Assembly (NCBI GenBank): GCA_025057115.1 | Contig: JANWWZ010000021.1 | Span: 1 to 42,551, forward strand | Direction: 5' to 3' | DNA length: 42,551 bases | From: Bernardetiaceae bacterium | Lineage (GTDB): Bacteria; Bacteroidota; Bacteroidia; Cytophagales; Thermoflexibacteraceae | Shown: one piece after another, positions 1 to 42,551 of the stretch | How the letters are laid out: each line of letters starts with the position of its first letter | Position numbering within the stretch: position 1 is the first letter of the stretch | Program-made: the position numbers and the translations under genes | Notes under the pieces: generated by a model | Database searches by the model: none | Told to the model about the DNA's origin: nothing | Seen by the model: the letters and a program-made list of their open reading frames with translations, nothing else

Positions 1-30
1 GTTTTAATCGTACCATTGTGGAATTGAAGT
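1..30. repeat. CRISPR-type repeat unit at the window edge
   Basis: The first 28 bases have the form of the 30-nt CRISPR repeat family that begins GTTTTAATCGTACC and ends GGAATTGAAAC. The last two bases are GT instead of AC, as is usual for a degenerate terminal repeat. No second copy follows inside the window, so any array would lie to the left. A contig or window that starts exactly on a repeat is what an assembly break in a CRISPR array looks like. The family match is from memory. The same bases are also open as the end of a minus-strand reading frame, so a coding explanation remains possible. Confidence 0.42.
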
Positions 31-175
31 CTTTTTGAGCCCTTGGACTTTTCTCAAAACTTTCCTTATGAATCTGTTTAGCTTCTCTCAACATTTTAGA
101 AATGTACTGAAAAGATTTTTCACCGTACCTTTTTTGGTAATCTTCATAAAGACTTACTAAATCCCCAAATTTCAT
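1..175 (-). CDS. Partial small ORF running off the left edge, unrecognised
   Basis: An ATG at 173-175 opens a frame of 58 codons with no stop before the window edge. It begins MKFGDLVSLYEDYQKRYGEK. The peptide is charged and helix-like, and looks more protein-like than a random frame. Its last ten codons coincide with the CRISPR-type repeat, so it is either a genuine gene whose sequence happens to match a repeat, or a gene fragment cut by an array. I do not recognise the family. Its neighbours to the right are another broken minus-strand frame and a repeat pair, which suggests a decayed defence or accessory locus. Confidence 0.3.
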   Translation of the reverse strand, partial: MKFGDLVSLYEDYQKRYGEKSFQYISKMLREAKQIHKESFEKSPRAQKDFNSTMVRLK

Positions 176-240
176 AATTTTTGAAAAATCAAAATATACT
201 CCGTAGGATACGCCAACGGGAGATAAAAACTTGTCAAAGG

Positions 241-336
241 GTCGCGCCTTTTCGATGGTGAGGATGAATTTTTTGTACCGTTTTGGAGCCCACTTAGCAG
301 ATGAAAGTCGCGCCTTTTCGATGGTGAGGATGAATT
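241..336. CRISPR. Two-repeat CRISPR-like mini-array with one spacer
   Basis: Two identical 30-bp units occupy 241-270 and 307-336. They are separated by a unique 36-bp segment (271-306), so the period is 66 bp. Each unit begins GTCGCGCC and contains GGTGAGGATGAATT. CGCC and GGTG can pair as a short stem, as in type I-C repeats (GTCGCNCC, a loop, then GGNGCGTGGATTGAAAT), and the 36-bp spacer is of I-C size. There is no third copy and no cas gene in the window. The repeat differs clearly from the unit at position 1. A non-CRISPR direct repeat is possible, but perfect 30-bp copies with a unique spacer favour an orphan or decayed array. Confidence 0.5.
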
Positions 337-382
337 GGACGTTAGATTGATACAAGTCAGCAGTATCTTTTTTTGCCTCTGC

Positions 383-541
383 TTATGGTAAATCAAAAGA
401 AGTGTGGCTCTGATGCACGGCTGCGCAAAAATCTATATTGCCAATGATTTTGGTATAATCGTAAAGCCAGAAGTAGTCCTGCGCTACCTTGTTCTTGAGT
501 TTTTCTTGCCGTAGTATTTCATGCAACGAGTTTGGCGTTTT
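383..541 (-). pseudogene. Gene fragment, possibly from a restriction-modification gene
   Basis: A 52-codon open stretch on the minus strand has no proper start and is closed upstream by an in-frame TGA (542-544). It reads ...LHEILRQEKLKNK, then DYFWLYDYTKIIGNIDFC, and stops shortly after. The composition is clearly protein-like. The segment around GNIDF reminds me of the start of the nuclease domain of some type IIG restriction-modification enzymes, but this is from memory and unverified. It sits next to the CRISPR-like repeats, which fits a degraded defence locus. No neighbouring frame continues it. Confidence 0.25.
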
Positions 542-598
542 TCAAAGCATGACTTGTAAAGTTATTGCAAAGTTGCAGATACTTTGGTTTGGTAAAAT

Positions 599-635
599 AA
601 AAGCCTCCGCTGCTGGATTAGCAGAAGAGGCTTTT
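599..635 (-). terminator. Rho-independent terminator of the acyl-CoA dehydrogenase gene
   Basis: AAAAGCCTC (599-607) pairs perfectly with GAGGCTTTT (627-635), with an extra inner CTGC/GCAG pairing. The A-rich left arm gives a U-run on the minus strand. It lies 15 bp beyond the stop codon of the minus-strand gene that ends at 650. Confidence 0.8.
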
Positions 636-649
636 GAAGCAAGTTGAAC

Positions 650-1831
650 TTATTTCAATATAGCGCGCGAGATGACAATTTTTTGTATTTCAGAGGTACC
701 TTCACCAATGGTGCAGAGCTTGCAATCGCGGTAGTATTTTTCTACGGGATAGTCTTTGCAAAAACCATAGCCACCAAAAATTTGCACGGCATCGGCAGCT
801 ATTTCACAGCAAATTTCAGAGGCATAGTACTTTGCCATAGAGGATTCTTTAGTAACAGGCAATTTGTTGTTTTTCAGATAAGCAGCTCTGTAAGTGAGCC
901 ATTTGGCTGCTTCTATTTTAGTAGCCATATCAGCGAGTTTGAAAGCGATGGCTTGAAAGCTGGCAATGGGCTTGCCGAATTGCTCGCGTTCTTTGGCATA
1001 CTGCAAGGCATGTTGATAGGCACCCATAGCAATGCCTAAACTCAATGCTGCAATAGAAATTCTTCCACCTTCCAAAATCTTCATGGCTTGAATAAAGCCT
1101 TCTCCCTCTTGCCCTAATAAATTCTCCTGAGGTACGCGGCAATCAGTAAAAATCATTTCAGCAGTTTCAGAAAGGCGCATGCCTAATTTGTCTTCTTTTT
1201 TGCCAGCGGTAAAGCCGGGCGTGCCGCGTTCTACTACAAAAGCACTCATGCCGTGAGAATCGCCAGGTTTGCCAGTGCGGGCAATGACAACTGCAACTTG
1301 TCCCGATTTGCCATGGGTGATAAAGTTTTTAGAGCCGTTGATAACCCAATAATCGCCATCTCTTACAGCCGTGGTGCGCATATTGCCTGCATCCGAACCA
1401 GTGTTAGGCTCCGTAAGTCCCCAAGCACCGATCCACTCACCTGAGGCTAGCTTAGGTACCCAGCGCCGACGTTGTTCTTGGTTGCCAAATTCATAAATAT
1501 GATTGAGACACAAGGAGTTATGCGCTGCCATGGAAAGAGCAATCGATGGGTCAATAACTGCCAGTTCGGAAATAGCAGTAACATACTCAAAGTAGCCCAT
1601 GCCTGCACCGCCCCACGCTTCGGGAATGAGCATGCCCATAAGTCCCAGTTCACCCATTTTGTGAAACACTTCAATGGGGAAATATTGGTCGCGGTCCCAC
1701 TGGTCTCGAAAAGGCGTGATGTACCTTGCTCCAAAGTCCCGAATCATTTGCGCGATGAGCTTTTGGCTCTCGGATTCTTCAAAGTTCATCTGCGCGACCA
1801 ACTTGTGGTGTTCTGCCTCTTTAACGTACAT
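650..1831 (-). CDS. Acyl-CoA dehydrogenase (short-chain/butyryl type)
   Basis: FAD-dependent enzyme that oxidises an acyl-CoA to the trans-2-enoyl-CoA in fatty-acid or branched amino-acid breakdown, passing electrons to ETF. All three domains are present: the N-terminal helical domain, the middle FAD-binding domain with [10 protein letters not shown], and the C-terminal helical domain with [20 protein letters not shown]. The catalytic base is Glu377 in the GEGTSEIQ motif. The sequence resembles short-chain enzymes, but the exact substrate cannot be read. The ATG at 1831 has an A-rich upstream region. An ATG at 1789 (MNFEESESQ) would give the more usual family N-terminus, and the extra 14 residues repeat the KLxAQM pattern, so either start is possible. 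It is monocistronic with its own terminator. Confidence 0.95.
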
Positions 1832-1886
1832 GTCTTTTTTCTATTTAACCATGTTTACCTATGTGGTGTTTACTGGCTGAACAAAG

Positions 1887-3098
1887 TTAGATCTTTTCAC
1901 CTATTAAGACAGCTTTTTTTCCATCGGCAAGGGTGGTGGCAAACAGGTAAACAGTGCCTCCTTCTGCAATCTGCCAGCGGCGATAAAGTTCAGTGCTAGT
2001 AGCTGGAAAGTTGCGAACAGCAATGAGTGCTTTCTTGTGGGGAAGATGGCTAGCAATGGCTCTTCGTTCTGCCTTGCAAATCGCCTTCAAGCCAAATACT
2101 CGTCCAGGAAAATCCTCAGGACATTGATGGGAAGTATATAGGTGAGTATGAGGATGTAATTTTTTCAGGTGAAAGCGCTGGGCAATGGTTTTAAAGGCTC
2201 CTGCTTTTAGAATGGCTCCATTGGGCTCACAGAAAAAACTCTCAGGCATGGCGTAGCTCACTACAGCGTTCCGCTCCTCTTCGGGTGAAAAGTCCAGTAT
2301 TTCTTTTCGATTGCCGTGAAGATGTACGGCTTGGATGCGCAGTGGCTCGGCTTTTGGTACGGGCTTTAGGAGAAACAACAATTCCTTGCACTGGTTGTTA
2401 ATTGCTACCACGATGATGGTATCCGTTTTCCACTGCGGGGATGCTTGTTCAAGTTCTTGGAGAGAGGCTTGCCAGTCTGCCATAGGAGATAGTTTAAGCA
2501 GCACTTGTTTAGTCTTGCCGACTAACAAGGGCAGAAGGGTGCGCACATCGGGCTGGCAGTGACAAAGGCGAATAACCTTTGTTCCTTCCAAGGTGCGGCG
2601 AGAAGGGTCCATGTAAACCGCATCTGGAAATGAAGCAGTCTGTTGCAGCCACGATAGCGCATCAGTGTTCCATACGCGGATGTTGTCTTTTCCTAACAGT
2701 TGGAAGTTGTGGGCTGCTATTTGGGCTAGTTGCTCATTTTGCTCGACGTAATCTACCTTTGAGAAGCAGTCGGCAAAGAAAGTAGCATCTACTCCAAACC
2801 CCCCTGTGAGGTCTACTAAATGGTGCCCTTGTAGGAGAGTGCTTTTAAAACGCGCTGCTGTTTCCGAAGAGCTCTGCTCTAAATGGATTGCAGGCGGAAA
2901 GACAATGCCTGCTCTGGCAAACCAGGTGGGGAGTTTAGTTTTAGCTTTGCGTTTGGCTTGGATTTGTTCCACTAGCAAAGGCATTGCTATTTCAGGAAAG
3001 GGGCTTTTTTTCAAGGCAAGTGATGCAACGTCCTCATACAAATGAGATTCGATAAAGGCTTGGACATGGCTTTTGAGCAGTTCATGCAAAATTTTCAT
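1887..3098 (-). CDS. Class I SAM-dependent methyltransferase with THUMP-like C-terminus
   Basis: A 403-residue protein of a Bacteroidota-type family. The SAM-binding motif I is DLTGGFGVD (residues 96-104), an acidic residue ending strand 2 is in VEQNE, and the motif IV-like segment is YMDPSRR (162-168). The C-terminal part, about 300-403, matches the small THUMP-like domain seen in this family, which suggests an RNA (probably tRNA or rRNA) substrate. The target base is unknown. It is transcribed toward the acyl-CoA dehydrogenase with a 55-bp gap and may be read with it. The tRNA-Gly promoter lies just upstream on the other strand. Confidence 0.85.
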   Translation of the reverse strand: MKILHELLKSHVQAFIESHLYEDVASLALKKSPFPEIAMPLLVEQIQAKRKAKTKLPTWFARAGIVFPPAIHLEQSSSETAARFKSTLLQGHHLVDLTGGFGVDATFFADCFSKVDYVEQNEQLAQIAAHNFQLLGKDNIRVWNTDALSWLQQTASFPDAVYMDPSRRTLEGTKVIRLCHCQPDVRTLLPLLVGKTKQVLLKLSPMADWQASLQELEQASPQWKTDTIIVVAINNQCKELLFLLKPVPKAEPLRIQAVHLHGNRKEILDFSPEEERNAVVSYAMPESFFCEPNGAILKAGAFKTIAQRFHLKKLHPHTHLYTSHQCPEDFPGRVFGLKAICKAERRAIASHLPHKKALIAVRNFPATSTELYRRWQIAEGGTVYLFATTLADGKKAVLIGEKI

Positions 3099-3159
3099 GA
3101 ATCTAACGCATTGGTTTTCGCCTTATAGGCTTCAGCTTAAAAAAATTTAGGCAAAGGTA

Positions 3160-3190
3160 TTGACAAATACAAAAAGGCATTCTATATTTG
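3160..3190 (+). promoter_or_regulatory. Bacteroidota-type promoter of the tRNA-Gly gene
   Basis: TTG at 3160-3162 (within TTGACA) is followed by 20 bp and TATATTTG at 3183-3190. The last element matches the Bacteroidota -7 consensus TAnnTTTG exactly. The tRNA starts 14 bp downstream, so the 5' leader would be only a few nucleotides. Confidence 0.8.
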
Positions 3191-3204
3191 CTGCGAAATT
3201 TGAG

Positions 3205-3277
3205 GCGGGAATAGCTCAGTTGGTAGAGCGCAACCTTGCCAAGGTTGAGGTCGCGGGTTCGAATCTCGTTTCCCGCT
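3205..3277 (+). tRNA. tRNA-Gly (GCC)
   Basis: A 73-nt cloverleaf. The acceptor stem GCGGGAA pairs with TTCCCGC, the D arm is GCTCAGTTGGTAGAGC, the anticodon stem CAACC/GGTTG holds loop TTGCCAA with anticodon GCC, and the T arm is GCGGGTTCGAATCTCGT. The discriminator is T and CCA is not encoded. Confidence 0.97.
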
Positions 3278-3280
3278 CAA

Positions 3281-3308
3281 AAAAGGGATTCAGCAATGAA
3301 TCCCTTTT
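3281..3308 (+). terminator. Perfect 12-bp hairpin between two tRNA genes
   Basis: AAAAGGGATTCA pairs perfectly with TGAATCCCTTTT around a GCAA tetraloop, three bases after the tRNA-Gly end. The U-run in the right arm gives the form of an intrinsic terminator. It sits 18 bp before tRNA-Leu, so it either terminates the first tRNA or acts as a processing element in a joint transcript. Confidence 0.75.
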
Positions 3309-3326
3309 ATACTTGGTAACCTTGCC

Positions 3327-3411
3327 GCCGGGGTGGTGGAATAGGTAGACACGCAGGACTTAAAATCCTGTGGCTGAATAAGCCGTGCGGGTTCGAGTCC
3401 CGCTCCTGGTA
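3327..3411 (+). tRNA. tRNA-Leu (TAA)
   Basis: An 85-nt class II tRNA with a long variable arm (TGGCTGAATAAGCCG). The anticodon arm CAGGACTTAAAATCCTG carries anticodon TAA. The T arm is GCGGGTTCGAGTCCCGC. The acceptor stem GCCGGGG/TCCTGGT includes three G-U pairs. The discriminator is A and CCA is not encoded. A near-consensus -7 box, TATACTTG (3308-3315), could give it its own start after the preceding hairpin. Confidence 0.95.
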
Positions 3412-3552
3412 CTAAATGTCAACCAATAACCTTAGCTCGCTTCTCTCCCTCTTATTTTCTGGCATGATTTTCATTCATCTGAGTGAAATCAATCCCTGCT
3501 ACTTTGTCTTGGTAAAAGGTTCTATTGAGTTTTCTAAAAACATCTGCGCCAT

Positions 3553-3629
3553 GCCTCTCTTGGAGGCGACTAAATGAGCCCCTTCACTAAAGCGAGTTTC
3601 CTAGCTTAGAAGCTAGGCTCTCAAAGAGC
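3553..3629. repeat. Cluster of three short perfect hairpins in an intergenic region
   Basis: GCCTC/GAGGC (3553-3567), CCTAGCTT/AAGCTAGG (3600-3617) and GCTCT/AGAGC (3617-3629) are each perfect. The second and third share a base. None is followed by a clear U-run, so they are not obvious terminators. The surrounding 3412-3698 region has no convincing gene. A 33-codon minus-strand open stretch at 3499-3600 has no recognisable identity. Confidence 0.45.
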
Positions 3630-3698
3630 GAGGTTTGTTAAAATAAGCGCTCAATAAGTATCGTTGATAGCGCAATTAGAAAATTGACATATAGGGGC

Positions 3699-4667
3699 TT
3701 ATATTTGCGCTTTTGGCTTACATCGATTGTTTTTTTTGAATACTTTTTTGACTAAAGCAGGTAAGGCAATGAGCCAGTCAGTTATTTTGACGCTCCTTGT
3801 TGAGGAAAGTAATCGGTAGAATGCTTCTAGGTTGTCAAAATCAAAGTGTCGCAAGCAAAGCCGCATTTGGTAGCTGATCATGCGGGCAAGAGCTTCATTT
3901 TCCTGAGGCGTTCGGTTGAGCAAAATGGCTTTTCGGCATACCTGCAAAGTGCTGTAGCGATAGGGACTAAACCCCCATTGATAAATTTTATCCCCATGAG
4001 AGCGAGGCACTTTTCTTTTTATGGTAGTAATTTGGTCAAGAAAAATGTATTTCCATTTCCTTGCAGAGCGGACCCAAAAGTCGTAGTCTTCATAGACAAG
4101 GGTTTCATCATAGCCTCCTAAAGCCGCTAAAACACTGCGGCGCATCATCATGGTAGGGGCACAGATGCAATAACGCTCCAATATTTGGCAGTAAACATCT
4201 CCTGAAGGAACTTGTTCTATCAACTTGCCTTGTGCATTGCGCCGGTAGAAGGTGTACAAAGGTCGAGCTTGTGCATCCCCGATCCAAGCATCGGAAAAGA
4301 CTACCCCTACCTCTTCTGGGGCGTTTTCAAAAATCTTCACTTGCTGAGCAATTCGCTCTGGCAATAATAAATCATCGGCGGCAAGGTCTATGACGTACTT
4401 GCCCGTTGCCATTTGCAAGGCTTTGTTGAAGGCTTTGCAATTGCCTACATGGGCGCGCCAAAACAGCACTTTGAGTTCAATATTAGTGGGCAGTTGAGGC
4501 AATATTTGGCAAATTTTTTCTACTGAACCATCATGGCTAGCATCATCGACAATGATGAGCTCTATAGGTCGGTAAGTTTGATCCACTACAGATTGAATCG
4601 CCTCTTGTACGTAAGGAGCTTGGTTGTGGCAAAGGCATATCACTGTAACTTTAACAGAATTTGTCAT
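3699..4667 (-). CDS. Family 2 glycosyltransferase
   Basis: A 322-residue GT-A fold inverting glycosyltransferase that transfers a sugar from a nucleotide-sugar onto a surface glycan, acting at the cytoplasmic side. The N-terminal strand VTVICLCHNQAPYVQEAIQS is followed by the nucleotide-binding acidic pair VDDAS (residues 40-44). A DxD-like DLAADD (94-99) and the EDYDFW acceptor-side motif (193-198), with the usual catalytic-base aspartate, are present. No transmembrane segments are seen. It stands alone, not in a polysaccharide cluster, so the sugar and acceptor cannot be inferred. It is divergent from murQ, with 49 bp between starts. Confidence 0.9.
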   Translation of the reverse strand: MTNSVKVTVICLCHNQAPYVQEAIQSVVDQTYRPIELIIVDDASHDGSVEKICQILPQLPTNIELKVLFWRAHVGNCKAFNKALQMATGKYVIDLAADDLLLPERIAQQVKIFENAPEEVGVVFSDAWIGDAQARPLYTFYRRNAQGKLIEQVPSGDVYCQILERYCICAPTMMMRRSVLAALGGYDETLVYEDYDFWVRSARKWKYIFLDQITTIKRKVPRSHGDKIYQWGFSPYRYSTLQVCRKAILLNRTPQENEALARMISYQMRLCLRHFDFDNLEAFYRLLSSTRSVKITDWLIALPALVKKVFKKNNRCKPKAQI

Positions 4668-4716
4668 AGATTTGCTTTTAAGGCTTTATTTTGCCAACAC
4701 TATCCTTTCATCCTTT

Positions 4717-5532
4717 ATGCAATCAATTACTGAGCTACCCTCTCATTACGATCACTTAGAGCAAATGAGTATACGCCAATTACTTGTTAGCATCAATAAC
4801 GAAGACAAAACAGTGCCATTTGCTGTAGAGCGCGCTATTCCTCAGTTAGAGGCGCTCATTACAGCCATTGTACCGCGCATGAAGCAGGGAGGCAGGCTAT
4901 TTTACATCGGTGCGGGCACCAGCGGCAGACTGGGTATTGTGGATGCTTCTGAATGTCCTCCTACATATGGGGTAGAGCCTGGCGTAGTGATTGGTTTGAT
5001 AGCAGGGGGAGATAGAGCCATCCGCCATGCAGTAGAATTTGCTGAAGATGACTACCAACAAGCATGGAAAGACATAAGCGAATATTTGCCTAACTCCCTG
5101 GATTCGGTCATAGGCATAGCCGCCTCTGGTCGCACGCCGTACGTGGTAGGAGGCTTAAAAGAAGCGCGCAAACATGGGTTGCTTACAGGGTGTATTGTTT
5201 GCAATCCGTGTTCACCAGCAGCGGCAGAGGCAGACTTTCCCGTAGAAATCATCGTGGGGCCAGAGTTTGTTACTGGTAGCACGCGCATGAAAAGCGGCAC
5301 TGCTCAAAAGCTGGCCCTAAATATGATTTCCACCACTATTATGATTCAACTAGGCAGAGTGCGAGGCAATAAAATGGTAGACATGCAGCTGAGCAATCGA
5401 AAACTCATTGACCGAGGCGTAAGAATAATAATGGAACAGCTCCACATTTCTTATGAAGCAGCTGCCCATTTGTTAGAGCAACACGGTAGTGTGCGCCGCG
5501 CTATAGATCATTTTACGCAGGCTGATCGATAA
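4717..5532 (+). CDS. murQ: N-acetylmuramic acid 6-phosphate etherase
   Basis: Cytoplasmic enzyme of peptidoglycan recycling. It cleaves the D-lactyl ether of MurNAc-6-phosphate to give GlcNAc-6-phosphate and lactate. It has a single SIS sugar-phosphate domain with GAGTSGRLG (residues 65-73), the conserved glutamate in DASECPPT (Glu79) and the signature TGSTRMKSGTAQKLALN. The product has 271 residues, slightly short for the family. I chose the ATG at 4717 because MQSITELPSHYDHLEQMS matches the family N-terminus. An upstream in-frame ATG at 4624 lies inside the divergent glycosyltransferase gene. No murK, anmK or transporter gene is adjacent. Its end overlaps the convergent HPt-like gene by 20 bp. 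Confidence 0.95.
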   Translation: MQSITELPSHYDHLEQMSIRQLLVSINNEDKTVPFAVERAIPQLEALITAIVPRMKQGGRLFYIGAGTSGRLGIVDASECPPTYGVEPGVVIGLIAGGDRAIRHAVEFAEDDYQQAWKDISEYLPNSLDSVIGIAASGRTPYVVGGLKEARKHGLLTGCIVCNPCSPAAAEADFPVEIIVGPEFVTGSTRMKSGTAQKLALNMISTTIMIQLGRVRGNKMVDMQLSNRKLIDRGVRIIMEQLHISYEAAAHLLEQHGSVRRAIDHFTQADR

Positions 5533-5878
5533 GTCCAGCGTAATATTGTCTTCGGGTTTCCAACAAGTTACTCAGGTGTTCCCCTAACTCCATGAGATTT
5601 TCCAGAGAAGTTTGGAGTTCTTCGGCGGAGGCTTCCTTAAGTAAGAGATTTTGCAGATTTACTTGAGCCGAAAGCAGAAATTCTGCTTCTAAGGTATTGA
5701 GCATAGAGCGAATTTTATGATTGAGAAAGCGATAATTTTTCAGGTCGCGCGCATAAACGATAGCTTTGATTTGCTGCAAATACTCTTTTAGTTCTCCTAT
5801 GTACATGCCTAAGAGTTCGTAGGCAAAAGCCTTGTCGTACATGGTAACTTTTTCCAACTTGGCAAAGTCGAGGTTCAT
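5513..5878 (-). CDS. HPt-like phosphotransfer protein
   Basis: A 121-residue, all-helical protein resembling a stand-alone histidine phosphotransfer domain. The segment FLNHKIRSMLNTLEAEFL aligns with the HPt signature HxxKxxxxxLGA, placing the phospho-accepting residue at His54. Such proteins shuttle phosphate between hybrid kinases and response regulators. No kinase or receiver gene is adjacent. The nearest related gene is the TPR protein with a HisKA domain at about 22-23.7 kb, but a link between the two is only a guess. Family assignment is moderate because the glycine usually seen after the histidine segment is absent. Confidence 0.65.
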   Translation of the reverse strand: MNLDFAKLEKVTMYDKAFAYELLGMYIGELKEYLQQIKAIVYARDLKNYRFLNHKIRSMLNTLEAEFLLSAQVNLQNLLLKEASAEELQTSLENLMELGEHLSNLLETRRQYYAGLIDQPA

Positions 5879-5975
5879 AAACTAAGTCGTTTAAGTAGGG
5901 CTTAAATTAAAACGAAAAAGTAAGGCTCATGGTACGTACATGCTGCAAAAATGGTGTCCTTAAATTAATGAAAAA

Positions 5976-7556
5976 ATGAAAAAATTGATAGAGCTCACCT
6001 TGCCACCAGAGATAGCCTTTGATGATGAAGCATTTACCCAATACATTGCCCAACAACCAGCATGGCGCCAGGTCTGGGCAGAAGGCAAGCTCTCGGTGCG
6101 CATGCTGCGCCGCTGCATCGATGGCAGAGCTAAAAACGTCAAGGTACATCTTACCGCTGCTTTATACATCGATCAATCTCCTGAACCGCTCATTTTTTAC
6201 CGCAAGGAGTATCCTCAGGTAAACAAAGCGGCGCAAGCAATCATCGTAGGAGCCGGACCTGCAGGACTATTTGCTGGTTTAAGGCTTATCGAACTGGGCA
6301 TTAAACCAGTGATACTAGAACGGGGCAGTGATGTACGAACTCGCCGCCGAGACTTAGCAGCCATTAACAAACATCACCAAGTAAATCCCGAGTCTAATTA
6401 TTGTTTCGGAGAAGGGGGCGCTGGCACTTATTCCGATGGAAAGCTGTATACTCGCTCTAAAAAACGCGGAAATTTTCGCCGCATTTTGGAAATATTCGTG
6501 GCTCATGGAGCCTCGCCAGATATTTTGGTAGATAATCATCCTCATATCGGCACTAATAAATTACCTCCTATCATTACTGCTATCCGCGAAAGCATCTTGC
6601 AAGCTGGCGGAGAAATTTACTTTAACACAAAAGTCATTGACCTTGTTATTGAAGGGGATCAAGTGAAAGGAGTGCGCCTACACACTGGTCAAATAGTGGA
6701 AGGCATTGGCGTGATTTTAGCAACAGGTCACTCTGCTCGCGATATTTTTGAGTTGTTAAGCCGCAGAGGAATTTACATCCAATTCAAGCCTTTTGCTCTA
6801 GGAGTGCGGGTAGAGCATCCTCAAGCGCTCATAGATAGCCATCAATATCACTGTCAGCAGCGGAGCGAGTGGCTGCCTGCTGCTTCTTACTCCTTAGTTA
6901 CCCAAGTGAGTCATAAAGGCAAGACCAAAGGCGTATTTTCGTTTTGCATGTGTCCAGGAGGGTTTATTGTGCCAGCAGCTACTGCTCCTGGAGAGATAGT
7001 AGTCAATGGCATGTCTCCTTCGCGGCGCAACTCTCGCTTTGCCAATTCAGGCATTGTAGTGGCAGTAGATGAACAAGACGTACTTCCTTATCAGCAATAC
7101 GGTGCCTTGGCAGGAGTAGCATTTCAACAAGCCATTGAGCAGCGAGCCTGCCAACTGGCGGGAGGAACTCAAACCGCTCCTGCCCAGCGATTGATGGATT
7201 TTGTGGAAAAAAAGGTTTCTACTTCTCTTATTGAGTCTTCGTATCAGCCTGGGCTGGCTTCAGTAGCAATGGATGAAGTACTGCCTCCGCAAATTACTTA
7301 CTTTCTGAGAGAAGGATTCAAACAGTTTGGCAAGAAAATGAAAGGCTACCTTACCAATGAAGCAGTAGTAGTGGGAGTGGAAAGTAGGACCTCTTCGCCA
7401 GTGCGAATTCCGCGCCACAGCCAAACCCTAGAACACCTGCAAGTGAAAAGATTATTCCCTTGTGGAGAAGGCGCAGGCTACGCAGGAGGGATTGCTTCTG
7501 CGGCTATGGATGGAGAGCGCTGTGCTGAAATGCTAGCCGCTCTCTACGGAAAATGA
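5976..7556 (+). CDS. Uncharacterised FAD-dependent dehydrogenase (COG2509 type)
   Basis: A 526-residue flavoprotein. An N-terminal region of about 85 residues, typical of the family, precedes the Rossmann FAD motif VGAGPAGLFAG (91-101) and the ribose-binding glutamate in VILERG. Family signatures follow: NYCFGEGGAGTYSDGKLYTR, VLATGHSARD, FCMCPGGFIVPA and, near the end, PCGEGAGYAGGIASAAMDG, which contacts the flavin. The family is soluble and its substrate is unknown. The ATG at 5976 is preceded by an overlapping ATGAAAAAATGA, so the upstream ATG at 5967 is immediately closed. The 3' end overlaps xseA by 13 bp in convergent orientation. Confidence 0.9.
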   Translation: MKKLIELTLPPEIAFDDEAFTQYIAQQPAWRQVWAEGKLSVRMLRRCIDGRAKNVKVHLTAALYIDQSPEPLIFYRKEYPQVNKAAQAIIVGAGPAGLFAGLRLIELGIKPVILERGSDVRTRRRDLAAINKHHQVNPESNYCFGEGGAGTYSDGKLYTRSKKRGNFRRILEIFVAHGASPDILVDNHPHIGTNKLPPIITAIRESILQAGGEIYFNTKVIDLVIEGDQVKGVRLHTGQIVEGIGVILATGHSARDIFELLSRRGIYIQFKPFALGVRVEHPQALIDSHQYHCQQRSEWLPAASYSLVTQVSHKGKTKGVFSFCMCPGGFIVPAATAPGEIVVNGMSPSRRNSRFANSGIVVAVDEQDVLPYQQYGALAGVAFQQAIEQRACQLAGGTQTAPAQRLMDFVEKKVSTSLIESSYQPGLASVAMDEVLPPQITYFLREGFKQFGKKMKGYLTNEAVVVGVESRTSSPVRIPRHSQTLEHLQVKRLFPCGEGAGYAGGIASAAMDGERCAEMLAALYGK

Positions 7557-8770
7557 ATTTTCTCCTCAATCACAGCCCGAAAAACAGACTTGAGGCTTGT
7601 GATTTCGACCTGCATTCTGCTTTCTAGCTCTTCAGCCTTGAGGTATTTCCCTTGGTGTTTGATCAAGTAATATCCCCTGGCAAGCAGCCTATCAGGATGG
7701 GAAAGGGCAAAAAACTGCTCGTGCATTTCCAGTTTATGCCAGCAGGTTTGAATGAGCTCTTTGGCTTTTGCCAGTATTTCCAGTTGCAAGCGTTGGTGGT
7801 GCATGCGTTGTTGGCTAATCTTTTGGTGCAGCAGTTGGCTTAAGAGGTACTTGAGATGATTTAGCAAAACCTCTTGCTCATTGACTTTTCCCTTACTGCT
7901 TAGAAGAATGTGATTGACCAGCTCGGTTAGCTGGCTTTCAAAATGAAGATTGCGTTGCAAAATAAACTCAGCAACGGCGGTAGGAGTCTTTAAGGAAAGG
8001 TGCGCTACTTGGTCAGCGATGGTTTGGTCGCGGTGGTGTCCTATGCCAGTGAGCACGGGAATAGGGCAATTGGCAATGGCTATTGCTACTGATTCGGCGT
8101 TGAAGGCTTCTAGGTCTAGCCTTGCTCCTCCGCCGCGAATAATTACCAAAACATCAAACTTGTTGTTTACCCTGTTAATTTGCCCCACTAATTCGGGAAT
8201 GGCATCCTCACCTTGCACACTCGCTGGAAAGATGGTGATGCAAAAACGGTAGCCCCAAGGATTATTTTCCAGTTGATTGCAAAAATCTTCTAGCCCTGCT
8301 GCTACTTGTGAGGAAACAACGGCAATTTTTTGAATGACTTTAGGCAAGGCAAGAGATTGTTGTCGATAGAGCAATCCGCTTTCTTGCAACCGTTTGACAA
8401 CCTGTAACCGTTGGCGCTCCATCTCCCCTAAGGCGTAATAGGCATCCACTGCATAAATGTGAAGTGAAAGCCCATACACTTCATGAAAATTGACCACTAC
8501 TCGGCAACGAATCGCACCACCTGCAGCAAGGATCGCGTTTAAAGTGTCTTTGTGTTGTTGCTGCAGTTGCCTTAACACTTCTGACCAGATTACTGCGCGG
8601 GCTTTGGCTACTACCTTGTCATTGTCTTTTTGCACTAGTTCTAAGTAAGCGTGTTCTCTAATTTGTACTTGAGCAATTTCGGCAGTAATCCAAATTTCTC
8701 GTTGAAGGCTTTCAAGCACGTAGCGAATGCTTTTGTTGAGTTGCAAAAGGGTAAAGAATTTTTCTTGCAT
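7544..8770 (-). CDS. xseA: Exodeoxyribonuclease VII large subunit
   Basis: A 408-residue catalytic subunit of ExoVII, which degrades single-stranded DNA from both ends into oligonucleotides. The N-terminal OB fold (about 1-100) contains the family pattern around VWITAEIAQVQIREHAYLEL. The nuclease domain carries IAVVSSQVAAGLEDF, the VIIRGGGARLDLEAFN motif and PVLTGIGHHRDQTIADQVA. The C-terminal third is coiled-coil. The small subunit gene xseB, often adjacent, is not seen in the window. The gene is convergent with the flavoprotein gene and overlaps it by 13 bp. Confidence 0.96.
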   Translation of the reverse strand: MQEKFFTLLQLNKSIRYVLESLQREIWITAEIAQVQIREHAYLELVQKDNDKVVAKARAVIWSEVLRQLQQQHKDTLNAILAAGGAIRCRVVVNFHEVYGLSLHIYAVDAYYALGEMERQRLQVVKRLQESGLLYRQQSLALPKVIQKIAVVSSQVAAGLEDFCNQLENNPWGYRFCITIFPASVQGEDAIPELVGQINRVNNKFDVLVIIRGGGARLDLEAFNAESVAIAIANCPIPVLTGIGHHRDQTIADQVAHLSLKTPTAVAEFILQRNLHFESQLTELVNHILLSSKGKVNEQEVLLNHLKYLLSQLLHQKISQQRMHHQRLQLEILAKAKELIQTCWHKLEMHEQFFALSHPDRLLARGYYLIKHQGKYLKAEELESRMQVEITSLKSVFRAVIEEKIHFP

Positions 8771-8987
8771 CGGAGCTGGGGATTAATATATAAGTTTACG
8801 GCAGAGTAACATAGTTCAACGGACTTATTTACTTTTGCATGGAGCTAGACGTTTCTTTGGCTGAGGTGAGAAATATTGCTACCAAATGAGTTTTTTGCAA
8901 TTTTAGTGAAATATTTGCGTTGAGTAATCTGATTGGACAAGTTCCTTATTTGCATACAATGGTATTTTTAGTTTAGTGAACTTTACC

Positions 8988-9024
8988 AAGCACCTCCGTT
9001 GCTATGTAACGGATGTGCTTTTTT
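8988..9024 (+). terminator. Strong plus-strand terminator with no plus-strand gene upstream
   Basis: AAGCACcTCCGTT pairs with AACGGAtGTGCTT around a 7-nt loop. That is 12 pairs with one mismatch, and it is followed on the plus strand by TTTT. On the minus strand the hairpin is followed by GGTAAAG, so it does not suit the rmuC gene that ends at 9037. The two flanking genes are both minus-strand. A plus-strand -7-like box TACTTTTG (8830-8837) and a sigma70-like pair TTGGAC-N16-TACAAT (8934-8961) lie upstream, so a short plus-strand RNA is plausible. Confidence 0.65.
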
Positions 9025-9036
9025 GGTTTGCAATGC

Positions 9037-10248
9037 TTATTGTTGCTCGGTTTCTTCTGCTGTCTGGTCAAACAAAAGGGGAGGGAAGCGTTTAGTAGTT
9101 TTAGCACCGAGTTGGCGGATTTTTTCTGCTCGGCTAATTAAATTGCCCTTTCCCGTGCTGAGTTTGTTGAGGGCTTGTTCGTAGGCATCTTTAACTTGTT
9201 CTATTTGTGCGCCAATTTTTTGCAAGTCTGCCACGAAATTTACGAGCTTGTCGTATAGTGCACCGGCTTGTCGAGCGATTTCTTCTGCATTTTTACTTTG
9301 TTTTTCCAGTCGCCAAATGGTAAAAGCCGTTTTCAGAGTTGCCATTAGGGTAGAGGCTCCTACGGGAATGACCTGGCGCTCAAAAGCCCATGAAAATAGT
9401 TGGTGATCGTGCTGGATGGCAAGCTGAAAGGCACCTTCAATGGGCATAAACATGATTACAAAATCAGGGCTGCCCTGTCCGATGGCGTGGGGATAATTTT
9501 TTTCACTTAATTGCTCAACATGGCGCCGAACTGCTTGGAGGTGTTCTCTCAAGTAGCGCTGGCTTTGCTCTTCTGATTCAGCGCTAAGGTATTGTTCGTA
9601 AGCCAACAGCGAAACTTTGGCATCTATGACAAAATATTTGTTTTCAGGTAAGAAAATAATGGCATCAGGTTGAACTCGTTTGCCTTCTGAAGAGAGACTG
9701 TATTGCAATTGATACTCTCGATTGCGCTCCAGACCGCTTTTTTCCAAAATGCTCTCTAGGATCATTTCTCCCCAATTACCTCTTACTTTGGCTTGACCGC
9801 GAAGGGCTGTGGCTAAGTTGTTGGCTTCTTTAGTAATTTGTTGATTTAACTGACAAAGCTGCTTAATTTCTTTTTCGAGGGCAAACCTCTGCTTAGATTC
9901 TTTGTCATACACCTCTTCTACCTTGCGCTGAAACTCCTGCAGGCGCTCTTGCAAAGGCGAAAGCAACAAACTGACTTGCATTTGATTGACTTCAGCTATT
10001 TTCTTGCCTTTCTCTTCCATGATTTGGCTGGCTATGGCGCGAAATTGCCCTTGCAACTCTTCTTGCCATTGTTGCCATTGTTTTTCTTTGTCCTGCAAAC
10101 GAGCTTGGGCAAGTTGTTTTTCGGTGGAAAGCTGGGCAATTTGCTGTTGATAGTGAGCCTGTTGAGAAAACAGTTGGCTTCTTGTAAGCCAACCCACTAG
10201 CAAACCGCCGAGAACAAAGCCAAGGAGTAGGTATAAAAACTCTTCCAT
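9037..10248 (-). CDS. rmuC: DNA recombination protein RmuC
   Basis: A 403-residue protein. An N-terminal membrane segment (about residues 4-22, FLYLLLGFVLGGLLVGWL) is followed by a long glutamine-rich coiled coil (about 28-150) and the RmuC domain. The domain carries the conserved GNWGEMILESILEKSGL and VQPDAIIFLPENKYFVIDAKVS segments, the latter like a PD-(D/E)xK nuclease core, and MFMPIEGAFQLA. RmuC limits inversions at short inverted repeats and is predicted to be a nuclease tethered to the membrane. Divergent from the next small membrane protein gene, with 32 bp between starts. Confidence 0.95.
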   Translation of the reverse strand: MEEFLYLLLGFVLGGLLVGWLTRSQLFSQQAHYQQQIAQLSTEKQLAQARLQDKEKQWQQWQEELQGQFRAIASQIMEEKGKKIAEVNQMQVSLLLSPLQERLQEFQRKVEEVYDKESKQRFALEKEIKQLCQLNQQITKEANNLATALRGQAKVRGNWGEMILESILEKSGLERNREYQLQYSLSSEGKRVQPDAIIFLPENKYFVIDAKVSLLAYEQYLSAESEEQSQRYLREHLQAVRRHVEQLSEKNYPHAIGQGSPDFVIMFMPIEGAFQLAIQHDHQLFSWAFERQVIPVGASTLMATLKTAFTIWRLEKQSKNAEEIARQAGALYDKLVNFVADLQKIGAQIEQVKDAYEQALNKLSTGKGNLISRAEKIRQLGAKTTKRFPPLLFDQTAEETEQQ

Positions 10249-10280
10249 AAAGTCTATTTTAGCTGAAAAATACGCTGGTA

Positions 10281-10616
10281 GTGGAAAAAAGTAACTGGAT
10301 CGAGAGGCTCCAAAAACGCTGGGGAGTGAAAGGAAAGGGGCAAGTGGTTGTTATTTTGCTAGTATTTGCTTGCACGGGAGTGAGCATTCTCTACATAAAA
10401 AAACTTCTTTTGCCTTTGCTGGGCGTTTCGGAAAACACTCCTAGATGGCTGCGGTTTGTGATTTCTTTGGTGATTATTTTGCCGCTTTATCAAATTGTTT
10501 TGCTCGCTTTGGGCTTTTTGTTTGGTCAGTTTAAGTTTTTTTGGGAATTTGAAAAGAAGATTATTTACCGCTCCTTTGCCTTTTTCCAGAAAAGACAAAG
10601 CAAGCGCCTTGATTAA
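10281..10616 (+). CDS. Small two-helix membrane protein (DUF6787-like)
   Basis: A 111-residue protein starting with GTG. It has a short basic N-terminus (NWIERLQKRWGVKGKGQ) and two hydrophobic segments at about 22-45 and 61-85. An aromatic/basic tail (FKFFWEFEKKIIYRSFAFF) follows. The WGV...Q(V)...LVFACTGVS and TPRWLRF patterns recall a conserved Bacteroidota family of unknown function, DUF6787, from memory. No enzymatic motif is visible. GTG is the only sensible start, since the next in-frame methionine would remove the conserved part. Confidence 0.8.
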   Translation: MEKSNWIERLQKRWGVKGKGQVVVILLVFACTGVSILYIKKLLLPLLGVSENTPRWLRFVISLVIILPLYQIVLLALGFLFGQFKFFWEFEKKIIYRSFAFFQKRQSKRLD

Positions 10617-10639
10617 AACATTCTTTCTCGGCTTATCGT

Positions 10640-10647
10640 TACATTTG
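10640..10647 (+). promoter_or_regulatory. -7-type box upstream of the small hypothetical gene
   Basis: TACATTTG is an exact TAnnTTTG match 9 bp before the ATG of the next gene (or 30 bp before its inner ATG). No TTG element is found at the usual spacing, so this is only half a promoter signature. Confidence 0.35.
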
Positions 10648-10655
10648 CATATAAG

Positions 10656-10862
10656 TTGAACACGGAAACGAACAGCATGTTGCCCGAGCTGTCTTTTAGG
10701 AAAAAATCCCAAAAATCGCAAAAGCCTGCCTGTCCGTTGCTTTGTTGGGACTCTATTCGTCAGCAGTGGGGCAAGGTTAGTCTGAATGATTCCACGCGCA
10801 AGATTAAAGAGCGCGCAGTGAAGCAAATCAAAGAAGAATCTTTTGAACAAAAGAGCAACTAA
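10656..10862 (+). CDS. Small hypothetical protein
   Basis: A 68-residue basic protein without a signal peptide or membrane segment. The middle reads KPACPLLCWDSIRQQWGKV and the tail is lysine/glutamate-rich (KIKERAVKQIKEESFEQ). I do not recognise it. Support for a real gene comes from a TAnnTTTG box just upstream and from its exact fit between neighbours, ending with a 4-bp convergent overlap with the PabC-like gene. A second ATG seven codons in (10677) could be the true start. Confidence 0.5.
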   Translation: MNTETNSMLPELSFRKKSQKSQKPACPLLCWDSIRQQWGKVSLNDSTRKIKERAVKQIKEESFEQKSN

Positions 10863-11467
10863 GTGGTCATTCTTATCTGCTCAGTAGGGATAGAAGGAGC
10901 TTCTGAAAGGTCAAGCAGGGCGTTGATGGGCTTGAGCAATAGAAAATCACCTAAGTCTTTAGGGCGTATATCTGCCAGGGCAAGTAAACCTGCTTCTAAA
11001 AGTTGTTGGCGGCGCGTGCCTTCCAGCAAAGGAGTGCGCGGGGTGTACCATCGTTTGCCATCCCATAAGGCAACGTTGGCATAGCTCATATCAGTGAGCA
11101 GCCCGTTGCGGACCATCAAAATATCATCGGTAGGGACTTGTTCTCGGAGGCGTTCTATCCATGAGCGATCAGCCCATTTGTAAGAATAGTGGCACGTCAG
11201 GGGAATTTCTACCAAAGCAAGGGTGCGGAGGGGGCGCCCTACATAAGGCTGAAACTCTATGCGGCGAATTGTTTTGTCATATAAAACCCTGCATTTGTAA
11301 ATTTTATTATCGCTCAGCGCTTCAGGTACACAAATGGCGTCGGCTAGAGAAATTTCTTTCGCTTGTGGAAAAAATCGCTGCATGCTCCTTCTCACTCGCT
11401 CTTGGTGGTAAGGAAGGTTTTCTAGCTTGCCCTGCGCTACTTTGATAGTTTCAAGCAATAGGCACAT
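10859..11467 (-). CDS. pabC: Class IV aminotransferase, 4-amino-4-deoxychorismate lyase-like
   Basis: A PLP-dependent fold-type IV enzyme, probably the lyase releasing 4-aminobenzoate and pyruvate from aminodeoxychorismate in folate synthesis. Recognisable segments are HQERVRRSM near the N-terminus, LMVRNGLLTDMSYANVALWDG (the ...E/D-x-S-x-x-N region) and TPLLEGTRRQQLLEAG. The usual catalytic lysine of the family is less obvious here: the best candidate is in YKCRVLYD. I chose the ATG at 11467 (MCLLLETIKVAQGK), which overlaps pabB by 17 bp. An upstream start at 11530 would sit deep inside pabB. The assignment rests on the pabB linkage plus family motifs. Confidence 0.8.
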   Translation of the reverse strand: MCLLLETIKVAQGKLENLPYHQERVRRSMQRFFPQAKEISLADAICVPEALSDNKIYKCRVLYDKTIRRIEFQPYVGRPLRTLALVEIPLTCHYSYKWADRSWIERLREQVPTDDILMVRNGLLTDMSYANVALWDGKRWYTPRTPLLEGTRRQQLLEAGLLALADIRPKDLGDFLLLKPINALLDLSEAPSIPTEQIRMTT

Positions 11468-12437
11468 ATACTTTTTGAAGCATTTCGTTGTACTCTCGCT
11501 CAGCAAGGCTATGACAAGTAATTCCGCCACCGCTTTTGAAGACTAATCCTGTTGGGGTTTGTTCTATAAATCTAATAGCCACTGCACTATCTAAATGATA
11601 CCCGTCAAAGATGCCGAAAATGCCAGTATAGTAACCGCGCGGGTAGCCTTCTACTTTTTCGATGATTTCAACGGTCTTGGCTTTGGGAGCGCCGCTGATA
11701 GAACCCGCAGGCAACAAGCGAAATAGTATTTCACCTAAATGAGCACAGTATTGTCTAGGCAATTGACCTGCGATGCATGAGCTTACTTGCAAGAGCGTTT
11801 TATCGTGGGCATGGATGAGGTCAGTGTAGCGAAATTTTTCTACACGTACTTTTTTTGCTACCATGCTCAAATCATTGCGAATTAAATCTACAATGGTATA
11901 GTGCTCAGCGGTTTCTTTCTCGTCAGACATGATAATTTCTTTTGCATCGGGAATGCAAGCATCGATAGTGCCTTTCATAGGACAAGAAAAAATGCGCTGA
12001 TTTTCAATTTTGACAAAAGTTTCAGGAGAAAAGCAAACGAATTGATCCCTTACCCATATTTTATAACGGGCACGGCTAATGTGAAATATTTCTTGCAAAG
12101 AAAAATTGCACTCAATCGGCGTGGGGCAAGTCAGGTTGAGCAAGTAAGTATTGCCCTGGACAATTTGGCTCATGACCTGCTCAAACTTAGATAAATATTC
12201 TTGAAAACAGATGGGAAATTTAACTATTTGCAGACTTTTGCTAATAGCGGCTGAATTTTTGGGCTTATCGCTGTTTGTAAAAGTGCCAATTTGGTAAAGA
12301 ATTTCATCGGGTTGGACTTCTTGCAAGGGCAAGACGATGTTTTTTTGCATCAGGTAATCAATGACAAACAAGAAGGGGGTATGCCCAGCCCCATACTGAT
12401 TCATCAACTCAATTGCCTGCCAGCGGGATACGTTCAT
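11451..12437 (-). CDS. pabB: Aminodeoxychorismate synthase component I
   Basis: Chorismate-binding enzyme that aminates chorismate to 4-amino-4-deoxychorismate for folate synthesis. The C-terminal chorismate-binding domain shows the signatures FSPETFVKIE, CPMKGTID, IVDLIRNDLSMVA, LLPAGSISGAPK and GYYTGIFGIFDG, and ends with GGGITCHS...EYNEML. The product is short (328 residues), lacking much of the N-terminal TrpE-type domain, as is common for compact PabB proteins. ATG at 12437 is preceded by GAAAGAG. A TTG at 12464 that overlaps the nuoC stop (TTGA) is the alternative. No pabA glutaminase gene is present nearby. Confidence 0.93.
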   Translation of the reverse strand: MNVSRWQAIELMNQYGAGHTPFLFVIDYLMQKNIVLPLQEVQPDEILYQIGTFTNSDKPKNSAAISKSLQIVKFPICFQEYLSKFEQVMSQIVQGNTYLLNLTCPTPIECNFSLQEIFHISRARYKIWVRDQFVCFSPETFVKIENQRIFSCPMKGTIDACIPDAKEIIMSDEKETAEHYTIVDLIRNDLSMVAKKVRVEKFRYTDLIHAHDKTLLQVSSCIAGQLPRQYCAHLGEILFRLLPAGSISGAPKAKTVEIIEKVEGYPRGYYTGIFGIFDGYHLDSAVAIRFIEQTPTGLVFKSGGGITCHSLAEREYNEMLQKVYVPIA

Positions 12438-12460
12438 CTCTTTCAAGCCAAGTGATGGAC

Positions 12461-12955
12461 TCAATATTTTACTTTTACACCGTGGTAAGTTAGCTGCTCG
12501 GCATAGTCTTTTCTCAAAGGAAATCCTTCCCAGTCTGCAGGCAGTAAAATTCGCCGCAAGTCTGGGTGGTTGGTAAAGCGAATGCCAAATAAGTCATAAG
12601 CTTCGCGCTCGTGCCAGTTGGCTCCTTGCCATAAAGGAGTAAGACTGGGCGCTTCGGGCATTTCCTCAGGCGGGTTTCCTCGCGGCAAAGTAAGCATCAA
12701 ACCCATGGTAGTGCCCTCTGTAAGAGCTGTGAGATGATAGACAAGGTCGATGGTACCTACTGAAGAGCCATTGTCTATGGCAGTAATGCAGTTGAGATGA
12801 TCGAAGTAGTATCTTTGCTGCAACCACTGGCATAGGGGCAACAATATTGAAGGGCTAATTTTAAAACATGGAGGCGTTGTGTTAGGCACTGGCTCTAGCT
12901 CGTGCAGGCTGAAAATACGGCGGGCTTCACTTACAAGCGCTTGTAAATCAATCAT
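12461..12955 (-). CDS. nuoC: NADH-quinone oxidoreductase subunit C
   Basis: The 30-kDa peripheral-arm subunit of respiratory complex I. The C-terminal signature is clear: [13 protein letters not shown], then [10 protein letters not shown] and [11 protein letters not shown]. The 164-residue length fits a stand-alone NuoC, not a NuoCD fusion. It overlaps the upstream membrane-protein gene by 4 bp (ATGA) and is followed closely by pabB. No other nuo gene lies in the window, so the subunit is separated from the rest of complex I and embedded in a folate operon, which is unusual. Confidence 0.93.
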
Positions 12956-13299
12956 CTGCGAATTTTATACCACACATATCCCACAAGAATCACTGGCAGA
13001 AGCATCAAAGCAATACTGCCATAGAGGTAGTAAAAATAGGCAATAGCTGAAAAAGCACAAATAAATACCAGTTGCGATAGGTCTGCTGTTTTGCGGGCAC
13101 TGGTGCGCCACTGCTTCCGAATAGCGCCGCGCAGGTGTTGCTCTGCTGAGTAGAGAGAAGTGTTTTGTTCTGCTTTCATTTGTGCTTGTATTGCTGCTAT
13201 GCGCTGCCGCAGGTCCTCTAGTTGCGGATCATAGTACCGCGGTTGGTAATGGAAGCGCTTGTGCTGAGGCAATTTTACCAGCGAAGGTAACTTGAGCAT
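12952..13299 (-). CDS. Conserved small membrane protein of unknown function
   Basis: A 115-residue protein. The N-terminal segment [22 protein letters not shown] matches a conserved Bacteroidota pattern (F-Y-x-PRYYDP) found in small proteins next to housekeeping genes. A basic middle is followed by two hydrophobic segments in the last 45 residues ([19 protein letters not shown] and [16 protein letters not shown]). The ATG at 13299 ([12 protein letters not shown]) lies one base past the SCP2 stop. A longer frame from 13395 would overlap that gene heavily. Its function is unknown. Close coupling to nuoC suggests coexpression only. Confidence 0.75.
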
Positions 13300-13300
13300 A

Positions 13301-13624
13301 TTATTTCTTGCCTTTGGTAGCCGTTTGGTTAAGTATTTGACCAATGAGCGCTGCTTTTGCAAAATCTCCTTGCACCTTGAGTTTGCCCAATGCAAAAGCA
13401 GTAAAATTGCTCAATTCACCAGAAAGGATTTTATAGGCTGTATCCAAAGTAAGGTGAATGGTGCATTCGGCTTCTTGGTTAGAATGGTCCACGTAAGCTG
13501 GCTCTTTGTTGGCATGAACGTAAACCGTTCCTTCAGGGAAGGAAAATTTAACCGTTCCTTTGAATTGAGAATTTTCCGCCACAATGGCGCGCACCTCTTC
13601 AGTGAATTGTTCAAGCGTGGGCAT
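13301..13624 (-). CDS. SCP2 sterol-binding domain protein
   Basis: A 107-residue single-domain protein of the SCP2 family, which binds lipids or acyl-CoA in a hydrophobic pocket. The pattern FKGTVKFSFPEGTVYVHANKE, followed by AECTIHLTLDTAYKILSGEL and ALGKLKVQGDFAKAAL, is typical of the fold. The C-terminal region is helical. I chose the ATG at 13624 (MPTLEQFTEEV). The longer frame from 13705 adds a cysteine-rich stretch not seen in the family. It is the first gene of the five-gene minus-strand operon that continues through nuoC and pabB. Confidence 0.88.
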   Translation of the reverse strand: MPTLEQFTEEVRAIVAENSQFKGTVKFSFPEGTVYVHANKEPAYVDHSNQEAECTIHLTLDTAYKILSGELSNFTAFALGKLKVQGDFAKAALIGQILNQTATKGKK

Positions 13625-13641
13625 ACAGCAGCATTTTTTAC

Positions 13642-13649
13642 CAAAAGTA
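13642..13649 (-). promoter_or_regulatory. -7-type box of the SCP2-nuoC-pab operon
   Basis: Reading on the minus strand, TACTTTTG matches TAnnTTTG and lies 17 bp before the SCP2 start codon. A TTG at the standard spacing is missing, so this is a partial promoter. Confidence 0.4.
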
Positions 13650-13730
13650 CTACTTTGGCCAAAAATGAGGCAGTAGTAAGCGGCAGATTTTTTGCACCTT
13701 TTCACCGAAGCGCTTTACTACCTTTGAGGA

Positions 13731-14687
13731 ATGAAAAAAATAGCCTTATTCGTAGCTTTTTTTGGCAAGGCGACGCTTCTTACATGGGCACAAGATGCAA
13801 ACTTAACTCAGTTTTATGCTTCGCCTTTGTATCTCAATCCTGCTTTAACAGGAGCTACGCCCTATTTTCGCCTTAGTGCTCTCTATCGCAATCAATGGCC
13901 TCAATTGCCATATGCCTACCACGTCAATCAGTTTTCTGCCGACTACAACTGGGATTATTACGACAGCGGAGTAGGAATTTTGCTTTTGCAAGATCGCATA
14001 GGCAGTATGGCTGCAAGTGATACGCGTTTCAGCGCTTCCTATGCCTACCGAGCACGGCTGCACAAAAATGTGGTTTTGCGCTTGGGCTTACAGGCAGGCA
14101 TCGGCCTTCGAAATACCGACTGGCAAAGATTTGTTTTCGAAGACCAACTCAAAAGCGGTGGAGCTACAGCAGAAAGTTTTGCTTATCCCACCATTCTTTA
14201 CCCGGATCTGGCAGTGGGTGCATTACTGCACCGAGCAGATTTTTGGATAGGAATAGCTGCTTTTCATCTTACACGTCCCAGCGTAGGCATCCTCCACCAT
14301 GCGGAAAGGCTTTCAAGGCGCTTTGCCATTCAGGCAGGCTACCGAATTGACCTAGACCCTACAGAAGAAGAAAAAATAACCCTTTCCCCCGCTTTGCTTT
14401 ACCAACGACAAGCCAATTTTGAGCAAGTTGATCTGGGAGTAAATCTGTACTACCAGCCTCTATTGCTGGGGATTTGGTATAGAGGCATGTCCTTGCAGCA
14501 CAGTGCCGTAGCAGGGGTGGTAGGCTTTCGGCTCAAAAATGCTTTGGCGATTTCTTACAGTTACGACCTTGCTCTTTCTCAACTTCACCGACTAGGGGGA
14601 GCTCACGAGATGGTGCTCCTTTACCAACCACTGGACAAGCGCCGCAAACGAGGCAGTAAACACGTTCCTTGCCCAGTGGCATTTTGA
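13731..14687 (+). CDS. PorP/SprF family type IX secretion outer-membrane protein
   Basis: A 318-residue beta-barrel protein. A signal peptide (about 1-20, ending TWAQ) is followed by the family hallmark DANLTQFYASPLYLNPALTG (residues 22-41). Next come the RNQWPQLPYAYHVNQFSADY segment and alternating aromatic barrel strands. PorP/SprF proteins belong to the type IX secretion and gliding machinery or bind surface adhesins. It stands alone, without the gldKLMN or sprA genes, so it is more likely one of the many paralogues paired with a specific cargo. The following 262 bp to 14949 contains nothing I can support as a gene. Confidence 0.92.
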   Translation: MKKIALFVAFFGKATLLTWAQDANLTQFYASPLYLNPALTGATPYFRLSALYRNQWPQLPYAYHVNQFSADYNWDYYDSGVGILLLQDRIGSMAASDTRFSASYAYRARLHKNVVLRLGLQAGIGLRNTDWQRFVFEDQLKSGGATAESFAYPTILYPDLAVGALLHRADFWIGIAAFHLTRPSVGILHHAERLSRRFAIQAGYRIDLDPTEEEKITLSPALLYQRQANFEQVDLGVNLYYQPLLLGIWYRGMSLQHSAVAGVVGFRLKNALAISYSYDLALSQLHRLGGAHEMVLLYQPLDKRRKRGSKHVPCPVAF

Positions 14688-14949
14688 TGAGGATTCCAAA
14701 AAGAAAACTCAAATTTTAGAGTAACAAAGTGGTAGCTTATCCCCGTTTACCAAGGGCGTTTAACCAACTTGCGAAAACCTTACTCTTGCCTGAACCATTT
14801 TCAGCACATTTGCAAAAAAGCATGTTAGAAGCAAGCTAAGCTCGTGCAACAAGACCTAAGTAATGTTTGCGCGTGTGGAAATTTATTCCTTCTCAAGAGA
14901 GAAAGGTTAGCCTAACTAAAAGAAAGCTAAAGTCGCAAGGGGCACTTTG

Positions 14950-15285
14950 TTAATGTACTATTCCACACACTTTGCAAAACTTGCGCTTGTGAACGGGGCG
15001 TTTTTTAGGCGGTCGCTTATGACCAAAATACATTTTGTTAGAATATTGAGGCTTTTTCATTTCTTCGGCTATCTTTCGGCGTTCTTTTAAACGAGCCTCC
15101 ACAAAGGGATTGTGCATAGCTGCTTTCCGAAAGCGAATGCCAAATATCCGCACTTTAGAGGCTTGCTGCATGTAAATGGAGCGTTGCTCACTACCAGAAG
15201 AACTTTTAGCGTTGGAAACACTACTTTGACAAAAAGCAGCAAGGTGAAATAAAAAATAAGCAACAACTGCTACCCAGAATTTCAT
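14950..15285 (-). CDS. Small exported basic protein with a CxxC tail
   Basis: A 111-residue protein with a signal-peptide-like start (MKFWVAVVAYFLFHLAAFCQS), so it is probably periplasmic or surface. The mature part is strongly basic. Its C-terminus contains KKPQYSNKMYFGHKRPPKKR and ends KFCKVCGIVH, a CxxC pair. The pattern PQYS..YFGHK.PPKKR recalls a conserved small protein family of Cytophagales, from memory, with no known function. I chose the ATG at 15285 because it gives a clean signal peptide. An ATG at 15324 is possible. No operon partner. Confidence 0.7.
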   Translation of the reverse strand: MKFWVAVVAYFLFHLAAFCQSSVSNAKSSSGSEQRSIYMQQASKVRIFGIRFRKAAMHNPFVEARLKERRKIAEEMKKPQYSNKMYFGHKRPPKKRPVHKRKFCKVCGIVH

Positions 15286-15451
15286 ATAACTGTGGAAAAT
15301 GCTACGCTGTAAATTTTTCTCCAAGCTGACTTTTTCTTCTTACGACCACTTTTTTTAGATTTAGCCAAAAAATTGCACGCGTTCGCTTTTACCCCTGCTA
15401 AAGATATGCCAGATGCTTCAGGTGCCTTTGCTTCTAACTGGAAAAGAGCAT

Positions 15452-16558
15452 ATGAAAGGGTTACTTTGCGGATTTTTGTTCCTCAGTTCGGCAGCTTTGT
15501 TTCCGATCATGCTTAAAAATGCACCCGTAAAGAATGATTTATTTACGCAATGTAAAAGAGATTATCAAATTAGCATGATACATCTTCTCATGGACAGCCT
15601 TGCCCGCACAGGAAGATACAACGGCATTTTGTTAGTAGCCGATGAAGGACAAATAGTGTTTAAAAAAGCCTACGGCTACTCTAAAGTAGAGCCAGGTAAG
15701 GCTTTTACTATCGATACAGAGATGCAACTGGCTTCTATTTCTAAGCCTTTTACGGCAGTAGCTGTTTTAATGCTCATTGAGCAAGGGGCTTTGCACTTTG
15801 ACGACGAGATACGCAAATACTTGCCTGAACTACCTTACAAAGGCATTACAATACGGCATTTGCTCAATCACACTTCTGGCTTGCCCGATTATCTGAATCG
15901 ACCTCATGTTTTTGCAAAATATTTTCGCAACAAAGAGTACCTCACTAATGAGGATTTGCTAAAAATATTGGCTAAATATCGCATTCCACTGGAATTTGCA
16001 CCTGGCAAGAAACACCGCTATTGCAATACGGGCTATGCCCTGCTGCCTTTGATTGTAGAACGCGTTACAGCGCGCTCCTTTACCGACTTTATGCAGGAAA
16101 ATATTTTTGACAAAGTGGGCATGTGTTCTACTTATCTCTACAGCCCTCAACGCCATGCAAAAATGAAGCGAGAGAAAGAAAGCCGCGACGGAATTCTTGG
16201 CGACAAAGGCATTTTCTCCACCGTAGACGACCTTTTTAAGTGGGATAGAGCTCTTTATACCAACTTGCTAGTTAGTCAAAAAACTTTGCAAGCCGCTTTT
16301 GAAAGAGGCGTTACCTTAAGCGAGCAGCGCTTTAACTATGGCTATGGGTGGCGCATTGCAGAAACCAATCTGGGCGAGAAGATCATTTACCACAAAGGAT
16401 TTTGGCAAGGGGCTGCTCCTATATTTGCCCGCTTTATCGATTGCAATCGCACTATTATCTCACTTCATCATGCTAACCGCGTCAATTCTTGGTATTTGGT
16501 AAATGCTATTAACTACATTCTCAATGCCAGTCAAGCAAAATGCGCTCATTGTTATTAA
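15452..16558 (+). CDS. Exported serine hydrolase, class C beta-lactamase/PBP-like
   Basis: A secreted or periplasmic serine hydrolase of the beta-lactamase/DD-peptidase family. The nucleophile motif is S-I-S-K in QLASISKPFTA, the second motif is the Tyr-x-Asn in HRYCNTGY, and the third is HKG in IIYHKGFWQGA. HTSGLPDY is the usual family segment between them. A signal peptide is seen at the ATG 15452 (MKGLLCGFLFLSSAALFP). An ATG at 15413 would extend this poorly. The substrate is unknown: family members include DD-carboxypeptidases, esterases and beta-lactamases. It ends 25 bp before the first of three tandem STAS-like genes. Confidence 0.88.
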   Translation: MKGLLCGFLFLSSAALFPIMLKNAPVKNDLFTQCKRDYQISMIHLLMDSLARTGRYNGILLVADEGQIVFKKAYGYSKVEPGKAFTIDTEMQLASISKPFTAVAVLMLIEQGALHFDDEIRKYLPELPYKGITIRHLLNHTSGLPDYLNRPHVFAKYFRNKEYLTNEDLLKILAKYRIPLEFAPGKKHRYCNTGYALLPLIVERVTARSFTDFMQENIFDKVGMCSTYLYSPQRHAKMKREKESRDGILGDKGIFSTVDDLFKWDRALYTNLLVSQKTLQAAFERGVTLSEQRFNYGYGWRIAETNLGEKIIYHKGFWQGAAPIFARFIDCNRTIISLHHANRVNSWYLVNAINYILNASQAKCAHCY

Positions 16559-16583
16559 GTTACTAACTTTTCAAGAAAAGCCT

Positions 16584-16991
16584 ATGCAAGTCTATCAAAG
16601 CCGCTATGCAATGATGGAGGTATTTCCTGATAGACAATTCAACAAGGTTACTTGGCTGCCTACTACCGCTCAAATGTCTGAAGAAGAATTTAAAATTGAG
16701 CTGTTGAACCAAAGCCAAGCAGCTGCCCCTTATGGATATGCGCGCATCCTAATTGATACCTCAAAATTTTCAATGATTGTTACTCCACCTATTCAAAAAT
16801 GGGCACAGGAAAACATACACCGCCCCATCTACGAAACAGGCTTGCGCCCTAAAATAGCTTTTTTAGCAAGCGAAGATATTTTTTCACAAGTTTCCATCGA
16901 ACAAACTATGGATGAGGAAGTTGCAAACGACTTTTCTCAGATTCGCTATTTTCAAACAGAGGAAGAAGCCTTGCAGTGGCTTTTGGAGTAA
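16584..16991 (+). CDS. SpoIIAA/STAS-like protein, tandem copy 1
   Basis: A 135-residue soluble protein, the first of three tandem paralogues. All begin MQxYQSRYA and share the blocks EVFPDRQ.NK.TWLPTTA, EEEF, IDTS.F, EQTMD and FQTEEEALQWLLE. The pattern recalls the SpoIIAA-like STAS/SEC14 family common in Cytophagales, from memory. No function is known for it. I chose this ATG because it lines up with the other two copies. The longer frame from 16503 overlaps the serine hydrolase. The copy differs most from the other two, and a near-consensus -7 box precedes it. Confidence 0.8.
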   Translation: MQVYQSRYAMMEVFPDRQFNKVTWLPTTAQMSEEEFKIELLNQSQAAAPYGYARILIDTSKFSMIVTPPIQKWAQENIHRPIYETGLRPKIAFLASEDIFSQVSIEQTMDEEVANDFSQIRYFQTEEEALQWLLE

Positions 16992-17114
16992 TTTCGGTGT
17001 GCTAACCAAGTCGATCCTTGGCACTTAAGTAAGCACTGTTCGCCATATTTTTGATGCAAATCAGACTAAATGATTATTGTCGGTAATTTTGCCAAACTTT
17101 TTGCACAAGAGCCT

Positions 17115-17522
17115 ATGCAACTTTATCAAAGTCGTTACGCGATTGTGGAGGTATTTCCCGATAGGCAATTAAACAAAATTACTTGGCTGCCTACTACTGC
17201 TCATATGACCGAAGAAGAATTTAAAACTGAATTGTTGAATTATAGCCAAACAATTGCACCTTACAAGCATGTGCGCACCTTAATTGATACTTCACAATTT
17301 TTAATGACCATTACGCCAGCAACTCAAGAATGGGTACAGAACAATATCCATCGTCCTGCTTATGAGGCGGGCTTGCGTCCTAAGATAGCCTATTTAGTGA
17401 GCAGAGACCTCTTTTCACAAATTTCCATTGAACAAACCATGGATGATGGAGTAGCGAAGGAATCCTTTCAGACTCGTTATTTTCAAACAGAGGAAGAAGC
17501 CCTGCAGTGGCTCTTGGAGTAA
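17115..17522 (+). CDS. SpoIIAA/STAS-like protein, tandem copy 2
   Basis: A 135-residue paralogue of the preceding and following genes, about four residues in five identical to copy 3 by hand alignment. It keeps all shared blocks: EVFPDRQLNKITWLPTTA, LIDTSQFLMTITPATQEW and the EEALQWLLE tail. The ATG at 17115 aligns with the other copies. A TAATTTTG box (17084-17091), an exact -7 match, lies 23 bp upstream, so this copy probably has its own start site. Just after its stop, the sequence resembles the start of the DUF72 gene that follows copy 3. Confidence 0.8.
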   Translation: MQLYQSRYAIVEVFPDRQLNKITWLPTTAHMTEEEFKTELLNYSQTIAPYKHVRTLIDTSQFLMTITPATQEWVQNNIHRPAYEAGLRPKIAYLVSRDLFSQISIEQTMDDGVAKESFQTRYFQTEEEALQWLLE

Positions 17523-17647
17523 TTTTCAATGGCTTTGGATGTGCCAATAGCATTTATTGTTAACGTGCTATTTTCGCCTCCTTCTATCGAGCTAAATACA
17601 CCGATTGTTGCTAAATTTAAGAATGCTTCACAAATTCAAAAAAGGCT

Positions 17648-18052
17648 ATGCAAATCTATCAAAGCCGTTACGCGATTGTGGAGGTATTTCCCGACAGGCA
17701 ATTCAACAAAGTTACTTGGCTGCCTACTACTGCTTATATGACAGAAGAAGAATTTAAAACTGAACTAATAAACCAAAGTCAGGCAGCTGCCCCTTATGGA
17801 CATACGCGCATCTTGGTGGACACTTCGCAATTTTTAATGACTATTACGCCAGCAACTCAAGAATGGGCACAGGAGAATATTTATCGCCCTATCTATGAGG
17901 CAGGCACACGTCCTAAGGTAGCCTATTTAGTGAGCCGAGACCTCTTTTCACAAGCTTCCATTGAACAAACTATGGATGAAGGAGTAACAAAGGAATTTCA
18001 GATGTGTTATTTTCAAACAGAGGAAGAAGCCTTGCAGTGGCTTTTGGAGTAA
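17648..18052 (+). CDS. SpoIIAA/STAS-like protein, tandem copy 3
   Basis: A 134-residue paralogue, one residue shorter than the others because of a deletion near the end (KEFQMCYF against KESFQTRYF). Shared blocks are intact and nothing suggests decay. The -7 region is more degenerate (TAAATTTA) than that of copy 2. The stop codon is 6 bp from the DUF72 start, so these two are probably translated together. That pairing looks ancestral, because the remnant after copy 2 has the same layout. Confidence 0.8.
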   Translation: MQIYQSRYAIVEVFPDRQFNKVTWLPTTAYMTEEEFKTELINQSQAAAPYGHTRILVDTSQFLMTITPATQEWAQENIYRPIYEAGTRPKVAYLVSRDLFSQASIEQTMDEGVTKEFQMCYFQTEEEALQWLLE

Positions 18053-18058
18053 TTTCCA

Positions 18059-18967
18059 ATGGACTTTGGCAAGCTAGACGACATTTCTGGCGTGGATTTT
18101 ACGCTCCCTCCTGATAGAACCAATTGGTCTAACCTACCTCCGCGTCAAGGTCAGGTGCAGGTGTATGTAGGCTGTCCAGTTTGGGCGTGTAAAGAATGGG
18201 TAGGGAGTTTATATCCACCTCATGCGCGGGCAAAAGACTACTTATATTACTACAGCCGGCAGTTTAACGCTATAGAGCTCAACTCAACGCATTACCATAT
18301 CCCAGACAATGCTACTATTAGCCGTTGGATAGAGGTAACGCCCAGTTCTTTTCGCTTTTGCCCCAAAATTTTGCAAGAAATCAGCCATCGGCTGATGTTG
18401 CGCCCCTCTAAAGAAGTTATTCAAACGTTTTGCAAGCCAATAGCCGCCTTAGGCAATCGGTTGGGCATGGCTTTTTTGCAATTGCCTCCTTCTTTTGCTC
18501 CTGCACAATTGCCCGTTTTAGCGGCATTTTTGAAAGATTTTCCCAGAGAAATACCTCTTGCAGTGGAGTTTCGCCATCCAGCTTGGTTTCAAGGTCCTGC
18601 TGGCTACCAACCTTTTGACCATGCAGCGGCTTTGCTAGAACAACAAAATATTAGCACTGTTATTTGCGATGTAGCAGGCAGGCGCGATGTACTGCACCAA
18701 AGGCTCACCACTGGCAAAACCTTAATCCGATTTGTAGGCAACGGACTCCATCCCAGTGATTACACGCGCATCGATGCGTGGGTAGAACGTTTAAAAGAAT
18801 GGATCGATAAAGGAGTGGAGCAGGTGTATTTCTTTGTGCACGAGCCTAATAACGCGTTGGCTCCTCAGCTGGCTAACTACTTGATCAACAAGTTAAATGA
18901 ACGAGTGGGTACCTCTTTGCGACCTTTGCAAAAAAGCAATGTTGATCCTCAAATGCACTTGTTTTAA
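18059..18967 (+). CDS. DUF72 domain protein
   Basis: A 302-residue protein of the DUF72 (YecE-like) family, a TIM-barrel-like fold of unknown function. Family features are VGCPVWACKEWVGSLYP, YSRQFNAIELNSTHYHIP, FRFCPKILQEISH, GMAFLQLPPSF, the AVEFRHPAWF motif, FVGNGLHPSDYTR and YFFVHEPNN. It has no signal peptide. It begins 6 bp after the third STAS-like gene, which suggests translational coupling. Its 3' part is followed after 22 bp by hisH. Confidence 0.9.
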   Translation: MDFGKLDDISGVDFTLPPDRTNWSNLPPRQGQVQVYVGCPVWACKEWVGSLYPPHARAKDYLYYYSRQFNAIELNSTHYHIPDNATISRWIEVTPSSFRFCPKILQEISHRLMLRPSKEVIQTFCKPIAALGNRLGMAFLQLPPSFAPAQLPVLAAFLKDFPREIPLAVEFRHPAWFQGPAGYQPFDHAAALLEQQNISTVICDVAGRRDVLHQRLTTGKTLIRFVGNGLHPSDYTRIDAWVERLKEWIDKGVEQVYFFVHEPNNALAPQLANYLINKLNERVGTSLRPLQKSNVDPQMHLF

Positions 18968-18989
18968 CTTCTTAACCTGTGTGTTTTTC

Positions 18990-19592
18990 ATGAATGTAGT
19001 CATTGTAAAGTACAACGCTGGCAATACGCAATCGGTCATTTATGCGCTCAATCGGCTGGGGGTAGAGCCACGAGTAAGCGACGAACCCGAAGTGCTTCAA
19101 AGTGCAGATAAAGTTATTTTTCCAGGAGTAGGAGAGGCAAGCAGTGCGATGAACTACCTCAGAGCTAAAGGGCTTGACCTGGTCATTAAAAACTTGCGAC
19201 AGCCTGTGCTGGGCATTTGCGTAGGGCTGCAACTGCTTTGCCGCCATTCTGAGGAAGGCAACGTAAACTGCATGGGCATTTTTGATGTAGCTGTGCGCCG
19301 TTTTCAACCTCCTTTAGAAGAACAATTAAAAGTGCCGCAAGTAGGGTGGAATAACCTTTTTGACCTTCGTTCTCCTTTATTTGAAGGCATTGCTCCCCAG
19401 CATGCTTATGTGTATTTCGTCCATAGTTATTATGCCGAGCTTTCTCCTTACACTGTTGCTAAAGCTCACTACTGCCTTGATTTTTCAGCTGCCCTGCACA
19501 AGGATAACTTTTATGCTATTCAATTTCACGCTGAGAAGAGCGGGGTAATTGGTGCAAAAATTTTGGACAACTTTTTGCGGCTTTGTACATGA
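18990..19592 (+). CDS. hisH: Imidazole glycerol phosphate synthase, glutaminase subunit
   Basis: Class I glutamine amidotransferase that supplies ammonia to HisF in histidine synthesis. The triad is complete: Cys77 in LGICVGLQLL, and His180 and Glu182 in QFHAEKSG. The oxyanion strand FPGVGEASSAM and the QVGWNN segment are typical. The product has 200 residues, normal length. I chose the ATG at 18990 because the longer frame from 18897 overlaps DUF72 and adds residues absent from the family. No other his gene is in the window, so this gene lies apart from the usual his operon. Confidence 0.93.
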   Translation: MNVVIVKYNAGNTQSVIYALNRLGVEPRVSDEPEVLQSADKVIFPGVGEASSAMNYLRAKGLDLVIKNLRQPVLGICVGLQLLCRHSEEGNVNCMGIFDVAVRRFQPPLEEQLKVPQVGWNNLFDLRSPLFEGIAPQHAYVYFVHSYYAELSPYTVAKAHYCLDFSAALHKDNFYAIQFHAEKSGVIGAKILDNFLRLCT

Positions 19593-19616
19593 AACTTAAC
19601 AAGAAACCCAACTGAC

Positions 19617-19940
19617 ATGACCCTGCTGCGGACCTGGTTGCTTCGAGGAGTAGTTGTACTGGCAATTTGTTTTGCTGCCTGCAAGAGCAATAAACCTCAA
19701 CCTATGGCAAGTGAAGGGAAGCAAAAGCAGAAAATACGCCGCTGCCGCAAGGAAAGTTGTAAAATACGCCGCATCCACGAGCATGAAGGAGCTTTATACT
19801 TCGGCAAACAGACGTGGTTTTTAATGATTCCTTTTTATTCTTTTTTCAACCGAGATCCGCAGGTAGGGGAAGGCTATCGCAAAATGAAACGCGACCCTCA
19901 CCAAGACAATGCGCCTAAATCAGGCAAAAAGCGGCGTTAG
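19617..19940 (+). CDS. Small basic lipoprotein
   Basis: A 107-residue predicted lipoprotein. The N-terminus MTLLRTWLLRGVVVLAICFAAC carries a lipobox with Cys22 as the lipid-modified residue. The mature part is rich in lysine and arginine (KQKQKIRRCRKESCKIRRI) and contains ALYFGKQTWFLMIPFYSFF and a basic tail. I do not recognise a family. Like the exported protein at 14950-15285, it is small, basic and has a few cysteines, but the two are not clearly homologous. Its last 21 bp overlap the 3' end of the convergent menC gene. Confidence 0.7.
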   Translation: MTLLRTWLLRGVVVLAICFAACKSNKPQPMASEGKQKQKIRRCRKESCKIRRIHEHEGALYFGKQTWFLMIPFYSFFNRDPQVGEGYRKMKRDPHQDNAPKSGKKRR

Positions 19941-20999
19941 GTCCCAACTGCCTATAGGTTGGTATGAAATATAGCCTGCCCGTACTTGCAAAGGAGCTCC
20001 TATGTTGTTGTAGTATAACTGCCCAGTGCCTAATCCTTGAGGGAGAGCAGGCTGATATTGGGCTGTAAACTGGCATATGGCGTTGAGCCCGATATTAGAC
20101 TCCAACGCAGAAGTAATCCACCAGCCAATAGATCTTTCCTCTGCAAGGGCAATCCACTGGGCAGTAGCTTGAAAGCCACCCAGCAAACTGGGCTTGAGAA
20201 TGATGTAAGCAGGGCGAATTTCCTCCAGTAGCTGAATTTTGTCTTCTTTCTCTAAAATTCCTATTAGTTCTTCGTCTAAGGCAATGGGGATAGGAGAAGT
20301 TTGGCACAAGGTAGCCATTTCTTTCCATTGGCGCGGTTTGATGGGCTGTTCAATAGAGTGGATATCAAAATCAGCCAGAAGAGAAAGTTTTTCGCTGGCT
20401 TCTTTGGCGGAGAAAGCGCCGTTGGCATCTAGGCGCAAAGTAATTTGCTCGGCTGAAAACCGCTGCCGAATGCTTCTTAAAATATTAATTTCTTTGTCAA
20501 AATCAATAGCTCCGACCTTCATTTTCAGGCAGGTGAAACCCGCTGCCAGTTTTTCCTCTACTTGTTGGAGCATAAAATCTTCCTTTCCCATCCAAATGAG
20601 TCCGTTGATGGGCAAGGAGAGGTTTCCGCTGTAAAAAGCATTATCAAAAATGAGGCGTTTTCCTCCATTTTGCAAATCTAGCAGCGCAGTTTCTAACGCA
20701 AAGCGGAGAGCGGGCAATTGGCTTGTATGAGCGTAGAGCCATTCTTTGGGAATGGCTTGTAAATTTTCAAACTGCAATGCGTTGAATTTTTCTGCTAAAA
20801 GGTATATTTTTTTGTCATAATCAGCAGAAAAATCAACACTCAAGCCTTCTAAGGGCGCAGCCTCGCCAATGCCTTGCGCGTTTGTGGTTGAATCGGTTAG
20901 GAAGACAAACCACGTAGGTCGCTGGGTCATGATACCGCGAGAGGTCCCCGCTTCAAAGCGAAAGCGCAATAGATGCGGTTTGTACTCCAACCGTATCAT
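19920..20999 (-). CDS. menC: o-Succinylbenzoate synthase (enolase superfamily)
   Basis: A 359-residue enzyme of the muconate-lactonising subgroup. It dehydrates SHCHC to o-succinylbenzoate in menaquinone synthesis. The catalytic lysine pair is K159-M-K161, the metal ligands are Asp191 (LRLDANG), Glu217 (SIEQP) and Asp242 (ALDEE), and the second base Lys269 lies in ILKPSLLGG. A dipeptide epimerase could share this pattern, but SALESNIG and the overall layout favour MenC. No other men gene is in the window. It overlaps the upstream exonuclease gene by 4 bp (ATGA), so the two are coexpressed. Confidence 0.85.
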   Translation of the reverse strand: MIRLEYKPHLLRFRFEAGTSRGIMTQRPTWFVFLTDSTTNAQGIGEAAPLEGLSVDFSADYDKKIYLLAEKFNALQFENLQAIPKEWLYAHTSQLPALRFALETALLDLQNGGKRLIFDNAFYSGNLSLPINGLIWMGKEDFMLQQVEEKLAAGFTCLKMKVGAIDFDKEINILRSIRQRFSAEQITLRLDANGAFSAKEASEKLSLLADFDIHSIEQPIKPRQWKEMATLCQTSPIPIALDEELIGILEKEDKIQLLEEIRPAYIILKPSLLGGFQATAQWIALAEERSIGWWITSALESNIGLNAICQFTAQYQPALPQGLGTGQLYYNNIGAPLQVRAGYISYQPIGSWDLTPLFA

Positions 21000-21814
21000 T
21001 GCTTTTTCTTTTGATTGAACTGGCTAAGGAGAATTTGAGTGATTTTCTGTTTGGTATTCAGTGGAAACTCGCCTTTCATCATCCATTCGTAGTAACCGGG
21101 TTCTTTTTCAAAGGCTTCTAGCACGGGTACACCCTTGTATTTGCCGAAGTTGAACACGGGCACTCCCTTTTCATCTAATATGATGCGCCCTGCAAAATCC
21201 ACCATGTTGCTAGAGGCAGTCAAGTTGTGTAGGGCTTGGATGTCATTTTGCACAGGGTAGAAGGGTTGCCCGTTTTTGTCCAGCATGGTGGCGTTTTTGT
21301 AGTGTTCTACTTGAGCATCGAGTACTTCGATAGTAGCCATGGCATCAGCCAAGGCGTTGTGGGCGTTTACCAACTCTTTACCGCAATAAAACTTGTAAGC
21401 CGCTGAGAGCGTGCGCGGTTCCATGAGGTGAAAAATGCGCTGTACATCTACTATTCTGCGAGTACTGGGGTCAAAATCTACGCCTGCGCGCAAAAATTCC
21501 TCCACCAGCATAGGTAAATCGAACTTCAAAATGCTAAAGCCTGCCAAATCCGCACCTTCTAAAAAATTAGCCAGCTCTTTGGCAACTTGTTTAAAAGTGG
21601 GCTTGTCTTTTACGTCTTCGTCGTAAATGCCATGTATCAAGCTGGCTTCTAAAGGGATGGGAATTGTGGGATTAATGCGCATTTGTTTGATAATTTTTGC
21701 CCCATTGGGCATTAGTTTTACAATGGCAATTTCTACGATCCGATCAGCGATGATATTGGTACCAGTGGTTTCCAAATCAAAGAATGCCAGCGGATTGCGC
21801 AGTTTAAGGTTCAT
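20996..21814 (-). CDS. DEDDh 3'-5' exonuclease (DNA polymerase III epsilon-like)
   Basis: A 272-residue exonuclease with an N-terminal RNase T/epsilon-type domain: AFFDLETTGTN (metal ligands Asp and Glu), FSILKFDLPML, and HNALADA with the DEDDh histidine and last aspartate. A C-terminal segment of about 80 residues (VFNFGKYKGVPV...EKEPGYYEWMMKGEFP) is the small domain often attached to this Bacteroidota family. It may act in repair or as a proofreading-like nuclease. I chose the ATG at 21814 (MNLKLRNPLAFFD). An ATG four codons upstream is also possible. It is the first gene of a two-gene operon with menC. Confidence 0.9.
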   Translation of the reverse strand: MNLKLRNPLAFFDLETTGTNIIADRIVEIAIVKLMPNGAKIIKQMRINPTIPIPLEASLIHGIYDEDVKDKPTFKQVAKELANFLEGADLAGFSILKFDLPMLVEEFLRAGVDFDPSTRRIVDVQRIFHLMEPRTLSAAYKFYCGKELVNAHNALADAMATIEVLDAQVEHYKNATMLDKNGQPFYPVQNDIQALHNLTASSNMVDFAGRIILDEKGVPVFNFGKYKGVPVLEAFEKEPGYYEWMMKGEFPLNTKQKITQILLSQFNQKKKQ

Positions 21815-21840
21815 ACTTATGCTCAAGCAATGTTACAAAG

Positions 21841-21848
21841 CAAATATA
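21841..21848 (-). promoter_or_regulatory. -7-type box of the exonuclease-menC operon
   Basis: On the minus strand TATATTTG matches TAnnTTTG exactly, 26 bp before the start codon. No TTG is found 19-20 bp further upstream, so it is a partial promoter. Confidence 0.4.
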
Positions 21849-21955
21849 CTTGCTGCAAAAAAACAATGATAAGATAATAACGCTGTCCAAATAATTGCGT
21901 TATTTAGTCAAAGTAATCCTTGCCCAATTAAACCTTGCCCGTTTGTTTCTCAAAA

Positions 21956-23677
21956 ATGAAGGTAAAGTGTAGATGTGCACTGATTTTTTGCTTTTTGCTT
22001 GTTGCAGTGCCACTGTTAGCTCAAGAAACAGAAGAATGGTTAAAAAAATCATCACAAGCGCGCAAGCTGCTCCACAGCCAGCCGCATATTTCAATGGAAA
22101 TTGCAAAAGAGTATTACACTGTAGCAAGTCAGAGTAATAATTCTTGGCTATATGCAGATGCCCACTATTTGATGGGACAAAGTTTGATAGCCACAGGAAA
22201 CTATTCCCGTGCTCTTGAAAAACTTGTCCAAGGCATTGATTACTTAAACGCCAAAGAAAACCTCTCCGATAGTTTGCAAGCGCTTAAAGCTGAGATGCTC
22301 AATGCGCAAGGCACTGCCTACATGATGCTAGAAATGTGGAGCCAATCCCTTAATGCTTTCGAAGAAGCCTTGAATATTTCGCGCCAACAACATCATTCCA
22401 CTAACATGGTGCGCATATACAACAATTTGGGTATTTTATTTGGAAAAATGCAAGATACCTTACAAGCTATTCAACACTACCGCCAAGCCTTACGCCTTGC
22501 CGAAGAATTGAAAAATGAATCGCTGCAAGCTGCTGCGTTGGTAAACATTGCAATATGGCACAAGAATCGGCGAGAATATCAACTTGCTTTAAACTATTAC
22601 CTTCAAGCGCTAGCAATACGCCAGCAGCTCAAAGACTTGCGCGGAAGAGGTCTTATTCTGGCTAACATGGCTAACATATATCAAGAGCTTCAACAGTACA
22701 AAGAAGCATTCCAATACATCCATCAAGCAAAGGCAATTTTCAAGCATCTCGGCGATAATTTCATGCTCACTAAAGCAATGGCTAGCATTGGGGAATTTCA
22801 CCTTTTTACAGACAATTTGGATAGCGCTGCTCTGTTCCTCGATCAGTCGCTCTCTGTGGCGGCTGCTAACAACTGGCTAGAAATAACCGCCCAAACAAGC
22901 GAGCAACTAAGCCAAGTTTTTGCAAAGCGACAAGAATACAAAACGGCATTGTGCTACTACCGCTATGCTGATTCAGTTAAAAAGTTGCTCTTTAACGAAG
23001 AGAAAGTGCAAATGGCAGAGCGGGCTAAAGCTCGCTACAATTGGCAGCAACAGCAAATGGAAATAGAACAGCTTCGACAAAAAACACTTTGGGCTCAAAT
23101 AGATAACCAAAGGCAGCAAAAAATCATTGAACTTTTAAGCAAAGAATCTCAGTTAAATGAACTAATAGCCGAAAAAAATCAGCTAAAGGTTTCACTGCTT
23201 ACTTCGGAGAAACAACTTCTTGAACAGCAACGCCAAAATGCTCAGCAGCAAATCAGTCGCCAGCAAGCAGAACTGCGTTTGCAATCCTTGCTCAATGCTG
23301 AAAATCAACTAAAACTCAAGCTGCAGGAAGAAAAAATTAGCTATAACAGGCTATTGCTCATTGCTGGCAGCATCATTTTGGTGCTTAGCATGGCGATAGC
23401 TTACTTGATGATTAAACGCACCAAACAACGCGTAGTGCGCAATCAACAGCGCTATGAAGCTATTATGGAGGAAATTTCTTTTATAAATTCCCATGAAATG
23501 CGCGCTCCTGTAGCTACCGCCTTGGGACTGATTCATCTGATAAAATTAGAAGCCACGGCAGGAGTGTACAACCCTACTTTGATAGACTTGCTAGAACAAG
23601 CCCTAAAGGAAATAGATGAAATGGTGCATTTTGTCTCTGAAAGAACTAACCAAATATACGTTTCGGCAAAAAAATAA
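21956..23677 (+). CDS. TPR sensor protein with membrane segment and lone HisKA-like domain
   Basis: A 573-residue exported-then-anchored protein. A signal peptide (KCRCALIFCFLLVAVPLLAQ) leads into about 340 residues of tetratricopeptide repeats (for example RALEKLVQGIDYL, AIQHYRQALRLAEEL, ALNYYLQALAIRQQL). Then comes a glutamine-rich coiled coil, a transmembrane helix (LLLIAGSIILVLSMAIAYLMI), and a short cytoplasmic part whose SFINSHEMRAP segment matches the histidine-kinase H box (His513). The protein ends 60 residues later, with no HATPase domain in any frame before thiL. I chose the ATG at 21956. It resembles Bacteroidota TPR hybrid sensors, but cannot phosphorylate itself. Confidence 0.85.
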   Translation: MKVKCRCALIFCFLLVAVPLLAQETEEWLKKSSQARKLLHSQPHISMEIAKEYYTVASQSNNSWLYADAHYLMGQSLIATGNYSRALEKLVQGIDYLNAKENLSDSLQALKAEMLNAQGTAYMMLEMWSQSLNAFEEALNISRQQHHSTNMVRIYNNLGILFGKMQDTLQAIQHYRQALRLAEELKNESLQAAALVNIAIWHKNRREYQLALNYYLQALAIRQQLKDLRGRGLILANMANIYQELQQYKEAFQYIHQAKAIFKHLGDNFMLTKAMASIGEFHLFTDNLDSAALFLDQSLSVAAANNWLEITAQTSEQLSQVFAKRQEYKTALCYYRYADSVKKLLFNEEKVQMAERAKARYNWQQQQMEIEQLRQKTLWAQIDNQRQQKIIELLSKESQLNELIAEKNQLKVSLLTSEKQLLEQQRQNAQQQISRQQAELRLQSLLNAENQLKLKLQEEKISYNRLLLIAGSIILVLSMAIAYLMIKRTKQRVVRNQQRYEAIMEEISFINSHEMRAPVATALGLIHLIKLEATAGVYNPTLIDLLEQALKEIDEMVHFVSERTNQIYVSAKK

Positions 23678-23754
23678 TAATGCATAGGTTGAAGCAAAAC
23701 TACGTTGCCTTGGTTGGCTTTTCCGCTTCTGCTGCAAATATGTTTGGCTATTGT

Positions 23755-24795
23755 TTAAAAATGTTTCCATCCTTGAGCAGTGATAGGCACTTTTTGGCCA
23801 GCGCGCGTGATCATGTAACATCCTTGAGCAGCCTCGGTCATATAACCGATGAAAGAAATGTCATCGTGCAGTTTAATCTTTTCGTAGTCGCTTTGGGCAA
23901 TGGTGAACAGTAGTTCGTAGTCTTCTCCGCCGTTTAAAGCGCATACGGAGGGAATCAATTTAAACTCGTTAATAGCCACCTCGTAAGTTTGCCTATCAAT
24001 GGGGATTTTGTCTTCGTAGATAACCACTCCTAGTTGGCTGCTTTTGGCAATATGCAAAAGTTCCGAAGCCAGTCCATCAGAGATATCGATCATCGAAGTA
24101 GGGATAACCCCCAAGTCAGCCAGTTCGTACACTAAAGAAGTTTTAGCAATAGGTCGCAGTTGTCTTCCTACTACGTAAGCGAAGGGTTCTAGTTGGGGCT
24201 GCATGCGAGGATTGGCGGAAAACTCAGCTTTTTCGCGCAAAAGCAGCTGCAAGCCTACGTAAGCACCTCCTAAGTCGCCTGAAACGCAAATAATATCGCC
24301 TTTTTTCGCCGTGTGGCGATAGGTAATTTTTTCTTTTGGGGCTCTTCCAAGTGCGGTAATGGAGATAATCAAACCACTACGGGAGCTAGTAGTATCTCCG
24401 CCCACTAGGTCCACTTTGTAATCTTTGCAAGCGGCTAACATGCCTTCGTAAAGGGCATCTACTGCTTCCACTGAAAAGCGGTTGCTCAAGGCAAGGCTGA
24501 CCAGTATTTGCTCTGGCTGGGCATTCATGGCAGCAATGTCGGAAATGTTCACCGAAACGGCTTTATAGCCTAGATGCTGTAAGGGCGTAAAGGTCAGGTC
24601 GAAGTGAATGCCTTCCGCCAGCAAGTCGGAGGAGATGACTTGGCACCATCCATTGCCTATGTCAATGACAGCTGCATCATCGCCGATGCCCATGAGAGTA
24701 GTAGGATTTTGCAAGGTTACTTTTTGCTTGATGCGCTCTATTAACCCGAATTCGCCAAGTTGAGACAATTCAGTGCGTTGAGTGGTTTGTTCCAT
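23755..24795 (-). CDS. thiL: Thiamine-monophosphate kinase
   Basis: A 346-residue cytoplasmic ATP-dependent kinase that makes thiamine pyrophosphate from thiamine monophosphate. Motifs: MGIGDDAAVID and SSDLLAEGIHFDL (metal-binding aspartates), KAVSVNISDIAAMNA, VGGDTTSS, SGDLGGAYVGLQLL and MIDISDGLASEL. The product has the usual length. It starts 15 bp after rimO, so they form an operon. The 3' end lies 77 bp from the convergent TPR-sensor gene. Confidence 0.96.
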   Translation of the reverse strand: MEQTTQRTELSQLGEFGLIERIKQKVTLQNPTTLMGIGDDAAVIDIGNGWCQVISSDLLAEGIHFDLTFTPLQHLGYKAVSVNISDIAAMNAQPEQILVSLALSNRFSVEAVDALYEGMLAACKDYKVDLVGGDTTSSRSGLIISITALGRAPKEKITYRHTAKKGDIICVSGDLGGAYVGLQLLLREKAEFSANPRMQPQLEPFAYVVGRQLRPIAKTSLVYELADLGVIPTSMIDISDGLASELLHIAKSSQLGVVIYEDKIPIDRQTYEVAINEFKLIPSVCALNGGEDYELLFTIAQSDYEKIKLHDDISFIGYMTEAAQGCYMITRAGQKVPITAQGWKHF

Positions 24796-24810
24796 AGGCG
24801 TTTTTCCTAG

Positions 24811-26148
24811 CTATTTGGCTACTGTTCCAAATAGGTCGAACTCTTCAGCAGCAGTGATGGTAACAGGGGCAAAATCCCCTAAACGAACGTAGTTGGTTCT
24901 GGCATCCACTAATACTTCGTTATCCACTTCAGGAGAGTCGTGCTGGGTGCGTCCTACGAAATAATTGCCTTCCTTGCGGTCAAATAACACGGGAAGGGTT
25001 TGCCCTATCTTGGTTTGATTGATTTCCCAACTAATTTGCTGCTGAAGCTCCATGATATAATCTGCTCTCTCTTGTTTGACTTCCTCTGGCACTTGGTCGG
25101 GCATGGTGTAAGAATGGGTGTGTTCTTCATGGGAGTAAGTAAAAACGCCTAGCCGCTCAAAGCGCATCCGTTCTACAAAGTCCACCATTTCAGCAAAGTG
25201 TTTTTCTGTTTCTCCAGGATGACCTACTATAAGGGTAGTGCGCAGGGCAACGTTGGGTACTTTATGGCGAATAGTGGCAAGGAGTTCTTCTGTTTTTTGC
25301 CTATTGATGCCGCGCCGCATGATGCGCAGCATTTCATCTGAGCCATGCTGGAGGGGAATGTCCAGGTATTTGCAAATATTTTCCCGCTGCGCCATTACCT
25401 CTAACACATCAAGGGGAAAACCTGCTGGATAGGCGTACTGAAGCCGAATCCATCGAATGCCTTCAAGGTCAGCAAGGCGGTTGAGCAGGTCAGCGAGGCA
25501 GCGTTTTTGATATAGGTCTAGTCCGTAATAAGTCAGGTCTTGGGCAATGAGAATGAGCTCTTTAACGCCATTACGCGCAAGGTGGGTTGCTTCCTGCAAA
25601 ATTTGCTCCATAGGTTTGGAAAGGTGTTTTCCGCGCATGATGGGGATGGCGCAAAATGAGCAGGGTCGGTTGCAACCTTCAGAAATTTTTAAGTAAGCAT
25701 AGTGGGAAGGAGTAGTAGTGAGTCTCTCGCCGATGAGTTCATGTTTATAGTCGGCGTTGAGGTGCTTGAGCAAGGCTGGCAGCTCGCGCGTGCCGAAAAA
25801 AGCATCCACTTCGGGGATTTCTTGAGAGAGCTGTTCTCTATAGCGCTCTGAAAGACAACCTGTTACGTACAGCTTATCAATCAAACCTCCGCTTTTGGCT
25901 TCTGCATAGCGCAAGATGGTGTCTATGGATTCTTGCTTGGCGCGCTCTATAAAACCGCACGTGTTGATGATGATAATATTTGCATCATCTTTGCCTGACT
26001 CGTGTTCAGCTCTTAAGTGGTTTGCCTTTAGTTGGGTTAGTAAAATCTCCGAATCCACTAAGTTTTTTGAGCAGCCAAGGGTTATGATGTTGATTTTATT
26101 TTGTTTTTTTGGAGAAGGCTTGGTTTTCAACTTTCCATTTTTTTGCAA
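24811..26148 (-). CDS. rimO: Ribosomal protein S12 methylthiotransferase RimO
   Basis: Radical-SAM enzyme that adds a methylthio group to the conserved aspartate of ribosomal protein S12. The N-terminal cluster cysteines are in TLGCSKN, INTCGF and VTGCLS. The radical-SAM triad CNRPCSFC (Cys159/163/166) is complete. The core LYAYPAGFP, IPLQHGSDEMLRIMRR and TLIVGHPGETE is followed by a C-terminal TRAM domain. No ATG precedes the conserved TLGCSKN in this frame. The start must be TTG at 26148 or, better matching family N-termini, TTG at 26130 (KTKPSPKKQNK). A minus-strand TACTTTTG box at 26146-26153 overlaps the upstream TTG, which favours the later start. Confidence 0.95.
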   Translation of the reverse strand: MQKNGKLKTKPSPKKQNKINIITLGCSKNLVDSEILLTQLKANHLRAEHESGKDDANIIIINTCGFIERAKQESIDTILRYAEAKSGGLIDKLYVTGCLSERYREQLSQEIPEVDAFFGTRELPALLKHLNADYKHELIGERLTTTPSHYAYLKISEGCNRPCSFCAIPIMRGKHLSKPMEQILQEATHLARNGVKELILIAQDLTYYGLDLYQKRCLADLLNRLADLEGIRWIRLQYAYPAGFPLDVLEVMAQRENICKYLDIPLQHGSDEMLRIMRRGINRQKTEELLATIRHKVPNVALRTTLIVGHPGETEKHFAEMVDFVERMRFERLGVFTYSHEEHTHSYTMPDQVPEEVKQERADYIMELQQQISWEINQTKIGQTLPVLFDRKEGNYFVGRTQHDSPEVDNEVLVDARTNYVRLGDFAPVTITAAEEFDLFGTVAK

Positions 26149-26221
26149 AAGTATTAACTTGGAAGCAATTTCATAGCAGTTTTAACGTTAGTAATTACGT
26201 CGGTATTTAGCTTACAGAACT

Positions 26222-26788
26222 ATGACAAGGACTGTGAAAGTACTACTCACTCTGCTGGCTATTAGTACATGCGCTTTAACCAATGGACAAACTGCTTCTG
26301 TCATTGCCAACGGCAAATTTGATGACATGAGTGGGTGGAAGTTTAATACCCCAAGTAATGGAAGTGTAGAAATACTCACAGGTCAATTGATCGTAACAGG
26401 TGTCAATAGAGACGAGGGAGAGATTGTCCCTCACATGGAAGCCGCTACAGTGTATGCATATCAGGAAATAGAAGTGACAAAACCAGGGAGCTTAACTTTT
26501 CAACTAATCAGTTATACCTCGAGCGATACTAATTGCAATGATTACCCCGTATTTGTACTCAATGACAATTTGCTGAAACTGTACGAAGATGGCACTGTAG
26601 AATCTTCCAGCAGTAGTAGAGAAAAACAAATTTGCAATGGGTTTGCCACCGGTAACACCATTACCTACATTGTAAAACTTCAACCTGGCAAGCACAAAGT
26701 AGGCTTAGGGGTTCATACCATAGATGGCTACTACGGCAAAGGGGTAGCAGTGTTTGATAATGTAATGTTTATTCCAGAAAAAAAATAG
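26222..26788 (+). CDS. Exported beta-rich protein of unknown function
   Basis: A 188-residue secreted protein. The signal peptide (VKVLLTLLAISTCALTNGQ) is followed by a beta-rich domain that begins NGKFDDMSGWKFNTPSNGSV and closes with GKGVAVFDNVMFIP. The shape is like the jelly-roll carbohydrate-binding modules that start with a ...FDD..W pattern and end with ..FDNV, but this is a fold guess. Two cysteines, in NCNDYP and KQICNG, may form a disulfide. No membrane anchor or sorting signal is seen. It has no obvious partners: rimO is divergent and the acetyltransferase gene is convergent, with a 1-bp gap at the 3' ends. Confidence 0.7.
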   Translation: MTRTVKVLLTLLAISTCALTNGQTASVIANGKFDDMSGWKFNTPSNGSVEILTGQLIVTGVNRDEGEIVPHMEAATVYAYQEIEVTKPGSLTFQLISYTSSDTNCNDYPVFVLNDNLLKLYEDGTVESSSSSREKQICNGFATGNTITYIVKLQPGKHKVGLGVHTIDGYYGKGVAVFDNVMFIPEKK

Positions 26789-26789
26789 G

Positions 26790-27422
26790 TTACACTTTTT
26801 GCGCCGGTACGCCGAATACTGTCTCTCCGTCTGCCACGTGATTAACTACTACGGAACCGGCGCCAATTCTTGCGTTTTTGCCAATAGTAATGCCAGGCAC
26901 AACAGTTACCCCCGAACCAATAAAAGCTCCTTCTTGCACTACCACCTTGCTGCCGATAATGCTGCCTGCTCCTACTTGCACAAAATCTCCTAAAACGGCT
27001 TCGTAGTCAATTATAGCGCCGGCATTGAGGATGCAATGATTGCCAATTTGTGCGAAACTGCCTACAGAAGCATGCATCGCGATAAGATTGCCATGACCAA
27101 TAGAAGCAGATTTCTCAATGAAGGCTTGCGGGTGAATCGCATTGACGGGCATCTTTTTCCGCTTCTCAACGAGCATTTTTACTAAGTACTTCCGCAAGCG
27201 GTTGTCATCCGTAGCTACGAAGGCTTCGCATCGCTCTCCTATCATTTGCAAATACTCTTGGTTATCAGTGGAGGCAAGCACTGGCACGGCGTTAATCTCT
27301 GTGCCGTGTAATTGCGTGTCATCGTCCAACAAGCAGTACACTAAAATATCGTTGCTTAGAAAAATATCCACTGCCACGCGAGCTATGCCCGTGGCACCAA
27401 ATATAATAACTGGATTTTCCAT
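26790..27422 (-). CDS. NeuD/PglD-like sugar O- or N-acetyltransferase
   Basis: A 210-residue protein. The N-terminal Rossmann-like half (VIIFGATGIARVAVDIFL...DDD) is followed by a left-handed beta-helix of hexapeptide repeats, including IGHGNLIAMHASVG, IGNHCILNAGAIIDYEAVLGDFVQVGAGSIIGS and IGSGVTVVPGITIGKNARIGAGSVV. The usual end is FGVPAQKV. Members of this family acetylate sialic acids or bacillosamine precursors for surface glycans. The substrate here is unknown and no glycan genes surround it. It starts 5 bp after pncB and is probably in the same operon, which is an odd pairing. Confidence 0.85.
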   Translation of the reverse strand: MENPVIIFGATGIARVAVDIFLSNDILVYCLLDDDTQLHGTEINAVPVLASTDNQEYLQMIGERCEAFVATDDNRLRKYLVKMLVEKRKKMPVNAIHPQAFIEKSASIGHGNLIAMHASVGSFAQIGNHCILNAGAIIDYEAVLGDFVQVGAGSIIGSKVVVQEGAFIGSGVTVVPGITIGKNARIGAGSVVVNHVADGETVFGVPAQKV

Positions 27423-27427
27423 TTACT

Positions 27428-28912
27428 TCAAGCCAAATGACGCAACTTCAAAATTAATTGGGTTTTGAGTTCGTACAAGCTCTTTTCAAGACCTACGGGA
27501 TACTGGTGCGGGTTAGTAAAACGCCTAATAGTGGGGTGCAAGGTTTTAATTTGCTTTTGAGCGTAAGCCCTAATGGTTTGAATATCAGGCGATTGATAGC
27601 ATTTAATGCCTTGTTTAAAAATGGGTTGTAGCAAAAGTTGAGAAGGCGTTGACGTGTCTACAATTTTTCTTCGCGTAGGATCGAGCGGGTCAATAATAAT
27701 TACTTGTTCCTGCTGGTGGGGATTAAAACTTTCTTGGTCGTAAATCACATCAGCCATGCAAAGACCTTCCTCATCGTAGAAGCGCTGCACTTGCAATAGT
27801 CCAGGATTGGAAATTTTAATTGCCTGCTCAGAAATTTTGAGCTTGTAGTCCCATTTGCCTGCTTTGTTTTTAATGGCAGTCATTTTGTACACACCGCCTA
27901 AAGCGGGTTGGTCGAAAGCTGTTACTAACTTAGTGCCAATGCCCCAGACGTTAATACAGGCTTCTTGTTGCTTGAGACTGGCTACGATGTATTCATCAAG
28001 GTCGTTGCTTGCCAGGATATTGGTATGAGTAAAACCAGCTTCGTCGAGCATTTGCCGCGCTTTGATGCTCAGGTAAGCCAAGTCGCCAGAGTCAAGGCGT
28101 ATTCCTGAGAGTTGGTAGCCCTGGGCTTGTAGTTCTTTTCCCACCTCTATGGCGTTTTTGATCCCTTCTAAAGTGTCGTAAGTATCTACCAATAACACGC
28201 AATTGTATGGCATGGCTTGTGCGTAAGCTCGGAAAGCTGTTTTTTCATCACTGAACGACATTACCCAACTATGGGCATGAGTACCGCGAACGGGAATACC
28301 AAAGAGTTTTCCAGCTAATACGTTGGAAGTGGCTGCGCATCCTCCTATGTATGCAGCGCGGCTGGCAGCTAATCCTCCATCAATGCCCTGAGCTCTTCGC
28401 AGCCCGAATTCTAGCACTGGCTCTCCTTGTGCGGCATGGCATACGCGGGCTGCTTTTGTAGCAATCAAGGTTTGAAAATTGATGATGTTGAGCAAAGGCG
28501 TTTCCAGCAACTGCCCTTGAATGAGTGGACCTTTAACGCGCAGTAAAGGCTCGTGGGGAAAAACGACCGTTCCTTCGGGAATGGCGTCAATGTCGCATGT
28601 AAAGCGCAGTTGAGCAAGGTAGTCTAAAAAACCAGGTTCGAAAAGAGGGTGCCCACTAGGGCTGGTGAGCGTTGATAGATAATCAATATCCTCTTGCGTA
28701 AAGCGGAAATTTTCCAGATAGTCGATCACATATGCCAGTCCACAGGCAACCGTGTACCCTCCATTAAATGGATTTTTGCGAAAGAACATGTTAAAAACGG
28801 CTTCCTGCTCGGTCATTTGATTTTTCCAATAGGCGTAAGCCATTGTGATTTGGTAAAGGTCCGTGAGCAAGGCAAGCGAACTGCCGTAAATTTTCTCCTG
28901 AAGTGTTTTCAT
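27428..28912 (-). CDS. pncB: Nicotinate phosphoribosyltransferase
   Basis: A 494-residue enzyme that joins nicotinate to PRPP to give nicotinate mononucleotide in NAD salvage. Family segments are YGSSLALLTDLYQITMAYAYW, NPFNGGYTVACGLAYVID, FGLRRAQGIDGGLAASRAAYIGG, the active-site GTHAHSWVMSF (with the phosphohistidine), and GIRLDSGDLAYLS. The length fits the longer class of the family. It is upstream of the NeuD-like gene in a short operon. A palindrome (28932-28948) lies 20 bp upstream of its start and may be an operator. Confidence 0.95.
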   Translation of the reverse strand: MKTLQEKIYGSSLALLTDLYQITMAYAYWKNQMTEQEAVFNMFFRKNPFNGGYTVACGLAYVIDYLENFRFTQEDIDYLSTLTSPSGHPLFEPGFLDYLAQLRFTCDIDAIPEGTVVFPHEPLLRVKGPLIQGQLLETPLLNIINFQTLIATKAARVCHAAQGEPVLEFGLRRAQGIDGGLAASRAAYIGGCAATSNVLAGKLFGIPVRGTHAHSWVMSFSDEKTAFRAYAQAMPYNCVLLVDTYDTLEGIKNAIEVGKELQAQGYQLSGIRLDSGDLAYLSIKARQMLDEAGFTHTNILASNDLDEYIVASLKQQEACINVWGIGTKLVTAFDQPALGGVYKMTAIKNKAGKWDYKLKISEQAIKISNPGLLQVQRFYDEEGLCMADVIYDQESFNPHQQEQVIIIDPLDPTRRKIVDTSTPSQLLLQPIFKQGIKCYQSPDIQTIRAYAQKQIKTLHPTIRRFTNPHQYPVGLEKSLYELKTQLILKLRHLA

Positions 28913-28931
28913 GGCGCTGCTTGGATTTTAA

Positions 28932-28948
28932 AGTGTAAAAAATACACT
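28932..28948. promoter_or_regulatory. Palindrome upstream of pncB, candidate operator
   Basis: AGTGTA (28932-28937) and TACACT (28943-28948) form a perfect 6-bp inverted repeat around five A residues, 20 bp before the pncB start codon. It is not followed by a gene-end U-run, so a regulator site is more likely than a terminator. A NAD-metabolism repressor such as NrtR is a possible binder, but I cannot match the motif from memory. Confidence 0.45.
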
Positions 28949-29131
28949 AACTTTCCGCAATATACGCAGCTTTGGCAAAAACCTCGTTACGGGCAGCTAT
29001 TTTTTTAACTAATTGCTGTCATACTCGCTTTTGGTTTTGGAGTTATTTTTTAGCTTCTGCCTTCGAGGCGACAAAACGCCTGCTCGATCAGTTATATATG
29101 GTATGACTTACAAAAAGCAAACTACTCACTT

Positions 29132-31657
29132 ATGCAATACTTTGGATGGTGGTGGAAAATGGCTTGGCGCGATAGTCGGCGCAGCCGTGGTAAACTGTTC
29201 TTGTTTCTTTCCTGCATTGCACTGGGAATTGCTGCTTTAGTAGCTATCAATTCTTTCAACCAAAATTTGCGGAAAGATATTAACCAACAAGCCAAAGAAC
29301 TTATAGGAGCGGATTTGGTCATTGCCGGAAATCGACCCCTGCCTGACTCGCTCCAGCAGTTGACTTCGAGAATGCACACCCAGCAAGCTAACGAGTGCAC
29401 CTTTGCTTCAATGGTATATTTTCCCAAAAACGGCGGCACGCGATTGGTGCAAGTGCGAGCCCTAAGCGGCAATTTTCCCTTTTACGGACAGTTAGAAACT
29501 ATACCACCTAAGGCTCAAATACTTCTCCAGCGGGGTCCTGCGGCTATTATAGATCAAACCCTTGCCTTGCAGTTCAAAGTAGCGCCAGGAGACTCTCTCA
29601 AAGTAGGGCAACTGACTCTTCCCATCGTAGCCACTTTGGTGCGCGCTCCTGGGCAAGCCTCCATCGTCGGAATGGTTGCCGCTCCCGTATACATTCCTTT
29701 TGACTTGCTAGAGGCTACTGGGTTGCTACAAAAAGGCAGCCGACTGATATACCGATATTACTTCCAGTTTAGCAGCGAAGTTGCTTTGGCGCAAGCACTA
29801 AAGGAATGGCAAAAACCTATAGAAGAGGCTGGCTTTAATTTGGAGACTGTAGAAATGCGCAAGCGCTCCATTGGCAGAGCTTTTGACAATTTGAACAGCT
29901 TTTTAAACTTAGCTGCTTTTATAGCCTTATTGCTGGGATGCGTAGGAGTTGCCAGTGCCGTTCAAATGTATGTGGCTGAGAAAATTTCTCTAGTAGCCTT
30001 GTTGCGCTGTCTTGGAGCTACTAAAGCCCAAGCCGTCGGCGTTTACATGTTGCAAATTTTTTTGATGGGAATGATTGGTTCAACAATGGGAACTGTTATA
30101 GGGGCGGGTTTACAACTCCTTTTGCCGTTTATTTTCAAAGATTTTTTGCCAATTGAAATTACTTCTGAGTTCGTGCCTTCGATTTTAGCAAGCGGGGTGA
30201 TTGCTGGCAGTATCTTGTCGCTGCTTTTTTCCTTGCCGCTACTGCTCCAACTTCGGCACGTCTCGCCCCTGAAAGCCCTGCGCAGTGCTTACGAAAATCA
30301 CCGCCAGCCTTTTGATGGTCTTATTCTTATAGCTTACTTTTTCATCGGAGCTTTTATAGTAGGTTTTGCACGTTGGCAACTGAATTCTTGGCAGCAAACT
30401 GGCAATTTCATCATAGGATTGGCAATAGCCTTCGCCTTACTTGCTGGAATAGGGCAGGGGTTGAGATGGCTTTTAAGGCGCTGGGCTGCGTATCAACTAC
30501 CTTATCCATGGCGACAAGGCATCGCCAACCTGTACCGACCAGGAAACCAAACGATAATGCTTACCTTAGCTATAGGGCTAGGAACAGGGCTAATAGTCTT
30601 GCTTTTCTTGTTGCAGGAGACCTTGCTCAAACAAATAGAATTTGCCCACCGACAAAAGCAGCCCAACTTTGCCTTATTTGATGTACAAACCAGTCAACTA
30701 AAGGAAGTAACGGAACTGATGAAAAAATTTGACCTTCCGATTTTGCAGCAAGTGCCCATCGTTACCATGCGTATTGCGGGAATTAATGGCCGCAGTGTGC
30801 GTCAAATTAAGGCAGATTCTACTTCACCTATCCCCTCATGGGCACTAGACCGAGAATATCGGGTCACTTATCGCGATTCGCTTACGGAAACAGAACGCCA
30901 TGCAGCAGGTATTTGGCAAGGATGGGCAAAACCAGATAGCATTTGCATTTCTTTTGACCAGTCGTATGCTCAGCGCATGGGTGTTAAGCTCGGCGACCGC
31001 ATTAGCTTTGACGTGCAAGGAGTTATCCTCGAAACGACTATTGGGCATCTGCGCAAAGTGGACTTCTTGCGCATTCAAACCAATTTTCTAGTGCTCTTTC
31101 CGCGCGGCGTATTGGAAAATGCCCCTCAATTTTACGTCTTACTGACGCGCGTGCCGCATCAAGCCATTTCTGCCAAGTTGCAACGGGCACTCATGGAGCA
31201 GTTTCCCACTATTTCGGCGATAGATTTAGGTCTAGTACTTAAAACGGTTGATGAAGTCATAGACCGCGTTGCTTTTGCCATTCGCTTGATGGCAATGCTA
31301 AGCATTTTGACTGGTTGGGTAACTCTTGCCAGTTCGGTAGTCATTAGCCGTTATCAGCGCATAAGAGAAAGTGTTTTATTGCGCACTATTGGAGCGGTGC
31401 GCCGACAAATTTTCGCCATTAACGCTGTAGAGTACTTGACCATAGGCATTGTAGCTGCCCTTGCGGGCGTATTGTTAGGGCTTGCAGCTACATGGGCGCT
31501 CTCTTACTGGGTGTTTGACGTAGTGTTTGTACCCAACTTGCTCATGCCAATAGCCACACTTGCTGCAATAGTAATACTCACGGTAGGAATAGGGTTATTC
31601 AATATTGGTTCGGTAGTAAGTCGCCCGCCGCTGGAAGTGCTGCGGGCGGAAAGCTAA
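29132..31657 (+). CDS. FtsX-like ABC transporter permease, two-domain
   Basis: An 841-residue inner-membrane permease with two FtsX/MacB-type modules. It has an N-terminal anchor helix (KLFLFLSCIALGIAALVAINSF), a large extracytoplasmic domain and three helices at about 250-375. More helices (about 395-500) and a second extracytoplasmic domain follow, then the last helices (about 725-830), ending with RPPLEVLRAES. ALLRCLGATKAQAVGVYML and VLLRTIGAVRRQIFAINAVEYL are the repeated coupling segments. Such YbbP-like proteins pair with an ABC ATPase for lipid, lipoprotein or peptide export, but no ATPase gene is adjacent. The ATG at 29132 fits; ATG at 29156 is possible. Confidence 0.88.
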   Translation: MQYFGWWWKMAWRDSRRSRGKLFLFLSCIALGIAALVAINSFNQNLRKDINQQAKELIGADLVIAGNRPLPDSLQQLTSRMHTQQANECTFASMVYFPKNGGTRLVQVRALSGNFPFYGQLETIPPKAQILLQRGPAAIIDQTLALQFKVAPGDSLKVGQLTLPIVATLVRAPGQASIVGMVAAPVYIPFDLLEATGLLQKGSRLIYRYYFQFSSEVALAQALKEWQKPIEEAGFNLETVEMRKRSIGRAFDNLNSFLNLAAFIALLLGCVGVASAVQMYVAEKISLVALLRCLGATKAQAVGVYMLQIFLMGMIGSTMGTVIGAGLQLLLPFIFKDFLPIEITSEFVPSILASGVIAGSILSLLFSLPLLLQLRHVSPLKALRSAYENHRQPFDGLILIAYFFIGAFIVGFARWQLNSWQQTGNFIIGLAIAFALLAGIGQGLRWLLRRWAAYQLPYPWRQGIANLYRPGNQTIMLTLAIGLGTGLIVLLFLLQETLLKQIEFAHRQKQPNFALFDVQTSQLKEVTELMKKFDLPILQQVPIVTMRIAGINGRSVRQIKADSTSPIPSWALDREYRVTYRDSLTETERHAAGIWQGWAKPDSICISFDQSYAQRMGVKLGDRISFDVQGVILETTIGHLRKVDFLRIQTNFLVLFPRGVLENAPQFYVLLTRVPHQAISAKLQRALMEQFPTISAIDLGLVLKTVDEVIDRVAFAIRLMAMLSILTGWVTLASSVVISRYQRIRESVLLRTIGAVRRQIFAINAVEYLTIGIVAALAGVLLGLAATWALSYWVFDVVFVPNLLMPIATLAAIVILTVGIGLFNIGSVVSRPPLEVLRAES

Positions 31658-31667
31658 CTGCTGCTAG

Positions 31668-33476
31668 TTAATTAAGCCACTCTAAACTGCGATTTAAAAA
31701 GGCGGTCAGTTCTTTGCCGCTAAGCATATTTTGCGCCAGCAAGGCAATGTCATAAGTATGCCGAGCAATTCTTTCTCTCTCTTCCTGACTTTCTGTTCTG
31801 ACTAAGCGATTAATAAGAGGATGGTTGCCGTTGATGACAAGGTTAATTTGTTCAGGCAAACTACTGGCGTATTCAGCTGCGCTACCAATAGAAGCCATTT
31901 CTTTCATGCGGCGGAAAAACTCTGGCAAAACAATGCTTACTGGCAGTTCGTCCGTAGAAAGGGGCTCAATGCTTACCGAATCCTTGCCGCTAATTTTTTT
32001 GTAGAGATCGAGGATGCTTTTCTTTTCATCTTCGGAAAGTACAACAGGCGGCTTGTTGATTTTTTCTATGAGCTTATCTATAGTGTCAGAGTCCACGCGC
32101 TTGAGGTGCGCTTTGTCTAATTTGCGTTCTAAAAATCCAGCAAAATGGCTATCTATGACGCTATTTAACACCAACACGTCATAGCCTCGCTTCTGAGCAG
32201 CTTGCACGTAAACGTCTTGTTTTTCTGGATTGTTGGTATAGAGCAATATTAAATAGCCATCTTTGTCCGTTTGATTAGCTTTGATGTAGTCTTTGTACTC
32301 ATCAATGGTAAAATATTTACCCTCAACGTTTTTCAACAAAGCAAAGGCGTTGGCTTTTTCAGCAAACTTGTCTTCGGTGATCATGCCAAATTTGACGAAT
32401 AGTTCAATGCCATCCCATTTCTTCTGGTAGGCTTCTCTATCGCTTTTGAACAATTCTTGGAGTTTTTCGGCTACTTTGCGAGTGATGTAGCTGTTAATTT
32501 TCTTTACATTGCTATCAGCCTGTAGAAAACTTCTCGACACGTTCAGCGGAATATCAGGCGAGTCGATAACTCCATGAAGCAAGGTCAAAAATTCAGGCAC
32601 AATGTCTCTTACTTCATCAGTGATGAAAACTTGTTTTTGATAAAGCTGTATTTTATTGCGGCTGATTAACTCGTTTTTTACTTTTGGAAAGTATAAAATG
32701 CCCGTGAGCTTGAAAGGATAGTCCACATTCAGGTGAATCCAAAACATGGGGTCTTCTGCCAGCGGATAAAGTTGGCGATAAAAGTCTAGATAGTCTTCAT
32801 CTTTCAAATCAGCTGGATTTTTCGTCCAAAGGGGTTGGGTATTGTTAATTACATCCCCTTCTAGAGCAACTTCTATGGGCAAAAATTTGCAATACTTGTT
32901 CAAGATCTCGCGCAGGCGGTAGGGCTGCAAAAATTCTTCGGAATCAGAGGCAATGTGCAAAATGACATCCGTTCCGCGCTCTTTTTTAACCGCAGGTCGA
33001 ATTTCAAATTCAGTATTGCCTTCGCAAATCCATTCGGCGGCGGGGGCTTCTTCTTGCCATGACTTGGTAATAATGCGCACTTTGTCAGCTACCATGAACG
33101 CCGAGTAAAAACCCAATCCAAATTGCCCAATCAGTTGCTGGCTGGCGTCTTTGTCTTTGTACTTTTCAATAAACTCTTTGGCACCAGAAAAGGCAATTTG
33201 GTTGATATATTTTTTGATTTCTTCAGCCGTCATGCCAATACCTTTATCGCTGACGGTAATAGTTTTGGCATTTTTGTTAATGGTAATGTCAATGCGCGTG
33301 TCTCCAATCTCGCCTTTGAATTCTCCGATTGCTGCAAGGCTTTTTAGCTTTTGAGTGGCGTCTACTGCATTGGAAACCAGCTCGCGCAGAAATATCTCAT
33401 GATTTGAATAGAGGAATTTTTTAATGATGGGAAAAATATTTTCCGTATGTATGGAAAGAGTGCCTTTTTCCTGCAT
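31668..33476 (-). CDS. htpG: Molecular chaperone HtpG (Hsp90)
   Basis: A 602-residue Hsp90 chaperone. The GHKL ATPase domain carries EIFLRELVSNAVDATQKL, TVSDKGIGM, and IGQFGLGFYSAFMVADKV. The middle domain has the catalytic arginine region PLNVSRSFLQ, and a C-terminal dimerisation domain ends the protein. It is slightly short for Bacteroidota HtpG but intact. It stands alone, convergent with the FtsX permease gene with a 10-bp gap, and no obvious heat-shock promoter can be named from the sequence. Confidence 0.97.
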   Translation of the reverse strand: MQEKGTLSIHTENIFPIIKKFLYSNHEIFLRELVSNAVDATQKLKSLAAIGEFKGEIGDTRIDITINKNAKTITVSDKGIGMTAEEIKKYINQIAFSGAKEFIEKYKDKDASQQLIGQFGLGFYSAFMVADKVRIITKSWQEEAPAAEWICEGNTEFEIRPAVKKERGTDVILHIASDSEEFLQPYRLREILNKYCKFLPIEVALEGDVINNTQPLWTKNPADLKDEDYLDFYRQLYPLAEDPMFWIHLNVDYPFKLTGILYFPKVKNELISRNKIQLYQKQVFITDEVRDIVPEFLTLLHGVIDSPDIPLNVSRSFLQADSNVKKINSYITRKVAEKLQELFKSDREAYQKKWDGIELFVKFGMITEDKFAEKANAFALLKNVEGKYFTIDEYKDYIKANQTDKDGYLILLYTNNPEKQDVYVQAAQKRGYDVLVLNSVIDSHFAGFLERKLDKAHLKRVDSDTIDKLIEKINKPPVVLSEDEKKSILDLYKKISGKDSVSIEPLSTDELPVSIVLPEFFRRMKEMASIGSAAEYASSLPEQINLVINGNHPLINRLVRTESQEERERIARHTYDIALLAQNMLSGKELTAFLNRSLEWLN

Positions 33477-33566
33477 AGTTCATTGCGGTTAATCGCTTAG
33501 CAGGAGGCTAATTTTATGCCAGGGCACAGTAGCCAGAGAAGAGGAGGGAAAAAGCCTGCCAAAAAG

Positions 33567-34016
33567 TCAGCTACTTGCTTCTGGAAGGGAAAGTTTCTTT
33601 TTCATGCGACAGATTTTGATAGAGCCCCTTTGCTCTACCGTAATTTCATCCATAATCTGCTTGACCAAAAAAAGCCCCAAGCCATTTCGCTTTTTTTCTA
33701 AGATAATTTGCCGCACATCTGGCACTTGGTATAAAGCCATGTTAAAATGGTCTGGTTTGCTGTCTTGCACTTCAAAATTAATTTCATTAGGGAGGCGAAT
33801 GATTTTGACCTCAATGGCATGGGCATCGTTGCAGCAATGGGCATGAATGATCAAATTGGCACAAACTTCATCAAGGGCAAGGATGAGCAAGTATTGCTGC
33901 TCCTCTGGAATTGCCCACTTGCTAAGAGCATTGCGTGCAAACTGGCGCAAGTGGCTCAGCGAATCCCGTTTGCAACTCAGGTTAATGGAATGCTCCCATT
34001 GCTGACTTTGCTTCAT
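33567..34016 (-). CDS. RsbW-like anti-sigma regulatory kinase
   Basis: A 149-residue GHKL ATPase of the HATPase_c_2 group, similar to serine kinases RsbW/SpoIIAB that bind sigma or other partners and phosphorylate a STAS antagonist. The N box is LALDEVCANLIIHAH and the G2-type box is RNGLGLFLVKQIMDEI. The region between them is degenerate relative to RsbW. The overlapping upstream STAS gene is its likely partner. No PP2C phosphatase or sigma factor lies in the window. The start at 34016 overlaps the STAS gene by 35 bp, which suggests tight translational coupling. Confidence 0.85.
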   Translation of the reverse strand: MKQSQQWEHSINLSCKRDSLSHLRQFARNALSKWAIPEEQQYLLILALDEVCANLIIHAHCCNDAHAIEVKIIRLPNEINFEVQDSKPDHFNMALYQVPDVRQIILEKKRNGLGLFLVKQIMDEITVEQRGSIKICRMKKKLSLPEASS

Positions 34017-34329
34017 GAGTAGAGTTATAAATAGTAATAAGTTGGTCCAAACCGAGCATTTTTAAGGCGTTGTTTATTTTAGGGTTTAGGTTACAGAGGG
34101 CAAAAGAAATGTTTTTTTCTTGGCACTCCCCGTGCCGTGAAATCAAGACGCCAATGCCTGGGGAGGAAGTGTATTCCAACTTAGCGCAATCAATTAGCAC
34201 TGCTTTAGGCTGTTGGGCTATGACTTCTCCCATTTTATTGTCAAACGCTAATGCCGAGCTGGCATCTAACTCACCTTTGAGCGATACAATTACCACGCCC
34301 TTTATTTGTTGCGTACTTATTTCTATCAT
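33982..34329 (-). CDS. STAS-domain anti-sigma factor antagonist
   Basis: A 115-residue single STAS domain, SpoIIAA/RsbV type. Conserved features are VVIVSLKGELDASSA, the AVLIDCAKLEYTSSPGIGVLIS core and KMLGLDQLITIY. The likely phospho-acceptor is Ser56, just before Pro57-Gly58. Most antagonists have an alanine or serine in place of the proline, so phosphorylation may be altered. It is the first gene of a two-gene unit with the RsbW-like kinase, in a partner-switching module whose target is unknown. Confidence 0.88.
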   Translation of the reverse strand: MIEISTQQIKGVVIVSLKGELDASSALAFDNKMGEVIAQQPKAVLIDCAKLEYTSSPGIGVLISRHGECQEKNISFALCNLNPKINNALKMLGLDQLITIYNSTHEAKSAMGAFH

Positions 34330-34427
34330 TTTAACGTTTTTTTAAAATTCAGGTTGCCTCAAGCCAAAGATTTCTTTATTTCAAAAGCAATGAATATCGA
34401 GCTTTTCTGTTTGCTTTCTCCTTGACT

Positions 34428-34467
34428 TACAAAAATAAAAGAAGCCAGCAGTTATTCACTACTGGCT
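34428..34467 (-). terminator. Terminator of the TonB receptor gene
   Basis: AGCCAGcAGT pairs with ACTaCTGGCT (34443-34467) around a 5-nt loop, with one mismatch. On the minus strand it is followed by TTCTTTTATTTTTG. It lies 23 bp beyond the receptor stop. Confidence 0.75.
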
Positions 34468-34489
34468 AAGCAAGTGCAAAGATAACTTT

Positions 34490-36751
34490 TTAAAAGTTGG
34501 TTTTCAATCCAAAGTTAAAGCTCAAAGGCATGTTGGGACGATAGCCGTTGGGAAGGTTGGCTGCAATAGCTTTGTTGTTGGTCAGGTTGTTAATGAGGAA
34601 GAATGCAGTCAAGTGTTTGTGAAAGTGATAATTGCCCGAAAGATCAATGAGTAGAAATTTGTCAATGGCGTTTACATCGTTGAAACTAATATTATCACTA
34701 GGCACTATAATATTTTCCCTTTGTCCAGGCTTGATTCGAGTAGTACCTACGTAGCGAGCCACTGCTGTAAAGTCGAAGCGATTGCTTTCTAGGCTGAGGG
34801 TAGCTGCCCACTGATGGGGAGTGACAAATGGAATAAAATCGCCTTTGCTGATCTGTCCGCTGCCGAAGTCTCCGCCTGCACCCATAAACGTTTCGCCGAA
34901 AGTGGCATGCGTGTAAGTATAGACAAAGCGCAAGGGCAAGTGCCAATCGGTGTTAGTGCCTTTTATAGAAAGTAAGTCATAGTGAGCAGTCAACTCAATG
35001 CCTTTAATTTGTGCTTTGCCAGCGTTGAACATGTTACCCGTGCCCATGCCGCCGGTGGAAACCATGTCCGAACCTAGTATATTAGAGTAATTGTTGAGAA
35101 AAGCCACCAATTGCAGGGCGTAGTGCTTTTTGTCGAGTTGGTAGCCGATTTCGTAGTTGGTAGCAAATTCAGGGCGGGCTTGTCCTGTAGTAGAGGTTAC
35201 AGAGGGCATGCCAGGAGGGGAGAAACCTTTGTGCAGACCAGCGAATAAGTTCATTTCGCTTGTAAGGTCGTAATTGATGCCTATGCCAGGCAGTAGTACA
35301 GTGAGTTGGTTAGTGGCAGTGCGCAAGGCAGTTCCTAAACGAGCATTATCTCCATTGCCGTAGTTGAGAAATTCCAGATTTATTTTTTCGCAGCGCACTC
35401 CTGGACTAATTTTTAAATTCTTGAAAATGAGGTCATAGCTCAAAAAGGCTGCTATGCTACTGGCTCTGCGGATTTGGTTTTCAGCGTTTCCTTTGATTCC
35501 TGCAGCAGTCAGGACCATAACTCCATTGGTCATTGCGTAGGTAGAGCGGGTGGCATAGCGGTCTGCTTGGTCTTTGTGGTAACGCACCCCTGCTTGCACA
35601 TGATGTACTAACCTATGGGTAGTAAAGTGATATTGTACAGTGGACTGAATGCCTTGTGTGTGAAAGGTTCTTTCAGCACTTTGGTAGTCTACATTGCCAT
35701 TGGCTTGACCAGTCATTACTAAGTAAGCGTTCCTGTGGGCAATTGGATTGGCTAAGATATTGTTGAGCGCTTGCCCGGCAACGGTGTTTACTCGTGCCCA
35801 GTCGCGGAAAGTGTAAGTGTAGTACGCAGTAGTAGTGATAGAAAGCCCCTTGGCAGGTAGAATGACATGGCTAAGAGACACTTCACTGCGGTTCATGCTT
35901 ATTCGGTCCTTCTGGGTGGCAGCATACCGCCGCCAAGGATTGTCTTTGTAATCTTGATAAGTCAACCCTAAGTAAGCTTCGTTGCCTTCCTCTGTAAAAT
36001 TGAGCAGTTTTAGGGTAACTGATTGAGGAATAGCGGCTTGTTGACCAGTATGCCAGCGAAGCTTGCTCATGAAATCTCTGCGTTCAAAGCCAGTGTTGCC
36101 ACCTCCGTCTAGTTGTTTAAAACCTGTGGTAGCAAAGCGGTTGATTTCAAAAAGATAGTCGAAATGTTCGTGGCTGTCTCCGATCCAAATTCGCTGCTGG
36201 TTGGTGTGGAAACTTCCGTAAGTGGCTTGGGCAAATCCCTGGAAAGATTCAGGAATAGGCGTAGAAAGCAAATTGATGACCCCGCCAATGGTGTAGGGTC
36301 CGTATTTGATCTGACTGCTGCCCTTGCGCACCTCTACAGCGTTAATGCGCAAGAAGGTAGGAAAGTAATATGCAGCAGGATCGGCATAGGGAGCAGGCGC
36401 TATCATCACGCCATCTTCCATTAAAGTAATTTTAGCACTGCGATTCACTGGCGTGCCCCTCAAACCAATGTTAGGGCGCAATCCGTATCCTTCTTCATCT
36501 CTAATATTAACCCCAGGAACAAGGCGCAATACATGGTTAAAATTAGGTTGATTGAGCATAGCTAATTGTTTACTGCTAAGCAGTTGGGTTGCCCCAGGCA
36601 GGGAACGAGCTTTCTGACCTAAAATGGTAACTTCATTCAACAACTGGTCGCTTAGCCTTGCTTCTTCTGCACCTTTGAGAGTGTCAATTTGTGCCATGGT
36701 TAAGGTTGAAAGAAGGGCACATAAAAATGCAGCAAGTAAAAACGGTTTCAT
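34490..36751 (-). CDS. TonB-dependent outer-membrane receptor, FecA-like
   Basis: A 753-residue ligand-gated barrel for uptake of an iron chelate or similar ligand, powered by TonB. The signal peptide MKPFLLAAFLCALLSTLTMAQ is followed by the plug with LRLVPGVNIRDEEGYGLRPNIGLRGTP, LMEDGVMIAPAPYADPAAYY and VEVRKGSSQIKYGPYTIGGVINL. These match ferric-citrate-type receptors. The barrel ends with the aromatic residue F. There is no FecR/FecI sigma system or carboxypeptidase-like domain. I chose the ATG at 36751, since 36811 adds 20 residues that break the signal peptide. A palindromic operator sits just before the gene, so iron repression is likely. Confidence 0.94.
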   Translation of the reverse strand: MKPFLLAAFLCALLSTLTMAQIDTLKGAEEARLSDQLLNEVTILGQKARSLPGATQLLSSKQLAMLNQPNFNHVLRLVPGVNIRDEEGYGLRPNIGLRGTPVNRSAKITLMEDGVMIAPAPYADPAAYYFPTFLRINAVEVRKGSSQIKYGPYTIGGVINLLSTPIPESFQGFAQATYGSFHTNQQRIWIGDSHEHFDYLFEINRFATTGFKQLDGGGNTGFERRDFMSKLRWHTGQQAAIPQSVTLKLLNFTEEGNEAYLGLTYQDYKDNPWRRYAATQKDRISMNRSEVSLSHVILPAKGLSITTTAYYTYTFRDWARVNTVAGQALNNILANPIAHRNAYLVMTGQANGNVDYQSAERTFHTQGIQSTVQYHFTTHRLVHHVQAGVRYHKDQADRYATRSTYAMTNGVMVLTAAGIKGNAENQIRRASSIAAFLSYDLIFKNLKISPGVRCEKINLEFLNYGNGDNARLGTALRTATNQLTVLLPGIGINYDLTSEMNLFAGLHKGFSPPGMPSVTSTTGQARPEFATNYEIGYQLDKKHYALQLVAFLNNYSNILGSDMVSTGGMGTGNMFNAGKAQIKGIELTAHYDLLSIKGTNTDWHLPLRFVYTYTHATFGETFMGAGGDFGSGQISKGDFIPFVTPHQWAATLSLESNRFDFTAVARYVGTTRIKPGQRENIIVPSDNISFNDVNAIDKFLLIDLSGNYHFHKHLTAFFLINNLTNNKAIAANLPNGYRPNMPLSFNFGLKTNF

Positions 36752-36768
36752 ATCGTTCTTAAGTTTAT

Positions 36769-36783
36769 TTAGACTAAGTCTAA
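36769..36783. promoter_or_regulatory. Palindromic operator at the TonB receptor start site
   Basis: TTAGACT and AGTCTAA form a perfect 7-bp inverted repeat around one base. The site lies 18 bp before the start codon and just downstream of a strong -7 box, where a repressor would block initiation. The size and place suit a Fur- or DtxR-type metal repressor. The exact regulator is inferred. Confidence 0.65.
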
Positions 36784-36790
36784 TTAACAG

Positions 36791-36821
36791 CAAAAATAAA
36801 TGCTTTATCAATTACTCGCAA
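36791..36821 (-). promoter_or_regulatory. Bacteroidota-type promoter of the TonB receptor
   Basis: On the minus strand TTG (36821-36819) is followed by 20 bp and TATTTTTG (36798-36791), an exact TAnnTTTG match. The same spacing occurs at the tRNA-Gly promoter. The operator overlaps the expected start of transcription. Confidence 0.75.
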
Positions 36822-36871
36822 GTTCGAATTGGGTTTTTGAGGAAAGTAAGGGATAAAGTAAGAGCTAAAGG

Positions 36872-36897
36872 AAGGGCACGCCAGGCAACGTGCCCTT
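36872..36897 (-). terminator. Terminator of hmgA
   Basis: AAGGGCACG pairs perfectly with CGTGCCCTT around an 8-nt loop, 9 bp past the hmgA stop. The minus-strand tail CCTTTAGCTC is only moderately T-rich, so it may be a weak terminator. Confidence 0.6.
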
Positions 36898-36906
36898 GCT
36901 AATTGT

Positions 36907-38064
36907 TCATTCCAACCAAGAGCGGTAATAGGTGCTATCTTCAATGGCTAAGGCTTGTTCAGTAATGGAAAGGGGGCGGAAGGTGTCTATCATTACTGCC
37001 AACTCTTTAGTTTCTTTTTTGCCAATGCTGCGCTCCATAGCTCCTGGATGAGGACCATGCGGAATGCCACCTGGATGCAAGGTGAACATACCTGGCTCTA
37101 CGTCGTTGCGGCTCATGAAATCGCCATCTACGTAGTAAAGCACTTCGTCAGAATCTATATTGCTGTGATTGTAAGGGGCAGGCACAGCTCTGGGATGGTA
37201 ATCGTACAGCCTTGGACAGAAAGAACAAACCACAAGTGCCTCTGTTTCAAAGGTTTGATGTACAGGCGGCGGTTGGTGAATCCGTCCAGTAATAGGCTCA
37301 AAATTGTGAATACTAAACCCATAGGGGTAGTTATACCCATCCCATCCTACTACGTCAAAGGGATGGGAAGCATACACTACCTCATGCATTGCGTTCTGTT
37401 TTTTGATTTTGATTAGAAAATCTCCTTTTTGGTCATGGGTTTCCAAGTCAGTAGGCAGTTTGTAATCTCTTTCACAGTAGGGAGCCTGTTCTAGTAGTTG
37501 TCCAAATTGGTTGCGATAACGCCGCGGGGTGTAAATAGGTGCGCGCGACTCCATCCACAACAGGCGATTTTCTTGACTTTCAAACTCTAGCTGATAAATT
37601 ACCCCCCGTGGAATAATTAAGTAATCTCCATATTCGAAGTTAATCGTTCCCAGTTGAGTGCGCAGCTTGCCACTGCCTCGATGGACGAACAACAACTCGT
37701 CATAAGCTCCGTTTTTGTAAAAATAATCCGTCATGCTCTTGCGCGGAGCCGCTACTCCGATGGTACAATCGCCATTTACCAAAAGTGGTACGCGGCTTTC
37801 TAAGTAATCCTCGGCGGGCGCTATCTGGAAACCGCGCAGTTTTCTGGCTTTGAGGTTATCAGTTACTGCAATGGAAGGCGCTACACTGTAAGAACGAAGA
37901 ATCTCTTTGACCATCGTAGGGCGATAAATGTGGTACATGAGGGAAGAAAGCCCTGAAAATCCCTCAGTACCAAATAGTTGCTCGTAATAGTAACCGCCGT
38001 TGGGCTTTTCAAATATCGTATGGCGCTTAGGCGGAATTTTTCCAAGTTTATGATAGATGGGCAT
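36907..38064 (-). CDS. hmgA: Homogentisate 1,2-dioxygenase
   Basis: A 385-residue cupin enzyme that opens the homogentisate ring with O2 and Fe(II) in tyrosine/phenylalanine breakdown. The compact Bacteroidota form keeps the metal-site region: YNHSNIDSDEVLYYVDGDF with candidate His/Glu ligands, and FTLHPGGIPHGPHPGAME with the last histidine. Other family features are YGDYLIIPRGVIYQLEFE and ASHPFDVVGWDGYNYPYGFSI. It follows a KynB-like cyclase gene, 96 bp away, in what looks like an aromatic-amino-acid catabolic pair. No maiA or fahA gene is in the window. Confidence 0.92.
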   Translation of the reverse strand: MPIYHKLGKIPPKRHTIFEKPNGGYYYEQLFGTEGFSGLSSLMYHIYRPTMVKEILRSYSVAPSIAVTDNLKARKLRGFQIAPAEDYLESRVPLLVNGDCTIGVAAPRKSMTDYFYKNGAYDELLFVHRGSGKLRTQLGTINFEYGDYLIIPRGVIYQLEFESQENRLLWMESRAPIYTPRRYRNQFGQLLEQAPYCERDYKLPTDLETHDQKGDFLIKIKKQNAMHEVVYASHPFDVVGWDGYNYPYGFSIHNFEPITGRIHQPPPVHQTFETEALVVCSFCPRLYDYHPRAVPAPYNHSNIDSDEVLYYVDGDFMSRNDVEPGMFTLHPGGIPHGPHPGAMERSIGKKETKELAVMIDTFRPLSITEQALAIEDSTYYRSWLE

Positions 38065-38160
38065 ACGAACAGGCGTTTAGAATAGTTGGTATAGCATTAA
38101 TTAGCATAGCAATTATATAGCCTTTCTCAAATAAATCCAACAAATCCACTCCAAAAAGTT

Positions 38161-38796
38161 TTACAAGGGAAGTAGCACGGCTCTTGCGGGTGCCCCATCC
38201 GCTCCTTGAATCTTCAAAGGCAAGCAACAAAGCAGGTAGTCTCCTGGTGCTACTTGCGATAGGTCCAATCCCTCCAAAATGGCTATTTCCTTGCGCAAAA
38301 GAATTCGGTGGGTTTCAAAGCTATCTTGATAGCGCTGAATGGAGAGGTAGTCAATTCCCAGCAAAAGGATGTGGTTTTCAACCGCCCATTGTGCTGCTTC
38401 TACGGTAAGGGCGCAGTAATGAGGATAGAACTGGCTGTTTTGAGTATGCCAAAGAAGAGAATTGTCTGTTTTAAAGAGCAAGCGCGGTTGTAGCTTGGTT
38501 TTGTGCTTAGCCTCCTCCAACATGGCAGCGGTAATGCACTCTCGTTGGCGGAAGTCCAGCACGGTGCAAGGTCCTATCAGTCGTTGCAGATCTACTTCGG
38601 CGATGGAGCGGGCTTTGTCTATAAAATGCAAAGGAGCATCCACATGGGTGCCTATGTGAGCATTGGTGTAAATAATGGTTACGTTGGCGTCATCACCTGC
38701 AGCAATGCGAGAAGCCCAAGAGGTAGAAAAGCCGACCCCGTCAGGCCATGCTACAAGTTGAGGGTGTAAGGTAACGGAAATATCAATAATGTGCAT
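38161..38796 (-). CDS. Cyclase family protein, kynurenine formamidase-like
   Basis: A 211-residue metal-dependent hydrolase of the KynB/cyclase family. The signature HIGTHVDAPLHF (His47, His51, Asp53, His57) binds zinc, and the end GADGAPARAVLLPL is typical. In tryptophan breakdown KynB hydrolyses N-formylkynurenine to kynurenine and formate. The match favours this role, but related cyclases act on other amides, and no kynureninase gene is adjacent. The neighbouring hmgA supports aromatic-amino-acid catabolism. An exact -7 box lies upstream. Confidence 0.82.
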   Translation of the reverse strand: MHIIDISVTLHPQLVAWPDGVGFSTSWASRIAAGDDANVTIIYTNAHIGTHVDAPLHFIDKARSIAEVDLQRLIGPCTVLDFRQRECITAAMLEEAKHKTKLQPRLLFKTDNSLLWHTQNSQFYPHYCALTVEAAQWAVENHILLLGIDYLSIQRYQDSFETHRILLRKEIAILEGLDLSQVAPGDYLLCCLPLKIQGADGAPARAVLLPL

Positions 38797-38837
38797 AGAT
38801 TTTTATCTACTGATGGGCACACGGATTCGAGCAAGTG

Positions 38838-38845
38838 CAAAGTTA
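38838..38845 (-). promoter_or_regulatory. -7-type box of the kynB-like/hmgA pair
   Basis: On the minus strand TAACTTTG matches TAnnTTTG exactly, 41 bp before the start codon. The -33 element at 20-bp spacing is TTA instead of TTG, one mismatch from the model. Confidence 0.5.
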
Positions 38846-39045
38846 AGTGCAAAAGAAGGGGAAGGTAAATTTTTTTGATTCAACTGCATTTCTATTGGTG
38901 TGGTTGCGGTGCGAGTCTTTTTGCTATTACTCGCGCCTTTGTGAACAATCTACCTTGTTGGTGTCTTAAGAACTTAGTTGCCGTTTTTTGATACTTTGAA
39001 AAACACTGCTAAGGGCTCGCATAGTATTAAGCCCCCTGTTAGAGA
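38846..39045. other. Gene-free region with two hairpins
   Basis: No coding frame I can support lies between the cyclase gene and the tRNA cluster. A 9-bp stem GGTGCGAGT/ACTCGCGCC (38908-38937, one G-U pair, 12-nt loop, then TTT) and a weaker AGGGCT/AGCCCC hairpin at about 39011-39036 are present. They could belong to a short plus-strand RNA or be chance. Confidence 0.4.
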
Positions 39046-39094
39046 ATTGAAAAACCGCTCTGATGAGACTTCAGCGGCAGAGCGGTTTTTCAAT
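39046..39094 (-). terminator. Bidirectional terminator after the tRNA cluster
   Basis: A perfect 16-bp stem: ATTGAAAAACCGCTCT (39046-39061) pairs with AGAGCGGTTTTTCAAT (39079-39094) around a 17-nt loop. It lies 7 bp past the last tRNA and has T/A runs on both strands. Confidence 0.85.
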
Positions 39095-39100
39095 CACAAA

Positions 39101-39174
39101 TGACCCTAGCAGGAATCGAACCTGCAACCTACTGCTTAGAAGGCAGTTGCTCTATCCAGTTGAGCTATAGGGTC
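39101..39174 (-). tRNA. tRNA-Arg (TCT)
   Basis: A 74-nt cloverleaf. The acceptor stem GACCCTA pairs with TAGGGTC, with discriminator A. The anticodon arm ACTGC/GCAGT holds loop CTTCTAA, giving anticodon TCT. The T arm is GCAGGTTCGATTCCTGC. CCA is not encoded. It is the third gene in the Ser-Pro-Arg cluster. Confidence 0.97.
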
Positions 39175-39189
39175 AGAGGCAGCGATTTG

Positions 39190-39264
39190 TCGGGGTGGCA
39201 AGATTTGAACTTGCGACCTCCACATCCCAAATGTGGCGCGATAACCGGGCTACGCTACACCCCG
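39190..39264 (-). tRNA. tRNA-Pro (TGG)
   Basis: A 75-nt cloverleaf. The acceptor stem CGGGGTG pairs with CACCCCG, with discriminator A. The anticodon arm CCACA/TGTGG holds loop TTTGGGA, giving anticodon TGG. The T arm is GCAAGTTCAAATCTTGC. It is the middle gene of the cluster, 15 bp upstream of tRNA-Arg. Confidence 0.97.
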
Positions 39265-39283
39265 CAGGAGTTGATATAAAGGG

Positions 39284-39368
39284 CGGAGAGTGGGGGATTC
39301 GAACCCCCGGACCGGTTACCCGGTCACGGTTTAGCAAACCGCTCCTTTAACCACTCAGGCAACTCTCC
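39284..39368 (-). tRNA. tRNA-Ser (GCT)
   Basis: An 85-nt class II tRNA. The acceptor stem GGAGAGT pairs with ACTCTCC, with discriminator G. The anticodon arm CGGTTTGCTAAACCG carries anticodon GCT. The long variable arm TGACCGGGTAACCGGTC is present. It is the first gene of the Ser-Pro-Arg cluster. Confidence 0.97.
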
Positions 39369-39387
39369 GACTGTTAAAAAGATAGCG

Positions 39388-39417
39388 CAAAATTACTACA
39401 AGTAGCCTTCTTTCCAA
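39388..39417 (-). promoter_or_regulatory. Bacteroidota-type promoter of the Ser-Pro-Arg tRNA cluster
   Basis: On the minus strand TTG (39417-39415) is followed by 19 bp and TAATTTTG (39395-39388), an exact TAnnTTTG match, 20 bp before tRNA-Ser. The tRNAs therefore need not depend on read-through from aspS. Confidence 0.75.
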
Positions 39418-39447
39418 GATTGTTGGAAAAAATATTTTGCCTTTGGT

Positions 39448-41196
39448 TTAGTCAGCAATTTTAATATGCAATTCTTTGAGTTGTTCCTCTGACACGGGAG
39501 AAGGAGCATCTATCATCACATCTCGTCCAGCGGTGTTTTTGGGAAATGCAATAAAGTCGCGGATAGAATCTGCCCCACCCAATAAAGCGCAAAGGCGGTC
39601 AAAGCCGAATGCAATGCCTCCATGCGGAGGAGCCCCATACTCAAATGCGTTCATCAAAAAGCCAAATTGTTCTTTTGCCTGCTGGTCAGTAAAGCCTAGT
39701 AAGCGGAACATTTTGGCTTGCAGGGCTTGGTCGTGAATCCGTATAGAGCCACCTCCTACTTCTACTCCATTGATAACCATGTCATAGGCATTTGCGCGAA
39801 CTGCTCCTGGATCGGTGTCTAACTTTTCTATGTCCTCGAGCTTGGGTGAGGTGAAAGGATGGTGCATAGCAAACCATCGCTGTTCTTCTGGATTCCATTC
39901 CAAGAGGGGAAAGTCCACCACCCAAAGAGGTTGATAAAGGTCTTTTCTGCGCAGCCCTAGACGAGTACCCATTTCAAGGCGCAATTCGCTGAGTTGTTTT
40001 CGGGTAGAATCCGTCTGACCAGCTAAAATGAGCATTAAATCCCCTGGCTGAGCGTTCATTTTAACAGCCCATTTCATCAATTCGTTTGGCGCGTAAAACT
40101 TATCTACTGAAGACTTAAAACTACCATCGGTTTTGTATTGGATGTATACCAATCCTTTGGCGCCAATTTGTGGGCGTTTTACGAATTCTGTGAGCTCCTC
40201 GAGCTGTTTTCGAGAAAAGTCGGCGCAACCTTTGGCACAAATGCCCACCACGAGGTCGGCATTGTCAAAGACTTGAAATCCCTTACCTTTTGCCACGTCA
40301 TTGAGTTCGACAAAGCGCATGTCAAAACGCAAATCAGGCTTATCAGAACCATAGAATTGAATGGCTTCGGCATAGGTCATGCGGCGAAAAGGTCCCAACT
40401 CGATGCCCTTGATAGTTTTGAACAAATGTTTAATAAGTCCTTCAAAGGTTTGCAAAATGTCTTCTTGAGTAACAAAAGACATTTCGCAGTCTATTTGCGT
40501 AAATTCAGGCTGGCGATCGGCACGCAGGTCTTCATCGCGAAAACATTTGACAATTTGAAAATAGCGGTCAAAACCTGCTACCATGAGAATTTGCTTGAAG
40601 GTTTGCGGTGATTGGGGCAAGGCATAAAACTGCCCTGGATTTAGTCTGCTAGGTACTATAAAATCGCGCGCTCCTTCAGGAGTGGATTTAATCAGTACAG
40701 GGGTTTCTACTTCTAGAAAGCCTAAACTATCTAAGTAGTCCCGCGTAGCCTTTGCCATGCGATGGCGAAGCTCTAGATTTTGACGTACCACGCTGCGGCG
40801 CAAGTCTAGGTAACGGTACTTCATGCGCAATTCTTCCCCGCCATCGGTTTCATCTTCAATTAAAAAAGGAGGGACTTTTGCTGCGTTGAGTATTTGCAAA
40901 GTTTGTAGGCGGATTTCTATATCTCCTGTGGGAAGTTTGTTGTTTTTGGATATCCGTTCGATGACTTGCCCTGAAGCCTGCACTACAAACTCGCGACCTA
41001 GGTTGCGAACTGTTGTCAGTAATTCAGGAGGTGCGGTAGCTTCTTCAACAAGGAGTTGCGTGATGCCATATCGGTCGCGCAAGTCAATCCAGATAAGTCC
41101 TCCTTTATCGCGTATGCGTTGTACCCAACCGCAAAGGGTCACTTGCTTGCCCACATCGCAAAGGCGTAGTTCTCCACAAGTATGCGTTCTTAGCAT
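39448..41196 (-). CDS. aspS: Aspartyl-tRNA synthetase
   Basis: A 582-residue class II synthetase of the bacterial type. The N-terminal OB domain begins [11 protein letters not shown] and contains [23 protein letters not shown]. Motif 2 is [19 protein letters not shown], the GAD insertion domain lies at about 290-410, and motif 3 is [17 protein letters not shown]. Whether the enzyme is tRNA-Asp-specific or also charges tRNA-Asn cannot be told from the motifs alone. The length and start are normal. The tRNA cluster lies 79 bp beyond its stop and has its own promoter. Confidence 0.97.
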
Positions 41197-41319
41197 AGAA
41201 TTTCAACAATGTGCAGCGAAATTAGCCGATTTTCTCACTGGATTAAAAACTCCGCACTTGAAGGTGATAGATTCGCTGCCTTTTCAGTAACTTGACCAAC
41301 ACTACTTAGATAGGAATTA

Positions 41320-42405
41320 ATGAAATATTTTGCATGCATTACTTTGGGTTTGATGGGCTCGCTTCCGTTGCTCGGTCAAGATAGCCTTTCTAGTCCGTCG
41401 TGCACTCCTTTCCAGCTTACTGCTTACGCCGAAATCTACTATATCTATGACTTTTCCAATCCAACGGACCAAAATCGCCCTTTTTTCTATTCACACCATC
41501 GGCACAATGAAGTAGCTCTTAACTTGGGTTTTATTCGGGCTGCTTGCCAAACAGACCGCTTTAGAGGGAATTTGGCTTTCATGGCGGGCACTTACGCTAA
41601 TGCTAACTTAGCCAATGAGCCAGGAGTGCTAAGGAGTATTTTAGAGGCTAATATAGGCATTAAATTATCTGCACAGAGAAATGTCTGGCTAGAGGCAGGC
41701 ATATTTAACTCTCACTTGGGTTTTGAAAATCCCATCGGTGCCGAGTGCTGGAACATGACCCGAAGCCTAACAGCTGAAAACGCGCCTTATTATCTTGCTG
41801 GAATGAAAATCACCTACTACCTCCCCAATGAAAAGTGGCATGTGGGGTTGTTGTTACTCAATGGTTGGCAGCGCATGCAACGGCTGACAGGTACTTCAGT
41901 TCCTGCTTTAGGACATATCATCAGCTGGAAGCCTTCTGCAAAATTCTCACTTGTCAGTGGCTCGTTTATAGGCAATGATACGCCTGGTCAGCAAATCCGT
42001 TACTTTCACAGCGGTTATGCCCAGTTGCAACTTAGTAAGCTGTGGAATTGGATTGTGCAAATAGACACGGGATTGCAACAGAGGGGATCGAGCAATGGCA
42101 TGCATCTATGGTATGCGTTTACAACAGTGATGCGCTTTCAGTTGCCCAACAAAAAATGGTTCATCGCCAGCCGAGCAGAATACTACGCCGATCCTGATGA
42201 AGTGATTGTTTCTACGGAAAAGACTGACGGGTTTAGAGTATTTGGCTATTCGGTTAATTTAGATCGATATTTTGGCAACTATTTACTTTGGCGCTTGGAA
42301 GTGCGCACCTTGCAAAGCCATCGCGATGCTATTTTTGCCAAAGGCGAAAATCACGCCATCAAGGGTAATTGGTTTATAGGCTCGTGTATGGCGCTCTCAT
42401 TTTAA
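41320..42405 (+). CDS. Outer-membrane beta-barrel porin (BBP2-like)
   Basis: A 361-residue exported barrel. The signal peptide (KYFACITLGLMGSLPLLGQ) is followed by LTAYAEIYYIYDFSNPTDQNRP, the VALNLGFIRAACQTDRFRGNLA strand pair, and later paired strands, ending with LSF. This layout is that of the putative beta-barrel porin-2 family of Bacteroidota. Conserved phrases are WLEAGIFNSHLGFENPIG and NAPYYLAGMKITYYLP. The solute is unknown. It stands alone with aspS divergent, and the following minus-strand gene is convergent. Confidence 0.85.
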   Translation: MKYFACITLGLMGSLPLLGQDSLSSPSCTPFQLTAYAEIYYIYDFSNPTDQNRPFFYSHHRHNEVALNLGFIRAACQTDRFRGNLAFMAGTYANANLANEPGVLRSILEANIGIKLSAQRNVWLEAGIFNSHLGFENPIGAECWNMTRSLTAENAPYYLAGMKITYYLPNEKWHVGLLLLNGWQRMQRLTGTSVPALGHIISWKPSAKFSLVSGSFIGNDTPGQQIRYFHSGYAQLQLSKLWNWIVQIDTGLQQRGSSNGMHLWYAFTTVMRFQLPNKKWFIASRAEYYADPDEVIVSTEKTDGFRVFGYSVNLDRYFGNYLLWRLEVRTLQSHRDAIFAKGENHAIKGNWFIGSCMALSF

Positions 42406-42475
42406 AAAAGGGTTTACCCATTGCATAAAATGTAACACAGTAAAAAATCACAAACGCATTTCGTAATGCTCGATA

Positions 42476-42508
42476 AAACAAAAATCCGCCGGGCGGTTTG
42501 CTCGGCGG
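42476..42508 (-). terminator. Terminator of the minus-strand gene beyond the right edge
   Basis: TCCGCCG (42484-42490) pairs with CGGCGGA (42502-42508) with an inner GC pair. On the minus strand it is followed by TTTTTGTTTT, a good U-run. It suits the gene whose stop codon is at 42530-42532. Confidence 0.8.
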
Positions 42509-42529
42509 ACTGCTTTCCTTCAAATCAAT

Positions 42530-42551
42530 CTTACTCTTTCACCAACTTCTC
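42530..42551 (-). CDS. C-terminus of a partial gene, possible type IX cargo
   Basis: Only the last codons are visible, reading EKLVKE then stop in the frame that ends at 42530. This ending is like the final KLVK motif of type IX secretion C-terminal sorting domains, which would fit the PorP/SprF gene in this window. The fragment is far too short to be sure, but the matching terminator shows that a minus-strand gene ends here. Confidence 0.45.

What the first reader, a model, noticed from the sequence alone, without database searches (positions are those of the whole stretch)
16584..18067. Triplicated STAS-like gene with a remnant of the downstream gene start between copies
Three paralogues lie in tandem with a regular 531/533-bp period. 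After copy 2 the sequence preserves the start context of the DUF72 gene, so the duplicated unit was STAS-like gene plus the 5' end of DUF72. All copies are intact and have diverged mainly in a few positions, which suggests they were retained by selection, possibly as dosage or as specialised partners of one pathway.
Basis: partly seen in the sequence, partly recalled or inferred. Interest (0 to 1): 0.6.

Follow-up and report, generated by a model that had tools for sequence, protein, structure and literature searches.

The report
Tandem-triplicated SpoIIAA-like gene with scars
A small gene for a probable membrane-switching, lipid-type binding protein was copied twice in a row in one bacterial species, and the gaps between the copies still hold decayed pieces of the two neighbouring genes, so the copying steps can be read; this is an ordinary but unusually legible case of gene duplication.

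Summary
The triplication is real. Three head-to-tail genes (16584-16991, 17115-17522, 17648-18052; spacing 531 and 533) are 72-83% identical in protein and form one clade. The three held congeners each have one orthologue at this place, between the PF00144 hydrolase and DUF72 genes, so the triplication looks private to this species. The DUF72 remnant after copy 2 is confirmed and extends to about 73 nt. Two duplications with different breakpoints are the simplest reading. The frames stayed open while the spacers decayed; dN/dS is about 0.31 (neutrality rejected overall, individually only on copy 1's branch). The proteins have the SpoIIAA-like fold (PF11964 sub-threshold; model closest to 2q3l, Z 10.9) and lack canonical STAS features. 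The family is large here (17-20 matches per genome in this genus) and duplicates in tandem repeatedly: a new member of a known kind. Function (membrane-switching binder of a hydrophobic ligand, kept for dosage or range) is inference.

The parts
15413..16558 (+). upstream PF00144 (beta-lactamase-like serine hydrolase) gene; donor of the 3' tail found in both spacers
   Evidence: Pfam E 2.6e-57; syntenic in G001, G002, G003
16474..16583 (+). native 3' tail of the upstream gene plus 25-nt leader of copy 1 (source of the remnants)
16584..16991 (+). copy 1, SpoIIAA-like protein, 135 aa
17003..17114 (+). spacer 1-2: decayed copy of the upstream gene's 3' tail and leader (73 of 114 columns identical)
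   Evidence: score 54, shuffle maximum 20, 0 of 500
17115..17522 (+). copy 2, 135 aa
17523..17595 (+). spacer 2-3, left part: decayed DUF72 5' end, with the equivalent of its ATG at 17529
   Evidence: 50 of 81 columns, score 32, 0 of 500; ranks with orthologous junctions
17587..17647 (+). spacer 2-3, right part: decayed upstream-gene tail and leader; the junction lies in or near the 9-nt overlap with the left part
   Evidence: 40 of 62 columns, score 30, shuffle maximum 27, 0 of 500; unrelated 5' flanks at most 22
17648..18052 (+). copy 3, 134 aa, followed after 6 nt by the intact DUF72 start
   Evidence: model mc752aeac3dc6
18059..18967 (+). DUF72 gene; donor of the remnant in spacer 2-3
   Evidence: PF01904 E 3.1e-56; orthologues adjacent to the single gene in the congeners

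Best explanation
An ancestral operon segment, PF00144 hydrolase - one SpoIIAA-like gene - DUF72, underwent at least two head-to-tail tandem duplications in this species after it split from its three held congeners. One duplication copied about 110 nt of the upstream gene's 3' end plus the whole SpoIIAA-like gene and ended within about 10 nt after its stop codon (junction 1-2). The other copied about 60 nt of that tail, the gene and about 65 nt of DUF72 coding sequence (junction 2-3). Each unit therefore carried its own leader and start codon. The trapped fragments then decayed while the three reading frames were kept open, probably with some gene conversion between copies. Shown: junction anatomy, one copy in the three congeners, open frames, omega below 1 overall. 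Inferred: that the copies are translated from one operon mRNA, and that the proteins act as small cytoplasmic SpoIIAA/CRAL-TRIO-type proteins that bind a hydrophobic ligand and/or the membrane through the alpha2/alpha3 lid, extra copies being kept for dosage or slightly different ligand or partner range (about 0.4 for this functional part).
For: Spacer alignments with shuffle and real-flank controls. Single syntenic gene in 3 of 3 congeners. Trio clade 100/99, within a six-row clade with the three congener genes 99/93. M0 omega 0.308, LRT p 5.2e-8. Neutral simulation: no premature stop in 0.5%, 1.7% and 5.1% of 20,000 runs for copies 1, 2, 3 at their branch dS, and neither stop nor frameshift in 0, 0 and 0.05%. 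Site-pattern switches 49 against 64.6 expected, reached by 3 of 5000 shuffles, fitting gene conversion. Fold: AlphaFold pLDDT 86.5, pTM 0.82; top VIA-align match 2q3l, Z 10.9, 114 residues, 3.2 A. Near-invariant residues among 78 members fall in alpha2 (P68 72, Q71 71, W73 75 of 78) and alpha3 (E106 67, Q107 66 of 78), the lid helices of the Shewanella proteins (PMC2954212).
Against: The order of the two events is not settled: topology tests exclude none of the three arrangements, and the favoured tree (copies 1+3 together; 100/89) is not the one that either simple order predicts. Branch tests reject omega = 1 only for copy 1 (2dlnL 17.7; copies 2 and 3 only 1.8 and 1.4). The two spacers' tails match the native tail but each other only weakly (score 13, reached by 20 of 400 shuffles), and neither spacer matches the congeners' flanks, so the remnants are tied only to this genome's own flanks. 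Foldseek alone gave no PDB match at E 0.001 or better, and the Pfam score is below its cut-off. No neighbour or assay points to a ligand.
Confidence: 0.75

Rival explanations
1. The three genes are canonical STAS anti-sigma-factor antagonists multiplied as parallel inputs to one partner-switching pathway, such as the STAS/RsbW-like pair at 33567-34329.
For: Shared SpoIIAA-like fold, with STAS proteins at Z up to 9.7 in the same list and RsbS first in the Foldseek list (E 0.017); a PF01740 STAS plus HATPase_c_2 pair lies 15.5 kb away.
Against: No PF01740 hit listed at E up to 10 for the three proteins (HMMER's filters drop most matches above 0.1), while the canonical STAS scores 2.5e-22; no DSSG motif in the copies and no conserved Ser/Thr at the alpha2 start, where P68 is near-invariant; the best second-look structural match is 2q3l, not a STAS antagonist.
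Confidence: 0.12
2. The copies are passive, drifting duplicates: neutral tandem duplication not yet lost.
For: Matches with internal stops occur in relatives (for example G002:C19, G003:C13, G007:C30). Single-branch tests for copies 2 and 3 do not reject omega = 1.
Against: Trio omega 0.31, p 5e-8; all three frames open after dS of 0.15-0.37 per branch, while spacer 1-2 differs from its source at 32% of ungapped columns.
Confidence: 0.1
3. Old triplication present in the genus ancestor, homogenised by gene conversion here and reduced to one copy in the three congeners.
For: Mosaic site pattern suggests some conversion.
Against: Needs a reduction to one copy in the congeners without leaving spacer scars: only 1, 6 and 6 nt lie between the gene and DUF72 in G002, G001 and G003.
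Confidence: 0.08

Closest known systems
SpoIIAA-like / PF11964 (2q3l is titled DUF3478 family) proteins YP_749275.1 (2ook) and YP_001095227.1 (2q3l) of Shewanella (PMC2954212; seen: outline with abstract, part 1 of 2 of the Results, the Discussion)
   Same: Strand and helix order; best second-look structural match Z 10.9; a Trp near the start of alpha2 and one in alpha4 in both (equivalence inferred, no residue-level alignment seen)
   Different: Only 10% (2q3l) and 16% (2ook) identity; score under the Pfam cut-off; large paralogue set and tandem arrays here; no natural ligand known for either
STAS anti-sigma-factor antagonists (SpoIIAA, RsbS; PF01740)
   Same: Overall beta/alpha fold
   Different: No PF01740 match, no DSSG motif, no kinase gene next to the trio
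Bacterial tandem gene duplication with later concerted evolution (PMC6053082, seen only in the search listing with the start of its abstract; the general mechanism is recalled)
   Same: Head-to-tail copies more alike to each other than to orthologues, mosaic divergence
   Different: Here both spacers still identify the breakpoints in the neighbouring genes

Membership tests
Tandem gene duplication array | head-to-tail copies of one orientation with regular period | tested here: met
   531 and 533 nt
Tandem gene duplication array | copies closer to each other than to any orthologue | tested here: met
   clade 100/99 in a tree of 78 members
Tandem gene duplication array | junction remnants of flanking sequence | tested here: met
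   both spacers
PF11964 SpoIIAA-like | profile score over the curated cut-off | tested here: not met
   21.3-23.6 bits against 25; 12 of 13 members of A2 match at E up to 0.01, best 1.1e-6. So called SpoIIAA-like by fold and weak profile match, not filed as a curated member
PF11964 SpoIIAA-like | strand/helix order b1-b2-a1-b3-a2-b4-a3-b5-a4 | tested here: met
   model elements, with one more strand segment before alpha1 and a short extra helix 26-30
PF11964 SpoIIAA-like | closest solved fold is 2q3l/2ook | tested here: met
   ranks 1 and 4 of the VIA list, Z 10.9 and 9.3; neither is among the 50 rows shown by Foldseek
PF11964 SpoIIAA-like | open/closed lid switch and hydrophobic pocket | not testable with these tools
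   needs structures and ligand assays
STAS anti-sigma antagonist (PF01740) | PF01740 profile match | tested here: not met
   none listed at E up to 10
STAS anti-sigma antagonist (PF01740) | conserved Ser/Thr phosphoacceptor (DSSG, motif recalled) at the start of alpha2 | tested here: not met
   no DSSG-like motif in the three copies; 4 of 78 members match the loose pattern, at least two of them (L010, L011) as DTSA at the end of beta3. Copies do carry Thr at 67, which is S or T in 32 of 78; register inferred from secondary structure
STAS anti-sigma antagonist (PF01740) | binding to an anti-sigma kinase | not testable with these tools
   -

The most novel reading that the evidence does not exclude
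Bernardetiaceae-type bacteria keep a large, quickly turning-over set of single-domain SEC14/SpoIIAA-like proteins (2-38 matches per genome in 13 genomes) that grows by tandem duplication and diversifies by mutation in the lid region plus gene conversion, giving a repertoire of ligand or membrane-surface binders; the window's trio is a recent step of that process caught in the act.
Probability: 0.2. Interest if true: 0.5.

Novelty: new member of a known kind. Interest (0 to 1): 0.27.

Why it matters
It is a clean, readable example of two tandem duplications with different breakpoints inside a compact gene cluster, with decayed pieces of both neighbours as internal neutral yardsticks beside frames that stayed open. 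It also points to an expanded SpoIIAA-like family in Cytophagales about which the held library says little: 'PF11964' is in none of its papers, 'DUF3478' in one, 'SpoIIAA-like' in seven.

Tried and rejected
Single-unit duplication model (gene plus DUF72 start for both junctions): rejected, since spacer 1-2 has an upstream-gene tail and no DUF72 match. Order of the two events: topology tests undecided. Remnant matches to the congeners' own flanks: none beyond chance. Spacer tails against each other: weak (score 13, 20 of 400 shuffles). In one search the real-flank pools gave 7 of 346 flanks at or above the DUF72 score and 4 of 313 at or above the spacer 2-3 tail score, with duplicates removed and names shown, traced those at or above threshold to orthologous junctions, one other DUF72 locus or the window's own junctions. 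PDB sequence search with A2: only two terminase sequences at E about 0.6, taken as chance. Foldseek alone: no match at E 0.001 or better; its top rows mix RsbS, STAS, nucleases and enoyl-CoA hydratases. The PF11964 model itself finds only 3 matches in the own genome, none over the cut-off. A functional hint from neighbours of the other paralogues: 8 of 11 fetched regions of the own genome looked at by eye, no common partner seen. A first script without all loci failed and a first topology script failed; both were redone. Biopython's YN00 gave higher ratios (0.39-0.64) than NG86 (0.16-0.25) and its ML (0.26-0.39); my own three-copy ML gave 0.31. The tree had not settled its bootstrap (correlation 0.970) and has few columns for 78 rows. 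The copy-1 clustering test (7 of 14 residues in 59-72 against 14 of 120 elsewhere, Fisher p 0.0015) was chosen after looking at the data. The clustering of site patterns could also come from local relaxation in one copy.

Full report
What is there. Three genes of 135, 135 and 134 codons lie head to tail at 16584-16991, 17115-17522 and 17648-18052, start-to-start 531 and 533, between a PF00144 serine-hydrolase gene (15413-16558) and a DUF72 gene (18059-18967; Pfam). Copy 1 is 72% and 75% identical in protein to copies 2 and 3; copies 2 and 3 are 83% identical. Nucleotide identity is 78-85%, so an assembly artefact is unlikely. Of 134 aligned residues, 44 vary.

Relatives. The window is contig C13 of a 3.0 Mb genome. 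Its three held congeners each carry one gene (44-48% identical to copy 3) between the same two genes. One of them is probably the Bernardetiaceae MAG SKYG123: locus L104 lies on a contig of the same length, 104,977, and at the same place as the match in G002:C11. In a tree of 78 members the three copies form a clade (100/99) that joins the three congener genes (99/93). The triplication is therefore private to this species among the genomes held. A profile scan of the DUF72 loci finds three family genes at the own locus, one at each of the three congener loci, and none within the flanks (up to 1.5 kb) of the 23 other DUF72 loci, L041-L063, so the adjacency itself looks genus-specific.

The spacers. 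Anchored alignments with dinucleotide shuffles and with real flanks as controls give the anatomy. Spacer 1-2 is, for 112 of its 123 nt, a decayed copy of the upstream gene's last 85 bases plus its 25-nt leader: 73 of 114 columns identical, score 54, shuffle maximum 20, 0 of 500. The alignment reaches the end of the 110 nt offered. It has no DUF72 remnant (score 8, reached by 87 of 500). Spacer 2-3 starts with 73 nt that match the DUF72 start (50 of 81 columns, score 32, 0 of 500) and ends with 61 nt that match the upstream tail (40 of 62 columns, score 30, shuffle maximum 27, 0 of 500). In the pool of 507 distinct 3' flanks, the others at 32 or more were the native junction, the three congener junctions and one other DUF72 locus, L042. 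In the pool of 446 5' flanks (spacer 1-2 is not in it) the only others at 30 or more were two of the three congener junctions (the third, L011, scored 20), and unrelated flanks reached 22. Against the congeners' own flanks neither spacer scores beyond chance, and the two spacers' tails match each other only weakly (20 of 400 shuffles reach the score).

Age and selection. A codon model on the three copies gives omega 0.308, against omega = 1 with p 5.2e-8; NG86 pairwise ratios are 0.16-0.25, Biopython's ML 0.26-0.39 and its YN00 0.39-0.64. With one branch at a time fixed to 1, only copy 1's branch is rejected (2dlnL 17.7; copies 2 and 3 give 1.8 and 1.4). Simulated neutral decay at each branch's dS leaves no premature stop in 0.5%, 1.7% and 5.1% of 20,000 runs, and neither stop nor frameshift in 0, 0 and 0.05% (the frameshift rate rests on the 4 gaps and 35 mismatches of the spacer 1-2 alignment; with half of the dS the last figures for copies 2 and 3 rise to 0.33% and 2.5%). 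The pattern of which copy differs changes 49 times along the gene against 64.6 expected (3 of 5000 shuffles), which fits gene conversion but does not prove it. The order of the two events is open: codon, DNA and protein topology tests keep all three trees (AU p of the weakest tree 0.20, 0.12 and 0.067), although the large tree joins copies 1 and 3 (100/89).

The family. A profile of 13 members finds 2 to 38 matches in each of the 13 genomes of the family held, 191 in all, 19 in this genome and 17-20 in the four genomes of this genus (fragments and matches with stops included). The listed rows show at least 11 same-strand arrays with gaps of at most about 300 nt: three in this genome (C13, C77, C7), one in G002, three in G007, one in G008, one in G009 and two in G011. 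Several array partners that were in the tree are sisters (G007 C9 and C20, G011 C179, and G025 C6 of another family), while others (the G008 C80 and G011 C11 pairs; the own C7 pair) join distinct lineages side by side. Tandem duplication is thus a habit of this family, and the window's trio is one more case.

What the protein is. Pfam gives PF11964 SpoIIAA-like at 21-24 bits, under the cut-off of 25; 12 of 13 aligned members match it at E up to 0.01. The AlphaFold model (pLDDT 86.5, pTM 0.82) has the SpoIIAA-like order of strands and helices, and its best match in the second look is 2q3l (Z 10.9, 3.2 A over 114 residues), followed by STAS and, lower, CRAL-TRIO/SEC14 structures. Foldseek alone found nothing at E 0.001 or better. 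Part 1 of the Results and the Discussion of PMC2954212 describe two Shewanella proteins of this kind with open and closed forms of the alpha2/alpha3 lid and a large hydrophobic cavity, and suggest a membrane-associated carrier of nonpolar ligands or an interfacial enzyme. Here P68, Q71 and W73 (72, 71 and 75 of 78) and E106 and Q107 (67 and 66 of 78) are conserved in alpha2 and alpha3, and W131 in alpha4 is kept in 77 of 78. No PF01740 match and no conserved Ser/Thr at the alpha2 start speak against the phospho-switch reading.

Verdict. It is a well-preserved record of two tandem duplications in a compact gene cluster and a new member of a known kind. The function stated here (ligand- and membrane-binding SpoIIAA/SEC14-like switch protein, extra copies for dosage or range) is inference from fold and conservation.

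Noticed in passing
33567-34329 (-): A canonical STAS protein (PF01740, 33982-34329) overlaps by 35 nt an RsbW-like HATPase_c_2 protein (33567-34016): a probable true partner-switching pair, unlike the trio.
   Followed up: partly
17529-17741 (+): The trapped DUF72 start still supplies an ATG that opens a 70-codon frame running out of frame into copy 3; probably not a gene.
   Followed up: partly
L064:3791-4219 (-) (G000 contig C7): Near the C7 tandem pair lies another 142-aa protein that by eye resembles the same kind of domain but was not marked by the family profile.
   Followed up: no
G002:C19:370112-370438, G003:C13:54521-54886, G003:C23:39559-39947, G007:C30:45898-46290: Family members with internal stops or split frames in relatives, suggesting birth and death of copies.
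   Followed up: no
13301-13705 (-): SCP-2 sterol-transfer domain protein (PF02036, E 6.6e-9), another small lipid-binding-type protein about 3 kb from the trio.
   Followed up: no
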